NCBI GenBank assembly: GCA_023954045.1
Contig: JAMLIR010000017.1
Location: 1 to 64,000, forward strand
DNA length: 64,000 bases
Source of the DNA: Burkholderiaceae bacterium
GTDB lineage: Bacteria > Pseudomonadota > Gammaproteobacteria > Burkholderiales > Burkholderiaceae_E
Reading direction: 5' to 3'
Part shown: piece by piece, positions 1-64,000 of the stretch
How positions within the stretch are numbered: the stretch's first letter is position 1
Layout of the letters: every line of letters starts with the position of its first letter
Made by a program: the position numbers and the translations under genes
The notes under the pieces: generated by a model
Told to the model about the DNA's origin: nothing
Seen by the model: only the letters and a program-made list of their open reading frames with translations
Database searches by the model: none

Positions 1-448
1 CGGGGTCGGTGCGCGCGTCGGCCGCCGCCTTGATGCGGTCGACCATTTCGTCCTGGCCGACGATCTCCTTGCCGGGCCGGTGGCCGCAGCGCTTGGCGCC
101 GACCTGGTCCTCGATGTGCATCGCGGCGGCGCCGGCCTTGATCAGCGACTTCGTCGTGCGCGCGACGTTGAACGCCGAGGCGCCGAAACCGGTGTCGACG
201 TCGACCAGCAGCGGCAGGTCGCAGACGTCGGTGATGCGCCGGACGTCGACCAGCACGTCCTCCAGCCCGGTGATGCCCAGGTCGGGCAGGCCGAGCGAGC
301 CGGCGGCGACGCCGCCTCCCGACAGGTAGACCGCGCGGAAGCCCGCATGACGGGCCAGCAGCGCGTGGTTGGCGTTGATCGCGCCGGGGATCTGCAGCGG
401 CCGCTCGGCGGCCAGCGCGTCGCGGAACTTGCGTCCAGGGGTGCTCAT
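1..448 (-). CDS. prpB: 2-methylisocitrate lyase, 3' part missing (window edge)
   Basis: The gene runs off the left edge, and its first 149 residues are visible from an ATG at 448. Methylisocitrate lyase splits 2-methylisocitrate into pyruvate and succinate in the methylcitrate cycle for propionate. The visible part shows the phosphoenolpyruvate-mutase/isocitrate-lyase fold signature: DVDTGFG at about residues 83-89 (metal-binding Asp) and [10 protein letters not shown] at 119-128, whose Cys121 matches the catalytic cysteine of this superfamily. KRCGHRP rather than KKCGH favours PrpB over isocitrate lyase. It lies 94 bases downstream of mdh on the same strand. Other prp genes would lie outside the window. 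Confidence 0.9.
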
Positions 449-507
449 GGTGGGCTCACGGGTTGGAGTCGATGTCCGGCCAGGCGTCCGGCCGGCCCCG
501 GCAGGCG

Positions 508-534
508 CGTGGCGCGGGCGTCGCCCGGGCCACG
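508..534. repeat. Large inverted repeat between mdh and prpB
   Basis: A 27-base near-perfect palindrome: six-base arms CGTGGC/GCCACG, one mismatch, then inner arms CGGGCG/CGCCCG around the centre. As RNA on the minus strand it would form a strong hairpin just after the mdh stop codon. No T run follows, so a plain intrinsic terminator is doubtful. An mRNA-stabilising or attenuating hairpin between mdh and prpB is possible. Confidence 0.45.
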
Positions 535-542
535 GCGGTGCC

Positions 543-1526
543 TCAGCCCAGCAGGTGCTTGACGCCTTCGCGCTCCTCGAAGAGCTCCTTAAGCGTCAGG
601 TCCATCCGCGCGCGGCTGAACTCGTCGATCTCGAGCCCGGTCACGCGGGTGTACTCGCCGTTGGCGCAGGTGACGGGCACGCCGTAGATCACGTCCTCCG
701 GAATGCCGTACGAGCCGTCCGACGGGATCCCCATCGTCACCCACTTGCCCTGGGTGCCCAGCGCCCAGTCGTGCACGTGGTCGATCGCGGCGTTCGCGGC
801 CGAAGCCGCCGACGACAGGCCGCGCGCCTCGATGACCGCGGCGCCGCGCTTGCCGACGGTGGGGATGAACGTGTCGCGGTTCCAGGCCTCGTCGGCGATC
901 ATCGCCTTGACCGACTGCCCGCCGACGGTCGCGAAGCGGTAGTCGGGGTACATCGTCGGGCTGTGGTTGCCCCAGACGATCATCTTCTCGACCGCGTCGA
1001 CCGGCTTGCCGATGCGCGCCGCCACTTGCGACAGCGCGCGGTTGTGGTCCAGCCGGAGCATCGCGGTGAAGTTCTTCTTCGGAAGTCCGGGCGCCGAGCG
1101 CATCGCGATGTAGGCGTTGGTGTTCGCCGGGTTGCCGACCACCAGGATGCGGCACTCGCGGCTCGCCGCCTCGTCCAGCGCGCGGCCCTGGACCGTGAAG
1201 ATCGCGCCGTTGGCTTCGAGCAGGTCCTTGCGCTCCATGCCCTTCGTGCGCGGCCGCGCGCCGACCAGCAGCGCGTAGTCGGCGTCCCTGAACGCGACCT
1301 TCGGGTCGTCGGTGACCACGACGCCGGCGAGAAGCGGAAACGCGCAGTCCTCGAGCTCCATCACCACGCCCTTGACCGCGGGCAGCGCCGGGGTGATGTC
1401 GAGCAGCTGCAGGATCACGGGCTGGTCCTTTCCGAGCATGTCGCCGTTGGCGATCCGGAAGAGCAGGCTGTAGCCGATCTGGCCGGCGGCGCCGGTGACG
1501 GCGACGCGCTTGGCGGGCTTGGACAT
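543..1526 (-). CDS. mdh: Malate dehydrogenase (NAD+)
   Basis: This 327-residue TCA-cycle enzyme oxidises malate to oxaloacetate in the cytoplasm. The Rossmann motif TGAAGQIGY is at residues 11-19. The substrate-loop arginines sit in [12 protein letters not shown] (about 89-100). LDHNRA carries Asp160 and Arg163, and the catalytic His188 is in WGNHSPTM. The start at 1526 is chosen because an AAAGG Shine-Dalgarno sequence lies seven bases before it and the protein then begins right at the Rossmann fold; an upstream in-frame ATG at 1625 would overlap the regulatory region. Length and motifs match the LDH-like MDH group 2 common in Burkholderiales. It is divergent from the GntR regulator and close to the sdh operon. 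Confidence 0.96.
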
Positions 1527-1610
1527 GGGGCGACCTTTCGTGGGGAGGGTGGAACCGGAGACGGCCGGTAGTCTAGGAGCCGCGTCCCGCGCTGTCAAGC
1601 CTGCGAGATA

Positions 1611-1622
1611 TCTTATATAAGA
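1611..1622. promoter_or_regulatory. Perfect AT-rich palindrome between mdh and the GntR gene, candidate operator
   Basis: TCTTATATAAGA is a perfect 12-base dyad in a region otherwise near 70% GC. It lies 84 bases before mdh and 46 bases before the divergent GntR gene, and is followed by a second ATAAGA. GntR/HutC-type regulators often bind such short AT-rich dyads next to their own gene, so autoregulation and control of mdh are plausible. It also contains TATATA and TATAAG, so it may overlap a -10 element. Confidence 0.55.
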
Positions 1623-1668
1623 CATAAGAAACTGGACTTTCGGCGCTTGCGGTGGTTCAATCCGGGGG

Positions 1669-2496
1669 ATGAACGACGCGTCCCGGGCAGCGCAGCGCGA
1701 TGGCGGCCCGGCCTCGGCAACCGAGGCCGGGCCGACGTTCGCGCCGCTGTACCGGCAGATCCGCGAGCTCCTGCTGCGCGGCCTGCAGTCGGGCGAGTGG
1801 AAGCCCGGCGAGCCGATTCCCTCCGAGGTCGAGCTCGCGGCCCGCTACCGGGTGAGCCAGGGCACGGTGCGCAAGGCGATCGACGAGCTCGCCGCCGCCA
1901 ACCTGGTCGTGCGCCGGCAGGGGCGTGGCACCTTCGTCGCCTCGCACCGCGAGGTACGCACGCAGTTCCGCTTCCTGCGCCTGCGCCCCGACGAGGTCGG
2001 GGCCGGCGCCGCGACGCCTGGCGCGGTCGGCGGCCCGGGCGAGTCGGGGCCGGGAATGGTCATGACCAGCCGCGTGCTCGAGTGCCGCCGGCTGCGCGCG
2101 CCCAGCGAGGCGGCGCGCGCGCTGTCGCTGCGCGCGGGCGAGGCGGTCGTGCTGATCCGGCGGCTGCTCGAGGCCGACGGGCGCCCGACGGTGCTCGACG
2201 AGATCTGGCTGCCGGGGGCGCGTTTTCGCGGCCTGTCGGCCGAGCGCCTCGACGCGTGGCGCGGCCCGCTGTACCTGATGTTCGAAACCGAGTTCGGCGT
2301 GCGGATGATCCGGGCAGTCGAGCGCCTGAAGGCGGTTGCCGCCGACCGCGCGCGCGCCCGGACGCTGCAGGTCCACGAGGGGGCGCCGCTGCTGCTCGTC
2401 GAGCGCGTCTCGCACACCTACGGCGACCAGCCCGTCGAGTTGCGGCGGGGCTACTGCGTCACCGACAGGCACCACTACTACAACGAGCTGAGCTGA
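1669..2496 (+). CDS. GntR-family transcriptional regulator (HutC/UTRA type)
   Basis: This 275-residue DNA-binding regulator has an N-terminal winged helix-turn-helix at about residues 25-92 with the GntR signature ([42 protein letters not shown]). A C-terminal UTRA-like effector domain covers about 110-270. The effector cannot be read from the sequence. Its place between mdh and sdhCDAB is typical of Burkholderiales and suggests that it senses a carbon metabolite and controls TCA genes, but that is inference. The palindrome at 1611-1622 is a likely own-operator. It is followed by an 89-base gap carrying a second dyad before sdhC. Confidence 0.9.
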
Positions 2497-2526
2497 GGAG
2501 CACCGGGGCGCTGGCGACGCGGGCAA

Positions 2527-2543
2527 TTGGTGCATTGCGCCAA
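2527..2543. promoter_or_regulatory. Imperfect dyad upstream of sdhC, candidate operator/promoter region
   Basis: TTGGTGCA-T-TGCGCCAA is an eight-base inverted repeat with one mismatched pair around a central T, 42 bases before the sdhC start. TTGGTG (2527-2532) could serve as a weak -35 with TACAGA (2549-2554) as -10 after 16 bases. Only the symmetry is directly visible; promoter use is a guess. Confidence 0.4.
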
Positions 2544-2585
2544 ATTGGTACAGAATACGAAGGTTTTGCGATCAACGGGGGCGAT

Positions 2586-3023
2586 ATGGCCGACGCGGTG
2601 GACAAGTCACTGGGCAATACGCAGCGCAGCGCGAGGCCCGAGTTCCGCAACATCCACGTCACCCAGATCGCCCGGTACCGCCTGCCGCTCGCGGGACTCG
2701 TCTCGATCCTGCACCGGATCAGCGGCGCGCTGATGTTCCTCGTCGGCCTGCCGTTCGTGCTCTACCTGTTCCAGCAGAGCCTGACCTCCGAACTGAGCTT
2801 CGAGACCTACCGCGCGATCGTCTCGAACTGGTTCGCCAGGCTGGTGCTGCTCGGCCTGATCTGGGCCTACCTGCACCACTTCTGCGCCGGCTTGCGGCAC
2901 CTGCTGATGGACCTCGACATCGGGGTCGCCAAGGAGGCGGGCCGCAACTCCGCCGCGATCGTGCTGGCCGTCAGCCTCACGCTCACGCTGATCCTGGCGC
3001 TGAAGCTGTTCGGCCTGTTCTGA
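2586..3023 (+). CDS. sdhC: Succinate dehydrogenase cytochrome b556 subunit
   Basis: This 145-residue inner-membrane subunit of complex II helps bind haem b and ubiquinone. It has three hydrophobic segments, about residues 33-62, 83-105 and 122-145. HRISG (43-47) is the family quinone-site motif, and HHFCAGLRH (97-105) contains the haem-ligand histidine region. The start at 2586 (MADAVDKS) is chosen over longer readings in the same frame because those run back through the GntR gene. It is first in sdhCDAB-sdhE and 15 bases before sdhD. Confidence 0.93.
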   Translation: MADAVDKSLGNTQRSARPEFRNIHVTQIARYRLPLAGLVSILHRISGALMFLVGLPFVLYLFQQSLTSELSFETYRAIVSNWFARLVLLGLIWAYLHHFCAGLRHLLMDLDIGVAKEAGRNSAAIVLAVSLTLTLILALKLFGLF

Positions 3024-3038
3024 CCACGGGTGCCCACC

Positions 3039-3389
3039 ATGACTTCCAAACGAATCGTCGTCGGCGCGCACTACGGGCTGCGCGACTGGCTCGCGCAGCG
3101 CTTCACCGCGGTCACGATGGCCGTCTACACGCTGGTCCTGCTCGGCTGGCTGGTCGCGCTGCCGGAGCTCACCTACGGCACCTGGGCCGGCATGTTCGCG
3201 TCGGGCTGGATGAAGGTGCTCACGATGCTGGCGCTGATCGCGCTCGCCTGGCACGCGTGGGTCGGCGTGCGCGACATCTTCATGGACTACATCAAGCCGA
3301 TCGGCCTGCGCCTGGCGCTGCAGGTGATCACCATCTTGCTGCTGCTCGGCTACGCGTGCTGGGCGGTCGTCATTCTCTGGAGCGTCTGA
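3039..3389 (+). CDS. sdhD: Succinate dehydrogenase membrane anchor subunit
   Basis: This 116-residue membrane anchor has three transmembrane helices (about 24-41, 56-76, 92-114). WHAWVGVRDIFMDY (71-84) contains His72, the expected second haem ligand, and the quinone-site Asp-Tyr pair near 83-84. The ATG at 3039 (MTSKRIVV) is preferred over an in-frame GTG nine bases earlier. The stop codon ends one base before the sdhA start codon, so translation is probably coupled. Confidence 0.92.
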   Translation: MTSKRIVVGAHYGLRDWLAQRFTAVTMAVYTLVLLGWLVALPELTYGTWAGMFASGWMKVLTMLALIALAWHAWVGVRDIFMDYIKPIGLRLALQVITILLLLGYACWAVVILWSV

Positions 3390-3390
3390 G

Positions 3391-5181
3391 ATGGCCGACG
3401 TGCTGAACCACCTCTCGAACAACCTGCCGCGGCGCAAGTTCGATGCGGTGATCGTCGGGGCGGGCGGCGCGGGCATGCGCTGCTCGCTGCAGTTGGCCGA
3501 GGCCGGCTACAACGTGGCGGTGCTCTCGAAGGTGTTCCCGACGCGCTCGCACACGGTGGCCGCGCAGGGCGGCATCGGCGCGTCGCTTGGCAACATGAGC
3601 GAGGACAACTGGTACTGGCACATGTTCGACACCGTGAAGGGGTCGGACTACCTCGGCGACCAGGACGCGATCGAATTCATGTGCCGCGAGGCGCCGAAGG
3701 TCGTCTACGAACTCGAGCACTTCGGGATGCCGTTCGACCGCAACCCCGACGGAACGATCTACCAGCGCCCGTTCGGCGGCCACACCGCGAATTTCGGCGA
3801 GAAGCCGGTGCAGCGTGCCTGTGCGGCAGCCGACCGCACCGGACATGCGCTGCTGCACACGCTGTACCAGCGCAACGTACGCGCGCGCACGCAGTTCTTC
3901 GTCGAGTGGATGGCGCTCGACATCGTCCGCGATGCCGACGGCGACTGCGTCGGCGTGGTCGCGCTCGAGATGGAGACCGGCGAACTGCTGGTGCTCGAGG
4001 CCAAGGTCACCGTGTTCGCGACCGGCGGGGCGGGGCGCATCTTCGCCGCCTCGACCAACGCGTTCATCAACACCGGCGACGGGCTGGGGATGGCGGCGCG
4101 CGCCGGAATCCCGCTCGAGGACATGGAGTTCTGGCAATTCCATCCGACCGGCGTCGCCGGGGCGGGCGTGCTGATCACCGAGGGCGTGCGCGGCGAGGGC
4201 GGCATCCTGCTGAACAAGCAGGGCGAGCGCTTCATGGAGCGCTACGCCCCCACGCTGAAGGACCTGGCGCCGCGCGACTTCGTCTCGCGCTCGATGGACC
4301 AGGAGATCAAGGAGGGGCGCGGGGCAGGTCCCGACGGCGATTACGTGCTGCTCAAGCTCGACCACCTGGGCGCCGAGACCATCATGAAGCGGCTTCCCTC
4401 GATCCGCGAGATCGCGATCAAGTTCGCCAACGTCGACCCGATCACCGATCCGATCCCGGTCGTGCCGACGATCCACTACCAGATGGGCGGCATCCCGACC
4501 AACTATCACGGCCAGGTCGTCGTGCCGAAGGACGGCAACCCGAACTCGGTGGTCGGCGGCCTGTACGCGATCGGCGAGTGCGCGTGCGTGTCGGTGCACG
4601 GCGCGAACCGCCTCGGCACCAATTCGCTGCTCGACCTCGTGGTGTTCGGCCGGGCGGCGGGCAACCACATCGTCGCCTCGAAGCTGAACGAGGGGAGCCA
4701 CAAGCCGCTGCCGCGCGACGCCGGCGACGGCGCGCTGGCGCGCCTGGCGCTGCTCGACGGCTCGACCTCGGGCGAGAACGCGCAGGACGTCGCCGGCGAC
4801 ATCCGCCGCACGATGCAGGCCCACTGCGGCGTGTTTCGCACGAAGGAGCTGCTCTCGGAAGGCGTGCAGAGGATCGGCGAAGTCGCCGCGCGCGTCGGCA
4901 AGGTGCACCTGAAGGACAAGTCGAAGGTCTTCAACACCGCGCGCGTCGAGGCGCTCGAGCTGCACAACCTGATCGAGGTCGCGCGCGCGACGATCGCGTC
5001 GGCCGAGGCGCGCAGGGAGAGCCGCGGCGCGCACGCACACCGCGACTTCCCCGAGCGCGATGACGCGAACTGGATGAAGCACACGCTGTGGTACTCGGAG
5101 GGCAACCGCCTCGACTACAAGCCGGTGAACACCAAGCCGCTGTCGGTCGAGACGTTCCAGCCGAAGGCCCGCACCTTCTGA
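3391..5181 (+). CDS. sdhA: Succinate dehydrogenase flavoprotein subunit
   Basis: This 596-residue catalytic subunit oxidises succinate to fumarate with covalently bound FAD and faces the cytoplasm. The FAD dinucleotide motif VGAGGAGMR is at 22-30. RSHTVAAQGG carries His54, the expected flavin attachment site. HPTGVAGAGVLITEG forms part of the dicarboxylate site, and Arg295 in APRDFVSR matches the catalytic arginine. The length agrees with other bacterial SdhA (about 590). SdhE, encoded three genes on, would attach the flavin. Confidence 0.97.
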   Translation: MADVLNHLSNNLPRRKFDAVIVGAGGAGMRCSLQLAEAGYNVAVLSKVFPTRSHTVAAQGGIGASLGNMSEDNWYWHMFDTVKGSDYLGDQDAIEFMCREAPKVVYELEHFGMPFDRNPDGTIYQRPFGGHTANFGEKPVQRACAAADRTGHALLHTLYQRNVRARTQFFVEWMALDIVRDADGDCVGVVALEMETGELLVLEAKVTVFATGGAGRIFAASTNAFINTGDGLGMAARAGIPLEDMEFWQFHPTGVAGAGVLITEGVRGEGGILLNKQGERFMERYAPTLKDLAPRDFVSRSMDQEIKEGRGAGPDGDYVLLKLDHLGAETIMKRLPSIREIAIKFANVDPITDPIPVVPTIHYQMGGIPTNYHGQVVVPKDGNPNSVVGGLYAIGECACVSVHGANRLGTNSLLDLVVFGRAAGNHIVASKLNEGSHKPLPRDAGDGALARLALLDGSTSGENAQDVAGDIRRTMQAHCGVFRTKELLSEGVQRIGEVAARVGKVHLKDKSKVFNTARVEALELHNLIEVARATIASAEARRESRGAHAHRDFPERDDANWMKHTLWYSEGNRLDYKPVNTKPLSVETFQPKARTF

Positions 5182-5215
5182 GACGAAAGACACACCCGAG
5201 AGCGCAGGAGCCCTG

Positions 5216-5974
5216 ATGAGCGCAGTGGTCCAATCCCCGGTGAGCGCGGCGTCCGCCGCGCAAGGCAAGCGAGTGGTCAGGTTCTCGATCTACCGCTACG
5301 ACCCCGACAAGGACGCGCGGCCGTACATGCAGGACCTCGAGGTCGAGCTCGAGCCCACCGACAAGATGCTGCTCGACGCGCTGATGCGCATCAAGCAGGT
5401 GAAGGACGACTCGGTCGCGTTCCGCCGCTCGTGCCGCGAGGGGGTCTGCGGCTCCGACGCGATGAACATCAACGGCAAGAACGGCCTGGCGTGCGTCACG
5501 AACCTGCGCGACCTGAAGCAGCCGATCGTCCTCAAGCCGCTGCCCGGCCTGCCGGTGATCCGCGACCTGATCGTGGACATGACGCAGTTCTTCAAGCAGT
5601 ACCACTCGATCCGGCCCTACCTGATCAACGACACGCCTCCGCCCGAGAAGGAGCGGCTGCAGTCGCCCGAGGACCGCGAGCAGCTCGACGGCCTGTACGA
5701 GTGCATCCTGTGCGCGTGCTGCTCGACTGCGTGCCCGTCGTTCTGGTGGAACCCGGACAAGTACGTCGGCCCGGCGGGCCTGCTGCAGGCCTACCGCTTC
5801 ATCTCGGACAGCCGCGACCAGGCGACCGCCGAGCGCCTCGACGACCTCGAGGATCCGTACCGCCTGTTCCGCTGCCGCTCGATCATGAACTGCGTCGACG
5901 TCTGCCCGAAGGGGCTCAACCCGAACCGGGCGATCAACAAGATCAAGGACCTGATGGTCCGGCGCTCGGTCTGA
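5216..5974 (+). CDS. sdhB: Succinate dehydrogenase iron-sulfur subunit
   Basis: This 252-residue subunit passes electrons from the flavin to quinone through three iron-sulfur clusters. The [2Fe-2S] ligands are Cys73, Cys78, Asp81 and Cys93 in the CREGVCGSDAM...LAC region. The C-terminal half carries CILCACCSTACP for [4Fe-4S] and CRSIMNCVDVCPKG for the remaining clusters. An N-terminal extension of about 18 residues precedes the conserved core. It follows sdhA by 34 bases and precedes sdhE by 27. Confidence 0.96.
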   Translation: MSAVVQSPVSAASAAQGKRVVRFSIYRYDPDKDARPYMQDLEVELEPTDKMLLDALMRIKQVKDDSVAFRRSCREGVCGSDAMNINGKNGLACVTNLRDLKQPIVLKPLPGLPVIRDLIVDMTQFFKQYHSIRPYLINDTPPPEKERLQSPEDREQLDGLYECILCACCSTACPSFWWNPDKYVGPAGLLQAYRFISDSRDQATAERLDDLEDPYRLFRCRSIMNCVDVCPKGLNPNRAINKIKDLMVRRSV

Positions 5975-6001
5975 TCGCCGGGGCCGGCCGGGGATGGGAC
6001 C

Positions 6002-6274
6002 ATGTCCGCGGGCGCGCACCAGGCCGACGACGCGCGCAGGCGGCGGCTTCGCTGGCGCGCGCGCCGGGGGCTGCTCGAGAACGACCTGGTCATGGCGCGT
6101 TTCTTCGATCGCTTCGAGTCGAGCCTCACCGACGCCGACGTGGCCGGGCTCGACCGGCTGCTCGACCTCGGCGACAGCGAGCTGCTCGAACTGATCCTCG
6201 GGCGGCGCGAACTCGAGGGCGAAGCGGCGACGCCCGCGGCGCAGCGCGTGCTCGGGATGCTGCGAAGCGTCTGA
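6002..6274 (+). CDS. sdhE: FAD assembly factor SdhE (flavinator of SdhA)
   Basis: This 90-residue cytoplasmic protein of the SdhE/YgfY family (PF03937) promotes covalent FAD insertion into SdhA. The hallmark RGxxE motif is present as RGLLEND at residues 22-28, followed by the helical body (FFDRFESSLTDADVAGLDRLLDL). Its place directly after sdhB agrees with that role. The basic N terminus is slightly long for the family. The stop is 69 bases before gltA. Confidence 0.92.
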   Translation: MSAGAHQADDARRRRLRWRARRGLLENDLVMARFFDRFESSLTDADVAGLDRLLDLGDSELLELILGRRELEGEAATPAAQRVLGMLRSV

Positions 6275-6343
6275 GCGGCGGGGGAACACGATGAAACCTC
6301 CGGGACGGCAGCGCCCGGAACCTCAACAGCAAGGAAGAGTCCA

Positions 6344-7666
6344 ATGACCGTCCAGCACAAAGCCACGCTCTCCTTCTCGGACGGCACGCCGTCGATCGAG
6401 TTCCCGATCTACCACGGCACGGTCGGCCCGGACGTGATCGACATCCGCAAGCTCTACGCGCAGACGGGCAAGTTCACCCTCGATCCGGGCTTCATGTCGA
6501 CCGCGGCGTGCGAGTCGAAGATCACCTACATCGACGGCGACAAGGGCGAGCTGCTGTATCGCGGCTATCCGATCGAGCAGATCGCCGAGCACTGCGACTA
6601 CCTGCAGACCTGCTACCTGCTGCTCAACGGCGAGCTTCCCGACGAGGCGCAGCGCCTCGACTTCGACCAGCGCGTGACCCGGCATACGATGGTTCACGAG
6701 CAGATGGCGCGCTTCCTGCAGGGCTTCCGCCGCGACGCGCACCCGATGGCGGTGCTGGTGGGGATGGTCGGCGCGCTGTCGGCCTTCTATCACGACTCGC
6801 TCGACATCAACAATCCCGAGCACCGGTTCGTCTCGGCGATCCGCCTGATCGCCAAGATGCCGACGCTGGTGGCGATGGCGTACAAGTACTCGAACGGCCA
6901 GCCGTTCATGTATCCGCTGAATCACCTGTCGTACGCGGCGAACTTCATGCGGATGATGTTCGCGACGCCCTGCGAGGAGTACAAGCCGAACGACGTGCTG
7001 GTGCGCGCGCTCGACCGCATCCTGATCCTGCACGCCGACCACGAGCAGAACGCGTCGACCTCGACGGTGCGGCTGGCCGGCTCCTCGGGCGCGAACCCGT
7101 TCGCCTGCATCGCGGCGGGCATCGCCACGCTGTGGGGCCCCGCGCACGGCGGCGCGAACGAGGCCTGCCTCGTCATGCTCAACGACATCCAGAGGATGGG
7201 CGGCGTCGAGAAGATCGGCGAGTTCATCGACCAGGTGAAGGACAAGGACTCGGGCGTCAAGCTGATGGGCTTCGGCCACCGGGTCTACAAGAACTACGAC
7301 CCGCGTGCCAAGCTGATGCGCGAGACCTGCCACGAGGTGCTCGGGGAGCTCGGCCTGCACGACGACCCGTTGTTCGCGCTGGCGATGAAGCTGGAGAGGA
7401 TCGCGCTCGAGGACGAGTACTTCGTCAAGCGCAAGCTCTACCCGAACGTCGACTTCTATTCGGGGATCGTCCAGAAGGCGCTCGGCATCCCGACCGAGAT
7501 GTTCACCTGCATCTTCGCGCTGGCGCGCACCGTGGGCTGGATCTCGCAGTGGAACGAGATGATCGCCGACCCGGACCAGAAAATCGGCCGCCCGCGCCAG
7601 CTGTTCACCGGCCACGTCCGCCGCGACGTCAAACCGATCCCGAAGGCGTCTGGCGCGAAAAAATAG
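6344..7666 (+). CDS. gltA: Citrate synthase (type II)
   Basis: This 440-residue enzyme condenses acetyl-CoA and oxaloacetate into citrate. The catalytic residues are visible: His268 in [10 protein letters not shown], His312 in [13 protein letters not shown] and Asp370 in PNVDFYSG. The N-terminal domain of about 60 residues and the overall length match the NADH-regulated hexameric type of Gram-negative bacteria rather than the short PrpC type. AAGGAAGAG lies before the start codon. It is the last gene of the sdh cluster. The 65 bases after it are AT-rich and may hold a promoter for the next gene; no clear terminator is seen. Confidence 0.96.
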
Positions 7667-7731
7667 CTTTGTATCAATGACTTACTGGATATTGTTAATC
7701 CTAGAACTAGCTTGAGGAAACGGTACTGCCG

Positions 7732-8565
7732 ATGACCCGGCTGGTCGTGCGCCGCCTGCTGGTCGACCTCGAGAGTCCGTTCGCGCGGCACTGGTGCGGC
7801 GGCGACGCTTTCCGGACCGCGCTGTTCAACGCGCTGTCGATGAGCTTTCCGGTCGGCGAGCAGTTCTTCATCGACGCGGTGCGCCGCGGGCTCGACGCGC
7901 TCGGGCCCGAGCGGCGCCGCGACTTCGAGGAGGAGGCGCGCGGCTTCATCGGGCAGGAGGCGACACATCGCCGGATCCACGCGCTGTTCAACGCGCAGCT
8001 CGCGCGGCAGGGACTCGTCAACCACTGGGAAGCGCGGGCGACGGCGCGGCTCGCGCTCCTCGACGGGGCCGACGCGCGCCACTGGCTGGCGATCACCGCC
8101 GCCAACGAGCATTTCACCGCGATCCTGGCCGAATGGCTGCTGGGCAACCACGACCTGCTCGGCGACATCGAGCCCCGGCTGGCGACGATGTGGCTCTGGC
8201 ACAGTGCGGAAGAGTCGGAGCACCGCGGTACCGCGTTCGACCTCTACCGGGCGCTGGGCGGCGACGAGGCCTGGCGGCTTCGCTGGTTCCGCCGCGTCAC
8301 GCTGATCTTCCTTGGCGACACGCTGCGCCAGACCGTCGCCAACCTGCGGCGCGACGGCACGCTGTGGAGGTGGCGCACCTGGCGCGGCGCCGCGGCCTTC
8401 CTGTTCGGCCGCCGGGGGCTGGTGCGCGAAACGTTCGCGCCCTGGCGCGCGTATTTCCGGCGCGACTTCCACCCGGACACGTTGCGCACCGACCGGTCGA
8501 GCCGGTGGTTGCGCGACAACACCGCGGCCTGGTCGGCCGTGGCCGCCTCCGCGCAATCGCGCTAG
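7732..8565 (+). CDS. Predicted metal-dependent hydrolase (PF10118, ferritin-like helical protein)
   Basis: This 277-residue protein resembles the predicted metal-dependent hydrolases of PF10118/COG3687. It is mostly helical with carboxylate-histidine motifs like a di-iron bundle: Glu43 (GEQFF), Glu76/His79 (GQEATHRRIH), Glu126/His127 (ANEHFTA), and Glu160/Glu163/His164 (WHSAEESEHRG). No signal peptide is visible. The substrate of the family is not established. It is convergent with the 2-oxoacid:ferredoxin oxidoreductase genes, 10 bases apart, and not obviously co-transcribed with gltA. Confidence 0.8.
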   Translation: MTRLVVRRLLVDLESPFARHWCGGDAFRTALFNALSMSFPVGEQFFIDAVRRGLDALGPERRRDFEEEARGFIGQEATHRRIHALFNAQLARQGLVNHWEARATARLALLDGADARHWLAITAANEHFTAILAEWLLGNHDLLGDIEPRLATMWLWHSAEESEHRGTAFDLYRALGGDEAWRLRWFRRVTLIFLGDTLRQTVANLRRDGTLWRWRTWRGAAAFLFGRRGLVRETFAPWRAYFRRDFHPDTLRTDRSSRWLRDNTAAWSAVAASAQSR

Positions 8566-8575
8566 CCGCGCCGCT

Positions 8576-9631
8576 TCAGCGCAGCGACGCGTTGATCCGC
8601 TCGAGGATCGCGCCACCCGGGCACAGCGTCACTTCGTCGAGGCGGTTCATCGCGATCCCGGGGGTGCCGATCCGGTCGTGCAGGTCGCCGGCCTCGGGAT
8701 CGACGAACAGCAGCCCGGTGACGATCTCGCCCCTGGCCTGGTGCGCCATCACGTGGTTCATCGCGGCGATCCGGTCGGTCGGGTCGAAGCCGTCGGCGAG
8801 CTTGCGCAGCCTCAGCGTCGATCCATCGTGCTGGACGATCTCGGTGGCCTCGCCGGGCGGATAGTCGGCGGTGATCTCGCTGCGCGCGGGCATGAAGTCG
8901 ATGCGGTTGACCGCCTCGTTGTGCTCGCGCACGTAGTCGTAGCTCCGTGTGCTGCCAGCGTGGTTGTTGAACGCGACGCAGGGGCTGACGACGTCGATGA
9001 ACGCCGCCCCGCGGTGCGCGATCGCGCCCTCGATCAGCGGCACGAGTTGCGCCTTGTCGCCCGAGAAGCTCCGGGCGACGTAGGTCGCACCGAGCTGGAG
9101 CGCCAGCAACACGAGGTCGATCGCCGAGTCGTTGTTGACCGCGCCGCGCTTGGACTTCGAGCCGCGGTCGGCGGTCGCCGAGAACTGGCCCTTCGTCAGG
9201 CCGTAGACGCCGTTGTTCTCGACGATGTAGGTCATGTTCACGCCACGACGCATCACGTGCGCGAACTGGCCGAGACCGATCGAGGCCGAGTCGCCGTCGC
9301 CGGAGACGCCGAGGTAGATCAACTCGCGGTTGGCGAGGCTCGCGCCGGTCAGCACCGACGGCATCCGGCCGTGCACCGAGTTGAAACCGTGCGAGTTGCC
9401 GAGGAAATAGTCGGGCGTCTTGCTCGAGCAGCCGATTCCGGACAGCTTGGCGACCCGGTGAGGCTCGATGTCGAGCGCCCAGCAGGCCTGGATGATCGCG
9501 GCCGAGATCGAGTCGTGGCCGCATCCGGCGCAAAGCGTCGAGACCTTGCCCTCGTAGTCGCGGCGGGTGAAGCCGAGCCGGTTCTTCGGCAGCGTCGGGT
9601 GGTGCAGGGCGGGCTTGGCGAGGTAGGTCAT
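8576..9631 (-). CDS. korB: 2-oxoacid:ferredoxin oxidoreductase, beta (TPP-binding) subunit
   Basis: This 351-residue subunit binds thiamine diphosphate and a [4Fe-4S] cluster. The TPP motif GDGDSASIG is at 111-119 and ENNGVYGLTKGQ at 139-150. Cluster cysteines are Cys34 and Cys37 (LCAGCGHD), Cys68 (GIGCSSKTP) and one near 208 (SPCVAFN). Together with the alpha subunit it decarboxylates a 2-oxoacid to the acyl-CoA while reducing ferredoxin. 2-Oxoglutarate is the most likely substrate given the KorA-type alpha subunit, but pyruvate or other 2-oxoacids cannot be excluded. It is last of three co-directional genes, 11 bases after korA. Confidence 0.88.
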   Translation of the reverse strand: MTYLAKPALHHPTLPKNRLGFTRRDYEGKVSTLCAGCGHDSISAAIIQACWALDIEPHRVAKLSGIGCSSKTPDYFLGNSHGFNSVHGRMPSVLTGASLANRELIYLGVSGDGDSASIGLGQFAHVMRRGVNMTYIVENNGVYGLTKGQFSATADRGSKSKRGAVNNDSAIDLVLLALQLGATYVARSFSGDKAQLVPLIEGAIAHRGAAFIDVVSPCVAFNNHAGSTRSYDYVREHNEAVNRIDFMPARSEITADYPPGEATEIVQHDGSTLRLRKLADGFDPTDRIAAMNHVMAHQARGEIVTGLLFVDPEAGDLHDRIGTPGIAMNRLDEVTLCPGGAILERINASLR

Positions 9632-9642
9632 GGCTGCGGTCC

Positions 9643-11484
9643 TCAGGCGACCTTGCCGCGCTTGAGCGGCTTGACGTTGGCGCCGGAAAGGCGCTCGGCG
9701 ATCGCCTCGACGATGAAGCGCGCGGTGATCGGCGTGCCGTCGTAGTGCAGCACCGGCACCAGCCGCGCGGGGTCGACCCCGAGCTCGTTGACCAGCATCG
9801 TGCGCAGCTGGGCGTCGCGGTTCTGCTCGACGACGAACAGCGTGTCGTGCGCGGCGACGAACCGCGCGACCTCGTCGCCGAACGGGAACGCGCGCAGGCG
9901 CAGCGTGTCGAGCGGCATCTCGCGGGCCTCGAGCTGGTCGATCGCCTCGCTCATCGCCGGGCTGGTCGAGCCGTAGTAGATCGCGCCGACCCGTGCCGGC
10001 TGGGCGGCGCGCCGCTCGACCGCGGCCGGCACCAGCGCCTTCGCGGTCTCGAACTTCTTCAGCAGCCGCTGCACGTTGGCCACGTAGTCGGGGCCGGCCT
10101 CCGAGTAGCGGGCGTACGCGTCCTTCGTGGTGCCGCGCGTGAAGTACGCGCCGCGCGACGGATGCGTGCCGGGCCAGGTGCGGTAGGGGATGCCGTCGCC
10201 GTCGACGTCGAGGTAGCGGCCGAACTCGCGCCCGTCCTCCAGCATCCGGGCGGTCATCACCTTGCCCCGGTCGTAGCGGCGGCTGTCGTCCCACCTGAAG
10301 GGCGCGGTGAGGCGCTGGTTCATCCCGATGTCGAGGTCGGTCATCAGGAATACCGGCGTCTGCAGCCGGTCGGCGAGGTCGAGCGCCTGCGCGGCGAACT
10401 CGAAGCACTCGTGCGGGTCTTCGGGAAACAGCAGCACGTGCTTCGTGTCGCCGTGCGACGCGTAGGCGCAGCTGAGCAGGTCGGCCTGCTGGGTGCGCGT
10501 CGGCATCCCGGTGGACGGGCCGCCGCGCTGCACGTCGATGATCGTGACCGGAATCTCGGCGAAGTAGGCCAGCCCGATGAACTCGGCCATCAGCGACACC
10601 CCGGGGCCCGAGGTGGCGGTGAACGCGCGGGCACCGTTCCAGCCGGCACCGACGACCATGCCGATCGAGGCCAGCTCGTCCTCGGCCTGCACGATCGCGA
10701 AGCGGTTCTCGCCGGTCTCCTTGTCGACGCGCAGCTTCGAGCAGTACTTCTGGAACGCCTCGGCGACAGACGACGAGGGCGTGATCGGATACCAGGCGCA
10801 GACGGTGGCGCCGCCGTACAGGCAGCCGAGCGCCGCCGCGGAATTGCCGTCGACGAAGATCCGGTCGCCGACGTTGGCCGCGCGCCGCACGCGCAGCCCG
10901 AGCGCGTCGTCGAGGTGCTCCTGGGCGTAGCGGTATCCCTTTCGGAACGCGTCGAGGTTCGGCGTGAGCAGCTTCTCCTTGCCCTTGTACTGCTCGCCGA
11001 CCAGCTCGGCGATCGTCGCCGGGTCGATGCCGATCAGCGCGGCGAGCACGCCGACGTACATGATGTTCTTCAGCAGCTGGCGCTCGCGCGGGTCGCCGTA
11101 GGCGGCGTTGCACATCTCGGTGAGCGGAACGCCGATCGCGTGGACGTCGGCGCGCAGCTTCGAGGCGGGGAGCGGCTTCGTGCTGTCGTACAGCAGGTAG
11201 CCGCCCGGTTCGATCTCGGCGACGTCGCGGTCCCAGGTCTGCGGGTTCATCGCGACGAGCAGGTCGACGCCGCCGCGGCGGCCGAGGTACCCCTTCTCGG
11301 TGACCCGCACCTCGTACCAGGTCGGCAGGCCCTGGATGTTCGACGGGAAGATGTTGCGCGGGCTGACGGGAACGCCCATCCGCAGGAAGCTCTTCGCGAA
11401 GAGCTCGTTGGCCGATGCCGATCCGGAGCCGTTGACGTTGGCGAACTTGACGACGAAGTCGTTGACGGCTTCGATGCGCTTCAT
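9643..11484 (-). CDS. korA: 2-oxoacid:acceptor oxidoreductase, fused gamma-alpha subunit
   Basis: This 613-residue protein has two parts. Residues about 1-190 are a gamma domain (ANVNGSGSASANELF, RVTEKGYLGRRGG), and about 200-613 are the alpha part with the pyrimidine-binding YPITPSSSVAEAF near 232-244, TSGPGVSLMAEFIGL and QRGGPSTGMPTRTQQAD. This gamma-alpha fusion is the two-subunit KorAB arrangement known for oxygen-tolerant 2-oxoglutarate:ferredoxin oxidoreductases. Its ATG overlaps the stop codon of the upstream FAD gene as TGATG, so the subunits are probably made in balance. It acts in the cytoplasm. Confidence 0.88.
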   Translation of the reverse strand: MKRIEAVNDFVVKFANVNGSGSASANELFAKSFLRMGVPVSPRNIFPSNIQGLPTWYEVRVTEKGYLGRRGGVDLLVAMNPQTWDRDVAEIEPGGYLLYDSTKPLPASKLRADVHAIGVPLTEMCNAAYGDPRERQLLKNIMYVGVLAALIGIDPATIAELVGEQYKGKEKLLTPNLDAFRKGYRYAQEHLDDALGLRVRRAANVGDRIFVDGNSAAALGCLYGGATVCAWYPITPSSSVAEAFQKYCSKLRVDKETGENRFAIVQAEDELASIGMVVGAGWNGARAFTATSGPGVSLMAEFIGLAYFAEIPVTIIDVQRGGPSTGMPTRTQQADLLSCAYASHGDTKHVLLFPEDPHECFEFAAQALDLADRLQTPVFLMTDLDIGMNQRLTAPFRWDDSRRYDRGKVMTARMLEDGREFGRYLDVDGDGIPYRTWPGTHPSRGAYFTRGTTKDAYARYSEAGPDYVANVQRLLKKFETAKALVPAAVERRAAQPARVGAIYYGSTSPAMSEAIDQLEAREMPLDTLRLRAFPFGDEVARFVAAHDTLFVVEQNRDAQLRTMLVNELGVDPARLVPVLHYDGTPITARFIVEAIAERLSGANVKPLKRGKVA

Positions 11485-13313
11485 CAGGCGGCCTTCCTCT
11501 GGGAGCTCCGGCACCCGGGGCCGGCGTGGGTCACTGTCAGCAGGAACTTGCGCATGTCCCACGCGCCGGTCGGGCAGCGCTCGGCGCACAGCCCGCAGTG
11601 CAGGCAGACATCCTCGTCCTTCACCATCGCGCGGCCGGTCTTCAGGCCGGTGGCCAGGTAGAGCGGCTGGGCCTCGTTGAGCGCCGGCGCGCGCAGCCCG
11701 GCGCGCAGCGTGCGCTCGGCGCCGTCGGCCGGCAGCATAGTGAAGGTGATGCAGTCGGTGGGGCAGATGTCGACGCACGCGTCGCACTCGATGCACTGCT
11801 TCGCGGTGAACACCGTCTGGACGTCGCAGTTCAGGCAGCGCTGCGCCTCGCGCAGCGCCGTCTTCGCGTCGAAGCCGAGCTCGACCTCGACGCGGATGTC
11901 GCGCAGCGCCTGGTTCACGTCGCGCCAGGGCACCTTCTGCCTCACGTCGCGGGCCACCTCGTTGTCGTAGCTCCACTCGTGGATGCCCATCTTCTGGGAG
12001 ATCATCGTGACCGCCGGCGCCGGGCGCTCGCGAACGTCCTCGCCCTCGAGGAAGCGGTCGATCGAAACCGCGGCCTCGTGGCCGTGGGCGACGGCCCAGA
12101 TGATGTTCTTCGGGCCCAGCGCCGCGTCGCCGCCGAAGAACACGCTCGGCAGCGTCGATTGCAGCGAGACCCTGTCGAGCACCGGCATCCCCGACTCGTC
12201 GAATTCGACGCCGATGTCGCGCTCGATCCAGGGAAACGCGTTCTCCTGGCCGACGGCGATCAGCACTTCGTCGCAATCGAATACCTGGTCGGGCTCGCCG
12301 GTCGGAACGAGCTTGCGCCGGCCGCGCTCGTCGCGGTGCGCCGCGACCTTCTCGAAGCGCATCCCGGTGAGGCGCCCGTTCTCGTGCAGGAACGCCTTGG
12401 GCACCAGGTAGTCGAGGATCGGGATGCCTTCGTGCATCGCGTCCTCCTTTTCCCACGGAGAAGCCTTCATCTCGTCGAAGCCCGAGCGGACGATCACCTT
12501 GACGTCCGCGCCGCCGAGGCGGCGCGCGGTGCGGCAGCAGTCCATCGCGGTGTTGCCGCCGCCGAGCACGATCACGCGCTTGCCGATCCGCTCGACGTGG
12601 CCGAACGAGACCGAGGCGAGCCACTCGATGCCGACGTGGATCTGCGCGGCCGCCTCGGCGCGGCCCGGCAGGTCGAGGTCGCGCCCGCGCGGTGCGCCGC
12701 AACCGACGAACACCGCGTCGTAGCCCTGGTCGAGCAGCGCGCGCAGCGAATCGACGCGCTGGCCGCCGCGGAACTCGACGCCGAGGTCGAGCACGTAGCC
12801 GGTCTCCTCGTCGATGACCGACTCGGGCAGTCTGAAGCGCGGTATCTGCGTGCGGATCATCCCGCCGGCGCGCGCGTCCTGGTCGAAGACCGTCACCGCA
12901 TACCCCAGCGGGGCGAGGTCGCGCGCGACGGTCAGCGAGGCGGGCCCGCCACCGACACAGGCGACACGCCGGCCGTTGGGTCGCGCCGCACGCCTGGGCA
13001 GTCGCTCACGGATGTCGTCCTTGAAGTCGGCGGCGACGCGCTTGAGCCGGCAGATCGCGACCGGCTCGGGTACCTGCGCCTGCTGCGCCTCGACGCGGCC
13101 GCGCCGGCAGGCCGGCTCGCAGGGACGGTCACAGGTGCGCCCGAGGATGCCGGGGAACACGTTGGAGCGCCAGTTGACCAGGTACGCGTCGGAATAGCGG
13201 CCAGCGGCGATCAGGCGGATGTATTCGGGGACGGGAGTGTGGGCCGGGCAGGCCCACTGGCAGTCCACCACGCGGTGGAAATAGTCGGGATCGCGGATAT
13301 CGGTCGCCTGCAA
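11484..13313 (-). CDS. korC: NAD(P)H/FAD oxidoreductase with ferredoxin domains (third subunit of the 2-oxoacid oxidoreductase)
   Basis: This 609-residue GltD-like protein has, in order: an N-terminal Fe-S domain (Cys18, Cys22 and Cys61, Cys65, Cys69 in CDRPCEPACRRG), an FAD-binding GGGPASLT at 121-128, a second nucleotide motif VLGGGNTAMDC near 248, and a C-terminal pair of [4Fe-4S] motifs, CIECDACVDICPTDC and CLHCGLCAERCP. It should pass electrons between the TPP/ferredoxin core and NAD(P). A comparable third subunit is known from the 2-oxoglutarate:NADP oxidoreductases of Thauera and Azoarcus. It is first in the operon. TAGACT on the minus strand (13388-13393) is a possible -10. Confidence 0.82.
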   Translation of the reverse strand: MQATDIRDPDYFHRVVDCQWACPAHTPVPEYIRLIAAGRYSDAYLVNWRSNVFPGILGRTCDRPCEPACRRGRVEAQQAQVPEPVAICRLKRVAADFKDDIRERLPRRAARPNGRRVACVGGGPASLTVARDLAPLGYAVTVFDQDARAGGMIRTQIPRFRLPESVIDEETGYVLDLGVEFRGGQRVDSLRALLDQGYDAVFVGCGAPRGRDLDLPGRAEAAAQIHVGIEWLASVSFGHVERIGKRVIVLGGGNTAMDCCRTARRLGGADVKVIVRSGFDEMKASPWEKEDAMHEGIPILDYLVPKAFLHENGRLTGMRFEKVAAHRDERGRRKLVPTGEPDQVFDCDEVLIAVGQENAFPWIERDIGVEFDESGMPVLDRVSLQSTLPSVFFGGDAALGPKNIIWAVAHGHEAAVSIDRFLEGEDVRERPAPAVTMISQKMGIHEWSYDNEVARDVRQKVPWRDVNQALRDIRVEVELGFDAKTALREAQRCLNCDVQTVFTAKQCIECDACVDICPTDCITFTMLPADGAERTLRAGLRAPALNEAQPLYLATGLKTGRAMVKDEDVCLHCGLCAERCPTGAWDMRKFLLTVTHAGPGCRSSQRKAA

Positions 13314-13561
13314 CGGTCTCCTCCTGTGCAGCGCTCGGGTCGGCCGCGTTCGTGTGCGGCGCGTTGTTCGCTCGTTCCGGTGCGGCCAGTCTACTCCCGG
13401 GGCAGGGGCGGCGAAAGCTCCGCCGGGCGGGCTGCGTCGGCATTGTGTCGGGATCGCGCAACCGCGCGGCGTCGCCGGTTTGCGCGACTCGCGGCGCCGG
13501 TGCTACCGTGCCATCGGTGTCCACGACACGCAACGACGACTTCACCGAGGAGGGGAATCAG

Positions 13562-13954
13562 ATGGTCCACGGCCGTATCGTTCGCATGGTTGCCGGCGCG
13601 GTAGTCGCCGGCCTGCTCGCTTCCATGGTTCCGGCGCCGGCACAGGCCCGCGTCGTGAGCACCGAGGAGGTCCTGACGGCGACCCCGGCGTCGGACCGGG
13701 CGGCGCTCGACGCGCTGCTCGCCCGCGACGACGTTCGCGCGCGCTTCGAGGCGCTCGGGGTCGACCCGGCGCAGGCGCGCGAGCGCGTGAAGGCGCTCGA
13801 CGACCAGCAGGTTCGCGACCTCGCGGCGCAAATCGACCAGTTGCCCGCGGGCGGCGACGTGCTCGGCATCATCGTCACGATCTTCATCGTGCTGCTGATC
13901 ACCGACATCCTCGGCTTCACCAAGGTCTTTCCGTTCACCCGCTCGATCCGTTGA
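13562..13954 (+). CDS. PA2779-family small exported, C-terminally membrane-anchored protein
   Basis: This 130-residue protein has a signal peptide at about 1-29 (cleavage expected after AQA), a charged helical domain at 30-93, the double glycine PAGGD at 95-99 and one transmembrane segment at about 100-117 with a short basic tail. It matches the PA2779 family, of unknown function, always reported next to the PA2778-type cysteine peptidase encoded just downstream. A strong Shine-Dalgarno sequence (GAGGAGGGG) precedes the ATG. Its stop codon overlaps the TTG start of the peptidase gene. The double glycine right before the membrane helix looks like a cleavage site for a C39-like peptidase (inference). 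Confidence 0.8.
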   Translation: MVHGRIVRMVAGAVVAGLLASMVPAPAQARVVSTEEVLTATPASDRAALDALLARDDVRARFEALGVDPAQARERVKALDDQQVRDLAAQIDQLPAGGDVLGIIVTIFIVLLITDILGFTKVFPFTRSIR

Positions 13955-14910
13955 CGCGAAGCGGCGCGCGGCGCGCAGCCGCCGCGGCCGCAGTGGCCGC
14001 GGCGCTCGCGCTCGGCGGGTGCGCAACCCCCCAGACCGACGCGCTGATGGCGCGCGGCGGCACGCCGTCGGCGGCGCTCGTCCAGGGGCTGCCCCGGCAG
14101 GCGCGGCTGGCCAACGTGCCGTTCCATCCCCAGGAAGACTACCAGTGCGGCCCGGCCGCGTTGGCGATGGCGCTCGGCGCCATCGGGCGTCCGCGCACCC
14201 CCGGGTCGCTGGCCGCCGAGGTATACCTGCCGGCCCGGCAGGGCACGCTGCAGGCCGAGATGCTGGCGTTGCCGCGGCGCGAGGGGCTGCTGTCGATCCC
14301 GATGCCGACGACGATCGCTTCGCTGCTGCGCGCGGTGTCCGACGGCTACGCAGTGGTCGTGTTCCAGAACCTGGGCCTGTCGATCATGCCGGTCTGGCAC
14401 TACGCGGTGATCGTCGGCTACGACCTCGACGCCGACCGGGTCTTCCTGCATTCCGGCCCCGAGCAGGCGATGCCGATGGCGTTCGAGACTTTCGAGCGGA
14501 CCTGGGCACGGGGCGGCTACTGGGCGATGGTGGTGACGACGCCGGACCGGATTCCGGCGGTGGCGACGCAACGCGACGCGCTGCGCGCGGCGGTCTCGCT
14601 CGAGCGCGTCGACCGGGCGGCCGCGCTCGCCGCGTACCGGACGCTGCGAGAGCGCGACCCGCAGGATCGGTTCACGGCGTTCGCGCTGGGCAACGCGCTG
14701 CTTGCCGACGGGCAGGCGGGGCAGGCGACGCGGGCCTATCGCGATCTGTTGCAGCGGCACCCGGATTTCGCCGACGGCTGGAACAACCTCGCCGAGGCGC
14801 TGGCGCGCACCGGCGACCTGGCCGCGGCGCGCGAGGCGGCCGGGCGCGCGGTGTCGCTCGGGGGGCCGGGCATCGAAACCTATCGGGAGACCGCGGCACG
14901 CCTGCGGTGA
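13951..14910 (+). CDS. PA2778-family lipoprotein cysteine peptidase (C39-like) with TPR domain
   Basis: This 319-residue protein starts at a TTG that overlaps the previous stop codon (TTGA). A lipoprotein signal ends in the lipobox LGGC with Cys24. Residues about 50-195 form a C39-like papain-fold peptidase: Cys66 in YQCGPAALAMAL, His150 in VWHYAVIVGYD, and a third acidic position near Asp158. Residues about 205-319 are tetratricopeptide-like repeats (FALGNALLADGQAGQATRAY, WNNLAEALARTGDLAAAREA). It is probably a periplasmic-face lipoprotein. The substrate is unknown; the co-encoded PA2779 protein is the obvious candidate. The 184 bases after it lead to odhA. Confidence 0.8.
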   Translation: MTRSGARRAAAAAAVAAALALGGCATPQTDALMARGGTPSAALVQGLPRQARLANVPFHPQEDYQCGPAALAMALGAIGRPRTPGSLAAEVYLPARQGTLQAEMLALPRREGLLSIPMPTTIASLLRAVSDGYAVVVFQNLGLSIMPVWHYAVIVGYDLDADRVFLHSGPEQAMPMAFETFERTWARGGYWAMVVTTPDRIPAVATQRDALRAAVSLERVDRAAALAAYRTLRERDPQDRFTAFALGNALLADGQAGQATRAYRDLLQRHPDFADGWNNLAEALARTGDLAAAREAAGRAVSLGGPGIETYRETAARLR

Positions 14911-15094
14911 CCTGCACCGCGGTGATACCATGGAACCACCTGCCAAAGCGTGCCGCCATGACGTAACCGACCTTCGTCACCACTGCTGAGTCTCGAGCCA
15001 CCGATCCGGAAGCCGGACGGGGCTCGTCGGCGCCGTGCCAACGCGGCCGTCCGAGCATCTTTGACGAGAAACTCGTTCCGAAAGGTGAAGAACC

Positions 15095-17956
15095 ATGATG
15101 AAAGCGTTCCAGTCGAACTCGTACCTGTTCGGCGGCAATGCCCCCTATGTCGAAGAGCTCTACGAGAGCTACCTGAACAACCCCGGCTCGGTGCCCGAGG
15201 CCTGGCGCGCGTGGTTCGACAGCCTGCAGGCGGTGCCGGCGGCCGACGGCAGTCCGCAGACCCGCGACATCGCGCACGCGCCGATCGTGCAGTCGTTCGC
15301 AGAGCGCGCCAGGGAAGGCACGTTGCAGCCGCGGCTGATGGGCGGCGACGCGGCGACCGCGCGCAAGCAGGTCTTCGTGCAGTCGCTGGTCGCGGCGTAC
15401 CGCAACCTCGGCTCGCGCTGGGCCGACCTCGACCCGCTCAAGCGCCAGGAGCGACCGGTGATCCCGGAGCTCGAGCCCGCCTTCTACGACTTCACCGAGG
15501 GTGAGCACGCCAACATCTACTCGGCGGCCAACACCTATTTCGGCTTCGACAACGCGCCGCTGCGCGACATCGTCAAGGCGCTGCGCGACACCTACTGCGG
15601 GTCGATCGGCGCCGAGTTCATGTACATCAGCGACCAGGCGCAGAAGCGCTGGATCCAGGAGCGCCTCGAGTCGACGCGCGCGCGCCCGAGCTACAGCACC
15701 GACAAGAAGAAGCGCATCCTCGACCGTCTCACCGCTGCCGAAGGCCTCGAGCGCTACCTGCACACCCGCTACGTCGGCCAGAAGCGCTTCTCGCTCGAGG
15801 GGGGCGAGAGCTTCATCGCCGCGATGGACGAGCTGGTGGCGCGGGCGGGCGAGTTCGGCATCCAGGAGGTCGTCATCGGCATGGCCCACCGCGGGCGGCT
15901 GAACGTACTGGTCAACACGCTGGGCAAGATGCCCAAGGAACTCTTCGCGGAGTTCGAGGGCCAGCACGCCGACGACCTGCCGAGCGGGGACGTCAAGTAC
16001 CACAAGGGTTTCTCGAGCGACATCTCCACGCCGGGAGGGCCGGTTCACCTGTCGCTGGCCTTCAACCCTTCGCACCTCGAGATCGTCAACCCGGTGGTCG
16101 AGGGGTCGTGCCGCGCGCGTATGGTTCGCCGCGGCGACCGCAACGGCGACCACGTGCTGCCGGTGCTGGTGCACGGCGACGCGGCCTTCGCGGGGCAGGG
16201 CGTCGTCATGGAGACGCTGAACCTCGCCCAGACGCGCGGCTACGGCACGCGCGGCACCGTGCACATCGTGATCAACAACCAGATCGGCTTCACGACCTCC
16301 GACCCCAGGGACACCCGCTCGACGATCTACTGCACCGACGTCGTCAAGATGATCGAGGCGCCGGTGTTCCACGTGAACGGCGACGACGCCGAGGCGGTGG
16401 TCTACGCGACGCAGCTGGCGCTGGAATTCCGGCAGCGCTTCCGCAAGGACGTCGTGGTCGACATCGTCTGCTTCCGCCGGCTCGGGCACAACGAGCAGGA
16501 CACGCCGGCGATGACGCAGCCGATGATGTACAAGAAGATCGGCGCGCACCCGGGAACGCGCAAGCTCTACGCCGACAGGCTCGTGGCGCAGGAAGTCATC
16601 AGGGAGTCCGACGCCGAGGCGATGGTCGCCGGCTACCGCAAGGCGATGGACGAGGGCAAGCACACGATCGACCCGGTCATCACGAACTTCAAGAGCAAGT
16701 TCGCGGTCGACTGGCTGCCGTTCCTGAACCGCAAGTGGACCGACAGCGCCGACACCGCGGTGCCGATCGGCGAGCTGCGCCGGCTCGGGGAGCGGATCAC
16801 CACCGTGCCGTCGGAGTTCAAGCTGCACCCGCTGGTCGAGCGCGTGATCAACGACCGGCGCGCGATGATCAACGGCGACCTGCCGCTCGACTGGGGCATG
16901 GGCGAGCACATGGCCTTCGCGACGCTGGTCGCCTCGGGCTTCGGCGTGCGCCTCTCCGGGCAGGACTCGGGCCGCGGCACGTTCACGCACCGGCACGCGG
17001 TGCTGCACGACCAGAACCGCGAGAAGTGGGACCAGGGCGCCTACATCCCGCTGCAGTTCGTCGCCGACAAGCAGGGGCAGTTCATCGTCATCGACTCGGT
17101 GCTGTCGGAGGAGGCGGTGCTCGGCTTCGAGTACGGGTACGCGTCGTCCGACCCGAACACGCTGGTGATCTGGGAGGCGCAGTTCGGCGACTTCGCCAAC
17201 GGCGCGCAGGTGGTCATCGACCAGTTCATCGCATCGGGCGAGACCAAGTGGGGGCGCGCCTGCGGCCTGGTCCTGATGCTGCCGCACGGCTACGAGGGGC
17301 AGGGACCCGAGCACTCGTCGGCGCGGCTCGAGCGCTTCCTGCAGCTGTGCGCCGAGCACAACATGCAGGTGTGCCAGCCGACGTCGCCGGCGCAGATCTT
17401 CCACCTGCTGCGGCGCCAGATGATCCGGATGTTCCGCAAGCCGCTGGTGATCATGACGCCGAAGTCGCTGCTGCGGAACAAGGACGCGGTGTCCTCGCTC
17501 GACGAGCTCGCGCGCGGCGAATTCCGCACCGTCATCGGCGAGACGGCCGCGGGAATCGACCCGAAGAGGGTCAAGCGGGTCGTCGTCTGCACCGGCAGGG
17601 TCTACTACGACCTCCTCGCCGCGCGCCGCGAGCGCGAACTCGACGACGTGGCCCTGGTGCGCGTCGAGCAGCTGTACCCGTTCGCGCACAAGGCGTTCGA
17701 GGCCGAGCTGAAGAAGTTCCCGAACGCGACGCAGGTGGTCTGGTGCCAGGACGAGCCGCAGAACCAGGGTGCCTGGTTCTACGTGCAGCACCACGTCACC
17801 GAGGCGCTCCGGGAAGGCCAGAAGCTCGGATACGCGGGGCGCGCGGCGGCCGCGTCGCCGGCCGTCGGCTACTACGACAAGCACTACGCGCAGCAGAAGG
17901 AGCTGATCGCCGCGGCGCTCGGCGAAGGCCGCTCGCGCGCCAGGAAATCGAACTGA
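15095..17956 (+). CDS. odhA: 2-Oxoglutarate dehydrogenase E1 component
   Basis: This 953-residue thiamine-diphosphate enzyme (also called SucA) decarboxylates 2-oxoglutarate and transfers the succinyl group to the lipoyl arm of OdhB. The N terminus has the E2-binding segment (NSYLFGGNAPYVEELYESYL). Active-site histidines are His265 (MAHRGRLNVL) and His327 (PSHLEIVNP). The TPP motif GDAAFAGQG is at 361-369. Length and order fit SucA. It begins the odhA-odhB-lpdA-zapE cluster, with 29 bases to odhB. Confidence 0.97.
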   Translation: MMKAFQSNSYLFGGNAPYVEELYESYLNNPGSVPEAWRAWFDSLQAVPAADGSPQTRDIAHAPIVQSFAERAREGTLQPRLMGGDAATARKQVFVQSLVAAYRNLGSRWADLDPLKRQERPVIPELEPAFYDFTEGEHANIYSAANTYFGFDNAPLRDIVKALRDTYCGSIGAEFMYISDQAQKRWIQERLESTRARPSYSTDKKKRILDRLTAAEGLERYLHTRYVGQKRFSLEGGESFIAAMDELVARAGEFGIQEVVIGMAHRGRLNVLVNTLGKMPKELFAEFEGQHADDLPSGDVKYHKGFSSDISTPGGPVHLSLAFNPSHLEIVNPVVEGSCRARMVRRGDRNGDHVLPVLVHGDAAFAGQGVVMETLNLAQTRGYGTRGTVHIVINNQIGFTTSDPRDTRSTIYCTDVVKMIEAPVFHVNGDDAEAVVYATQLALEFRQRFRKDVVVDIVCFRRLGHNEQDTPAMTQPMMYKKIGAHPGTRKLYADRLVAQEVIRESDAEAMVAGYRKAMDEGKHTIDPVITNFKSKFAVDWLPFLNRKWTDSADTAVPIGELRRLGERITTVPSEFKLHPLVERVINDRRAMINGDLPLDWGMGEHMAFATLVASGFGVRLSGQDSGRGTFTHRHAVLHDQNREKWDQGAYIPLQFVADKQGQFIVIDSVLSEEAVLGFEYGYASSDPNTLVIWEAQFGDFANGAQVVIDQFIASGETKWGRACGLVLMLPHGYEGQGPEHSSARLERFLQLCAEHNMQVCQPTSPAQIFHLLRRQMIRMFRKPLVIMTPKSLLRNKDAVSSLDELARGEFRTVIGETAAGIDPKRVKRVVVCTGRVYYDLLAARRERELDDVALVRVEQLYPFAHKAFEAELKKFPNATQVVWCQDEPQNQGAWFYVQHHVTEALREGQKLGYAGRAAAASPAVGYYDKHYAQQKELIAAALGEGRSRARKSN

Positions 17957-17985
17957 ACCGGATTCCTCTCCCGGAGTAAAGGCAA

Positions 17986-19299
17986 ATGGCTCTCATCGAA
18001 GTCAGGGTTCCGCAGCTGTCGGAGTCGGTCGCCGAGGCAACCCTGCTGCAGTGGCACAAGAAGGCCGGCGACGCCGTCGCCCGCGACGAAAACCTCATCG
18101 ACATCGAGACCGACAAGGTCGTGCTCGAACTGCCCGCGCCATCGGCCGGCGTGCTGGCGCAGGTGCTCAAGGGCGACGGCGCCACGGTCGTCGCCGGCGA
18201 GGTCATCGCGATGATCGACACCGAGGCGACGGCGGGCGCCGGCGCGCAGGCCGCGCCCGCCGCGGCAGCCGCCGCGCCGGCGGCAGCGCCTGCTGCGGCC
18301 ACTCCTGCTGCGGCAGGCGCCCCCGCTGCGCCGGCGCCGGCGCCGGCTGCCGCGGCGGCCGCCGGTGCGAAGAGCGGGGTCGCGATGCCCGCGGCGGCAA
18401 AGCTGATGGCCGAGTCGGGGCTCACGCCCGCGCAGGTGGCCGGCACCGGCCGCGACGGCCGCATCACCAAGGGCGACGTGCTCGGGGCTGCCGCCGCCGC
18501 GGCGGCCCGCCCGGCGCCCGCGGCGATCCCCACCGGCGCGCCGACGGCGAACCTGCCCGAGGTGCGCCCCGCACTCGACCTCGCGAAGCTGCTCGAGGGG
18601 CGCCCGGAGCAGCGGGTGCCGATGTCGCGGCTGCGCCAGCGCGTGGCCGAGCGACTGCTGCAGTCGCAGGCGACCAACGCGATCCTCACCACGTTCAACG
18701 AAGTCAACATGCAGCCGGTGATGGACCTGCGCAAGCGCTACCAGGAGCGCTTCGAGAAGGAGCACGGCGTGCGGCTCGGGTTCATGTCGTTCTTCGTGAA
18801 GGCCGCGGTGCACGGGCTCAGGAAATACCCGGTCGTCAATGCATCGGTCGACGGCAGCGACATCGTCTACCACGGCTACTTCGACATCGGCGTGGCAGTG
18901 GGTTCGCCGCGCGGGCTGGTCGTGCCGGTGATCCGCAACGCCGACCAGTTGAGCTTCGCGCAGATCGAGAAGCAGATCGCCGACTTCGGCAAGCGCGCCC
19001 AGGACGGCAAGCTCGGCATCGAGGAGCTGACCGGCGGGACGTTCTCGATCAGCAACGGCGGCGTGTTCGGCTCGATGCTGTCGACGCCGATCATCAACCC
19101 GCCGCAGTCGGCGATCCTCGGCGTGCACGCGACGAAGGAGCGCGCGGTGGTCGAGCACGGCCAGGTGGTGGTGCGGCCGATGAACTACCTCGCGGTGTCG
19201 TACGACCACCGGATCATCGACGGCCGCGAGGCGGTGCTGTTCCTCGTCGCGATCAAGGAGGCGCTCGAGGATCCGTCGCGCCTGCTGCTCGATCTCTGA
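17986..19299 (+). CDS. odhB: Dihydrolipoyllysine-residue succinyltransferase (E2)
   Basis: This 437-residue E2 core (SucB) of the 2-oxoglutarate dehydrogenase complex has a lipoyl domain at 1-78 with the lipoylated Lys44 in ETDKVVLE, and a very Ala/Pro-rich linker at about 80-125. A peripheral-subunit-binding domain follows near 128-168 ([20 protein letters not shown]), then a second linker and the catalytic domain from about 205, with His408 and Asp412 in YDHRIIDG. The linker DNA (about 18225-18370) is low-complexity GCC/GCG repeats, a likely place for replication slippage. Confidence 0.96.
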
Positions 19300-19312
19300 G
19301 GAGGGCGCGGAG

Positions 19313-20767
19313 ATGCCCCAGACATACGACGTCGTCGTGATCGGCGGCGGCCCGGGCGGCTACATCGCCGCGGTGCGGGCCGCGCAGCTCGGGTTCAAGG
19401 TCGCCTGCGTCGAGAAGTGGCGCAACCCGAATGGCGAGCCCACGCTCGGCGGCACCTGCCTGAACGTCGGCTGCATTCCGTCGAAGGCGCTGCTCGGCTC
19501 CAGCGAGGAGTACGAGAAGGTGCGCCACCACCTCGGCGCGCACGGGATCTCGGTGGAGGGCGTGAAGCTCGACCTCGCGAAGATGCTCGCGCGCAAGGAG
19601 GCGATCGTCTCGAAGATGACCAAGGGGGTCGAGTTCCTGTTCCGCAAGAACAGGATCGCCTGGCTCAAGGGCCACGGGCGCTTCGTCGGCGCCGAGGACG
19701 GCGCGATTCGCATCGAGGTCGTCGACGAGGCCGCGCAGGACGCGGCTGCGAAGGCGCCGCAGCTGGTCGACGCGGTCAACGTGATCATCGCCACCGGCTC
19801 GAAGGCCCGGCACCTGCCGGGGGTGCCGGTCGACAACCAGCTCGTCTGCGACAACGAGGGCGCGCTGGCGATCACCGAGGTGCCGAAGCGGCTGGGGGTC
19901 ATCGGCGCCGGCGTGATCGGCTTGGAACTCGGCTCGGTGTGGCGCCGCCTGGGCGCAGAGGTCACGATCCTCGAGGCGCTGCCGACCTTCCTCGCGGCGA
20001 CCGACGGCGGCGTGCAGAAGGAAGCCTGGAAGCTGCTCACGAAGCAGGGGCTGAAGATCCACCTCGGCGTGAAGCTCGGCGCGGTCCACGCGGGCAAGCG
20101 CGGGGTGAAGGTCGAGTGGACCGACGACAAGGGCGTCGCGCAGGTGCTCGATTGCGACCGGCTGGTCGTGTCGGTCGGCCGCGTGCCGAACACCGACGGG
20201 CTGGGCCTCGAGTCGATCGGGCTGGCGGTCGACGAGCGCGGCTTCGTTCCGGTCGACGACCACTGCCGGACCGCGGTTCCGAACGTCTGGGCGATCGGCG
20301 ACGTGGTCCGCGGCCCGATGCTCGCGCACAAGGCCGAGGACGAGGGCGTGATGGTCGCCGAGTTGATCGCCGGCCAGAAGCCCCACATCGACTACAACTG
20401 CATCCCGTGGGTGATCTACACGTCGCCCGAGATCGCCTGGGTCGGGCGCACCGAGGAGCAGCTGAAGGCCGAGGGCCGCGCATACAAGGCGGGCCAGTTC
20501 CCGTTCTCGATCAACGGCCGGGCGCTGGGGGTCGGCGCTCCCGAGGGCTTCGTCAAGGTGCTCGCGGACGCGACGACCGACGAGGTCCTCGGGGTGCACG
20601 TCGTCTCGGCCGCCGCCTCGGACCTGGTGGCGGAAGCGGCGCTCGCGATGGAGTTCAAGGCGTCCGCAGAGGACATCGGACGCGTCTGCCACCCGCATCC
20701 GTCGATGTCCGAGGTCCTGCGCGAGGCTGCACTGGCTGCGACCGACAAGCGCGCGCTCAACATGTGA
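19313..20767 (+). CDS. lpdA: Dihydrolipoyl dehydrogenase (E3)
   Basis: This 484-residue FAD flavoprotein reoxidises dihydrolipoyl groups with NAD+. The FAD motif [10 protein letters not shown] is at 11-20. The redox disulfide is Cys49/Cys54 ([16 protein letters not shown]). The second nucleotide motif is [13 protein letters not shown], and the catalytic His462/Glu467 pair lies in HPHPSMSE. It sits 13 bases after odhB and so serves OdhAB. It is the only E3 gene in the window and could also serve the E1/lipoyl operon at 41233-44255, which has none of its own. Confidence 0.96.
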
Positions 20768-20780
20768 CGACCGCCACGTC

Positions 20781-21887
20781 GTGACTGTCATCGAGGCCTT
20801 CCGGCAGGCGCTGGCCGAGCGCGGCTACGTCGCCGACGCCGCGCAGCTGGCGGCGGCCGAGCGGCTGCAGCGGATGCACGACGAGTTCGTCGCGTTCAAG
20901 GCGCAGCGCTCGAACCGGCTGAAGAAGCTGATCAACCGGCCGCCGGTTCCGCGCGGCGTGTGGCTCTACGGCGGCGTGGGGCGCGGCAAGAGCTTCCTGA
21001 TGGACAGCTTCTATGCGTCCATTCCCGTGGTGCGCAAGACGCGGTTGCACTTCCACGAGTTCATGCGCGGCGTGCACCGCTCGCTGCAGGACCTCCGGGG
21101 CCTGCCCGACCCGCTCGACGCGGTCGCCGCACAGGTTGCCCGGCGCTACCGGCTGATCTGCTTCGACGAGTTCCACGTCTCCGACATCGCGGACGCGATG
21201 ATCCTCGAGCGGCTGATCCGCGCGCTGTTCGCCCACGGAGTCACGTTCGTGATGACCTCGAACTACCATCCGGACGAGCTGTACCCGGAGGGCCTGCACC
21301 GCGCGCGGGTGCTGCCGGCCATCGAGCTGATCAAGGCCAACGTCGATGTCCTGAACGTCGATGCAGGCATCGACTACCGTCGGCGCTCGCTCGCCGACGT
21401 GCGCGCCTATCACACGCCGCTGGGCGCGGCCGCCGACCGCGCGCTGCGCGAGGCCTTCGCCGCGCTCGCGGAGGCGCGCGACGAGGAGCCGCGGCTGATG
21501 ATCGAGCACCGCGAGATCCGCGCGCTGCGGCGCGCCGGCGGCGTCGTCTGGTTCGACTTCCGCACGCTGTGCGGCGGGCCGCGGTCGCAGAACGACTACC
21601 TCGAGATCGCGAGCCAGTTCCACACGGTGATCCTCTCGGGCGTGCCCAGGATGGGCGCGGCGATGGCGTCGGAGGCGCGGCGCTTCGTCTGGCTGGTCGA
21701 CGTGCTCTATGATCGGCGCGTGAACCTGATCATGTCCGCCGAGTGCCCGCCCGAGGCGCTCTACACCGAGGGCGCGATGGCCGGCGAGTTCCAGCGCACC
21801 GTGAGCCGGATCGTCGAGATGCAGTCGCGCGAGTACCTCGAGGCGCCGCGCCGCGAGGCCGGTGCCGGCCTCGACGGGCGCGGCTGA
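20781..21887 (+). CDS. zapE: Cell division ATPase ZapE (AFG1 family)
   Basis: This 368-residue AFG1/ZapE-type P-loop ATPase is linked to Z-ring stability. Walker A is GGVGRGKS (64-71), Walker B is LICFDEFHVSD (about 128-138), and TSNYHPDELYPEGLHR is the sensor region. It starts at GTG, 13 bases after lpdA; I see no better ATG. odhAB-lpd followed by zapE is a common Burkholderiales order, which suggests co-transcription and not a functional tie. Confidence 0.9.
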   Translation: MTVIEAFRQALAERGYVADAAQLAAAERLQRMHDEFVAFKAQRSNRLKKLINRPPVPRGVWLYGGVGRGKSFLMDSFYASIPVVRKTRLHFHEFMRGVHRSLQDLRGLPDPLDAVAAQVARRYRLICFDEFHVSDIADAMILERLIRALFAHGVTFVMTSNYHPDELYPEGLHRARVLPAIELIKANVDVLNVDAGIDYRRRSLADVRAYHTPLGAAADRALREAFAALAEARDEEPRLMIEHREIRALRRAGGVVWFDFRTLCGGPRSQNDYLEIASQFHTVILSGVPRMGAAMASEARRFVWLVDVLYDRRVNLIMSAECPPEALYTEGAMAGEFQRTVSRIVEMQSREYLEAPRREAGAGLDGRG

Positions 21888-21891
21888 GGCG

Positions 21892-22719
21892 ATGCCGGGC
21901 CGCAGCGGCCGCAGGGAGCGCCCGGGGACGGTCCGTCGCCCCGGGCTTGGGCTGCGGGCGCTGCTGGGCGCCGCGGCGGCACTGCTCGCGGGCGCGGCCG
22001 TGGCCGGGGAGGCGGCCTCGTCGCAGGCTCCGGCGCCTGCGCCCGGCGCGAGCGTCGAATCGGCCGCGCCGGTCGACACCGGGGCGGCGCGAAGGACGCT
22101 CGCCGAGGTCGACCGCGAGCGGGCCGAAGTGCGCGCCCGGCGGCGAACCGACGAGGCGCAATGCCGGCAGCGGATCCTGGTCAACGACTGCGTGCAGCAG
22201 GCGCGCGAGCGCGAGCGCAAGTCGCTGCAGCGCCTGCGCGAGCGCGAAATCGCCGCGCGGGCGGTCTTGCGCGAGGAGACCGCCCGGGCGGACAACCGGG
22301 CGCGGGCCGCCGATGCGGCGGCGCGCGTCGAGCGCGAGACGGCCGCGCAGGAGCGCCGCGACGAAGCGCGCGAGCGCCAGCGGCAGCGGGCCGACGCGAA
22401 CCGCGACGAGGAGGCGCAGCGCGCGGCGCGAGACGCCCGACGCGCCCGGGATGCCGAGGCCGAGCGCAGGCGGCGCGCGCAGCGGGAAGCCGATCTCGAG
22501 CGCCGGCGCGCCGAGGCGAGCGAGCGCGACGCGCAGGCCGCGGCGAACGCCGAGCGCCACGCCGAACGGCTGCGCGAAGTCGAGCGGCGCAATGCCGAGC
22601 GTGACCGGAGGGTGGCGGCCCAGCGGGAGGAGGCGCTGAGGCGCGAGGCGAGCCGCAAGGCCAGGCAGGAAGCGACCGAGCGGCGCCAGGCGGCGAAGCT
22701 GCCTTCGGCCCCGGATTGA
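21892..22719 (+). CDS. Exported Arg/Glu/Ala-rich coiled-coil protein of unknown function
   Basis: This 275-residue protein starts at ATG 21892, four bases after the zapE stop. A signal peptide with a basic start and hydrophobic core ends near residue 42 (AVAG). A cysteine pair then follows, Cys...VNDC (QCRQRILVNDCVQQAR, about 95-110). From about 112 to the end there is almost unbroken charged helix, rich in Arg, Glu and Ala, that should form a long coiled coil. The Cys-VNDC segment recurs in uncharacterised periplasmic proteins of Burkholderiales. Function is unknown; a structural or envelope-binding role is only a guess. Confidence 0.7.
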   Translation: MPGRSGRRERPGTVRRPGLGLRALLGAAAALLAGAAVAGEAASSQAPAPAPGASVESAAPVDTGAARRTLAEVDRERAEVRARRRTDEAQCRQRILVNDCVQQARERERKSLQRLREREIAARAVLREETARADNRARAADAAARVERETAAQERRDEARERQRQRADANRDEEAQRAARDARRARDAEAERRRRAQREADLERRRAEASERDAQAAANAERHAERLREVERRNAERDRRVAAQREEALRREASRKARQEATERRQAAKLPSAPD

Positions 22720-22781
22720 GTTTCGCCGAACCGGCGACGTATCATGGAAGGTCGATCCAGCCCGGCAACCTGCCCCCCGTC

Positions 22782-23021
22782 ATGACCGAAGATACCGGCC
22801 CCGAGTCGCCCAGCGCCGGCGCGCTCGCCGCCGACGCGATCCGGCAGCGCATCGCCGAGCTGCAGCTCGAGCATCGGGGGCTGGACGCGATGATCGCCGC
22901 GATGGGCCAGCAGCCCCGTTTCGACGAGCTGCAGCTGCGCCGCCTCAAGAAGCGCAAGCTGCGCATCAAGGACGCGATCACGCTGCTGCAGATGCAGTTG
23001 GTGCCCGACGAGCCCGCCTGA
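22782..23021 (+). CDS. YdcH/SlyX-like small coiled-coil protein (DUF465-type)
   Basis: A 79-residue cytoplasmic protein with heptad-rich helices (IRQRIAELQLEHRGLDAMI, LQLRRLKKRKLRIKDAITLL) typical of the DUF465/YdcH family. The basic RRLKKRKLRIKD segment is the most conserved part. The start at 22782 is preferred over a TTG at 22716, because a possible -10 (TATCAT, 22740-22745) lies between them. The stop overlaps the helicase start as TGATG. Function is unknown. Confidence 0.75.
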   Translation: MTEDTGPESPSAGALAADAIRQRIAELQLEHRGLDAMIAAMGQQPRFDELQLRRLKKRKLRIKDAITLLQMQLVPDEPA

Positions 23022-25162
23022 TGCACGATCCTGCGGCCGCGGCGCGGCTCGATGCCGCGGTGGCCGCGGCCTTTGCGTCCGAGGGGGCGCTGGCGCGCTC
23101 GCAACCCGGGTTCGTCGTCCGGTCGGGCCAGCGCGAGATGGCGCTCGCCGTGGCCGCCGCGATCGCCGCGCCGGGCGCGGCACTGGTCGCCGAGGCCGGC
23201 ACGGGCACCGGCAAGACGTTCGCCTACCTCGTGCCGGCGCTGCTGTCGGGCGGCAAGGTGCTGATCAGCACCGGCACGCGCACCCTGCAGGACCAGCTGT
23301 ACCACCGCGACCTGCCGCGAGTGCGCGAGGCGCTCGGCGTCGGGGCGACGATGGCGCTGCTCAAGGGGCGGTCGAACTACGTCTGCCGCCATCACCTGCG
23401 CCGCAATCTCGAGGAAGGCCGTTTCGAGCGGCGCGAGGACATCGCGGTGCTGCGGCGAATCGAGCGCTTCGCCTCGATCTCGGCGAGCGGCGATCGCAGC
23501 GAGGCGCCGGGCATCGCCGAGGACGCGCCGGCGTGGGCCCGCGCGACCTCGACGCGCGAGAACTGCCTCGGGCAGGACTGCCCGGAGCTCGCCGAGTGCT
23601 TCGTGTTCAGGGCGCGACAGGCAGCGCAGCAGGCAGACATCGTCGTCGTCAACCACCACCTGTTCTGCGCCGACCTGGCGCTTCGCGACGAGGGCGTCGC
23701 CGAGTTGCTGCCGACGACCGACGCGCTGGTCTTCGACGAGGCGCACCAGCTGCCGGAGATCGCGACCCAGTTCTTCGGACGCAGCGTGTCGACGCGCCAG
23801 CTGCTCGACTTCGCCCGGGACCTGCTGCGGGTCGGCCTCGCCGATGCGCGCGACGCCGCCGACTGGCAGCAGGCGGCGACGGCGATCGAGCAGCAGGTGC
23901 GCGAACTGCGGCTGGCGGCGGGCCGGCCGGGGCGCCTGGACGCGGCGCAGCTGCGCGGACACGCGGCGCTGCGAGAGGCGGTCGAGGGCCTCGTCGACAC
24001 TCTTGCGCTGCCGGCACTCGTGGCGGCGGCCGAGCGCAGCCGCGACCTGGCGCGCCTGAGCCTGCGCGCGACCGAGCTCGCGCAGCGGCTGCGACGCTGG
24101 CTCGACGGCCTGGATCGCGGTCCCACCGCGGCGGGGCCTCGCGCGCCGGCCGAAGGCGCCGGGCCGAGCGCCGGCGGGCACACCGTTCCGGACGCCGGCA
24201 CGGACGTCGCACCGGGCATCGACCCGGACGGCGACACGCTTTCGGACGGGCCCTCGATCCTCTGGGCAGAAGTCCACCAGTCGGGCGCGACGCTGCACGA
24301 GACGCCGCTTTCGGTCGCGGGCACGTTCCGGCGCCACCGCGAATCGGCGGCGCGGGCCTGGATCTTCACCTCCGCGACCCTGGCGGTGGCCGGCCGCTTC
24401 GACCACTTCACTGCGGCGATGGGGCTCGAGGGGGCGCGCACGCTGCGCTGGGAGAGCCCGTTCGATTTCGCGGCCCGCGCGCTGCTGTACGTGCCGCGCC
24501 ACTGCGGCGACCCGGCGTCGCCCGAGTTCGCGCGTCGCGTCGCCGCAGCCGCCTGGCCGCTGATCGAGGCCAACGGCGGCCGGGCCTTCGTGCTCTGCAC
24601 CACGTTGCGGATGGTCGAGCAGCAGGCCGCGTTGCTCGGCGCGCGGATTCGCGACTCAGGTCTCGACATCGAGTTGCTGGTGCAGGGGCAGGCGTCGCGG
24701 CTGGCGCTGATCGAGCGCTTCCGCAGCCTGCGCGCTCCGGTGCTGGTGGGCAGCGCGAGCTTCTGGGAAGGGGTCGACGTCGTCGGGCCCCAGCTCTCGC
24801 TGGTGATCATCGACAAGCTGCCGTTCGCCGCCCCCGACGATCCGGTGCTGCGCGCGCGCATCGACGCGCTGCGCCGGGCCGGCGGGGATCCGTTCAGGCA
24901 GATCCAGCTGCCCGCAGCGGCGATGGCATTGAAGCAGGGCGCGGGGCGCCTGATCCGGTCGGAAACCGATCGCGGGGTGCTGGCGATCTGCGACGACCGG
25001 CTGCTGGGGAAGCCCTACGGGCGCAGCCTGGTGGCGAGCCTGCCGCCGTTCCGTCTCACGCGCGACGAAGGCGAAGCGATCGGATTCTGCGGCGTGGAAG
25101 AGGCCGGACTCAGCGCCAGACCTGCCACCAGCGACGATTGTCTTCCTGGAAACCCTTCGTGA
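23021..25162 (+). CDS. DinG/YoaA-family ATP-dependent DNA helicase (Fe-S, XPD-like)
   Basis: A 713-residue superfamily 2 helicase. Walker A is GTGTGKT (60-66) and the DEAH box is at 239-242. Four cysteines, Cys122, Cys182, Cys187 and Cys193 (NYVCRHH, ENCLGQDCPELAEC), should hold the [4Fe-4S] cluster of XPD/DinG helicases. The C-terminal motifs (GSASFWEGVDVVG, KQGAGRLIRSETDRG) are present. It lacks an exonuclease domain, so it is closer to YoaA than to Gram-positive DinG. A role in DNA repair is expected. Its last 53 bases overlap the 3' end of bamD on the other strand. Confidence 0.9.
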   Translation: MHDPAAAARLDAAVAAAFASEGALARSQPGFVVRSGQREMALAVAAAIAAPGAALVAEAGTGTGKTFAYLVPALLSGGKVLISTGTRTLQDQLYHRDLPRVREALGVGATMALLKGRSNYVCRHHLRRNLEEGRFERREDIAVLRRIERFASISASGDRSEAPGIAEDAPAWARATSTRENCLGQDCPELAECFVFRARQAAQQADIVVVNHHLFCADLALRDEGVAELLPTTDALVFDEAHQLPEIATQFFGRSVSTRQLLDFARDLLRVGLADARDAADWQQAATAIEQQVRELRLAAGRPGRLDAAQLRGHAALREAVEGLVDTLALPALVAAAERSRDLARLSLRATELAQRLRRWLDGLDRGPTAAGPRAPAEGAGPSAGGHTVPDAGTDVAPGIDPDGDTLSDGPSILWAEVHQSGATLHETPLSVAGTFRRHRESAARAWIFTSATLAVAGRFDHFTAAMGLEGARTLRWESPFDFAARALLYVPRHCGDPASPEFARRVAAAAWPLIEANGGRAFVLCTTLRMVEQQAALLGARIRDSGLDIELLVQGQASRLALIERFRSLRAPVLVGSASFWEGVDVVGPQLSLVIIDKLPFAAPDDPVLRARIDALRRAGGDPFRQIQLPAAAMALKQGAGRLIRSETDRGVLAICDDRLLGKPYGRSLVASLPPFRLTRDEGEAIGFCGVEEAGLSARPATSDDCLPGNPS

Positions 25163-25916
25163 GCAGCTCGCTGTCGGGGAAGCTGCGCCGGAGCACGCGC
25201 TCGGCGTCCGCCCGCAGGTCGTTCAGCCCGAGCTTCTCGTAGGAGCGCGCCAGCAGGTAGAGCGCCTCCTCGAGCGCAGGTGCGTCCTGGTAGTCGCGGA
25301 TCACTTCCTGGGCCCGGTTGGCCGCGGCGACGTAGGCGCCGCGGTTGTAGTAGTAGCGGGCGATGTGGACCTTGCCGCGCGCCATCGAATTGACCAGGTA
25401 GCGCATCCGCGCCTCGGCGTCGGGCGCGTACCGGCTCTCGGGGAAGCGGCTCACGAGCTCCTTGAACGCGTCGAACGACTCGCGCAACGCGGCCTGGTCG
25501 CGTTCCGAGAGGTCCTGGCTTCCGAAGCGCGCGAGCAGGCCCTCCTGCTCGTTGAAGTTCACCAGCCCCTTGAGGTAGAGCGCGTAGTCGAGCGCCGGGT
25601 GGTTCGGGTGCAGCTTCATGAACCGGTCGACCGCGGCGAGGGACAACGCGCGCTCGCCGTCCTTGAACTGGATCCAGGCGATGTCGAGTTGCGCCTGCTC
25701 GGCCCAGCGGCCGAACGGATAGCGCGACTCGAGCTTCTCGAGCAGCTTGATCGCCGCCTGCCGGTTGCCCGTGGACAACTCGTCGCGCGCCTCTGCATAT
25801 AATCGATCGGGTGTCCAACCGATCGTCGGGTCGGGCGGTTCGGTAGTGCTGCAGGCGGCGAGCGACACGACGGCGACCGCGGCCAGCCTGCGTAGCCAGG
25901 ACACTGGGATTCTCAT
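25110..25916 (-). CDS. bamD: Outer-membrane assembly lipoprotein BamD
   Basis: This 268-residue BAM-complex lipoprotein helps insert beta-barrel proteins into the outer membrane. The signal peptide ends in the lipobox LAAC with Cys22. Tetratricopeptide-like helices follow (ARDELSTGNRQAAIKLLEKL, YPFGRWAEQAQLDIAW, HPNHPALDYALYLKGL), and ARYYYNRGAYVAAANRA is a BamD hallmark. The ATG at 25916 overlaps the rluD start codon on the opposite strand, and the 3' end overlaps the helicase gene by 53 bases. A perfect TATAAT lies only seven bases before the start, so its mRNA may be nearly leaderless. Confidence 0.93.
   Translation of the reverse strand: MRIPVSWLRRLAAVAVVSLAACSTTEPPDPTIGWTPDRLYAEARDELSTGNRQAAIKLLEKLESRYPFGRWAEQAQLDIAWIQFKDGERALSLAAVDRFMKLHPNHPALDYALYLKGLVNFNEQEGLLARFGSQDLSERDQAALRESFDAFKELVSRFPESRYAPDAEARMRYLVNSMARGKVHIARYYYNRGAYVAAANRAQEVIRDYQDAPALEEALYLLARSYEKLGLNDLRADAERVLRRSFPDSELLTKGFQEDNRRWWQVWR
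25798..25803 (+). promoter_or_regulatory. rluD: Candidate -10 element for rluD, inside bamD
   Basis: A perfect TATAAT in GC-rich DNA, 112 bases before the rluD start and inside the bamD coding region. No good -35 is seen at 17 bases. It is supported only by the hexamer, its position and the lack of any other room for an rluD promoter. Confidence 0.4.
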
Positions 25917-26940
25917 GCGCCCGATTATAGCCAAGCCCTCCGCCGAGCCTTCCGACCCCGACGCGCCGCCGGCGGCGGTCATCGAGCTGGACGCGGCCGG
26001 TGCCGCAGGCGAACGCCTCGACCGGTTCGTCGCTTCGCGGCTCCCCGAAGTCTCGCGCACCCGGCTGCAGCGCTGGATCGCGCTCGGGGCGGTGCGTTGC
26101 GACGACCGGGTGCTGCCGGCGAAGACGCGGCTGCGCGGCATCGAGGCGATCGTGGTCGAGCCCCAGCCGCGCGACGCGGACACCGCGTTCACTCCCGAGC
26201 CGGTGCCGATCGACGTGGTCCACGAGGACGCGCAGCTGCTCGTGCTGTGCAAGCCGGCCGGACTGGTCGTGCATCCCGCGGCCGGGAACTGGCACGGAAC
26301 GCTGATGAACGGGCTGCTGTTCCATCGCCCCGCGCTCGCCGCGCTGCCGCGCGCCGGCATCGTCCACCGGCTCGACCGGGACACGAGCGGGCTGCTGGTG
26401 GTCGCGAAGACCGAGCAGGCGATGGCGTCGCTGGCCGCGCAGCTGGCCGACCGCAGCATGGGGCGGCGCTACCTGGCGCTCGCGGCCGGACGATGCACGG
26501 CGCGCGGCAGCGTCGACGCGGCGATCGCGCGCGACGAGGCCTCACGGGTGCGGATGGCCACGGTGGCGCCGGGGCGCGGCCGGGCCGCGCGGACCTGGTT
26601 CCGGGTGCTGGCCTACGGTCGCATCGGCGAGCGCGACGTGAGCCTTGTCGAGTGCCGCCTCGACACCGGGCGCACGCACCAGATCCGCGTGCACCTGCGC
26701 AGCATCGGCCACCCGCTGGTCGGCGACGCGCTTTACGGCGGCCCCGCGCTGGCGGGGTTCGCGCGCCAGGCGCTGCACGCCTGGCGGTTGCGGCTGCGCC
26801 ATCCCGCCGACGATCGCCCTGCCAGCTGGACCGCGCCGATGCCCGCCGACATGGTGGCACTGTGCGAGGCTGCGGGGATCGACGCGGCCGCGGCGCAGCG
26901 CGCCGCGGCCACGCCCTTCGACACCGACGAGCCGGATTGA
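25915..26940 (+). CDS. rluD: 23S rRNA pseudouridine synthase RluD
   Basis: This 341-residue enzyme converts uridines of 23S rRNA helix 69 to pseudouridine. An S4-like RNA-binding domain is at about 35-85 (ERLDRFVASRLPEVSRTRLQRW). The catalytic Asp154 is in HRLDRDTSGLLVVAKT, and the RluA-family motif GRTHQIRVHL follows. The start at 25915 shares two bases with the bamD start on the other strand. The next gene begins three bases after its stop codon; rluD-pgeF is a common pair. Confidence 0.92.
   Translation: MRPIIAKPSAEPSDPDAPPAAVIELDAAGAAGERLDRFVASRLPEVSRTRLQRWIALGAVRCDDRVLPAKTRLRGIEAIVVEPQPRDADTAFTPEPVPIDVVHEDAQLLVLCKPAGLVVHPAAGNWHGTLMNGLLFHRPALAALPRAGIVHRLDRDTSGLLVVAKTEQAMASLAAQLADRSMGRRYLALAAGRCTARGSVDAAIARDEASRVRMATVAPGRGRAARTWFRVLAYGRIGERDVSLVECRLDTGRTHQIRVHLRSIGHPLVGDALYGGPALAGFARQALHAWRLRLRHPADDRPASWTAPMPADMVALCEAAGIDAAAAQRAAATPFDTDEPD
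25924..25929 (-). promoter_or_regulatory. bamD: Candidate -10 element for bamD, inside rluD
   Basis: TATAAT on the minus strand, ending eight bases before the first base of the bamD start codon. Transcription would begin on or next to the start codon. It lies within codons 4-5 of rluD. The -35 region is poor. Confidence 0.45.
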
Positions 26941-26942
26941 GC

Positions 26943-27779
26943 ATGGACGGTGCTTTGCCTGCATGGTCGCGGCTGGCGGAGCTGCGCCCCGACTGGGGTG
27001 CCCCGCCGCAGGTCCGGGCCTTCGTCACCGGGCGCCGCGGCGGGGTGAGCCGCGGCCCGTGGGGGCTCGCCGACGGCAGCGCAGGGGGCCTGAATCTCGG
27101 CGCGCGCTGCGGCGACGATCCGCGCGACGTCGCGGTCAACCGCGCGCGGCTCGAAGCCTGCCTGCCGTCGCCGCCCGTCTGGCTCGAGCAGGTGCACGGC
27201 GCGAGCGTGCACCTGGTGCTGCCGAGCCCGGATGCGGGGGGCGCGACGCGATCGAGCGGTCCCGACGCGCCGATCGAGCCGCGCGCCGACGCGGCCGTGA
27301 CCGGCGCGCCCGGCGTCGTGCTCGCGGTGCTCACGGCCGACTGCCTGCCGGTGCTGCTCGCCGATGCGCGCGGCCGGGCGGTCGCGATCGCGCACGCGGG
27401 CTGGCGCGGGCTGGCGCTCGGCGTGGTCGAGCGCAGCGTCGAGGCGCTTCGCGCGCAGGCCGGGGCCGGCGCGGACGTGCTCGCCTGGCTCGGGCCGGCG
27501 ATCGGTCCGCACGCTTTCGAGGTCGGCGAGGACGTGCTGCACGCGTTCTGCGACGACGATCCGGGCTGCGCCGCCGCCTTCGCGCCCGGCCCGCGCGAAG
27601 GCAAGTGGCTCGCCGACCTGTACGCGCTCGCGCGCGTCCGGCTCGCGCGCGCCGGCGTGCGCCGCGTGAGCGGCGGCGGGCACTGCACGGTCGGCGAGCC
27701 CGAGCGCTTCTATTCCTATCGGCGCGACGGTTCCAGCGGCCGCATGGCGTCGCTGATCTGGCTCGAACCGCGCCCATAG
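26943..27779 (+). CDS. pgeF: Peptidoglycan editing factor / multicopper polyphenol oxidase family protein (PgeF/YfiH)
   Basis: A 278-residue protein of the YfiH/PgeF (DUF152) family, cytoplasmic enzymes with purine-nucleoside and laccase-like activities that also correct peptidoglycan precursors. The metal-site residues are His85 (EQVHGASVH), Cys134 (TADCLPVLL) and His151 (AIAHAGWRG), with GGGHCT near the end. It starts three bases after the rluD stop codon, so the two form one unit. A hairpin follows directly after its stop. Confidence 0.88.
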   Translation: MDGALPAWSRLAELRPDWGAPPQVRAFVTGRRGGVSRGPWGLADGSAGGLNLGARCGDDPRDVAVNRARLEACLPSPPVWLEQVHGASVHLVLPSPDAGGATRSSGPDAPIEPRADAAVTGAPGVVLAVLTADCLPVLLADARGRAVAIAHAGWRGLALGVVERSVEALRAQAGAGADVLAWLGPAIGPHAFEVGEDVLHAFCDDDPGCAAAFAPGPREGKWLADLYALARVRLARAGVRRVSGGGHCTVGEPERFYSYRRDGSSGRMASLIWLEPRP

Positions 27780-27806
27780 ATCGGGCGCGGGCGCCCCGTG
27801 CCGATC
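27779..27806 (+). terminator. Hairpin after pgeF, possible terminator
   Basis: Outer arms GATCGG/CCGATC and inner arms CGCGGG/CCCGTG (one G-T pair, one bulged G) form a strong stem with a three-base loop, beginning at the last base of the pgeF stop codon. There is no T run after it, so Rho-independent termination is uncertain. Confidence 0.45.
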
Positions 27807-27836
27807 GATTCGGGATAACGCCGAGCGCAAACCGGC

Positions 27837-27884
27837 GCAGCGCTCGCTGCAGTGCGTTGACAAAATCATCCCGCAGTGCAGAAT
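27837..27884 (+). promoter_or_regulatory. phaC: Candidate phaC promoter with dyad and direct repeats
   Basis: A perfect TTGACA (27857-27862) and CAGAAT (27879-27884), 16 bases apart, end 38 bases before the phaC start. Just upstream is GCAGCG-CT-CGCTGC (27837-27850), a perfect dyad. The heptamer GCAGTGC occurs twice (27849-27855, 27873-27879) on either side of the -35. PhaR repressors are reported to bind TGC/GCA-rich dyads in PHA promoters, so these are plausible PhaR sites. Confidence 0.5.
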
Positions 27885-27922
27885 GGCCGCAACGGGTCAG
27901 CAGGGATGGAGCGGAGACGAGG

Positions 27923-29689
27923 ATGCCGGATGCGTCGCGAGGAAAGGCAGCCGCGGTTTCGCGGCGCCGCAACATCAAGGCGCCGGCCTCTTCGGGTTCC
28001 AGTTCCGCGCCGGCGGCGCCGGTAGCAAGAGCGGCGGCGCGCGGCAAGGCGGACGCGAAGCGGCGCGAGAAGGCGCCGGGCGCGGCGGCGCGACCTGCGA
28101 GGGCCGCAGCCGGCGCATCGGCCGCCGCGCCGGTGCACCTGTCCGCCGAGCGCGTCGGCGAAATCCAGGCCGAATACATGCAGCGCCTGGGCGCGCTGAT
28201 GAGCGGCGCGCCGGCACCCGATGCGCGCGACCGCCGCTTCGCCGGCGAAGCCTGGAAGCAGGGGCCGTTCGCGTGGGCCGCCGGGCTCTACCAACTCAAC
28301 GCCGAATTCATGCAGCGGCTCGCCGACGCCGTCGAGGGCGACAGGCAGGCGCGCAACCGGATCCGTTTCGCGACCCAGCAGTGGGTCGACGCGATGTCTC
28401 CGGCGAACTTCCTCGCGACCAACCCCGAGGCGCAGAGGCGGCTGATCGAGACCAGCGGGGAGAGCCTGCGGCAGGGAATGCAGAACCTGCTCGGCGACCT
28501 GAACAAGGGGCGGATCTCGCAGACCGACGAGACGGCCTTCGAGGTCGGGCGCAACGTCGCGACGTCGCCGGGCGCGGTCATCTACCAGAACGAGCTGATC
28601 CAGGTCATCCAGTACGCGCCGTCGACGCCCACGGTCAACGCGCGGCCGCTGCTGATGGTGCCGCCTTGCATCAACAAGTTCTACATCCTCGACCTGCAGC
28701 CGGAGAACTCGCTGGTCGCCTACGCGGTCGCGCAGGGCCACACGGTGTTCATGCTGTCCTGGCGCAACGTCAAGGCCGACCAGGGGCACCTGACCTGGGA
28801 CGACTACCTCGAGACCGGCGTCATCGAGGCGATGCGCGTCGTGCGCGAGATCTCGGGCGAGGAGCGGATCAACGTGCTCGGCTTCTGCGTCGGCGGCACG
28901 CTGCTGGGTACCGCGTCCGCGGTGCTGGCGGCGCGCGGCGAGCAGTGGATCGAGTCGATGACGCTTCTCACCACGTTCCTCGACTTCTCCGAGCCGGGCG
29001 TGCTCGGCGTGTTCATCGACGAGAACTTCGTCGCCTACCGGGAGTCGACGATCGGCAACGGCGGGCTGGTCCACGGCCGCGAGCTGGCGGTGACGTTCAA
29101 TTTCCTGCGCCCGAACGACCTGGTCTGGAACTACGTCGTCAGCAACTACCTGAAGGGCGAAGCGCCGCCGGCGTTCGACCTGCTCTACTGGAACTCCGAC
29201 AGCACCAACCTGCCCGGGCCGATGTACAGCTGGTACCTTCGGCACACCTACCTGCAGAACGAGCTGCGCGAGCCCGGGCGCCTGATCTGCTGCGGCGTGC
29301 CGGTCGACCTCGGCGAGATCGGCGTGCCGACCTACATCTACGGCTCGCGCGAAGACCACATCGTCCCGTGGCACGGCGCCTACGAGTCGACGAAGCTGCT
29401 GTCGGGGCCGCTGCGCTTCGTGCTCGGCGCCAGTGGGCACATCGCCGGCGTGATCAACCCGGCCTCCAAGGGCAAGCGCAGCCACTGGATCGGCGACGCG
29501 CTGCCCGAGAGCGCGGACGACTGGTTCGAGGCGGCCACCGAGCACCCTGGCAGCTGGTGGCCCGATTGGGCGAAGTGGCTGTCCTCGTTCGGCGGCGAGC
29601 GCCGCCCGGCGCCGAAGCAGCCGGGCAATGCGCGCCACCGGCCGATCGAGGCAGCGCCCGGCAGCTACGTCAAAGAGAAGGCCGACTAG
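27923..29689 (+). CDS. phaC: Class I poly(3-hydroxyalkanoate) synthase
   Basis: This 588-residue enzyme polymerises 3-hydroxybutyryl-CoA on the granule surface. The lipase-like box GFCVGG carries Cys322. Asp478 (SREDHIVPW) and His506 (GASGHIAGV) complete the triad. The N-terminal 70 residues are a basic Ala/Arg/Lys-rich extension with no clear homology, probably disordered. The ATG at 27923 has GGAGACGAGG before it. The gene is followed by phaB and phaR, with no phaA ketothiolase between them, unlike the usual phaCAB order. The 114-base gap to phaB holds GGGCCGG/CCGGCCC, which could fold. Confidence 0.95.
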   Translation: MPDASRGKAAAVSRRRNIKAPASSGSSSAPAAPVARAAARGKADAKRREKAPGAAARPARAAAGASAAAPVHLSAERVGEIQAEYMQRLGALMSGAPAPDARDRRFAGEAWKQGPFAWAAGLYQLNAEFMQRLADAVEGDRQARNRIRFATQQWVDAMSPANFLATNPEAQRRLIETSGESLRQGMQNLLGDLNKGRISQTDETAFEVGRNVATSPGAVIYQNELIQVIQYAPSTPTVNARPLLMVPPCINKFYILDLQPENSLVAYAVAQGHTVFMLSWRNVKADQGHLTWDDYLETGVIEAMRVVREISGEERINVLGFCVGGTLLGTASAVLAARGEQWIESMTLLTTFLDFSEPGVLGVFIDENFVAYRESTIGNGGLVHGRELAVTFNFLRPNDLVWNYVVSNYLKGEAPPAFDLLYWNSDSTNLPGPMYSWYLRHTYLQNELREPGRLICCGVPVDLGEIGVPTYIYGSREDHIVPWHGAYESTKLLSGPLRFVLGASGHIAGVINPASKGKRSHWIGDALPESADDWFEAATEHPGSWWPDWAKWLSSFGGERRPAPKQPGNARHRPIEAAPGSYVKEKAD

Positions 29690-29803
29690 GGAGGTGCGAG
29701 GCGGAAGCAGCAGCAGCGGAACCCAGCGGCAAGCGCACGAGCACGGGGCCGGCCCACAGGGATCCGGCCCGCGACATCCCCAAGGAACCAGAGGAAGAGA
29801 CAG

Positions 29804-30541
29804 ATGAGCAAGAAGATCGCTTACGTGACCGGCGGCATGGGCGGGATCGGCACCGCGATCTGCCGACGATTCCACGACATGGGCTTCACCGTGATCGCAG
29901 GTTGCGGGCCGACCCGCGACCATGCCAAGTGGCTGGCCGGGCAGAAGGCCGACGGCTACACGTTCCAGGCTTCGGTCGGCAACGTCGCGGACTGGGAGTC
30001 GACGCGCGCCGCGTTCGACAAGGTCAAGGCCGAGATCGGCCAGGTCGACATCCTGGTGAACAACGCCGGGATCACGCGCGACGGCGTGTTCCGCAAGATG
30101 TCGCTCGAGGACTGGCGCTCGGTCATCGACACCAACATGAACTCGCTGTTCAACGTGACCAAGCAGGTCATCGACGGCATGCTCGACCGCAACTGGGGCC
30201 GGGTGATCAACATCTCGTCGGTGAACGGCGAGAAGGGGCAGTTCGGCCAGACGAACTACTCGGCCGCGAAGGCCGGGATGCACGGGTTCACGATGGCGCT
30301 GGCGCAGGAAGTCGCCAGCAAGGGCGTCACGGTGAACACCGTCTCGCCGGGCTACATCGCGACCGACATGGTGATGGCGGTGCGCGAGGACGTCCGCGAG
30401 AAGATCATCCAGACGATTCCCGTCAGGCGGCTGGGCAAGGCCGAGGAGATCGCCTCGATCGTCGGCTGGCTGTCCACCGACGACGCCGGGTTCACGACCG
30501 GGGCCGACTTCTCGTGCAACGGCGGCCTGCACATGGGCTGA
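29804..30541 (+). CDS. phaB: Acetoacetyl-CoA reductase (NADPH)
   Basis: This 245-residue short-chain dehydrogenase reduces acetoacetyl-CoA to (R)-3-hydroxybutyryl-CoA for PhaC. The cofactor motif TGGMGGIG is at 9-16, NNAG at 86-89, catalytic Ser138, and Tyr152/Lys156 in YSAAK. The C-terminal GADFSCNGGLHMG is typical of PhaB. FabG is the main alternative by family, but the gene context and these PhaB-type sequences support PhaB. Confidence 0.94.
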   Translation: MSKKIAYVTGGMGGIGTAICRRFHDMGFTVIAGCGPTRDHAKWLAGQKADGYTFQASVGNVADWESTRAAFDKVKAEIGQVDILVNNAGITRDGVFRKMSLEDWRSVIDTNMNSLFNVTKQVIDGMLDRNWGRVINISSVNGEKGQFGQTNYSAAKAGMHGFTMALAQEVASKGVTVNTVSPGYIATDMVMAVREDVREKIIQTIPVRRLGKAEEIASIVGWLSTDDAGFTTGADFSCNGGLHMG

Positions 30542-30554
30542 TGGAGAGAACGCG

Positions 30555-31127
30555 ATGGCGAATGCCACCCGGTTGATCAAGAAGTACCCCAACCGCCGCC
30601 TGTACGACACCCAGACGAGCGCCTACATCACGCTGGCCGACGTCAAGCAGCTCGTGCTCGAGAACGAGGACTTCAAGGTCGTCGACGCCAAGAGCAACGA
30701 GGACCTGACCCGCAGCATCCTGCTGCAGATCATCCTCGAGGAGGAAGCGGGCGGGGCGCCGCTGTTCTCGTCGGGGATGCTCGCGCAGATCATCCGCTTC
30801 TACGGGCACGCGATGCAGGGGATGATGGGCGCGTACCTCGAGAAGACGATGCAGGCGTTCGTCGAGATCCAGAACAAGATGCAGGAGCAGTCGAAGGGGT
30901 TCTACGACGCCAAGGGGATGCCGAACCCCGAGATGTGGGCGCAGTTCATGTCGGTGCAGGCGCCGATGATCCAGACGATGATGGGCAACTACATCGAGCA
31001 GAGCAAGAACCTGTTCGTGCAGATGCAGGAGCAGATGCAGGCGCAGACCCGCAACATGTTCCAGAACTTCCCGTTCCCCGGGGCACCCGCCCAGGGAGCC
31101 GGACAGTCGACGTCGGAGAAGAAGTAG
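30555..31127 (+). CDS. phaR: Polyhydroxyalkanoate synthesis repressor PhaR
   Basis: A 190-residue DNA- and PHB-binding repressor that senses the storage polymer and controls phasin and pha genes. The DNA-binding domain PF07879 is at 5-65 ([20 protein letters not shown]), and the PHB accumulation regulatory domain follows ([19 protein letters not shown]). The C-terminal third is Met/Gln-rich and amphipathic ([17 protein letters not shown]), suited to granule binding. It starts 13 bases after phaB and ends before a clear terminator. Confidence 0.94.
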
Positions 31128-31147
31128 CGGCGGCGCTTCCCGCGCCC

Positions 31148-31165
31148 GGACGGTACAATCCGTCC
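31148..31165 (+). promoter_or_regulatory. rimO: TACAAT -10 candidate framed by an inverted repeat, upstream of rimO
   Basis: GGACGG-TACAAT-CCGTCC: a perfect six-base dyad with a -10-like hexamer in its centre, 75-92 bases before rimO. It may be the rimO promoter, but it precedes the phaR terminator at 31177, so the transcript would have to cross it. No -35 is evident. Confidence 0.35.
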
Positions 31166-31176
31166 GACGAATTCCC

Positions 31177-31203
31177 ACGCCGCCTCGCCGCGGCGTTTTT
31201 TTT
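31177..31203 (+). terminator. Rho-independent terminator after phaR
   Basis: Seven-base arms ACGCCGC/GCGGCGT with a six-base loop, followed by eight T residues. It is the best terminator in the window. It ends the phaC-phaB-phaR transcript 50-76 bases after the phaR stop and 37 bases before rimO. Confidence 0.88.
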
Positions 31204-31239
31204 CCCGACCCCCGCACCGACGACGCAAGCCTTCCATCG

Positions 31240-32637
31240 ATGAGCACCGCCGAGTCCGCCGCGCGCCGGCGCAGCCGCAAGTCCCCTCCGAAGGTCGGGT
31301 TCGTCTCGCTCGGCTGCCCGAAGGCGATGGTCGACTCCGAGCGCATCCTGACGCAGCTGCGCGCCGAGGGCTACCAGATCGCCGGCGATTACGGCGGCTC
31401 TGACCTGGTCGTCGTGAACACCTGCGGCTTCATCGACGAGGCGGTACAGGAGTCGCTCGACGCGATCGGCGAGGCGCTCGCCGAGAACGGCAAGGTCATC
31501 GTCACCGGCTGCCTCGGCGCCCGCCGCGGCGTTGGCGGCGGGACGCTGGTCGGCGAGGCGCATCCGAAGGTGCTCGCGGTGACCGGCCCGCACGCGGCCG
31601 ACGAGGTCATGGCGCACATCCACGCGCACCTGCCCAGGCCCCACGACCCGTTCGCCGACCTGGTTCCCCCGGGCGGCGTGAAGCTCACGCCGCGGCACTA
31701 CGCCTACCTGAAGATCTCCGAAGGCTGCAACCACCGCTGCACCTTCTGCATCATCCCGTCGATGCGCGGCGACCTGGTCAGCCGCCCGATCGGCGAGGTG
31801 ATGCGCGAGGCCGAAGCGCTGGTCGGGGCCGGCGTAAGGGAGCTGCTGGTGATCTCGCAGGACACCAGCGCCTACGGCGTCGACGTCCGTTACCGCACCG
31901 GGTTCGTCGACGGCAGGCCGGTGCGCACGCGGATGACCGAGCTGGTCCGCGAGCTCGCGCAGCTCGGCGCGCGGGTGCGGCTGCACTACGTGTACCCGTA
32001 CCCGCACGTCGACGAGGTGCTGCCGCTGATGGCCGAGGGAAGGGTGCTGCCGTACCTCGACGTGCCGTTCCAGCATTCGCATCCGCGGATCCTGAAGCTG
32101 ATGAAGCGGCCGGCCTCGGGCGAGAAGAACATCGAGCGCATCCGCGCGTGGCGCTCGACGTGCCCCGACCTGACGATCCGCAGCACGTTCATCGCCGGCT
32201 TCCCCGGCGAGACCGAGGCCGAGTTCGAGCACCTGCTCGCGTTCCTGCGCGAGGCCGAGCTCGACCGCGTCGGCTGCTTCGCCTACTCGCCGGTCGACGG
32301 CGCCGCCGCCAACGCGCTGCCGGGCCAGCTGCCGGACGAGGTGCGCGAGGCGCGCCGCGCGCGGTTCATGGAGGTGCAGTCGGCGATCAGCGCGCAGCGC
32401 CTGCGGCGGCGGGTCGGCACGACCTGCACGGTGATGGTCGACGCGATCGAGCACGACCCCGACGCCGGCACGTGGCGCGCCGCGACGCGATCGGCCGGCG
32501 AGGCGCCGGAAATCGACGGGCTCGTCTACGTCGCTCTCGACGACGAGGCGCAGGCGCGCGCGCTGCCGCCGGGAAGCGAGCTCGCGGCGCGCATCGTCGA
32601 AGCCGACGAGCACGACCTGTTCGCGCTGCCGGCCTGA
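31240..32637 (+). CDS. rimO: Ribosomal protein uS12 methylthiotransferase RimO
   Basis: This 465-residue radical-SAM enzyme thiomethylates an aspartate of ribosomal protein S12. The N-terminal methylthiotransferase domain has Cys26, Cys62 and Cys91 for one [4Fe-4S] cluster. The radical-SAM motif CNHRCTFC has Cys163, Cys167 and Cys170. A C-terminal TRAM-like domain follows. [16 protein letters not shown] and the overall length favour RimO over MiaB. Confidence 0.95.
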
Positions 32638-32680
32638 GGCGCGCTCGCCCGGGTGACCCGGCTGGCGGCGACGGCGTCGA

Positions 32681-33862
32681 TCAGGTCGCCGTGCGAGGAT
32701 GCCCTCGTCGCCGGCCCGCCGAGGCGGCGAGTGCGGCACCGACCAGCAGCACGGCCGCCGCGAGCCACGAGGCCGTCGCGAACGAGCCGCTGCGCTCGGC
32801 GAGCCAGCCGCCGACGGCCGGGCCGACGATCTGCCCGACGCTGAACGCGACGGTCATTCGCGCGATCGTCTGGTCGGGTCGATCGGGCGCGAGCTCGCGC
32901 GCGGTGGCCAGCCCGAGGGCGGTGATCGCCATGAACGTTGCGCCGAGCAGGGCCGCGCCGACGAGCAGCGCCGCCGCGCCCTGGCCCGCGGCTGCCAGCG
33001 CCACCCCGATCGCTTCGAGCACGAAGGCCGCGACGATCGCCGCGTAGGGGCCGGTGCGCGCCGCGACCTTCGCCCATGCCCAGTTCGACGGCGCGCCGGC
33101 CAGGCCGACGACGGCCCAGGCCCAGAACTCCAGGATCCGGGCATCGGGCATGCGCCGCACCATCACGACGACGAACGTCGCGGTGATCACGTAGCCGAAG
33201 CCGAGGCAACCGTAGGAGACGACCAGCCGGGCGAGCGCGCGGCGGTCGGCGCCCGAGCGCGCCGGGTCGGCATGCGGCGGCAGCGCGGGGCCGGGGGCGC
33301 GATCGAGCATGCGCCAGGGCGCGACCGCGAGCAGTGCCGAAAGCGCGGCCAGCGCCCACCACAGCGGCGCCGCGCTCCAGCCAGCCTCGCGGCCGGCGTA
33401 CACCAGCAGCGCCGAGACCGCGATCCCGGCGCCCACGCCCGAGTAGAGCAGGCTGCCCAGCATCGGCCGGCCCTCGCGGGCGGCGAGTTCGAAGACGATG
33501 CCGGATGCGAACACCAGCACGAACGCGCTGGCGACTCCGGAGGCCAGGCGCACCGCCGCCCAGCCGGAAGCGCCCAGGTCCAGCGCCATCGCCGCAGTGG
33601 TGAGCGTGCTGAGCGCGAGGGCGGCGCGCAGCCAGCCGACCCGGTGCCGGGCGAACGCCGCGCGAGTGGCCAGGAGCGCACCGGCGAGGTAGCCGAGGAA
33701 GTTCGCCGACGCGACCAGCCCCGCGGCGGACAGCCCGAGACTCGATTCCTCGAGCATCGCCGGCAGCATCGGCGTATAGGCGAAGCGGCCGATTCCCATC
33801 GCGAGCGCGAGCGCGCAGGCGCCGGCTCCGGCCGCGACGAGGCCGCCGGCGCGCCCGCTCAC
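32681..33862 (-). CDS. MFS transporter (YbfB/UPF0226-like)
   Basis: A 393-residue inner-membrane protein with about twelve hydrophobic segments. The N terminus has the MGIGRFAYTPMLPAM motif typical of the YbfB/MFS_4 type. The substrate is unknown. It starts at GTG, which overlaps the serB stop codon (GTGA), so it is the last gene of mfd-serB-MFS. It is convergent with rimO, 43 bases apart. The coupling to serB hints at, but does not prove, an amino-acid or related export role. Confidence 0.8.
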   Translation of the reverse strand: MSGRAGGLVAAGAGACALALAMGIGRFAYTPMLPAMLEESSLGLSAAGLVASANFLGYLAGALLATRAAFARHRVGWLRAALALSTLTTAAMALDLGASGWAAVRLASGVASAFVLVFASGIVFELAAREGRPMLGSLLYSGVGAGIAVSALLVYAGREAGWSAAPLWWALAALSALLAVAPWRMLDRAPGPALPPHADPARSGADRRALARLVVSYGCLGFGYVITATFVVVMVRRMPDARILEFWAWAVVGLAGAPSNWAWAKVAARTGPYAAIVAAFVLEAIGVALAAAGQGAAALLVGAALLGATFMAITALGLATARELAPDRPDQTIARMTVAFSVGQIVGPAVGGWLAERSGSFATASWLAAAVLLVGAALAASAGRRRGHPRTAT

Positions 33863-34716
33863 GGCGCGGCCGGGAGCTGGTCGACGAACCAGTTCAGGAT
33901 CGCGTCGAGGCCGCAGTGGTTGATCGCGTGCGTGGTCTCCGAGTGCACGATCGGCTTGGCCCGGTAGGCGACCGAGACGCCGGCGATCGACATCATCTTG
34001 AGGTCGTTGGCGCCGTCGCCGACGACGATCGCCTGCGACGGCGTGCAGCCGATCGCCCCGCAGGTCTCCTCGACCACGCGCCGCTTCACGTCGGCGTTGA
34101 CGATCTCCCCGAGCACGCGCCCGGTCAGCCGCCCGTCGACGATCTCCAGCGTGTTCGAGCGCGTGAAGTCCAGGTGCAGGCGCGCCGACAGCCGCTCGGT
34201 GAAGAAGGTGAAGCCGCCCGACACGAGCAGGATCTTCAGGCCCGCGGCGCGCGCCGCGACGATCACCGCCTCGGCGCCGGGCGACAGGCGCACGCGCTCG
34301 TCGTAGACGCGTTGCAGCGTGGACTCGGGCAGTCCCGCGAGCAGTGCGACCCGGCGGCGCAGGCTCTCGTTGTAGTCGGCGATCTCGCCGCGCATCGCCG
34401 CCTCGGTGATCGCGGCGACCTCGGCCTTCCTGCCCGCGAACTCGGCGATCTCGTCGACGCACTCGATCGTGATCAGCGTGGAGTCCATGTCGAACGCGAT
34501 CAGCCGGTAGTCGGACAGGCGCGCCGACAGCGGCACGATCTCGGCGTCCACGCCGAGGCTGTCGGCGATCTCGCCGACGCGGTCGCCGTCGATCGTGACC
34601 GGCTCCCAGGTGGCGAGTTGCGGCAGGTGCAGCGTGGGCGCGCGCCCGAGTGCGGCGCGGAACGCGGCGACTGCCGCGTCGGAGAGGCGGGGATGCTGGA
34701 CGACGAGGCGGCTCAT
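33859..34716 (-). CDS. serB: Phosphoserine phosphatase
   Basis: A 285-residue HAD-family enzyme for the last step of serine synthesis. The catalytic motif FDMDST has Asp76 and Asp78; LVSGGFTFF is motif II and VVGDGANDLKMM is motif III. The N-terminal 70 residues are the short ACT-like region seen in proteobacterial SerB. Its ATG overlaps the mfd stop codon (ATGA) and its own stop overlaps the transporter start. Confidence 0.94.
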   Translation of the reverse strand: MSRLVVQHPRLSDAAVAAFRAALGRAPTLHLPQLATWEPVTIDGDRVGEIADSLGVDAEIVPLSARLSDYRLIAFDMDSTLITIECVDEIAEFAGRKAEVAAITEAAMRGEIADYNESLRRRVALLAGLPESTLQRVYDERVRLSPGAEAVIVAARAAGLKILLVSGGFTFFTERLSARLHLDFTRSNTLEIVDGRLTGRVLGEIVNADVKRRVVEETCGAIGCTPSQAIVVGDGANDLKMMSIAGVSVAYRAKPIVHSETTHAINHCGLDAILNWFVDQLPAAP

Positions 34717-37700
34717 CGGGCCGCCGCCTTGTCGACGAGCCCGGCGAGGATCTCGCGGATGCGCCTCACCCGCGCGTCGAGATCCGGCGTGGACAGCGTG
34801 AAGCGCAGCCGGTCGGGTCCGGCGAGCCTGACGTCGCGCCGGCTCTGGATCAGCCGGATGATCGCGGCAGGGTCGATCGGCGGATCCGGCACGAACTGGA
34901 TCACGATCGCCTCGGCGGCCGCGTCGATCCGCGCGATGCCCAGCGGCCGCGAGGCGATCCGCAGCCGATGTGTCTCGACCAGCGCGCGCGCCGCCTCGGG
35001 CAGCTTGCCGAAGCGGTCGACCAGCTCCTCGCGCAGGCCGTCGAGCGCGTCGGCGGTCTCGCAATTGGCCATCCGCTTGTACAACGTCAGCCGCTCGTGC
35101 ACGTCGGGGCAGTAGTCGGTGGGCAGCAGCGCGGGCACGTGCAGCTTGATCTCGGTGGTGGCGGCCAGCGGCGCCGACAGGTCGGGCTCGCGTCCGGCCT
35201 TGAGCGCGCGCACCGCCTCGTTCAGCATCTCGGTGTACAGCGCGAATCCGACCTCCTGCATGTCGCCGGACTGCGATTCGCCGAGCACTTCGCCGGCCCC
35301 CCGGATCTCGAGGTCGTGCATCGCCAGGTAGAAGCCGGAGCCGAGCTCCTCCATCGCCTGGATCGCCTCGAGCCGCTTGCCGGCGTCGCGCGTGATCGCC
35401 GACTCGTCGGGAATCAGCAGGTAGGCGTAGGCCTGGTGGTGCGAGCGGCCGACCCGCCCGCGCAGCTGGTGCAGCTGCGCGAGCCCGAAGCGGTCGGCGC
35501 GATGGATCACGATCGTGTTGGCGGTGGGCACGTCGATGCCGGTCTCGATGATGGTCGTGCACAGCAGCACGTTGAAGCGCTGCTGGTGGAAGTCGCGCAT
35601 CACGCGCTCGAGCTCGCGCTCGGGCATCTGGCCGTGCGCGACCGCGATCCGCGCCTCGGGCACCAGTTCGGCGAGCCGCGCGCGGCGGTTCTCGATCGTC
35701 TCGACCTCGTTGTGCAGGAAGTAGGCCTGGCCGCCGCGCTTCAGCTCGCGCAGCAACGCCTCGCGGATCGCGCCGTCGGACTCGCGTCGCACGAAGGTCT
35801 TGATCGCCAGCCGCTTCTGCGGCGCGGTGGCGATCACCGAGAAGTCGCGGATGCCCTCGAGGCTCATCGCGAGCGTGCGCGGGATCGGCGTGGCGGTCAG
35901 CGTCAGCACGTCGACCTCGGCGCGCAGCGCCTTCAGCGCCTCCTTCTGGCGCACGCCGAAGCGGTGCTCCTCGTCGATGATGACGAGCCCCAGTCGCGGG
36001 AACTTCACGTCGGCCGAGAGCAGCTTGTGCGTGCCGATCACGATGTCGACGCGCCCGGCGACGATGTCGGCGACGGCCGTCTTCGTCTCCTTCGCCGAGC
36101 GGAAGCGCGACAGTTCGACCAGCTTCACCGGCAGTTCGGCAAAGCGGTCGGAGAAGGTCTGGAAGTGCTGCTCGGCCAGTAGCGTCGTCGGCGCGAGGAT
36201 CGCCACCTGCTTGCCGTCGGCCACCGCGACCCAGGCGGCGCGCAGCGCCACCTCGGTCTTGCCGAAGCCGACGTCGCCGCAGACCAGCCGGTCCATCGCC
36301 TTGCCCGAGGTCATGTCGTGGATGACGGCGTGGATCGCCGCGAGCTGGTCGGGCGTCTCCTCGAACGCGAAGCCGCTGGCGAACGCCTCGTAGTCGTGGG
36401 GGCCGAAGCTGAACGCGTGGCCGGTGCGCGCCGCGCGGCGTGCGTACAGGTTCAGCAGCTCGGCGGCTGCGTCGCGCGCGCGTCGCGCGGCGCGGGTGCG
36501 CGCCTTCTCCCACTGGTCGGAGCCGAGCTGGTGAAGCGGCGCATCCTCGGGATTGGCGCCGCTGTAGCGCCCGATCACGTGCAGCTGCGAGACCGGCACG
36601 TACAGCGTCGCCTGGTTCGCGTAGGTGAGGTGCAGGAACTCGGTCGGCCCGTCGCCGAGGTCCATCGTCGCGAGGCCCTCGTAGCGGCCGATGCCGTGCT
36701 GCGCGTGCACCACGGGGTCGCCGATCTTCAGTTCGGACAGGTCGCGGATGATCGAGTCGACGTCGGTCTGCGACTCACGCAGTCCGCGGCGCGTGCGCCG
36801 CGCGGTGCCGGTGAAGAGCTCCGCCTCGGTGAGCACCGCGATGCCCGCATCGGGCAGCGCGAAGCCCTCGTGCAGCGGGCCCGCGACCAGCGCGGCCGCC
36901 GCGTCGCCTTCGGCGAAGCCGGCCCAGTCCTCTAGGGCGGGAAGCGCGAGGCCGTGCTCGGCCAGCAACTGCGACAGCGTCTCGCGCCTGCCGGGCGACT
37001 CGGCGACGACCAGCTTGCGCAGCGCAGAGGAGTCGAAGAACGCGGCGAGCCGCTCGACCGGATTCGCCGCCCGACGGTTCACCGACACGTCGGGCGCGGC
37101 GGACGTGAAGCCCGGCTTCGCGCCCGGCTGCGACGCGGCGTCGGCGGCCGCGCGCGCGACCGCCCAGCGCCCGAACCGGCGGGCCTCGACGAAGAACTGC
37201 GTGGCGTCGATGAACAGTTCGTCGGGCCGCATCAGCGGCCGTTCGGGGTCGTGCGACAGGAAGCGGAAGCGCTGGCCGGCCTCCTCGGCGAAGCGCCGCG
37301 CCGCATCCTCGACGTCGCCGTGCGAGACGACGAGCGCCGCGTCGGGCAGATAGTCGAACAGCGTCGCGGTGCGCTCGTGGAACAGCGGCAGCCAGTACTC
37401 GATGCCGGCCGGCGCGATGCCGTTGCCGACGTCGCGGTACACGGTGCTGCGCGACGGGTCGCCTTCGAAGCGCTCGCGCCAACGGCTGCGGAACGCGGTG
37501 CGCGCGGCCTCGTCGATCGGGAACTCGCGCCCGGGAAGAAGGCGCACGCGGTCGATCGCGTACAGGCTGCGCTGGGTGTCGGGGTCGAACGTCCGGATCG
37601 ACTCGATCTCGTCGCCGAACAGGTCCAGCCGGAAGGGCAGCGCCGACCCCATCGGGTACAGGTCGATCAGGCCGCCGCGCACGCAGTACTCGCCCGGGTG

Positions 37701-38294
37701 GACCACCTGCGAGACGTGCTCGTAGCCGGCCAGCGTCAGCTGGGCGCGCAAGCCCCGTTCGTCGAGCCGCTGTCCCTTGTGGAAGAAGAACGTGTGCGAG
37801 GCGAGGTACGACGGCGGCGCCAGGCGGTGGAGCGCGGTGCTCGCCGGCGCGAGCAGCACGTCGCAGTCGCCGCGCTGCAGCGCGTAGAGCGTCGAAAGCC
37901 GCTCGGAGACGAGGTCCTGGTGCGGCGAGAACGCGTCGTACGGCAGCGTTTCCCAGTCGGGCAGCAGCAGCACGCGCAACTGCGGCGCGAACCAGCGGAT
38001 CTCCTCGGCGAGGCGCTGCGCGTCCGGGGCGGCGGCCGCGACGATCGCCAGCGCGCGGCCGCCGGCCGCTTCGCGCGCGGCCAGGGCAGCGAGCAGCAAC
38101 GCGTCGCCCGAGCCGTGGCAGGCCGGCAGCGTGCGCACCTGCCCGGCAGCCGGCGCGGGGTGCGCCTCGAGCAGCGCGGCGAGCGGCGAGCGGCCGCCGC
38201 CGCCCTCGGGCGGGGGCTTGCGGGATTCGCCGGCAGCGGCGGCCTCCGCGGGCGGCAGCGCGTGGGTGGTCAAGGGAATGGGCAGCGCAGGCAA
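34713..38294 (-). CDS. mfd: Transcription-repair coupling factor Mfd
   Basis: A protein of about 1193 residues that removes stalled RNA polymerase from DNA lesions and recruits UvrA. The N-terminal UvrB-like part is followed by the RNA-polymerase-interacting domain ([19 protein letters not shown]). The translocase motor follows, with Walker [15 protein letters not shown] near 670 and IIDEEHRFG near 774, then the C-terminal TRCF domain. There is no ATG at the proper place: TTG at 38294 or TTG at 38273 must be the start. A TAGAAT -10 lies seven bases before the first, so initiation may be leaderless at 38294, or 38273 with a short leader. Confidence 0.93.
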
Positions 38295-38297
38295 GAC

Positions 38298-38307
38298 TAC
38301 AATTCTA
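38298..38307. promoter_or_regulatory. Overlapping divergent -10 elements for ispD (+) and mfd (-)
   Basis: TACAAT reads on the plus strand at 38298-38303, and TAGAAT on the minus strand at 38307-38302, sharing two base pairs. The first is 43 bases before the ispD GTG, and the second seven bases before the mfd TTG. Both promoters could hardly be open at once. Neither has a clear -35. Confidence 0.5.
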
Positions 38308-38346
38308 GCTTTTCGCCGTCCCCGGCGACGGCAGACCCCACCGACC

Positions 38347-39042
38347 GTGTCCGAACCCGCCGCCCGATACTTCGCCGTGATTCCCGCCGCAGGCACGGGA
38401 AGGCGGCTCGGCGCGGCGCAGCCGAAGCAGTACCTCGCGGTCGGCGGCCGCCCGATGTTGCGCTGGAGCGTCGACGCGCTGCTGGGGGCGCCGTGGATCG
38501 AGCGCATCGTGGTCGTGGTCGCGCCGGACGACCAGCGTGCGGCCGCCATGCTGGACGGTCTCGCGCGCGTCGAGGTGCTCGCTGCGGGCGGCGCCACGCG
38601 GCGCGATTCGGTCCTGGCCGGGTTGCGCGCGCTGGCGAACTCGGGCGCCGGCCCTCGCGACTGGGTACTGGTCCACGACGCTGCGCGCCCGGGGCTGCTG
38701 CCGGCACACCTGGGGCGGCTGCGCGCCGAACTCGCCACCTCGCCGGTCGGAGGGCTGCTCGCGGTGCCGGTCAGCGACACCGTCAAGCAGGCCGGCGAGG
38801 ATCGCCACTCGGTGGTCGCGACGCTGGAGCGCGATCGGCTGTGGCTGGCGCAGACGCCGCAGATGTTCCGCATCGGGCTGCTGGTCGACGCGATCGACGC
38901 GCACCCGTCGGTGACCGACGAGGCCGCCGCGATCGAGCGCGCCGGACACGTGCCGCGACTGGTCGAAGGCGGCAGGGCGAACTTCAAGGTGACCACCGCC
39001 GAGGATCTCGAACTGATGCAGCGGCTGCTGGAGCGACGATGA
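38347..39042 (+). CDS. ispD: 2-C-methyl-D-erythritol 4-phosphate cytidylyltransferase
   Basis: A 231-residue enzyme of the non-mevalonate isoprenoid pathway. It joins CTP and methylerythritol phosphate. The CTP-binding loop [10 protein letters not shown] is at 13-22, with Lys27 in QPKQYL, and VHDAARPGL is the second motif. It begins at GTG (VSEPAARYF). Its stop codon overlaps the ispF start as ATGA. Products of this pathway would feed the squalene genes hpnCDE at 56906-59964. Confidence 0.95.
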
Positions 39043-39530
39043 AGATCCGGATCGGGCAGGGCTACGACGTTCACGCGCTGGTGCCGGGGCGCAGGCTGGT
39101 GATCGGCGGGGTCGAGGTGCCCCACGGCCACGGACTGCTCGGGCACTCCGACGCGGACGTGCTGCTGCACGCGATCACCGACGCGCTGCTCGGCGCGGCG
39201 GCGCTCGGCGACATCGGCAGGCACTTCCCGGACACCGACGAGCGCTGGCGCGGCGCCGACAGCGTGGCGCTGCTCGCCGAGGCGGCGCGGATCGTGCGCG
39301 CCGCGGGCTGGGAGATCGGCAACGTCGACGCGACCGTGATCGCCCAGGCGCCGAAGCTCGCCCCGCACCTGCCGCGGATGGCCGAGCGGATCGCCGCCGC
39401 GCTGCGCGTCGACGTCGGGCAGGTCGGCGTCAAGGCCAAGACCGGCGAGCGGCTCGGATTCGCCGGGCGCGGCGAGGGAATCGCCGCGCAGGCGGTGGCG
39501 CTGCTGGTGGAGCGCGACGCCGGCTCTTGA
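39039..39530 (+). CDS. ispF: 2-C-methyl-D-erythritol 2,4-cyclodiphosphate synthase
   Basis: A 163-residue trimeric enzyme that cyclises the IspD/IspE product. Metal ligands are Asp10 and His12 (GYDVHAL) and His44 ([11 protein letters not shown]). HSDADV and [11 protein letters not shown] are family hallmarks, as is [17 protein letters not shown] near the C terminus. Its length is standard. It overlaps ispD by four bases. Confidence 0.96.
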
Positions 39531-39554
39531 GGCAGGTCAAGCGGCGAGGGGCGG

Positions 39555-39599
39555 GCGCCGCGGCCGCGTTGCGGCGCCGTGGCCGCGTTTCGGTACACT
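39555..39599 (+). repeat. 16-base tandem direct repeat and -10 candidate upstream of the TrpB2 gene
   Basis: GCGCCGYGGCCGCGTT occurs at 39555-39570 and 39574-39589, 15 of 16 bases identical, period 19. It is followed at once by TACACT (39594-39599), a possible -10, 84 bases before the TrpB2 gene. Repeats on one face of the helix just before a promoter could be activator sites; chance in GC-rich DNA is possible. Confidence 0.35.
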
Positions 39600-39683
39600 G
39601 ATCCGTTCGTGAGCCGCACCACCCCGTGAAGGCTTCGGGGCATCGACGCGGCCCGCACGACCAACCACAAGGGGGAGACGACG

Positions 39684-41054
39684 ATGGGCGAACAGACCAA
39701 GTACCTGCTCGACGAGAGCCGGATTCCGAAGCGCTGGTACAACATCCAGGCCGACCTGCCGAAGCCGCTGGCACCGGTGCTGCATCCGGGCACGATGAAG
39801 CCGGTCGGGCCCGACGACCTCGCGCCGCTGTTCCCGATGGCGCTGATCATGCAGGAGGTCACCACCGAGCGCGAGATCGACATTCCCGAGCCGGTGCGCG
39901 ACATCTACCGGCTGTGGCGCCCGAGCCCGCTGTTTCGCGCGCACCGCCTCGAGAAGGTGCTCGGCACCCCGGCGAAGATCTTCTACAAGTACGAGGGCGT
40001 GAGCCCGGCGGGCAGCCACAAGCCGAACACCGCGGTCGCGCAGGCGTTCTACAACCGCGAGGCCGGCATCAAGCGGCTGAGCACCGAGACCGGGGCCGGT
40101 CAGTGGGGCTCGTCGCTGGCGTTCGCCGGCGCGCTGTTCGGCATCGACGTCACCGTGTTCCAGGTGCGCGTCTCCTATGACCAGAAACCGTACCGCCGCG
40201 CGCTGATGGAGTCGTACGGCGCGCGCTGCCTGCCGTCGCCGTCGACCGAAACCGAGTTCGGCCGCAGCGTGCTCGCCAAGCGTCCCGATCATCCGGGCAG
40301 CCTCGGCATCGCGATCTCGGAGGCCGTCGAGGTCGCCGCGAAGAACGACGACACCAAGTACGCGCTCGGTTCGGTGCTCAACCATGTGCTGCTGCACCAG
40401 ACCGTGGTCGGGCTCGAAGCGATGGAGCAGCTGAAGATGGCCGACGCCTGGCCCGACGTGATCGTCGGCTGCACCGGGGGTGGCTCGAACTTCGCCGGCA
40501 TCACGTTCCCGTTCATCGGCGACGGACTGCGCGGCGGCGCGAAGCCGCGGATCGTCGCGGTCGAGCCGGCGGCCTGCCCGTCGCTCACGCGCGGCAAGTT
40601 CGCCTACGACTTCGGCGACACCGGGCACATGACGCCGCTGGCGAAGATGCACACGCTCGGGTCCACCTTCACGCCGCCTGGTTTCCACGCCGGCGGCCTG
40701 CGCTACCACGGCATGGCGCCGCTGGTCTCGCACCTGAAGGACCTGAACCTGATCGAGGCGGTCGCCTACCACCAGAAGGAGTGCTTCGCCGCCGGCATCC
40801 AGTTCGCCCGCTCCGAAGGCATCCTGCCGGCGCCGGAGGCGAACCACGCGGTCAAGGGCGCGATCGAGGAGGCGCTGCGCTGCAAGCGCGAGGGGCGCTC
40901 CGAGACGATCCTGTTCAACCTGTGCGGCCACGGCCACTTCGACATGGCCGCCTACATGGCCTACAGCGCGGGCACGCTGACCGACCAGTCGTACAGCGAG
41001 CAGGAACTCGCGATGGCGCTCGCCGGGCTGCCGAGCGTTCCCGAGCCGGCCTGA
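39684..41054 (+). CDS. TrpB2-type tryptophan synthase beta-like enzyme (PLP)
   Basis: A 456-residue pyridoxal-phosphate enzyme of the TrpB2 branch, distinct from the usual TrpB (about 400 residues) that works with TrpA. The PLP lysine is Lys113 in [11 protein letters not shown], and the phosphate loop is GCTGGGSN at 262-269. The N-terminal extension ([18 protein letters not shown]) is the TrpB2 signature. No trpA or other trp gene lies nearby. It may use free indole or serve as a serine dehydratase-like enzyme. GGGGGAG precedes the ATG. A strong hairpin follows at 41092. Confidence 0.88.
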
Positions 41055-41091
41055 TCCCGTCGGCCTGACCCGGCCTGGCCGGGCCGGCTTC

Positions 41092-41117
41092 CCGCCGGGG
41101 CGAGCGCGCCCCGGCGG
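41092..41117 (+). terminator. Strong hairpin after the TrpB2 gene
   Basis: Perfect 11-base arms CCGCCGGGGCG/CGCCCCGGCGG around an AGCG loop, 38 bases after the stop codon, then pyrimidine-rich sequence but no T run. It probably ends or reduces transcription before the next operon. Confidence 0.6.
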
Positions 41118-41149
41118 CCTTCGCCTCTCCCCGCCGATCGTCCCGCGCA

Positions 41150-41163
41150 TTGACCCGGATCAA
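41150..41163. promoter_or_regulatory. FNR/Anr-type binding site upstream of the E1/lipoyl operon
   Basis: TTGACCCGGATCAA fits the FNR-family consensus TTGAT-N4-ATCAA at nine of ten fixed positions. It lies 70 bases before the E1 alpha start codon. Possible -10 hexamers TATTGC (41185-41190) or TATCGC (41191-41196) would place the site near -41, the class II position for FNR-type activators. The sequence match is direct; regulation by oxygen is inferred. Confidence 0.65.
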
Positions 41164-41193
41164 CGGCTCGACGCGCAGGCGGCGTATTGCTAT

Positions 41194-41227
41194 CGCCTTG
41201 CGAAAGGCGTCGTTCCAGCGAAGGAGG
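41194..41227 (+). promoter_or_regulatory. 5' leader stem-loop and strong Shine-Dalgarno of the E1 operon
   Basis: CGCCTT/AAGGCG arms enclose a GCGA tetraloop (41194-41209). After this comes AAGGAGG (41221-41227), five bases before the ATG, the best ribosome-binding site in the window. The stem-loop does not cover the binding site. It may only stabilise the leader, or be partly absent if transcription starts near 41197. Confidence 0.45.
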
Positions 41228-41232
41228 AAACC

Positions 41233-42240
41233 ATGCGCGACCGCAACGAATCGCTGCTCTGGATGTACGAGAAGATGGTGGAGATTCGCCACTACGAGGA
41301 GACGATGGTCAACGTCTACCTCGAAGGGAAGCTGCCGCCGAAGATCCAGAAGGGCCTGGCTTTCGACATCGGCTCCGGCCCGGTGCCCGGAGAGATGCAC
41401 CTGTCGGCCGGCCAGGAGCCGGTGGCGGTCGGCGTCTGCGCGCACCTGAAGAAGGAAGACACCGTGGTCGGCACCCACCGCCCGCACCATTTCGCGATCG
41501 CCAAGGGCGTGCCGCTGGACAAGATGACGGCCGAGATGTTCGGCAAGGCGGCCGGCCTGGGCAAGGGCAAGGGCGGGCACATGCACCTGTTCGACCCCGA
41601 GCACCGCTTCAGCTGCAGCGGCATCATCGGCGCGAGCCTGCCGCCCGCCTGCGGCGCGGCGCTGGCCGCGAAGAAGCTCGGCCGCGACTGGGTCGCCGTC
41701 GCGTTCTTCGGCGAGGGCGCGGCGAACCAGGGGTCGTTCCACGAGTCGCTGAATCTCGCGGCGCTGTGGAAGCTGCCGGTCGTGTTCGTCTGCGAGGACA
41801 ACTACTGGGCGATTTCGGTTCCCAAGCCCTCTGCGGCGTCGATCGCGAGGATCTCCGACCGCGCGCCCGCCTACGGGATGCCGGGCGTGCACGTTCCGAA
41901 CAACGACGCGGTCGAGGTGTTCGAAGCCGCCGGCGCGGCGGTCGAGCGCGCCCGCGGCGGTGGCGGCCCGACGCTGATCGAGGTGCGCACGGACCGCTAC
42001 CTCGGCCACTTCCAGGGCGACGCGGAGGTGTACCGGCCGAAGGACGAGGTGGCGAAGCTGCGCGCCAACGATCCGATCCCGCGGCTCGCGGCGCAGTTGA
42101 AGTCGCAGAAGCTCCTCGACGACGCCCAGCGCGCAGCGCTCGAGGCGCGCGCCCGCGCGCGCGTCGACGAAGCCTACGCGTTCGCGCGCCGCGCCGACTA
42201 CCCGGCGCCGGCCGACGCGCTGGCCGACGTGTTCGTCTGA
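41233..42240 (+). CDS. Thiamine-diphosphate 2-oxoacid/acetoin dehydrogenase E1 alpha subunit
   Basis: This 335-residue E1 alpha resembles AcoA of acetoin dehydrogenase and PdhA. The TPP motif is GEGAANQGSFHE at 160-171 with EDNYWAISV after it. GSGPVPGEMHLSAGQEPVAVG and GTHRPHHFAIAKG are typical of the family. Substrate is not clear: acetoin, pyruvate and branched 2-oxoacids are all possible. It is first of four tightly packed genes that contain an E1 pair, a lone lipoyl domain and a lipoate-ligase-like protein, but no E2 or E3. Confidence 0.88.
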   Translation: MRDRNESLLWMYEKMVEIRHYEETMVNVYLEGKLPPKIQKGLAFDIGSGPVPGEMHLSAGQEPVAVGVCAHLKKEDTVVGTHRPHHFAIAKGVPLDKMTAEMFGKAAGLGKGKGGHMHLFDPEHRFSCSGIIGASLPPACGAALAAKKLGRDWVAVAFFGEGAANQGSFHESLNLAALWKLPVVFVCEDNYWAISVPKPSAASIARISDRAPAYGMPGVHVPNNDAVEVFEAAGAAVERARGGGGPTLIEVRTDRYLGHFQGDAEVYRPKDEVAKLRANDPIPRLAAQLKSQKLLDDAQRAALEARARARVDEAYAFARRADYPAPADALADVFV

Positions 42241-42267
42241 GACCGCAACTGGCAGGAGACTCCGATC

Positions 42268-43308
42268 ATGAGCGAAAAACGTGCACTGACGATGGCCCAG
42301 GCGATCTCCGAGGCGATCGCCCAGGAAATGGAGCGCGACCCGGCCGTCTTCGTGATGGGCGAGGACATCGGCCGCTACGGCGGCATCTTCGGCGCGACCG
42401 GCGGGCTGCTGGACAAGTTCGGCCCCGACCGGATCATGGACACGCCGATCTCGGAGACCGCGTTCATCGGCGCGGCGACCGGCGCCGCCGCGACCGGCAT
42501 GCGGCCGATCGCCGAACTGATGTTCGTCGACTTCTTCGGCGTGTGCATGGACCAGATCTACAACCACATGGCCAAGAACACCTACATGGCGGGCGGGAAC
42601 ATCCGGCTGCCGGTGGTGCTGATGACCGCGATCGGCGGCGGCTACAACGACGCCGCGCAGCACTCGCAATGCCTGTTCGGCACCTTCGCGCACATCCCCG
42701 GGCTGAAGGTGGTCGTGCCCTCGAACGCCTACGACGCGAAAGGGCTGATGATCCAGTCGATCCGCGACGACAACCCCGTGATGTTCATGTTCCACAAGGG
42801 GATCATGGGGCTGCCGTGGATGGCCTACTTCGAGGGAAGCACCACCGAAGTGCCCCAGGAGGCTTACACGGTCCCGTTCGGCCAGGCCCGCGTGGTCCGC
42901 GAAGGCGCCGACCTGACGATCGTCACGCTGAGCCAGATGGTGCACAAGGCGGCGCTCGCCGCTGCCGAGCTCGCGCGCGACGGCATCGAAGCCGAGGTGA
43001 TCGACCTGCGCACGCTCGTGCCGCTCGACCGCAAGGCCGTGCTGAAATCGGTCGCGAAGACCGGGCGGCTGCTGGTGGCCGACGAGGACTACCTGAGCTT
43101 CGGACTGAGCGGCGAGATCGCGGCGATCGTTGCCGAGAACCTCGACACGGTGCGGCTGCGCGCGCCGGTCAGGCGACTGGCAGTCCCCGACGTGCCGATC
43201 CCGTACAGCCGGCCGCTCGAGCGCTTCGTGATCCCGCAGGTCGAGTCGATCGTCGAGGCGGGACGGGCGCTGTGCCGCGCGCCGTTCGCGCAGGCGATGC
43301 CCGCATGA
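42268..43308 (+). CDS. 2-oxoacid/acetoin dehydrogenase E1 beta subunit
   Basis: This 346-residue partner of E1 alpha resembles AcoB/PdhB. It has MGEDIGRYGGIFGATGGL, TPISETAFIGAATGAA and the C-terminal transketolase domain with EVIDLRTLVPLDRKAVLKS. AGGAGA precedes the start codon. Its stop overlaps the start of the lipoyl-domain gene (ATGA). With E1 alpha it should form the usual alpha2-beta2 enzyme that passes an acyl group to a lipoyl arm. Confidence 0.9.
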   Translation: MSEKRALTMAQAISEAIAQEMERDPAVFVMGEDIGRYGGIFGATGGLLDKFGPDRIMDTPISETAFIGAATGAAATGMRPIAELMFVDFFGVCMDQIYNHMAKNTYMAGGNIRLPVVLMTAIGGGYNDAAQHSQCLFGTFAHIPGLKVVVPSNAYDAKGLMIQSIRDDNPVMFMFHKGIMGLPWMAYFEGSTTEVPQEAYTVPFGQARVVREGADLTIVTLSQMVHKAALAAAELARDGIEAEVIDLRTLVPLDRKAVLKSVAKTGRLLVADEDYLSFGLSGEIAAIVAENLDTVRLRAPVRRLAVPDVPIPYSRPLERFVIPQVESIVEAGRALCRAPFAQAMPA

Positions 43309-43556
43309 CGGCGATCACGCTGGGCGAAGCGGCCTGGCAGGACGTCGAGGAGGGCACCGAGGCACTGGTCGATCGCTGGCTGGTCGGGGAGGGCACCGCC
43401 GTGCGCGCCGGGCAGCCGGTGGCTTCGGTCGTGCTGGTCAAGACCACGCTCGAGGTGACGGCGCCGGCCGACGGCGTCATCGAGCGCATCCTGGTCGCGG
43501 CAGGAGAGACCTTCGCGCGCGGTGCGCCGATCGGCATGCTGCGCGAAGCTGGCTGA
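43305..43556 (+). CDS. Free-standing lipoyl-domain carrier protein (83 residues)
   Basis: A single biotinyl/lipoyl domain with nothing attached. The lysine to be lipoylated is Lys46 in the hairpin VVLVKTTLEVTAPADGVI, and the second half repeats the fold (VAAGETFARGAPIGML). The usual DK is VK here. It overlaps E1 beta by four bases and abuts the ligase gene. Its size matches the N-terminal lipoyl domain of an E2, but no linker, subunit-binding domain or acyltransferase follows, and the next frame is a different protein. It may act as a mobile acyl or electron carrier like GcvH (inference). Confidence 0.85.
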   Translation: MTAITLGEAAWQDVEEGTEALVDRWLVGEGTAVRAGQPVASVVLVKTTLEVTAPADGVIERILVAAGETFARGAPIGMLREAG

Positions 43557-44255
43557 ATGCGGGTCGGCGACACGATCGCGGACGAGCACGCCTGGGTGGC
43601 CGATGCGCTCGCCGCGCCCGTCGAACGGGCGCGGTGGCGCGTCTGGCGCTATCGCGAAGCCGAGATCGTGCTGGGCTGCTCGCAGCGGGGGTTGCTCGAG
43701 CAGGTCGCGCAACGGGTCGCGCCGGGCGTCGGCGTCTCGGTGCGCCCGTCCGGTGGCGGTGCGGTGCTGGCCGGCCCGTGGATGGTGGGCGTCAGCGTCG
43801 TGCTCGCGCCCGCCCACCCGCTGCTCGGCGCGGGCCTGGTCGCCAGCTACCGCTGGCTGGGCGAGCTGCACGTCCAATCGATGGGCGCGGCCGGCATCGA
43901 GGCGCGCGCGGTCGAGCCGCAGGCGGCGCGCGAAGCGGCCGGCGCTGCCGGTGCAACGTCGTTGCGGTGGGCGTGCTTCGGATCGTTGTCGCCGTGGGAG
44001 GTGGTCGATGCGTCGGGACGCAAGCTCACCGGCCTCGCGCAGCAGCGCCGGCGCACCGGTGTCGCCTTCTCGGCCGGCACGCTGGTCTCGCGGCCCGACT
44101 GGCGAATTCTGTGCGAGGCATTGGGCGCCCCCGGCGATACCGGGCGACTCGAGCGCGTGACGGCCGCCTGCAACGAGGCGTCCGGCGCCGCCCGGATCGA
44201 AGCGGACGAGTGGGCCCGGTCGATCGACGCGGCGCTGCGCCGGGTGCTCGGCTGA
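43557..44255 (+). CDS. Lipoate-protein ligase-like protein (BPL/LplA/LipB superfamily)
   Basis: A 232-residue protein of the biotin/lipoate ligase superfamily. RPSGGGAV at 63-70 is the ligand-binding loop; CFGSLSPWEVVDASGRKLTGLAQ (140-162) contains Lys156, which matches the conserved catalytic lysine, and RRTGVAFSAGTLV follows. It lacks the C-terminal domain of long LplA. It starts at the base directly after the lipoyl-protein stop codon. It probably charges the neighbouring carrier with lipoate or octanoate; amidotransfer instead of ligation is the alternative. Confidence 0.8.
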   Translation: MRVGDTIADEHAWVADALAAPVERARWRVWRYREAEIVLGCSQRGLLEQVAQRVAPGVGVSVRPSGGGAVLAGPWMVGVSVVLAPAHPLLGAGLVASYRWLGELHVQSMGAAGIEARAVEPQAAREAAGAAGATSLRWACFGSLSPWEVVDASGRKLTGLAQQRRRTGVAFSAGTLVSRPDWRILCEALGAPGDTGRLERVTAACNEASGAARIEADEWARSIDAALRRVLG

Positions 44256-44283
44256 CCGCGCAAAGGCACGGCGCCGGTCAGCC
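44250..44283. terminator. Hairpin between the convergent ligase and aminotransferase genes
   Basis: Perfect eight-base arms GGCTGACC/GGTCAGCC, an inner GCGC/GCGC stem with one bulge, and the ligase stop codon within the left arm. It ends one base before the aminotransferase stop codon. It is symmetrical and so could end transcripts from both sides. No T run is present. Confidence 0.5.
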
Positions 44284-45414
44284 TCAGCCCAGCGAGTGGG
44301 CGAACGCCGTGTCGAGCAGCCGCACCGTCCGATCGACGTTCTGCAGCTTGTCCAGTCCGAACAGCCCGATGCGGAAGCTGCGGAAATCGGCCGGCTCGTC
44401 GCACTGCAACGGCACGCCGGCGGCGATCTGCAGGCCCTGCGCGAGCAGCTTGCGCCCGGTGTGGATCTCCGGGTCGTCGGTGTAGCCGACGACGACGCCG
44501 GGTGCGTCGAAGCCCGCCGCGGCGACGCTGCGCACGCCGCGGGCCGCCAGCATCGCGCGGACCCTGTCGCCGAGCTCCTGCTGCTCGGCGCGCGCGCGCT
44601 CGAAGCCGTAACGCTGCGTCTCCCGCATCGCGTCGCGCACGCGCACGAGCGCGTCGGTGGGCATCGTCGCGTGGTACGCGTGGCCGCCGCCCTCGTAGGT
44701 CTCCATGATCTGCAGCCACTTGCGCAGGTCGCAGGCGTAGCTGGTGCCGGTCGTGTGCTCGATGCGCTCGCGGGCGCGCTCGGCGAGCATCACCAGCGCG
44801 CAGCAGGCGGGACCGCTCCAGCCCTTCTGCGGCGCGCTGATCAGCACGTCGACGCCCAGCGCGGCCATGTCGACCCAGATCGCCCCTGAAGCGATGCAGT
44901 CGAGCACGAACATGCCGCCGACCGAGTGCACCGCTGCCGCCACTGCGCGCAGGTAGTCCTCGGGAAGGATCATTCCCGAGGCGGTCTCGACGTGCGGCGC
45001 GAACACCAGCTCGGGGCGCTCGCGCTCGATCGCCGCAACGACCTCGTCGATCGGCGGCGGCGCGAACGGCGCCTGGCGCCCCGGCTCGACGGGGCGCGCC
45101 ATCAGGACGATCGACGCCGACGGAATGCTCCCCATATCGAAGATCTGCGTCCAGCGGTAGCTGAACCAGCCGTTGCGGATCACCAGCACCTTGCGGCCGG
45201 TCGCGAACTGGCGCGCGACCGCCTCCATCCCGAAGGTGCCGCTTCCGGGCACGACGATCGCCGATCTCGCCCGGTAGGCGTCCTTCAGCACGGCGGCGAT
45301 GTCGCGCATCGCTTCCTGGAACCTGCGCGACATGTGGTTCAGCGTGCGGTCGGTGTAGACCACCGAGTACTCGAGCAGTCCGTCCGGGTCGACGTCGGGG
45401 CGCAGGCCGGGCAT
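44284..45414 (-). CDS. Class V aminotransferase (alanine-glyoxylate aminotransferase-like)
   Basis: A 376-residue pyridoxal-phosphate enzyme of fold type I, class V. The PLP lysine is Lys197 in SAPQKGWSG, and Asp172 in FVLDCIASGAIWVDM contacts the cofactor. HVETASGMI and VVPGSGTFGMEA are family motifs. Closest known activities are alanine/serine-glyoxylate aminotransferases, but the true substrate is unknown. It converges on the E1/lipoyl operon, so it is not part of that transcript. It is 46 bases downstream of DUF3501 and may be read together with that cassette. Confidence 0.82.
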   Translation of the reverse strand: MPGLRPDVDPDGLLEYSVVYTDRTLNHMSRRFQEAMRDIAAVLKDAYRARSAIVVPGSGTFGMEAVARQFATGRKVLVIRNGWFSYRWTQIFDMGSIPSASIVLMARPVEPGRQAPFAPPPIDEVVAAIERERPELVFAPHVETASGMILPEDYLRAVAAAVHSVGGMFVLDCIASGAIWVDMAALGVDVLISAPQKGWSGPACCALVMLAERARERIEHTTGTSYACDLRKWLQIMETYEGGGHAYHATMPTDALVRVRDAMRETQRYGFERARAEQQELGDRVRAMLAARGVRSVAAAGFDAPGVVVGYTDDPEIHTGRKLLAQGLQIAAGVPLQCDEPADFRSFRIGLFGLDKLQNVDRTVRLLDTAFAHSLG

Positions 45415-45460
45415 GAGGCGTTCCCTGGAAGAGGTCGGTCGTCGCGCCGCGGGCCGCCGG

Positions 45461-46075
45461 TCAGTGGAGGTCGGCGACCAGCGAGGCGCGCACCGCAGCC
45501 GGAAGCGGGCTCGCCTCGGCGCGGTAGTTCTCGTGATCGACGCCGACCGACAGCGCGGCGCCGCGCGCCAGCGCGGCGGCCATCTCGTCGGTCAGCTCGA
45601 ACCGGACGAAGTGTACCGCCGAAGTCTTCTCCTCGTTCTCGCGCTCGAGGTCCTCGTCGGCGATCGCGTAGACCTTCGTCTGGCCTTCGACCTGCACCCA
45701 GAGGCGGTCCTCGATGCCCTTGAGCCGGGCGAGCTCGCGGCGCCGAACCGCGACGTCCTCGTATTCGATCAGCATCGTCGCCTTGAAGTTGCGGCCGTCG
45801 GGGATCAGCGGGTTGTAGGCCTCGAGCTCGTGCTCGATGCCTTCCTCCTCGAAGATCTTCTCGATGCGCAGCATCTCCTGGATCTGGTAGCGCACCGTTT
45901 GCTCGTCCTCGAACAGCAGCGTCACGTGCTCGCCCAGCCGCACCTTGCGGTTCTGCTTGTGCTCGAGCACCTTGCGCCTGAACTCGGGCCGCGCCTTCGC
46001 GTAGGCCTCGAGCGTCATCAGCGATTCACGGGTCACTTTTCCCATTTTCGTCGTTTCCATCAAAAGCGTTTCCAT
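45461..46075 (-). CDS. DUF3501 family protein
   Basis: This protein of about 204 residues matches PF12007 (DUF3501): KVTRESLMTLEAYAKARPEFR, HKQNRKVRLGEHVTLLFEDE, TVRYQIQEMLRIEKIFEEEGI and NPLIPDGRNFKATMLIEYED. It is soluble and acidic and has no cysteine, so no metal cluster of its own. A second in-frame ATG at 46060 is equally possible as start. It follows the heterodisulfide-reductase-like gene by 19 bases. This pair and rubrerythrin are repeatedly found together in proteobacteria, but the function is not known. Confidence 0.85.
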   Translation of the reverse strand: METLLMETTKMGKVTRESLMTLEAYAKARPEFRRKVLEHKQNRKVRLGEHVTLLFEDEQTVRYQIQEMLRIEKIFEEEGIEHELEAYNPLIPDGRNFKATMLIEYEDVAVRRRELARLKGIEDRLWVQVEGQTKVYAIADEDLERENEEKTSAVHFVRFELTDEMAAALARGAALSVGVDHENYRAEASPLPAAVRASLVADLH

Positions 46076-46094
46076 CGAACCCCGGCTGTCCGAT

Positions 46095-47450
46095 TCACTC
46101 GAGCCCGTAGGCCATCCGCAGCAGCGTCAGCGGATGCGCCAGCTTGCCTTCGACCGATCGTCCGGCCTCGGTCATCCCCTGATCGATGTGGTGGCCGGCG
46201 AGCTGGCAGTCGGAGGCGATCCAGTTCGGCTCGCCGCCCGGGTGGTCGCCCATCTGCCGGAATACCGGCTTGCCGATCTTCATCGCGATCTCGTGGAACT
46301 CCTTCTTCACGCCCCAGGTGCCCGCGTGCCCCGAGCAGCGCTCGATCGTGTTCACGTTGGTGCCGGGCACCATCTGCAGCATCTCGCGCGTCTTCTGGCC
46401 GACGTTCTGCACCCGCAGGTGACAGGCGACGTGGTACGAGACGTTGCCCAACGGCGTGCCGAAGTCGGTCTTCAGCAGGCCGTCCTTCGCGCGCAGCACC
46501 AAGTACTCGAACGGGTCGAACATCGCCTCCTGGACGGCCTTCACGTCGGCGTCGTCGGGGTACATCATCGGCAGTTCCTGCTTGAACATCAGCGCGCACG
46601 ACGGGATCGGCGCCAGGATCGCGTAGCCGGCGCGCGCGAGCTTCGCCAGCGCCGGGATGTTCTTCTCCTTCAGCGCGGCGACCGATTCGAGGTCGCCGAG
46701 CTCGAGCTTGGGCATCCCGCAACAGGCTTCCTTCTCGGCGAGCGTCCAGGGGATCTCGTTGTGCTCCAGGACCTTGACGAGGTCGTGGCCGATCCCCGGC
46801 TCGTTGTAGTTCACGTAACAGGTTGCGTAGATCACCACCTTGCCCGGCGTGCGCTCGCCGTCGCGCACCGGATGCGCCTTCGAAGCCCCCGCATACGAGC
46901 GGAACTTGTCGCTGGTGAACGGCGGCAGCCAGGCGTTGCGGTGCACGCCCAGCGTGTTCTCGACGACCTTGCGCACCGTCTTGTTGTGGCTGAGCATGTT
47001 GACGGCCTGCACGACGACCGGGATTCCTGCGAGCGTCCCGTTGCGGTCGGTCGCCGACAGCTGCTTGTCGCGGAACTGCGTCGGCGTGCCCTGGCGGAAC
47101 TGGATCGCCTTGCCGCGCAGCATCAGGTGCGGGAAGTCGACGTTCCAGACGTGCGGCGGCACGTACGGGCACTTCGTCATGTAGCAGACGTCGCACAGGT
47201 AGCACTGGTCGACGACCTTCCAGTAGTCCTTGCGGTCGACGCCGTCGACTTCGCCGCTGGAGGACTCGTCGACCAGGTCGAACAGGGTCGGGAACGCGTT
47301 GCACAGGCTCAGGCAGCGCCTGCAGCCGTGGCAGATGTCGAAGACGCGCTCCATCTCGTCGAGCGCCTTCGTCTCGTCGAAGAACTCGGGGTTCCTCCAG
47401 TCGAGCGGGTGGCGGGTCGGGGCTTCGAGCGAACCTTCGCGTGCGGTCAT
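46095..47450 (-). CDS. Heterodisulfide reductase/GlpC-like iron-sulfur protein
   Basis: A 451-residue soluble iron-sulfur protein. Two [4Fe-4S] motifs are near the N terminus: Cys40, 43, 46, 50 (CHGCRRCLSLC) and Cys83, 86, 89, 94 (CYLCDVCYMTKCP). Two cysteine-rich CCG-type domains follow. The first ends in ACCGMPKLE; the second has CHLRVQN and CSGHAGTWG, where CSGHAG replaces the usual CCGxxG, so one cysteine of the normal motif is missing. It likely passes electrons to or from the rubrerythrin encoded upstream. It begins downstream of the terminator-like hairpin at 47508-47534. Confidence 0.85.
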   Translation of the reverse strand: MTAREGSLEAPTRHPLDWRNPEFFDETKALDEMERVFDICHGCRRCLSLCNAFPTLFDLVDESSSGEVDGVDRKDYWKVVDQCYLCDVCYMTKCPYVPPHVWNVDFPHLMLRGKAIQFRQGTPTQFRDKQLSATDRNGTLAGIPVVVQAVNMLSHNKTVRKVVENTLGVHRNAWLPPFTSDKFRSYAGASKAHPVRDGERTPGKVVIYATCYVNYNEPGIGHDLVKVLEHNEIPWTLAEKEACCGMPKLELGDLESVAALKEKNIPALAKLARAGYAILAPIPSCALMFKQELPMMYPDDADVKAVQEAMFDPFEYLVLRAKDGLLKTDFGTPLGNVSYHVACHLRVQNVGQKTREMLQMVPGTNVNTIERCSGHAGTWGVKKEFHEIAMKIGKPVFRQMGDHPGGEPNWIASDCQLAGHHIDQGMTEAGRSVEGKLAHPLTLLRMAYGLE

Positions 47451-47507
47451 CTTCGTTCTCGGCTCAGCGGGGGGCAGCGGCGCGGCGCGCGGCGTGCCCG
47501 CAGGGAA

Positions 47508-47534
47508 TGAAAAGGGGAGCCCTGGAGCTCCCCT
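47508..47534 (-). terminator. Terminator after rubrerythrin
   Basis: On the minus strand AGGGGAGC/GCTCCCCT form perfect eight-base arms around a six-base loop, followed by TTTTC. It lies between rubrerythrin and the iron-sulfur gene. It should lower read-through, so rubrerythrin would be expressed more than the two genes behind it. Confidence 0.75.
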
Positions 47535-47588
47535 CGCGCGCTTCGCGGGCCGGGACCGGCCGGTTTCCCGGGCGCCCGGCCCGTTCGG

Positions 47589-48008
47589 TCAGGACAGCGA
47601 CTCGAGGGCCTTCGCGAACTTGTTCGCGTGCGAGCGCTCGGCCTTGGCCAGCGTCTCGAACCAGTCGGCGATCTCGTCGAAACCTTCGTCGCGGGCAGCC
47701 TTGGCCATGCCCGGGTACATGTCGGTGTACTCGTGCGTCTCGCCGGCGACGGCGGACTTCAGGTTGGCCTGCGAGCTGCCGATCGGCAGGTCGGTGGCCG
47801 GATCGCCGACTTCGGCCAGATAGTCGAGGTGGCCATGCGCGTGGCCGGTCTCGCCTTCGGCGGTCGAGCGGAACAGCGCGGCGACTTCCGGCTGGCCTTC
47901 GACGTCGGCCTTGTTTGCAAAGTACAGGTAGCGGCGGTTCGCCTGGCTCTCGCCCGCAAACGCGTCCTTCAGGTTCTGGTGGGTCTTCGTGCCTTTCAGG
48001 CTGGGCAT
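47589..48008 (-). CDS. Rubrerythrin-type di-iron protein without rubredoxin domain
   Basis: A 139-residue four-helix di-iron protein. Ligand motifs are Glu20 (AGESQANRRY), Glu53/His56 (EGETGHAH), Glu90 (AGETHEY) and Glu124/His127 (ERSHA). The usual C-terminal rubredoxin domain is absent, so it must get electrons from another protein, perhaps the neighbouring iron-sulfur protein. Rubrerythrins reduce hydrogen peroxide. AGGAGA precedes the ATG. A dyad upstream (48095-48114) overlaps its likely -35. Confidence 0.88.
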   Translation of the reverse strand: MPSLKGTKTHQNLKDAFAGESQANRRYLYFANKADVEGQPEVAALFRSTAEGETGHAHGHLDYLAEVGDPATDLPIGSSQANLKSAVAGETHEYTDMYPGMAKAARDEGFDEIADWFETLAKAERSHANKFAKALESLS

Positions 48009-48078
48009 GGAAGTCTCCTGTTCGATGGGGTTGGTCGGAGGATGCTCTCGGCTGCGCTGGCGGCGGCCGGCCCGAGCG

Positions 48079-48114
48079 AATGTATCAACGTCCGATTGGA
48101 AACTCCAATTGGAG
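48079..48114 (-). promoter_or_regulatory. Candidate rubrerythrin promoter with overlapping dyads
   Basis: On the minus strand TTGGAG (48108-48103) and extended -10 TACATT (48084-48079) are 18 bases apart. On the plus strand the region reads ATTGGA-AAC-TCCAAT (48095-48109, perfect dyad) and CTCCAATTGGAG (48103-48114, perfect palindrome), i.e. three half-sites. They cover the -35, so repression is likely. I cannot assign the regulator. Confidence 0.5.
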
Positions 48115-48140
48115 ATTCAAATGCGATTGATTGTCTTGGG

Positions 48141-49547
48141 CTATCGGCGGGTCCCGGACCCGGCGTCCAAGATGCCCCCGTAATCCGGCAGGGTCAAGCT
48201 CGCCGCGAGCCCGCCGTCCGGCGCATTGACCAGGCGCAAGCTTCCGCCGTAGCGGCGCGCGAGGCGCTCGACGATCGCGAGGCCGAGCCCGGAACCGCCG
48301 CGTTCGCTGCGCGCGCTGTCGAGCCGGGCGAACGGCTGCAGTAGCCGGTCGAGGTCGGCGGCCGGGACGCCCGGGCCGTGATCGCGCACCTCGATCGCGA
48401 GGCCGCCGGACGTGCGCCGCGCGCGCAACTCGACGCGGGCCGGGACGTCGGCCGACACCCGGCCGTAGCGGATCGAGTTGTCGATCAGGTTGCCGACGGC
48501 CCGCTGCAGGTCGGTCGGATCGCCGATCCAGTGTGGGGCCTCACCCCCGTCGATCGCCAGCGCGAGGTCGCCGGCCTCGACGGCCGAGCGGTAGGCGTGG
48601 TCGACGCCGGCGAGCACCGCCGCGACGTCGACGCGCTCGGCGCGCGGCGGCTCGGCGATCCGCGCGTACTGGACGAACTGCCCGACGATGCGGTCGATCC
48701 GCTCGATGTCCTCGGCCATCGAGGCGCGCTGCTCGGGCGGGAGCTCGGCCAGTTCGATCTCCATGCGCAGCCGGGCGAGCGGACTGCGGATGTCGTGCGA
48801 GATGCCCGCCAGCGCGAGCGAGCGGTCCGCGTCGAGCCGCGCGAGGTCGCGCGCCAGTCGGTTGAAGCGGCGATTGAGCGCGGCGATCTCGGTCGGGCCC
48901 TGGTCGGCCAGAGGCTGCGGCGCCTCGCCCCGGCTCAGCCGCGCGATCGCGCGGCTCAGGTCGGCGAGCGGCCGGTTCACCAGCCGGGAGATCAGCAGCG
49001 CGCCGAGCAGCGACAGGCTCGCCGCGATCAGGCCGAGCACGCCGAGCCCCGGGCCGAACTGGCGCTCGACGCGCGCGCGCGGCAGGATCAGCCAGTAGTC
49101 GTCGCCGTCGATCTCGAAGCTGATCCAGACCCCGTCGGCGTCGTTGACGCGGCCGGCGACCCGCGTGCCCGCGCCGAGCAACTGGCGCAGCCGCGGTTGC
49201 AGTGCGCGCAGCCTGGGGCCGGTGGCGCTGTCGTCGATGCGGTCCTCGGGCTCCTTCGGCAGGACGCGCACCTCCTCCTCGTGGGCGAGCTGGTCGAGCA
49301 GGTCGAGCCGCCGGTCGGGCTCGGCGCTGACCAGCGCCGAGCGGGTGAGGTTGACGACGGAGGCGACCTCCCAGGCCAGCCGCTGCTCGGGCGGCGCGCG
49401 GTCGAGCAGCCCCGCGATGCCCAGCGTCGCACCCAGGCTGATTCCGATCAGCAGCGCGAGCAGCAGGAAGGTGCGCCAGAACAGGCTGATGCGCTGCCCC
49501 GACGCGGGGGCGCGCGCGGCGGCCCGGTCGGGCGCGGGCCGGCTCAT
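48141..49547 (-). CDS. EnvZ-like sensor histidine kinase
   Basis: A 468-residue inner-membrane sensor kinase. Transmembrane segments lie at about 25-47 and 168-190 around a periplasmic domain of about 120 residues. A HAMP domain follows (SRLVNRPLADLSRAIARLS). The phosphorylated His251 is in GISHDIRSPLARLRME. The ATPase has NLIDNSIRYG, DHGPGVP and GGSGLGLAI. Its start overlaps the stop codon of the response regulator (ATGA). It resembles EnvZ, but the signal is unknown. Confidence 0.92.
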   Translation of the reverse strand: MSRPAPDRAAARAPASGQRISLFWRTFLLLALLIGISLGATLGIAGLLDRAPPEQRLAWEVASVVNLTRSALVSAEPDRRLDLLDQLAHEEEVRVLPKEPEDRIDDSATGPRLRALQPRLRQLLGAGTRVAGRVNDADGVWISFEIDGDDYWLILPRARVERQFGPGLGVLGLIAASLSLLGALLISRLVNRPLADLSRAIARLSRGEAPQPLADQGPTEIAALNRRFNRLARDLARLDADRSLALAGISHDIRSPLARLRMEIELAELPPEQRASMAEDIERIDRIVGQFVQYARIAEPPRAERVDVAAVLAGVDHAYRSAVEAGDLALAIDGGEAPHWIGDPTDLQRAVGNLIDNSIRYGRVSADVPARVELRARRTSGGLAIEVRDHGPGVPAADLDRLLQPFARLDSARSERGGSGLGLAIVERLARRYGGSLRLVNAPDGGLAASLTLPDYGGILDAGSGTRR

Positions 49548-50263
49548 GCGCCGTCCGGAACGAACACGTAGCCGACGCCCCAGACGGTCTGGATGTAGCG
49601 GGGTTGTTGCGGATCGGCCTCGATCAGCTTGCGAAGCCGTGAAACCTGCACGTCCAGGCTCCGGTCGTAGGCGCCGTATTCGCGGCCCCGGGCCAGCGTC
49701 ATCAGCTTCTCGCGCGACAGCGGCGCGCGCGGATGCTGCACCAGCACCTTGAGCACCGAGAACTCGCCGGTGGTGAGCGGCACCGGCTCGCCGTCGCGGC
49801 TGAACGCGCGCGTCGCGAGGTCGAGCCGGAACGGCCCGAAGCGCACCTCGATCGGTTCGGTCGACGGCGCGCCCGGAAGTTCGGCCGGCGGCTTGCGACG
49901 AAGCACCGCGTGGATCCGCGCGAGCAGTTCGCGCGGGTTGAACGGCTTGGGCAGATAGTCGTCGGCGCCGACCTCGAGGCCGATGATCCGGTCGACGTCG
50001 TCGCCCTTGGCGGTGAGCATGACGATCGGCGTGCGGTCGTTCGCGCCCCGCAGGCGCCGAACGATCGACAGGCCGTCCTCGCCTGGCAGCATCAGGTCGA
50101 GCACGATGAGGTCGAAGTGTTCGCGCAGCATCAGCCGGTTCATCGACGGCGCATCCTGCGCGAGGCTGACCTCGAACTGGTTCTCGCTCAGGTATCGGCG
50201 CAGCAGTTCGCGCAGTTTCGGATCGTCGTCGACGACCAGCAGCTTGCGGGCGGCTTGGCTCAT
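49544..50263 (-). CDS. ompR: OmpR-family response regulator
   Basis: A 239-residue regulator with a receiver domain (Asp12, Asp13, phosphorylated Asp56 in DLIVLDLMLP, Lys106 in DDYLPKPF) and a winged-helix DNA-binding domain (LTTGEFSVLKVLVQHPRAPL, RSLDVQVSRLRKLIE). The start at 50263 (MSQAARKLLVVDDD) is chosen over a longer reading. Sequence around the receiver domain is close to OmpR. A likely target is the divergent small exported gene at 50406; no OmpR boxes were identified with confidence in the 142-base gap. Confidence 0.9.
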   Translation of the reverse strand: MSQAARKLLVVDDDPKLRELLRRYLSENQFEVSLAQDAPSMNRLMLREHFDLIVLDLMLPGEDGLSIVRRLRGANDRTPIVMLTAKGDDVDRIIGLEVGADDYLPKPFNPRELLARIHAVLRRKPPAELPGAPSTEPIEVRFGPFRLDLATRAFSRDGEPVPLTTGEFSVLKVLVQHPRAPLSREKLMTLARGREYGAYDRSLDVQVSRLRKLIEADPQQPRYIQTVWGVGYVFVPDGA

Positions 50264-50393
50264 GGCTGGAATGATAGCCGCCGAACCGGGGGCAGGGTGC
50301 GGCGCGCGGCGCACCCGAAACGTCCGCTGCGACGCCGTTACCCGCTGTTACACGGTTTACCCGCCGAGGGCTGCGCGCGGCCCTCGCGCTGTC

Positions 50394-50399
50394 TAGAAT
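50394..50399 (+). promoter_or_regulatory. Candidate -10 element of the small exported protein gene
   Basis: TAGAAT six bases before the ATG at 50406. Transcription would begin on the start codon, giving a leaderless mRNA. No -35 is clear. Confidence 0.45.
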
Positions 50400-50405
50400 G
50401 CCCGC

Positions 50406-50762
50406 ATGGTCGATGACGAACTCGAATCGGGCGAACCGGGTGCGACGGCGCGGCGCGCTGCCAAACCGGCGCGCCCGTCCTCGCCGGCGCGGCGCCGGAT
50501 CGGCAGGGCGCTCGCGGCGGCCGCGCTCGCGCTGGCGGCCGGCGGCGCGCTCGCACAGCCGTTCTTCGCGGGCCGCATGAGCCCCGACGAGCGCGAACGG
50601 TTCCGCCGCGAGTTGCGCCAGCAGCAGGAACAGGGTCGGCGCGGTGCCGACCCCGGATGGCGCCGCGAGCGCATGTCGCCCAGCGAGCGCGACCAGTTGC
50701 GCCAGCAGCTGCGCGACGCCCGACCCGACGACCGCCGCGGCCGCGGCAGGCGGCGCGACTGA
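50406..50762 (+). CDS. Small exported Arg-rich protein, function unknown
   Basis: A 118-residue protein. A 30-residue polar N-terminal stretch comes before a hydrophobic segment (about 33-49, ending ALA) that should be a signal peptide. The mature part is almost all charged and contains two copies of the motif MSPxER-x2-(F/L)RxxLR: MSPDERERFRRELR and MSPSERDQLRQQLR. It looks like the short helical repeats of Spy/CpxP-like periplasmic proteins, but is smaller. It is divergent from the OmpR/EnvZ system, which may control it. Confidence 0.7.
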   Translation: MVDDELESGEPGATARRAAKPARPSSPARRRIGRALAAAALALAAGGALAQPFFAGRMSPDERERFRRELRQQQEQGRRGADPGWRRERMSPSERDQLRQQLRDARPDDRRGRGRRRD

Positions 50763-50820
50763 TCCCGCGCCGGGCGTCCCGTCCGGCATGGGGCCCGGCG
50801 GCGAGCCGGCCCGCCGGGGA

Positions 50821-50826
50821 TAGAAT
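50821..50826 (+). promoter_or_regulatory. tsaB: Candidate -10 element of tsaB
   Basis: TAGAAT six bases before the GTG at 50833, where the transcript would be leaderless. If the later GTG at 50896 is used instead, the leader is about 63 bases. Confidence 0.45.
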
Positions 50827-50832
50827 CGGCGC

Positions 50833-51702
50833 GTGAGTTCCCCGCTTTCCGATCGCCCGGGTTCCGGGCCCGGCACCGCCGCTCCGGGCGAGCGTGTGCG
50901 CATTCTCGCGCTGGCGACCTCCGGCGACTGGTGCTCGGTTGCGCTGCATCGTCACGAGGCGGGCGTCGACGAGAGCGAGTGCCTGTCCGAGCGGCTCGGG
51001 TCGGGGCAGTCCGAGCGCGTCCTGGCGATGATCCGCGAGCTCTGCGCGAGCGCGTCGCTGCCGCTTGGGGAACTCGACGCGATCGCCTTCGACGCAGGGC
51101 CGGGATCGTTCACCGGCCTCAGGGTCGCGTGCGCGGTCGCGCAGGGACTCGGTTTCGCGCTCGGGCGCCCGTTGCTGCCGGTCGATTCGCTCGCAGTGCT
51201 CGCCTGGCAGCGCCTTCGCGCCAGCGGCCGCGCCGCGGGCGACGTGCTGGTCGCGACCGACGCCCGGATGGAGGAGGTCTACGTGGGGCTGTACCGGTTG
51301 CGCCTCGACGACGAGGCGCAGTCGATCAGCGCGCTGGTCGAGCCGCGCCTCGTCGCGCGCGCCGGCTTCCTGCCCGGCCTGGCCGCGCTCTGGCCGACGG
51401 ACGGTGACGCGGCGCCGCAGCCCGCGCAGGTGTTGCCCGGCGGGAACGCCTGGCGGGCGCTCGGCCTCATCGACGAGTGGGCGGCCCACCACGGACTCGC
51501 GCCGGCGCCGATCGCGCCGGGCGCCGACGAGGCCTTCGTCCGCGCCGACGCGCTGGCCGAAATCGCGCTGCGCCACTGGCGCGCCGGGATGGCGATCGAC
51601 GCCGCGGAAGCGGCGCCGCGCTACGTGCGCGACAAGGTGGCTCTGGATCGCGCCGAGCAGCGCGCGCTGCGTGCGCGCCGCGCCGAGCGCGCGGATGCCT
51701 GA
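50833..51702 (+). CDS. tsaB: tRNA threonylcarbamoyladenosine synthesis protein TsaB
   Basis: A 289-residue protein of the ASKHA fold that works with TsaD and TsaE in making t6A of tRNA. GPGSFTGLRV is the conserved motif, ILALATSG begins the fold, and ATDARMEEVYVGLY follows. From 50833 the protein carries about 21 extra residues; an in-frame GTG at 50896 gives the usual beginning MRILALATS and is a real alternative start. It is the first gene of tsaB-rimI-udg. Confidence 0.9.
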   Translation: MSSPLSDRPGSGPGTAAPGERVRILALATSGDWCSVALHRHEAGVDESECLSERLGSGQSERVLAMIRELCASASLPLGELDAIAFDAGPGSFTGLRVACAVAQGLGFALGRPLLPVDSLAVLAWQRLRASGRAAGDVLVATDARMEEVYVGLYRLRLDDEAQSISALVEPRLVARAGFLPGLAALWPTDGDAAPQPAQVLPGGNAWRALGLIDEWAAHHGLAPAPIAPGADEAFVRADALAEIALRHWRAGMAIDAAEAAPRYVRDKVALDRAEQRALRARRAERADA

Positions 51703-51717
51703 GCCGGTGCTGCGTCG

Positions 51718-52218
51718 ATGAGCGCGCTGCCGACGCCGGTTGCGCCGCGCCCGGCGCTGCGCGCTCGCCCGATGCGCGCCGACGACCTGGACGCCGTCAC
51801 CGCGATCGAGAACGCCATCTATCCGTTCCCGTGGACGCGCGGCAACTTCGCGGACTCGCTGAAGGCGGGGTACGACGCCTGGGTTTTCGAGAGCGCCGAG
51901 GCTCCGGCGCGGGAACTGCTCGGCTACGCCGTCGTGATGTGGATTCCCGACGAGGTGCACCTGCTCAACCTCAGCGTCGCGGGCGCGTGGCAGCGACGCG
52001 GCGTCGGCCGCGCGATGCTCGAGTGGCTGATGCGCGACGCGGCGCGGCGTGGCGCCCGCGCGATGATGCTCGAGGTGCGGCCGTCGAACGAACCCGCGAT
52101 CGTGCTCTATCGCAGCGCCGGCTTCGGGCAGATCGGCTTGCGCAAGCGCTACTACCCGGCGCCGGACGGAGGGCGCGAGGACGCACGGGTGCTGCTCAGG
52201 AGACTCGCCGTTGAATGA
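51718..52218 (+). CDS. rimI: Ribosomal protein alanine N-acetyltransferase RimI
   Basis: A 166-residue GNAT acetyltransferase that acetylates the N-terminal alanine of ribosomal protein S18. IENAIYPFPWTRGNFADSL is the RimI substrate region, HLLNLSVAGAWQRRGVGRAML is the acetyl-CoA motif A (RRGVGRA), and EVRPSNEPAIVLYRSAGF is motif B. It begins 15 bases after tsaB. Its 3' end overlaps the next gene by eight bases. Confidence 0.92.
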   Translation: MSALPTPVAPRPALRARPMRADDLDAVTAIENAIYPFPWTRGNFADSLKAGYDAWVFESAEAPARELLGYAVVMWIPDEVHLLNLSVAGAWQRRGVGRAMLEWLMRDAARRGARAMMLEVRPSNEPAIVLYRSAGFGQIGLRKRYYPAPDGGREDARVLLRRLAVE

Positions 52219-52981
52219 GTCGCAGCGCCGCGCCTACGCCGCGCTCGGGATCGGCCCCGCATGGCGCCTGCGCCGCGCGGCGCAGGGTCAGGCAGCGGCC
52301 GCAGCGTCGCAGTCCGCAGCACTGGCCGACGCGGCGACCGACGAGGCGCTTCGCGCCCAGGCTGCTCCCGACGCGCCCGGCGTGGCGGCCATGGACTGGC
52401 CGCAGCTGCGCGCGGCCGTCGCGCAGTGCCGCGCCTGCGGGCTGTGCGAGACGCGCACCCGGACCGTCTTCGGGGTGGGCGACGAGCGCGCCAGCTGGAT
52501 GGTGATCGGCGAGGCGCCGGGCGCCGAGGAGGACCGGCGCGGCGAACCCTTCGTCGGCAACGCGGGTCGCCTGCTCGACCAGATGCTCGGGGCGCTGGGG
52601 CTTGCCCGGGACCGCGACGTGTTCATCGCCAACGTGCTGAAGTGCCGGCCGCCGCAGAACCGCGACCCGTCGCCCGACGAGATGCAGCGCTGCGAGCCGT
52701 ACCTCAGGCGCCAGATCGAACTGGTGTCGCCGCGGGTGATCCTCGTGGCCGGCCGCATCGCCGCGCAGTCGCTGCTGCGCACCGAGGCGTCGATCGCGAG
52801 CCTGCGCGGGCGCGTGCATGCGTTCCGCTCGGGCGGGCGATCGATTCCGGTCGTCGTCACCTACCACCCGGCCTACCTGTTGCGCAGCCTGCCCGAGAAG
52901 GCGCGCGCCTGGGCCGACCTGTGCCTGGCCCGCCGCGCGCACGACGAGGCGGCCGGGGCCTGCGGGGACGCGCAGGCTTAG
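52211..52981 (+). CDS. Uracil-DNA glycosylase, family 4 (iron-sulfur)
   Basis: A 256-residue enzyme removing uracil from DNA. Cluster ligands expected from the family are Cys73, Cys76, Cys145 and Cys161 (CRACGLC, LKCRPPQNRDP, RCEPYL); Cys79 is extra. Motif 1 is GEAPGAEEDRRGEPFVGNAG, and motif 2 is HPAYLLR. The N-terminal 60 residues are an Ala/Gln-rich extension. The start must be TTG at 52211, because the ATG at 52215 is in another frame. Its TAG stop codon forms the outer end of a hairpin. Confidence 0.9.
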   Translation: MNESQRRAYAALGIGPAWRLRRAAQGQAAAAASQSAALADAATDEALRAQAAPDAPGVAAMDWPQLRAAVAQCRACGLCETRTRTVFGVGDERASWMVIGEAPGAEEDRRGEPFVGNAGRLLDQMLGALGLARDRDVFIANVLKCRPPQNRDPSPDEMQRCEPYLRRQIELVSPRVILVAGRIAAQSLLRTEASIASLRGRVHAFRSGGRSIPVVVTYHPAYLLRSLPEKARAWADLCLARRAHDEAAGACGDAQA

Positions 52982-53000
52982 GGCGTGTTCACACGCCCTA
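52979..53000. terminator. Hairpin that contains both stop codons of udg and lplT
   Basis: Nine-base arms TAGGGCGTG/CACGCCCTA with a four-base loop. The first three bases are the TAG of the uracil-DNA glycosylase gene, and the last three, read on the other strand, are the TAG of lplT. It is a symmetrical bidirectional terminator without T runs. Confidence 0.65.
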
Positions 53001-54260
53001 GTGCTTGCTCTGGCCGATCAGCGCGACCGAGTCGAACACGCGCTGGTTGGCCCGGTGCAGCCGGATCACCGCGATCATCGTCAGCGCGACGAAGGCGCCG
53101 AAGATCACGATCACCACGTTCACGCGCAGCTCGAAGCGCAGCAGCAGCGAATAGAGCCCGAGCATCAGCAGGATGTTCAGGTTCTCGTTGAAGTTCTGCA
53201 CCGCGATCGAGTGTCCGGCGCTCATCAGAACGTGGCCGCGGTGCTGCAGCAGCGCATTCATCGGCACCACGAAGAAGCCGGCCATCGCGCCGACCAGCAC
53301 CAGGAGCGGGTACGCCATCGCCTCCGACGAGACCAGGGTCATCGCCGGAACCACCAGTCCCATCGCGACGCCGACCGGCAGAACGCGCAGCGAGTCGCGA
53401 AGCCGCACCGCGCGTGCCGCCAGCATCGCGCCGATGGCGATTCCCAGCGCGACCACCCCCTGCAGGATCGCCGCCCGGTTCAGCGGCAGGCCGAGCGCGT
53501 GGCGCGCCCAGTCGAGCACGATGAATTGCAGCGTCGCTCCGGCGCCCCAGAACAGCGTCGTGACCGCGAGCGAGATCTGGCCGAGCTTGTCCTTCCAGAG
53601 GATCCGGCAGCAGCCGAGGAAGTCGCGCACCAGCCTGAACGGATTGCGTGCCTGCTGCGGGTAGCGGGCCCCGGTGTCGGGGATGCCGAGGTTGAACGCG
53701 GCCGCGATCGCGTAGAACGCCGCGATCACCATGATCGCCGACTCGGCCGGGGTGTCGATGCCGGTGTCGATCATCGGCACGTCCAGCGCCAGCAGGGCCC
53801 CGGCGACCGAAGGGCTGATCAGCGCGCCGCCGAGCACGGTGCCGAGGATGATCGATCCGACGGTCGTGCCCTCGATCCAGCCGTTGGCGGCGACCAGCTT
53901 CTCGGGGGGCAGCAGCTCGGTCAGGATTCCGTACTTCGCCGGCGAGTAGGCCGCGGCGCCGAAGCCGACCACCGCGTAGGCGAGCAGCGGATGGATCGTG
54001 AAGAACATCAGCAGGCAGCCGGCGATCTTGACGAGGTTGGTCGCGAACATCACGCGACCCTTCGGCATCGAGTCGGCCAGCGCACCGACGAACGGCGCGA
54101 GCATCACGTAGGAGACGGTGAAGAACAGCTTGAGCAGCGGCTTCATCCACTCCGGCGCGTGCATCTCGATCAGCAGCGCGATCGCGGCGATCAGCAGCGC
54201 GTTGTCGGCGAGCGACGAGAAGAACTGCGCCGCCATGATCGTGTAGAAGCCGCGTTTCAT
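52998..54260 (-). CDS. lplT: Lysophospholipid transporter LplT
   Basis: A 420-residue major-facilitator protein that flips lysophospholipids to the inner leaflet for reacylation. About twelve hydrophobic segments. FYTIMAAQFFSSLADNALLIAA at the start and FGAAAYSPAKYGILTELLPPEKLVAANGW are LplT hallmarks, as is FVVPMNALLQHRGH. In many Gram-negative bacteria it is followed by or fused to the acyltransferase Aas; here the next gene is udg on the other strand, so Aas is not adjacent. It is divergent from alr. Confidence 0.9.
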   Translation of the reverse strand: MKRGFYTIMAAQFFSSLADNALLIAAIALLIEMHAPEWMKPLLKLFFTVSYVMLAPFVGALADSMPKGRVMFATNLVKIAGCLLMFFTIHPLLAYAVVGFGAAAYSPAKYGILTELLPPEKLVAANGWIEGTTVGSIILGTVLGGALISPSVAGALLALDVPMIDTGIDTPAESAIMVIAAFYAIAAAFNLGIPDTGARYPQQARNPFRLVRDFLGCCRILWKDKLGQISLAVTTLFWGAGATLQFIVLDWARHALGLPLNRAAILQGVVALGIAIGAMLAARAVRLRDSLRVLPVGVAMGLVVPAMTLVSSEAMAYPLLVLVGAMAGFFVVPMNALLQHRGHVLMSAGHSIAVQNFNENLNILLMLGLYSLLLRFELRVNVVIVIFGAFVALTMIAVIRLHRANQRVFDSVALIGQSKH

Positions 54261-54380
54261 CGGGAAAGGGCTCTCGTGTCTCCGTTCGAGCGCCGGCTTT
54301 CCGCTCTCATGGGCGGCTGGGCCGGTCTGCCGGCGCGCCGTGCCGTGCGACCGATGATGCCGCTGCTGAGCGCGGGTCGG

Positions 54381-54386
54381 TTTATA
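54381..54386 (-). promoter_or_regulatory. lplT: Extended -10 candidate for lplT
   Basis: On the minus strand TGGTATAAA: a TG one base before TATAAA, an extended -10. It lies about 120 bases before the lplT start. No -35 is needed for this class. Confidence 0.45.
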
Positions 54387-54412
54387 CCACGACCGCCCGC
54401 CCGAAGCGTGTG

Positions 54413-54418
54413 TATAGT
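54413..54418 (+). promoter_or_regulatory. alr: -10 candidate for alr
   Basis: TATAGT, 24 bases before the alr ATG, preceded by TG (TGTATAGT). The lplT and alr elements face away from each other, 26 bases apart. Confidence 0.45.
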
Positions 54419-54442
54419 TGACGCGTTCCCCCTTCTGCGCCG

Positions 54443-55525
54443 ATGCCTCGCCCGATCTCCGCCACCGTCTCGCTGCCGGCGATGCGCCACAACCTGGCGC
54501 TCGCGCGCGAGCGGGCGCCGGGCCGCTTCGTCTGGGCGGTCGTCAAGGCCAACGGCTACGGGCACGGCCTGTCCAACGCGGCGCGCGGCTTCGCCGCGGC
54601 CGACGGCCTGGCGCTGGTCGAGTTCGACGGCGCGGCGCAACTGCGTCGCGAAGGCTGGCGCGGCCCGGTGCTGATGCTCGAAGGCGCGTTCGAGGCGGCC
54701 GACGTCGAGCAGGCCGCGCGCGAGCGGCTGTCGCTGGTCGTCCACGAGGAGCGCCAGGTCGACTGGCTCGCGGCGCTGGAGCGTCCCGCGTCGATCGAGG
54801 TGTTCCTGAAGTTCAACAGCGGCATGAACCGGCTCGGCTTTCGCCACGACGCGTTCCGCGCCGCGTTCGCCCGGCTGGCGAGCCTCGCCGCGGTGGGCCG
54901 GGTGACGCTGATGACGCACTTCGCGAACGCCGACCTGGAGGGCGGCGCCGACGAGGCGATGCGCCGCTTCGAGGCCGCCGCCGCGGGGCTCGAAGCGGGC
55001 CGCTCGCTCGCGAACTCGGCGGCGACGCTGCAGCTGCCGGGCACGCACGGCGACGCGATCCGTCCCGGCGTGATGCTCTACGGCGCCACTCCGTTCGGCG
55101 AGGGCGACGCGCGTTCGCTCGGGTTGCGGCCCACGATGCGGCTCGAGTCGCGGCTGATCGCGGTGCAGCAGCTCGAGCCCGGCGAGGCGGTCGGCTACGG
55201 GTCGACGTTTCGCGCCGAGCGGCCGATGCGGATCGGCGTGGTCGCCTGCGGCTACGCCGACGGCTACCCGCGACACGCGCCGAGCGGCACGCCGATCGCG
55301 GTCGACGGCGTGCGCACCGTCACCGTCGGGCGGGTCGCGATGGACATGCTGATGGTCGACCTGGGCCCCGTACCCGGCGCCGGCCCCGGCTCGGCGGTCG
55401 AGCTGTGGGGCGAACTCGTACCGATCGACGCGGTCGCGCGGTCCAGCGGAACGATCGGCTACGAGCTGATGTGCGCGGTCTCGCAGCGCGTTCCGGTGCG
55501 GGTCGAAGACGACGCCGCCGGCTGA
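54443..55525 (+). CDS. alr: Alanine racemase
   Basis: A 360-residue PLP enzyme making D-alanine for peptidoglycan. The PLP lysine is Lys35 in VVKANGYGHG, and the second catalytic residue is Tyr252 in GYGSTFRA. The TIM-barrel motif FLKFNSGMNRLGF and C-terminal MDMLMVDLG are present. The start follows the -10 candidate at 54413. lplT-alr-radA is a known betaproteobacterial order. Confidence 0.96.
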   Translation: MPRPISATVSLPAMRHNLALARERAPGRFVWAVVKANGYGHGLSNAARGFAAADGLALVEFDGAAQLRREGWRGPVLMLEGAFEAADVEQAARERLSLVVHEERQVDWLAALERPASIEVFLKFNSGMNRLGFRHDAFRAAFARLASLAAVGRVTLMTHFANADLEGGADEAMRRFEAAAAGLEAGRSLANSAATLQLPGTHGDAIRPGVMLYGATPFGEGDARSLGLRPTMRLESRLIAVQQLEPGEAVGYGSTFRAERPMRIGVVACGYADGYPRHAPSGTPIAVDGVRTVTVGRVAMDMLMVDLGPVPGAGPGSAVELWGELVPIDAVARSSGTIGYELMCAVSQRVPVRVEDDAAG

Positions 55526-55538
55526 GCGCCGCCCGACG

Positions 55539-56897
55539 ATGGCCAGGGCAAAGACGCACTACGTCTGCAGCGAATGCGGTGGCACGACCCCGAAGTGGCA
55601 GGGGCAGTGCCCGCACTGCAACGCCTGGAACACGCTCAGCGAAGCGCCGCTCGAGAGCCGCGCCGAGGCGCACCGCTACCAGTCGCTCGCGCCGACCCAC
55701 GAAGTCGTGACGCTCGATGCGGTGCCCGCCCAGGAGGCCGGGCGGGTCGCCACCGGAATCGACGAGTTCGACCGCGTGCTCGGAGGCGGCCTGGTCGAGG
55801 GCTCGGTGGTGCTGATCGGCGGCGATCCGGGAATCGGCAAGTCGACGCTGCTGCTGCAGACGCTGGCGCACCTGTCGGCGTCGCTCGAGGTGCTCTACGT
55901 GACCGGCGAGGAGTCCCCCTCGCAGGTCGCCCTGCGCGCGCGACGTCTCGGGGCGGGCAACGCGCGCCTGCCGCTGCTGGCCGAGATCGAGCTCGAGCGC
56001 ATCTGCAATGCGGTGCAGCAGCGCCGACCCGCGGTGGTGGTCATCGATTCGATCCAGACGCTGTACTCGGCCCAGCTGCAGTCGGCGCCCGGCTCGGTCG
56101 CGCAGGTGCGCGAGTGCGCCGCGCAGCTCACGCGCCTGTCCAAGCAGCTGGGCGTGGCGATGGTGATGATCGGCCACGTGACCAAGGAAGGAACGCTCGC
56201 CGGGCCGCGCGTGCTCGAGCACATGGTCGATACGGTGCTCTACTTCGAGGGCGACACGCACTCGTCGTACCGGCTCGTGCGCGCGTTCAAGAACCGCTTC
56301 GGCGCGGTCAACGAGCTCGGCGTGTTCGCGATGACCGATCGGGGGTTGCGAGGCGTGGCCAATCCGTCGGCGCTGTTCCTGTCGCAGCACGCCGAACGGG
56401 TGCCGGGATCCTGCGTGCTGGTCACGCAGGAGGGGTCGCGGCCGCTGCTGGTCGAGATCCAGGCGCTGGTCGACACGGCCCACGTGCCCAATCCGCGTCG
56501 GCTGTCGGTCGGTCTCGAGCAGAACCGGCTGGCGATGCTGCTGGCCGTGCTGCACCGGCACGCCGGCATCGCCTGCTACGACCAGGACGTGTTCATCAAC
56601 GCGGTGGGCGGGGTGCGCATCGGCGAGCCCGCGGCCGACCTTGCCGTGCTGCTGGCGATCGTCTCGTCGCTGAAGAACCGCGCGCTGCCGCGCGGCTTCG
56701 CGGTGTTCGGCGAGGTGGGGCTGGCCGGCGAGATCCGGCCCGCGCCGCGCGGGCAGGAGCGCTTGCGCGAGGCCCTCAAGCTCGGCTTCTCGCGGGTGCT
56801 GATCCCCCGCGCCAACGCGCCGAAGCGGCCGCTGGAGGGACTCGAGGCGATCGCGCTGGACCGGATCGACCAGGCGCTCGAGGCCGCCTGGCGCTGA
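55539..56897 (+). CDS. radA: DNA repair protein RadA
   Basis: A 452-residue RecA-like branch-migration helicase. The N-terminal zinc finger has Cys10, Cys13, Cys24 and Cys27 (CSECGG...QCPHC). Walker A is GGDPGIGKS (94-102), the RadA-specific KNRFG is at 251-255, and the C-terminal Lon-protease-like domain has GGVRIGEPAADLAVLLA. It begins 13 bases after alr. It converges with hpnE with only eight bases between them. Confidence 0.96.
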   Translation: MARAKTHYVCSECGGTTPKWQGQCPHCNAWNTLSEAPLESRAEAHRYQSLAPTHEVVTLDAVPAQEAGRVATGIDEFDRVLGGGLVEGSVVLIGGDPGIGKSTLLLQTLAHLSASLEVLYVTGEESPSQVALRARRLGAGNARLPLLAEIELERICNAVQQRRPAVVVIDSIQTLYSAQLQSAPGSVAQVRECAAQLTRLSKQLGVAMVMIGHVTKEGTLAGPRVLEHMVDTVLYFEGDTHSSYRLVRAFKNRFGAVNELGVFAMTDRGLRGVANPSALFLSQHAERVPGSCVLVTQEGSRPLLVEIQALVDTAHVPNPRRLSVGLEQNRLAMLLAVLHRHAGIACYDQDVFINAVGGVRIGEPAADLAVLLAIVSSLKNRALPRGFAVFGEVGLAGEIRPAPRGQERLREALKLGFSRVLIPRANAPKRPLEGLEAIALDRIDQALEAAWR

Positions 56898-56905
56898 GCC
56901 GTCGG

Positions 56906-58258
56906 TCAGCGTGCGGCCGGCGGCGCCGCGAGGCTGTCGAGCATCCGCGCCGCCGCCTGCCGGCCGCTGCGAACGGCGGATTCCAGCGTGGCCGGATAGT
57001 CGGGCCAGGTCCAGTCGCCGGCCAGCCACAGCCCGGGCGCGAGGCTTCGATAGTGGTCGCACGACAGGCGCGGGCGCCCGGGCGTGCAGCGGAAAGTCGC
57101 GCGGCGCTCGGTGACGATGCGCAGCGCCGCCGGGCCCGGCCCGCCGACGGCCTGGCGCAGCTGTTCCGCGATGCCGGCGGCGACGGCGTCGGCGGGTTCG
57201 TTCGCGATCCGGCTCGCCGCGCTGACGACGACGCCGGCGACGCGCGCGCCGCCGATCACGCCGCGGTCGAACGACCATTGCCCGAAGAGGCGACGCGCCG
57301 GGTCCTCGTCGAGCATCAGCCAGCGCGGCAGTCGCGGCGCATTGCCCGCGGGCCACAGGGCCCACGCGGTGGCGATCGGCTCCGGGTCGAAGGCCGCAAG
57401 CGGCGCGACGTCCAGTCCCAGCGGCTCGAGCATGCGCGCCGCCGACCACGGCGGCAGCGCTACCAGCACGGCGGCGAAGACGTCGTCGCCCTCGTCGAGC
57501 CGCCATCCGGCCGGAGTCGGCCGCAGCGCGCGGACCGTGGTGCGCAGCCGGATCGTGGCGCCGAGGTCACGCAAGCGCGCGAGCGCCGGGTCCGGCAGCA
57601 GCGCGCCCAACGGCGCCTCGGGCGCGACGAAATCGCTGTCGTCGCGCTGCGCGCCCAGCGTGTCGCGCAGCACCGCGGCGAAGGTGCGCGCGCAGGCGTC
57701 GACCGGGAGCGTGTTCAGCGCGCCGACGCACAGTGGCGCCCACAGCCGCGAGACGAGCGGGGCCGGCTGCCGGTAGCGCGCCAGCAGGGCCGCGACGGTC
57801 TCGCCGTCGGCAGCCCGCCACCCGCCGCGCCGCAGCCCGCCCATCATCCGCAGCGCCGCGGCGCGCTCCGGCCAGCCCAGGCCGCGGGCGCGCAGCAGCC
57901 CCCACGCCAGGTGCAACGGCGCCGGCAGCGGTGCCGCGCGCACCGACAGGCCCGAGGCCGACACGAGGTGCATCGGATGGCGGCGCAGCAGGCCGCCGGC
58001 GCCGAGGTTCGCGATCAGTTCGAGCGTCTGCCGGTAGGCGCCGACGATCAGGTGCTGCCCGTTGTCGATCGCGATGGGCCCGAGCGGCGTCTCGAGCTCG
58101 ATCGTTCGCGCGCGGCCACCGGCCCGGGGCGCCGAATCGAGCAGGGTGACCCGCAGACCGCCCTCGGCCAGCGCAACGGCAGCCGCGAGTCCCGACCAGC
58201 CGGCCCCGATGACCGCGACCGCGGCGGCGCCCGGCGCGGTCGCTGCGCGCTCAGCCAC
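56906..58258 (-). CDS. hpnE: Hydroxysqualene dehydroxylase HpnE
   Basis: A 450-residue FAD enzyme of the amine oxidase/phytoene desaturase type that reduces hydroxysqualene to squalene. The dinucleotide motif VIGAGWSGLAAAVAL is at about 16-30, DNGQHLIVGAYRQTL is characteristic of HpnE, and the C-terminal LAGDWTWPDYPATLESAVRSG binds FAD. It starts at GTG, 27 bases after hpnD. It is the last of hpnC-hpnD-hpnE. The squalene-hopene cyclase gene is not in the window. Confidence 0.92.
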   Translation of the reverse strand: MAERAATAPGAAAVAVIGAGWSGLAAAVALAEGGLRVTLLDSAPRAGGRARTIELETPLGPIAIDNGQHLIVGAYRQTLELIANLGAGGLLRRHPMHLVSASGLSVRAAPLPAPLHLAWGLLRARGLGWPERAAALRMMGGLRRGGWRAADGETVAALLARYRQPAPLVSRLWAPLCVGALNTLPVDACARTFAAVLRDTLGAQRDDSDFVAPEAPLGALLPDPALARLRDLGATIRLRTTVRALRPTPAGWRLDEGDDVFAAVLVALPPWSAARMLEPLGLDVAPLAAFDPEPIATAWALWPAGNAPRLPRWLMLDEDPARRLFGQWSFDRGVIGGARVAGVVVSAASRIANEPADAVAAGIAEQLRQAVGGPGPAALRIVTERRATFRCTPGRPRLSCDHYRSLAPGLWLAGDWTWPDYPATLESAVRSGRQAAARMLDSLAAPPAAR

Positions 58259-58285
58259 CGCGCGTCTCCCCTGGCGCGGGCCGCA

Positions 58286-59134
58286 TCACACGCGGGGCGG
58301 GCGCCCCGTTGCCCAGGTCTTCCACGCCAGCCAGAACTTGCGCAGCGGCGTGAGCGACGTGCGATGGGTCAGCACCCTGAAGCCGTCACGTTCGATCTCG
58401 TCGAGCAGCCGCGCGTAGATGGCGGCCATCATCAGGCCGGGGCGCTGCGCGCGCCGCTCCGCCGGCTCGAGCAGCGCGAACGCCTGCCGGTACTTCTCGC
58501 GCGCCCGCGCCGCCTCGAATCGCATCAGCTCGACGAAGCGCTCGCTCGGGCGCGCGGCGAGGATCTCGTGCGCGGGCACTCCGAAGCGCTGCAGGTCCTC
58601 GATCGGAAGGTAGATGCGTCCCCTGCGGGCGTCCTCGCCGACGTCGCGGATGATGTTGGTGAGCTGGAAGGCGAGTCCGAGCCGCTCGGCATAGTCGAGC
58701 GTCGTCGCGCTGCGCGCGCCGAAGATGCCTGCCGCGAGCACCCCCACGACGCCCGCGACTCGATGGCAATACAGGCGCAGGCCTTCGAAGTCCAGGTAGC
58801 GGTCCTGCTCGAGGTCCATCTGCATGCCGTCGATGATCGCCACCAGCGGCGCGCGGCCGATCGAGCAGGCCTGCAGGTGAGGCTCCAGCGCGCGCGTGAC
58901 CGGATGCTGCGGGTCGCCGGCGAACAGGCGGCCGATCTCCGCGCGCCACCAGTCGAGGCGGGCCCGCGCGACCTGCGGATCGGTGGCTTCGTCGACCGTG
59001 TCGTCCACCTCGCGGCAGAACGCATAGAGCGCGATGATCGCCCGGCGGCGCTCCGGCGGCAGGAACAGGAAGCTGTAATAGAAGCTCGAGCCGCTGCGCG
59101 CGGCCCTTTCTGCGCAGTACTCGTCCGGCGTCAC
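58286..59134 (-). CDS. hpnD: Presqualene diphosphate synthase HpnD
   Basis: A 282-residue enzyme joining two farnesyl diphosphates. The two aspartate-rich motifs are DDTVDE (about 44-49) and IRDVGEDARRGR (about 162-173). SGSSFYYSFLFLP is the typical beginning. I take the GTG at 59134 (giving MTPDEYC) since it overlaps the hpnC stop codon as GTGA and matches the family start; a GTG at 59149 is the longer option. Confidence 0.92.
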   Translation of the reverse strand: MTPDEYCAERAARSGSSFYYSFLFLPPERRRAIIALYAFCREVDDTVDEATDPQVARARLDWWRAEIGRLFAGDPQHPVTRALEPHLQACSIGRAPLVAIIDGMQMDLEQDRYLDFEGLRLYCHRVAGVVGVLAAGIFGARSATTLDYAERLGLAFQLTNIIRDVGEDARRGRIYLPIEDLQRFGVPAHEILAARPSERFVELMRFEAARAREKYRQAFALLEPAERRAQRPGLMMAAIYARLLDEIERDGFRVLTHRTSLTPLRKFWLAWKTWATGRPPRV

Positions 59135-59964
59135 TTCGGCACCTGCCACCAGAGCCGCGCCAGCGCCGGCGCGTCGTGCCAGCCGAGCTTCGGGCGACAG
59201 GCGATCGGATCGTGTCCCCCGTCACGCAGCCGATCGGCCACGCGCAGGCCGCCGGCGACGATCGCGCGCAGCTCGAGCGACAGGCGCCACGGCACCCGCT
59301 GCACGAGCACCGCGCCCGATTCGAGCAGCGCGCGCGCGCGCCCGGTCTGCCCGGCCAGGAAATGCGCGAGCGCATCGCTCGCGCGCCCCGCGGCGACCGA
59401 TCGCCCGATCTCCTCCTCCGAGAGGCCCGTGCCGCGAAGCTCGTCCAGCGGCAGGTACAGGCGGCCGCGACGCCAGTCCTGCGCCAGGTCCTGCAGGAAG
59501 TTCAGCACCTGCAGCGCGGTGCAGATCTGGTCGGACGGAATTCGCGTGAGCGGGCTCCAGGCCCCGAACAGGCGCAGCATCAGCTCGCCGACCGGGTTGG
59601 CCGAGCGGCTGCAGTAGTCGGTGACGCTCGCCCACGAGGCGTGCCGCACCGGCCCGACGTCCTGCGCGAACGCCGACAGCAGCGCGCGCAGCGGCGCGAC
59701 CGGCAGCGCGTGCGCGACGAGATGCGGGCGCAACTGTGCGACGACGGGCGGGTCCTCGGCTTCGCCGCGCAGCGCGCGGTCGAGCGCGTCCAGCGCCGCG
59801 AGCCGCTCGTCCGGTGTCGCGTCGCCCTCGTCGGCGAGGTCGTCGGCGTGGCGCGCGAACCGGTACAGCGCGGCCACGGCGGGGCGCAGCCGCGCGGGCA
59901 CGAGCAGCGAGGCAACCGGGAAGTTCTCGTAGTGGTCGGCCGAGGTGACCAGCGCGGGGGGCAT
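59131..59964 (-). CDS. hpnC: Squalene-biosynthesis protein HpnC (hydroxysqualene synthase)
   Basis: A 277-residue trans-isoprenyl synthase homologue that converts presqualene diphosphate to hydroxysqualene. HADDLADEGD (about 39-48) and FLQDLAQDWRRGRLYLP (about 158-174) are its aspartate-rich motifs. HYENFPVASLLVP near the start is characteristic of HpnC. It is first of the operon, divergent from tRNA-Leu with 82 bases between. Confidence 0.92.
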   Translation of the reverse strand: MPPALVTSADHYENFPVASLLVPARLRPAVAALYRFARHADDLADEGDATPDERLAALDALDRALRGEAEDPPVVAQLRPHLVAHALPVAPLRALLSAFAQDVGPVRHASWASVTDYCSRSANPVGELMLRLFGAWSPLTRIPSDQICTALQVLNFLQDLAQDWRRGRLYLPLDELRGTGLSEEEIGRSVAAGRASDALAHFLAGQTGRARALLESGAVLVQRVPWRLSLELRAIVAGGLRVADRLRDGGHDPIACRPKLGWHDAPALARLWWQVPK

Positions 59965-60029
59965 GGCCGCGATTGTAGGCGAGCCGCCGCGGCACCGATC
60001 CGCAGCGGAGGGCGCCCGGGCGCTTCGTT

Positions 60030-60035
60030 TAGAAT
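60030..60035 (+). promoter_or_regulatory. -10 candidate of the tRNA-Leu gene
   Basis: TAGAAT, 11 bases before the first base of the tRNA. The distance agrees with a short 5' leader removed by RNase P. Confidence 0.5.
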
Positions 60036-60046
60036 GGCGCGTTTTC

Positions 60047-60131
60047 GCGGCCGTGGCGGAATTGGTAGACGCACCAGGTTTAGGTCCTGGCGCTGCAAGG
60101 CGTGAAGGTTCGAGTCCTTTCGGCCGCACCA
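60047..60131 (+). tRNA. tRNA-Leu (anticodon UAG)
   Basis: An 85-base class II tRNA with encoded CCA. The acceptor stem is GCGGCCG/CGGCCGC, the D loop has TTGGTAGAC, and the anticodon stem CCAGG/CCTGG encloses TTTAGGT with anticodon TAG at 60081-60083. There is a long variable arm, and the T arm has GGTTCGAGTCC. It reads CUA and other CUN codons. It is directly upstream of tig, a known betaproteobacterial arrangement. Confidence 0.97.
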
Positions 60132-60187
60132 CGGCACCCCGCGATCGCCGCGGAACGCTCCCAAATTCGAGACCTGGATGACCCGAG

Positions 60188-61492
60188 ATGGCAACGCAAC
60201 TTGAACAGACCGGCGCGCTCGAGCGCAAGCTGGCCATGGCCGTGCCGGTGGCCGAGATCAACCGGCAGGTCGTCGAGCGCCTGCGCAAGCTCTCGCGCAA
60301 CGTCAAGATGCCCGGTTTCCGGCCCGGCAAGGTGCCGATGAAGATGATCGAGCAGTCCTACGGGCCGCAGGTGCACGCCGAGGTGCTCGGCGACGCGGTC
60401 TCGAAGGCGTTCAGCGACGCGGTCGACGAGCACCGGCTGCGCGTCGCGGGGCAGCCGCGGATCGAGTCGCGCGAGGGCGCCGCCGAGCACGAGCTCGGCT
60501 TCACGGCGACCTTCGAGGTCTACCCGGAAGTGCAACTGGGCGACCCGTCGACGCTCGAGCTCGAGCGTGTCTCCTGCGAGGTGGGCGAGGCCGAGGTCGA
60601 CAAGACGATCGAGATCCTGCGCAAGCAGCGCGTCACCTGGGCGAGCGCCGATCGGGCGGCGCAGGACGGCGACCGCGTCACGATCGACTTCGTCGGCACG
60701 CTCGACGGCGTGGCGTTCGAAGGTGGCTCGGCGACCGAGTTCCCGTTCGTGCTCGGCGAGGGCCGGATGCTCGCCGACTTCGAGGCGGGCGTGCGTGGCG
60801 CCGGCGCCGGCGAGAAGAAGTCGTTCCCCGTGGCGTTCCCGTCCGACTACGGCTCGGTCGACCTCGCGGGCAAGACCGCGCAATTCGAGGTGACGGTGCG
60901 CAAGGTCGAGGCGCCGCAGCTTCCGCAGGTCGACGAGGCGTTCGCGCGCCAGCTCGGCGTGCCCGACGGCGACCTGGCGCGGATGCGCGCCGACATCCGC
61001 GCCAACCTCGAGCGCGAGGTCGGCCAGCGGGTGCGCGCGCGCAACAAGGCGGCGGTGATGGAGGCGCTGACGAAGCTCGCGACGTTCGAGCTGCCGAAGG
61101 CGCTGGTCGAAGCCGAGAGCAAGTCGCTGGGCGAACGCGCGATCGAGGACCTGAAGCAGCGCGGCATGGATCCGAAGAACATGCCGCCGATTCCGCCGGA
61201 CACGTTTCGCGAGCAGGCCGAGCGGCGCGTGCGGCTGGGCCTGCTCGTCGCCGAGATCGTGCGCGAGCACGGGCTGCAGGCCAAGCCCGACCAGATCCGC
61301 AAGCAGATCGAGGAGTTCGCGCAGGCCTACGAGAACCCGGGCGAAGTGGTGCGCTACTACTTCAGCGACCGCAACCGGCTGGCCGAGGTCGAGGCGATCG
61401 TCGTCGAGCAGAACGTCGTCGACTGGGCCGCGTCGAAGGCGCGCGTCACCGATCGCGCGCTCGCGTTCGACGACCTGATGTCGGCGGGCTGA
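60188..61492 (+). CDS. tig: Trigger factor
   Basis: A 434-residue ribosome-bound chaperone with peptidyl-prolyl isomerase activity. The ribosome-docking loop GFRPGK is at 43-48. The FKBP-like domain is at about 155-245 ([20 protein letters not shown]). The C-terminal chaperone arms follow. The order tig-clpP-clpX-lon is widely conserved and links folding of new proteins with proteolysis. Confidence 0.96.
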
Positions 61493-61533
61493 GCCGCGCG
61501 GGGGCCGGGAATGGAATTTCAACGGAGCGAGAC

Positions 61534-62196
61534 ATGACCTTCAACAGCATGGTCGAGGACCTGGTCAACGCCCACCTGGCCCAACGCCAGGAGACGCAGG
61601 GGCTGGGCATGGTCCCGATCGTCATCGAGCAGAGCGGCCGCGGCGAGCGCGCCTACGACATCTATTCGCGCCTGCTGCGCGAGCACGTGATCTTCCTCGT
61701 CGGCCCCGTGATGGACCAGTCGGCGAACCTGATCGTCGCCCAGCTGCTGTTCCTCGAATCCGAGAACCCGGACAAGGACATCTCGTTCTACATCAACTCG
61801 CCGGGCGGCTCGGTGTCGGCGGGGCTCGCGATCTACGACACGATGCAGTTCATCAAGCCCGCGGTCAGCACGCTGTGCCTGGGCATCGCCGCGAGCATGG
61901 GCGCGTTCCTGCTCGCAGCCGGCGCGAAGGGCAAGCGCTTCGCGCTGCCGAACGCGCGCATCATGATCCACCAGCCTTCGGGCGGCGCGCAGGGGCAGGC
62001 CTCGGACATCGAGATCCACGCGCGCGAGATCCTGTACACGCGCGAGCGCCTGAACCGGATCCTCGCCGAGAAGACCGGGCAGCCGATCGAGCGCATCGCG
62101 GCCGACACCGACCGGGACAACTTCATGTCCTCGGAAGATGCGGTAAGCTACGGACTGATCGACAAGGTTCTGTCAAGTCGAGGCGAAGGTGCCTGA
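61534..62196 (+). CDS. clpP: ATP-dependent Clp protease proteolytic subunit
   Basis: A 220-residue serine peptidase forming the double-heptamer chamber used by ClpX. The catalytic triad is Ser121 ([14 protein letters not shown]), His146 ([11 protein letters not shown]) and Asp195 (DRDNFMS). The N terminus ([20 protein letters not shown]) contains the axial loop region and the likely propeptide site. It starts 41 bases after tig and lies 66 bases before clpX. Confidence 0.97.
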
Positions 62197-62262
62197 TCCG
62201 GGGCACCGATCCGGGCACCGCGGGCCGCGGAGCGCCCGGCCGTCCGGCAGGCCGGAGCGAAC

Positions 62263-63528
62263 ATGACGGACAAGAAGGGATCCACCGAGAAGCTCCTGTA
62301 TTGCTCCTTCTGCGGCAAGAGCCAGCACGAGGTGCGCAAGCTGATCGCCGGTCCGTCGGTGTTCATCTGCGACGAATGCATCGAGCTGTGCAACGACATC
62401 ATCCGTGACGAGACCCAGGCCGAAGGCGCCGCAGGTGGCCAGAAGGGCGGCCTGCCGACGCCGGCCGAGATCTGCGGCATCCTCGACCAGTACGTGATCG
62501 GCCAGGAGAGCGCCAAGAAGATCCTCTCGGTGGCCGTCTACAACCACTACAAGCGGCTGCGGCACAAGGGCAAGAAGGACGACGTCGAGCTCGCCAAGAG
62601 CAACATCCTGCTGGTCGGCCCCACCGGCTCGGGCAAGACGCTGCTGGCGCAGACGCTCGCTCGCCTGCTCAACGTGCCGTTCGTGATCGCCGACGCGACG
62701 ACGCTGACCGAAGCCGGTTACGTCGGCGAGGACGTCGAGAACATCATCCAGAAGCTGCTGCAGAACTGCAACTACGAAGTCGAAAAGGCGCAGAGCGGCA
62801 TCGTCTACATCGACGAGATCGACAAGATCTCGCGCAAGTCCGACAACCCGTCGATCACCCGCGACGTCTCGGGCGAGGGCGTCCAGCAGGCGCTGCTCAA
62901 GCTGATCGAGGGTACCGTCGCCTCGGTGCCCCCGCAGGGCGGGCGCAAGCACCCGAACCAGGACTTCGTGCAGATCGACACGACGAACATCCTGTTCATC
63001 TGCGGCGGCGCCTTCGACGGCCTGGAGAAGGTCATCCGCAGCCGCTCCGAGCGCTCCGGGATCGGCTTCGGCGCCGAGGTCCGCAGCGCCAACGAGCGCG
63101 CGGTCGGCGAGGTGCTGCGCGAGGTCGAGCCCGAGGACCTGGTCAAGTTCGGCCTGATTCCCGAGTTGGTCGGCCGCCTGCCGGTGGTGGCCACGCTCGA
63201 CGAGCTCAACGCCGATGCGCTGGTGCAGATCCTGATCGAGCCGAAGAACGCGCTGGTCAAGCAGTACCAGCGGCTGTTCTCGATGGAGGGCGTCGACCTC
63301 GAAGTTCGCCCGGCGGCGCTGCAGGCGATCGCCCGCAAGGCGCTCAAGCGCAAGACCGGCGCGCGGGGCCTGCGCTCGATCCTCGAGCAGACGCTGCTCG
63401 ACATCATGTTCGACCTGCCGAGCCTGCAGAACGTCCAGAAGGTCGTCGTCGACGAGAACTCGATCGAGGGCGACGGCAAACCGCTGGTCATCTACGCCGA
63501 CACGCCCCGGGTTTCGGGGTCCAACTGA
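62263..63528 (+). CDS. clpX: ATP-dependent Clp protease ATPase subunit ClpX
   Basis: A 421-residue AAA+ unfoldase. The zinc-binding domain has Cys14, Cys17, Cys36 and Cys39 (CSFCGK...CDECI). Walker A is GPTGSGKT (119-126), and Walker B is [10 protein letters not shown]. The pore loop [10 protein letters not shown], the IGF-type loop that docks on ClpP ([10 protein letters not shown]) and the RGLRSILE sensor 2 are all present. The 251-base gap after it holds several GC-rich dyads (for example CCCCGATCGGGG at 63579-63590) but no clear terminator. Confidence 0.97.
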
Positions 63529-63779
63529 GCTCATCTTCGGCCAAAACGCGGCGTCCTGCGCCGATCCGCATCGATCAACCCCGATCGGGGCCGCGCGGGC
63601 GGGGGCGGCGGCTGCGCGCCGCCGGTTAGCCACCCGAAAGGCGGGCCCCGCGCCGCCGACCGTTGCGAATTGACCCCATCCGGCCGGTGGGCGGCGGGCA
63701 CGTCGCGCGAATCGTCGTATCCTCGACCGGCAAAGCTTGAAATCCCCGCTGGCGACGCAACATCGGCCGGGAGGTCCAC

Positions 63780-64000
63780 ATGGAGAACCGAATGTCCGAA
63801 GAGCAGGTCCCTGCCATCCAGTCGCTGCCGCTGCTGCCGCTGCGCGACGTGGTGGTGTTCCCCCACATGGTGATTCCGCTGTTCGTCGGGCGGCCGAAGT
63901 CGATCAAGGCGCTCGAGGCCGCGATGGAGGTGGGCAAGAGCATCATGCTGGTGGCGCAGCGCAACGCGTCGAAGGACGAACCGGTTGCCGAGGACATCTA
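63780..64000 (+). CDS. lon: Lon protease, N-terminal part (window edge)
   Basis: The first 73 residues of the ATP-dependent protease Lon are visible, with the typical beginning of the N-terminal substrate-binding domain: [34 protein letters not shown] and [11 protein letters not shown]. The start at 63780 (MENRMSEEQ) has GGGAGG five bases before it; an ATG at 63792 is the alternative. Upstream, CTTGAAATCCCC (from 63736) resembles part of a heat-shock sigma-32 promoter, but no convincing -10 follows. The rest lies outside the window. Confidence 0.92.

Follow-up and report, generated by a model that had tools for sequence, protein, structure and literature searches.

The four-gene operon described here is a core-less derivative of a widespread operon form, termed split E2 below, in which the lipoyl domain and the acyltransferase core are encoded by separate genes. 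It lies in the window, i.e. the whole 64-kb stretch of DNA that was analysed. Concerning its function, there is about an even chance that it encodes a system of the acetoin-dehydrogenase type whose split E2 has lost the acyltransferase core, a general E2 core and E3 of the cell serving the carrier in trans.

Gene content and a putative acetoin-type E1

Open reading frames and Pfam domains confirmed the four genes of the original prediction, namely, E1 alpha, E1 beta, a lipoyl-only protein and a ligase-like protein (Table 1). The tight packing claimed for them holds for E1 beta and the lipoyl gene, which overlap by 4 bases, and for the lipoyl and ligase-like genes, which abut with a gap of 0, but not for E1 alpha and E1 beta, which are separated by 27 bases (42241-42267). 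The lipoyl-ligase junction has no room for an E2 core. A frameshift concealing such a core was excluded by the lack of room between the genes and by the same layout in many assemblies; as had been predicted, the operon lacks an E2 core. In pairwise comparisons with four near relatives (Nei-Gojobori), dN/dS was 0.07-0.12 for E1 alpha and 0.08-0.14 for E1 beta, followed by 0.20-0.51 for the lipoyl gene and 0.25-0.42 for the ligase-like gene. Judged from these values, purifying selection seems to act on each of the four genes. Given this and the recurrence of the four-gene layout in other assemblies, the operon is neither a chance arrangement nor an assembly artefact.

Table 1. Genes of the core-less operon and their positions in the window
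Gene product	Position	Strand	Size and domains
E1 alpha (ThDP-binding subunit), AcoA-like	41233-42240	+	335 aa; Pfam E1_dh 253 bits
E1 beta, AcoB-like	42268-43308	+	346 aa; Pfam Transket_pyr 146 bits, Transketolase_C 120 bits
Lone lipoyl carrier protein, putative attachment Lys46 in VVLVKTTLEV	43305-43556	+	83 aa; Biotin_lipoyl 44 bits
LplA/LipB/LipM-family single-domain protein, candidate octanoyl/lipoyl transferase (Cys140 and Lys156 invariant)	43557-44255	+	232 aa; LplA-B_cat PF21948

E1 alpha was 41-42% identical to the E1 alpha encoded beside AcoC in the relatives L095 and L128, and 29-30% to the C12- and G083-type E1 alpha. For E1 beta, the identity was 51% to its counterpart beside AcoC in L095; comparison with five more E1 betas, those of other host operons, gave 39-46%. 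AcoA/AcoB were the nearest among the E1s compared, but the NCBIfam models for PDH E1 alpha do not separate the window E1 alpha from the AcoA of L095, both scoring under the cut-off. Among the best 80 of at least 511 matches, an AcoR-like regulator was found at 20 loci by clustering and 22 by profile and an AcoX-like gene at 11, and in L095, L128 and L132 an acoXABC-type set is divergent from the operon. AcoR and AcoX are the names that we presume for these neighbours, as no NCBIfam model names them. Profiles built from the AcoX-like and AcoR-like genes of the relatives detected neither in the 64-kb window, and neither was seen at the loci of the window's own clade, so that the link to acetoin exists only via more distant relatives. 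The E1 is best read as one of acetoin type, and acetoin may be its substrate.

The lipoyl carrier and its ligase-like neighbour

Biotin_lipoyl was the only Pfam domain above cut-off in the 83-residue protein, and its AlphaFold2 model (pLDDT 96.7) has a lipoyl/biotinyl fold. Lys46 was kept in all 78 aligned rows and is the predicted site of lipoylation. It is preceded by V (74 rows), I (3) or L (1), giving a VK site in the window compared to the DK site of ordinary E2s. Split-type relatives have the same carrier type with the same hydrophobic residue ahead of Lys and retain a real E2 core; the residue is thus no sign of another acceptor. The lipoyl domain was matched best by the AcoC model and fell far below the cut-off of the GcvH family TIGR00527 (17.1 bits, cut-off 115.85). 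A plasmid search started from the lipoyl protein gave 57 records, every one below 60% identity.

The ligase-like protein matched PF21948 with 37 bits (gathering cut-off 27) and no NCBIfam model above cut-off. It consists of a single catalytic domain with the motifs RxSGGGAV and RKxxGLAQ. Its model (pLDDT 93.8) had 2p0l, 2art and 2p5i as best Foldseek matches, with TM values of 0.62-0.69 for these top three LplA/LipL-type folds compared to 0.34-0.40 for the listed biotin ligases. Fold and Pfam domain are those of the LplA/LipB/LipM/LipL family. Both Cys140 and Lys156 were present in every row compared (50 of 50 and 31 of 31) and may correspond to the catalytic Cys and Lys of the LipM/LipL type; the sequence alignments to solved LipL-type structures end short of Cys140. 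Going by these residues, the protein may be a transferase. The host genome also has LipB and LipA, both above their cut-offs. According to one paper, LipB is the enzyme present in Proteobacteria and LipM never occurs there (PMC10332631).

A strictly dedicated ligase, as originally suggested, was not supported. Two congeneric genomes have the ligase gene at the corresponding position but neither E1 nor lipoyl genes; in other genomes it occurs by itself or next to a full complex. Conversely, 22 of the 80 loci (best 80 of at least 511 matches) have the E1-lipoyl genes with no ligase seen, although 7 of the 22 have less than 1500 bases past the lipoyl gene, and one sub-clade of relatives shows no ligase. 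The lipoyl synthase gene lipA adjoins the split form in L145 and Rhodococcus opacus.

Relatives of the operon and E2 cores elsewhere

Among the 80 near loci, which as the best 80 of at least 511 matches are biased toward near relatives, two had a fused E2, 14 a split E2 and 60 no core seen (56 with room for one), and four were truncated. These forms were checked by Pfam on example loci; the fused relative L111 carries lipoyl and 2-oxoacid_dh domains and L123 likewise by profile. In L116, a partial ORF resembling a core lies 4.7 kb upstream. The window falls within a 51-row clade of E1 alpha (SH-aLRT 99), from whose alignment and tree the G126 copy with its broken E1 alpha frame was excluded. 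In this clade, 44 readable rows were core-less, four had too little sequence, three were truncated and none had a core. The core-less rows among the 80 near loci include seven with less than 1500 bases after the lipoyl gene (L091, L102, L138, L142, L093, L098 and L127), the first four with less than 400. As all 44 readable rows are without a core, the core-less state is old and selected and not due to a frameshift.

The split form was found at seven of the eight plasmid loci opened among 602 records matching E1 alpha (alphaproteobacteria, Rhodococcus and haloarchaea), while the eighth, from Haladaptatus, was core-less. These eight loci are 55-59% identical to the window in E1 alpha. Split-E2 operons occur on plasmids of Phaeobacter, Paracoccus, Roseibium, Sphingomonas, Rhodococcus, Natrialba and Halobaculum and also in Comamonas, Azoarcus, Rugamonas and others; public records annotate their products as "lipoyl domain-containing protein" and "2-oxo acid dehydrogenase subunit E2". 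They share the order E1 alpha-E1 beta-lone lipoyl with the window but keep the stand-alone E2 core that its clade lacks. In Phaeobacter, the core is followed by an LplA-B_cat protein with weak similarity to LipL-type transferase models (40 and 37 bits against cut-offs of 400 and 450). An order of descent from fused via split to core-less was dropped since the split form is so widespread. No relative was found on viral contigs.

A conserved fifth partner, for which a search had been proposed, was not present near the 28 clade loci (no-ligase sub-clade excluded) when gene clusters recurring at six or more of the 80 loci were compared, built from ORFs of at least 70 aa within at most 9 kb. The commonest real neighbours after the four genes encode an ABC ATPase and a TrpB-like protein, at 6 of 28 loci each.

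OdhB was the only E2 core in the 64-kb window. None of the five E2 cores of the host genome is an orthologue of the lost core: the best hit to the lost-core family was 37% identical and no pair exceeded 42%, compared to 53-56% within the family. A dedicated E2 outside the window, the caveat of the original prediction, was sought across the host genome, and none was detected either by PF00198 or with a stand-alone core as query. Cores of other host operons (C16, C49 and C12) could be alternative acceptors. C16 is a stand-alone core gene, 42% identical to the L143 core over 198 residues and accompanied by a lone lipoyl gene and E1 genes of its own; the C49 E2 reads in two frames. AcoC (NF011457) had no match in the host genome at E 1e-40; among 26 genomes, the model was above cut-off in two (L095 and L128), with a partial sub-cut-off match in G671.

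AceF and OdhB were the only E2 cores found in 6 of the 19 core-less genomes searched, including Curvibacter delicatus and Tepidiphilus olei; the same search recovered the stand-alone core in five of five split-type genomes. The cores found in G669 and G676 did not include AceF, nor those in G666 OdhB, so that some of these assemblies are incomplete or lack the proposed acceptor. Since no fifth partner is conserved and some genomes show only AceF and OdhB, borrowing of parts fits best among the options that had been put forward.

Proposed route and its alternatives

According to the favoured reading, the ThDP-dependent E1 would act on a 2-oxoacid or on an acyloin, for instance acetoin, cleaving it and transferring the acyl reductively to the lipoyl group that Lys46 of the carrier would bear. 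The free acyl-carrier would diffuse to a general E2 core, for an acetyl group most likely that of AceF, from where the acyl would probably reach CoA, and the general E3 would re-oxidise the dihydrolipoyl carrier. The LplA/LipM-family neighbour would attach the cofactor, perhaps by Cys140-Lys156 transferase chemistry, with LipA acting afterwards.

It is unlikely that the E2 core is never used, the acyl being hydrolysed or passed to a non-CoA acceptor or the electrons leaving via a new oxidoreductase. The core missing throughout the readable clade rows and the six genomes with just two general cores would suit such an exit, but no conserved candidate acceptor gene lies beside the operon, and in the split-type relatives, carriers of this type with this kind of pre-Lys residue occur beside a real core. 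It is similarly doubtful that the whole clade operates a ThDP E1 and a free lipoyl protein without any E2 acyltransferase, served by a Cys-Lys lipoylating branch of Proteobacteria's own. Completion of an ordinary complex by a dedicated core or AcoC elsewhere in the genome is a little less probable again: the C16 core might be shared and resembles that of L143, but no host core reaches the identity seen within the lost-core family, the host is not among the two genomes with AcoC, and six genomes yielded AceF and OdhB only.

A decaying, functionless remnant is very improbable. The core is lost and in one sub-clade the ligase was not seen, but dN/dS stays at 0.07-0.51 across the four genes and the attachment and putative catalytic residues are invariant. 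Just as improbable is biotin in place of lipoate; Pfam domain and Foldseek matches do span biotinyl and lipoyl domains, but the partner genes encode a ThDP E1 and a protein of the lipoate-ligase family, the latter modelled closer to LplA/LipL-type folds than to the listed biotin ligases, and the fused relative L111 is an E2.

In the textbook 2-oxoacid dehydrogenase complexes, the swinging arm is anchored on a large core. PDH, OGDH and BCKDH resemble the operon in E1 alpha/beta and a lipoyl domain with conserved Lys, but have the acyltransferase core that it lacks; the fused L111 has no subunit-binding domain listed. Acetoin dehydrogenase (AcoXABC) has the similar AcoA/AcoB, and AcoC, a lipoyl domain with an alpha/beta hydrolase, is also without a 2-oxoacid_dh core. 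In contrast, the window has a lipoyl domain without hydrolase fusion, no AcoR/AcoX and its own LplA/LipM-family gene. Passages of two papers describe acetoin clusters elsewhere with their own lipoyl synthase (PMC3543383, PMC6595428). Free small lipoyl proteins are known as the H protein of glycine cleavage and LbpA of sHdr sulfur oxidation, but their partners are GcvP and sHdr, respectively, and not an E1; LbpA has its own ligase in its gene cluster, according to a passage of PMC6067878. An E1 with a lone lipoyl protein and no core was undescribed in the literature searched, which is weak evidence of novelty as subscription papers lay largely outside the search.

With the split E2, the arm became a free protein; then the core was lost and the arm kept for the age of the clade. 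Whether tethering and a dedicated core are both needed becomes testable, and questions are opened as to whether AceF serves a foreign carrier and which role this LplA/LipM-family branch has in bacteria that already have LipB. If true, the reading with a non-E2 acceptor would add a further type of lipoate-dependent system to the known ones. Many Burkholderiales carry an E1 set with the E2 reduced to a free lipoyl carrier, often beside a probable cofactor-attaching enzyme. As the central acyltransferase is reduced to this small carrier, the reaction must be finished with borrowed parts or in a new way.

Operon anatomy and the lipoyl carrier

The operon consists of four genes on one strand (see table). 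The original prediction had described all of them as tightly packed, which applies to E1 beta and the lipoyl gene, overlapping by 4 bases, and to the lipoyl and ligase genes, which abut without a gap, but not to E1 alpha and E1 beta, which lie 27 bases apart. Biotin_lipoyl was the sole Pfam domain above cut-off in the lipoyl protein (the carrier). Its top NCBIfam match, the AcoC model, reached 43 bits against a cut-off of 307 and covered the lipoyl part only. The AlphaFold2 model of the carrier (pLDDT 96.7) matched both lipoyl and biotinyl domains. Lys46 was kept in all 78 aligned rows, namely, 76 lone lipoyl proteins including that of the window and two fused E2s with lipoyl part and core in one protein; the preceding residue was mostly V (74 rows), otherwise I (3) or L (1). 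At the corresponding site, DK is found in the host operons on contigs C16, C1 and C12, in AceF and in the AcoC of the related locus L095, QK in the host operon on C49 and EK in the more distant genomes G500 and G532.

Coordinates of the operon and of other features mentioned in the text (window positions unless a contig or locus is named)
Feature	Position	Strand	Basis
E1 alpha	41233-42240	+	ORF, Pfam
E1 beta	42268-43308	+	ORF, Pfam
Lipoyl protein, 83 residues	43305-43556	+	ORF, Pfam
LplA/LipB-family protein, 232 residues	43557-44255	+	ORF, Pfam
OdhB	17986-19296		NCBIfam
TrpB-like PLP enzyme	39684-41054		TIGR01415
DUF3501, Fe-S oxidoreductase (CCG domain), rubrerythrin	45461-48008		
Host split E2 set	C16:15574-18534 (L047 7575-10535)		
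Host E1/lone lipoyl set	C1:84312-86532 (L046 6313-8533)		
Host E1/two-frame E2 operon	C49:108787-114039 (L050)		
Host E1 alpha and E1 beta	C12:227071-229103 (L048 7072-9104)		
Haladaptatus halobius plasmid operon	L206:4513-6799		
Radical SAM gene	L077:11357-12289		PF04055
lipA (Rugamonas)	L145:15149-16264		TIGR00510, 408 bits
Lipoyl synthase (Rhodococcus opacus)	L207:7566-8576		

E2 cores in the host and its relatives

The host genome (4.02 Mb, 50 contigs) contains five 2-oxoacid_dh cores. AceF, on C1, and OdhB exceeded their NCBIfam cut-offs, the C12 E2 stayed under every cut-off of that comparison, and the C16 and C49 cores each lie within their own operon. With the stand-alone core of the related locus L114 as query, the top host match had 37% identity; the highest host-relative pair was the C16 core and that of locus L143 (42% over 198 residues), compared to 53-56% inside the relatives' core family. 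The predicted lack of an E2 core was thus confirmed, as the operon has none and none of the five host cores is orthologous to the relatives' operon core. AcoC was not found in the host genome by NCBIfam model search. The LipB and LipA genes lie together on C5.

The C16 set, a second split E2 of the host, comprises a stand-alone 260-aa core, a 79-aa lone lipoyl protein (MTDKV), E1 alpha and E1 beta, followed by genes putatively for SDR and TRAP transporter proteins. One core of genome G668 (L198) shares 82% identity with the core of this set. The C1 set, in which E1 beta and E1 alpha are joined by a lone lipoyl protein of 80 aa (MTDKI) and TRAP-like and SDR-like genes lie alongside, belongs to a different E1 family, and no core was seen among its genes, so that it is another core-less set. 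The C49 operon, adjoining a phosphopantetheine-type carrier protein and an AMP-binding enzyme, encodes E1 alpha/beta and an E2 with lipoyl part and core in two reading frames, perhaps due to an assembly indel; this E2 type is in a single frame in L191 and L195. No lipoyl protein gene was seen alongside the C12 E1 genes.

Genome contigs were scanned with a four-sequence E1 alpha alignment, yielding at least 511 relatives, and the best 80 were kept. Of these 80, two loci (L111, L123) encode a fused lipoyl-core E2, 14 have the split form (lone lipoyl gene and stand-alone core gene) and four are broken off. No core was seen in 60, 38 with ligase and 22 in which the ligase was not seen; four of the 60 have fewer than 400 bases past the lipoyl gene, leaving 56 sound. 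The ligase was seen in 53 of the 80 loci. By Pfam, the L111 E2 (329 aa) unites Biotin_lipoyl and 2-oxoacid_dh in a single protein, while the L114 and L143 cores (234 and 226 aa) are 2-oxoacid_dh only. L116 has a partial core-like ORF at the contig edge, 4.7 kb upstream of E1 alpha.

PF00198 was searched in 24 of the genomes from which the loci come, 19 of them core-less and five split-type. All five split-type genomes, the positive control, yielded a core whose open frame spans 234-270 aa. Exactly two cores, best matching OdhB and AceF, were found in six of the 19 core-less genomes (G674, G675 (Curvibacter delicatus), G679, G680, G681 (Tepidiphilus olei) and G683; two isolates and four metagenome assemblies, completeness not given). 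The remaining ones contain additional C12-, C16- or C49-type E2s or further cores identified by PF00198 match alone (G665, G667, G668, G670, G671, G672, G682). In this search, AceF was not among the cores found in G669 and G676, nor OdhB among those of G666. Of 26 genomes, the two with L128 and L095 have an AcoC above cut-off, and G671 gave a partial match under it.

An E1 alpha tree of 93 rows, from a quick search with SH-aLRT as the only support measure, places the window inside a 51-row clade (SH-aLRT 99) in which no row has a core: 44 readable rows are core-less, four have too short a sequence past the lipoyl gene and three are broken off. In the readable rows of a nested 22-row clade (SH-aLRT 100), no ligase was seen. 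As core-less rows are present outside the 51-row clade as well, the tree, whose deep branches are long and unsure in placement, would imply either multiple core losses or a nested split form. Split E2 is widespread. In seven of eight sampled plasmid records (of 602 matching E1 alpha), from Phaeobacter, Paracoccus, Sphingomonas, Roseibium, Rhodococcus, Natrialba and Halobaculum, E1 alpha and E1 beta are accompanied by one lipoyl-domain protein and by another protein annotated '2-oxo acid dehydrogenase subunit E2'; lipoyl part and core are separate proteins by Pfam in Phaeobacter and Rhodococcus. Given how common the split form is in relatives, the core-less state likely arose from it by core loss. 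The Haladaptatus halobius plasmid encodes E1 alpha, E1 beta and the lipoyl protein with no core alongside, in contrast to the haloarchaea Natrialba and Halobaculum; core absence thus occurs outside bacteria, too. An E1 alpha match at E 1e-90 was obtained in three of 369 genomes of the host's class, the host among them. The four-gene order recurs in G500, its LplA-B_cat protein scoring 60 bits; in G532, the two E1 genes and the lipoyl gene are present and no adjacent ligase was seen.

The ligase-like protein

In LipM and LipL, the catalytic Cys lies in a loop preceding the Lys. The ligase-like protein carries the motifs R-x-SGGGAVLxGPW and WAC...E...RKxxGLAQ, and its Cys140 and Lys156 are invariant in 50 rows. 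Its model (pLDDT 93.8) matched the structures 2p0l, 2art and 2p5i best. The only NCBIfam match was LplAB (24 bits); the best matches of the Phaeobacter counterpart were LipL-type transferases, though weak. Based on these matches and the invariant Cys and Lys, a fair guess is that the protein is a putative transferase. According to PMC9307952, LplA uses a lysine and LipB a Cys-Lys dyad. PMC10332631 states that Proteobacteria have LipB and never LipM, a statement that does not seem to take in the present branch.

A ligase match was obtained in 11 of 300 genomes of the host's order, two of them weak (G079, G157). Of the nine stronger ones, three belong to this operon (window, G126, G153), one adjoins a complete E1-E2-E3 set (G083) and the other five are away from any E1-lipoyl operon, two of these in the host's genus at the same syntenic place. 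The latter five genomes, like G083, lack a close E1 alpha, 43% being the highest value. Hence, ligase and carrier do not always go together, and the idea of a strictly dedicated ligase was not upheld. In L077, a radical SAM gene follows the lone lipoyl gene at the ligase's usual place. In two genomes of the host's genus (L053, L055), the ligase is flanked by a DUF3501/Fe-S oxidoreductase/rubrerythrin trio similar to that of the window.

Gene neighbourhood and proposed role

No further conserved gene was common to the 28 clade loci examined, which speaks against a conserved fifth partner. The TrpB-like gene upstream of the operon is likewise upstream in six of the best 80 of at least 511 relatives. 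Among the same 80, but outside the window's clade, an activator gene (Sigma54_activat) occurs in 20 loci by clustering and 22 by profile and an NAD-kinase-fold gene (NAD_kinase) in 11, which we take to be AcoR-like and AcoX-like, respectively. In PMC3543383, acoX is described as typical of acetoin dehydrogenase clusters. L095, L128 and L132 contain an acoX-, acoA-, acoB- and acoC-like set divergent from the operon, and the L095 AcoC scored 462 bits (equivalog cut-off 307). In all three, AcoC combines lipoyl domain and alpha/beta hydrolase without a 2-oxoacid_dh core; acetoin systems themselves therefore already deviate from the standard E2. The acetoin AcoC and the window operon both lack this core, but the lipoyl domain is fused to a hydrolase in the former and stands alone in the latter. 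A GMC oxidoreductase gene was present in 12 of the 14 split-type loci from the best 80 of at least 511, and lipoyl synthase genes are close to split-E2 operons in Rugamonas and Rhodococcus opacus.

Pfam listed no subunit-binding domain for the fused L111 E2, the stand-alone L114 and L143 cores or the lone carrier, so a tight tether between the operon parts may never have existed in this lineage. In the scheme that we infer for substrate, acceptor and carrier lipoylation, E1 would acylate the carrier in its free form, from which a general E2 core would pass the acyl group to CoA, and a general E3 would re-oxidise the carrier. As no description of a core-less E1/lone-lipoyl system was found in the literature searched, with most subscription papers outside its scope, this combination is apparently undescribed. 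The operon is real, conserved and under selection, and it is a variant of a known system.
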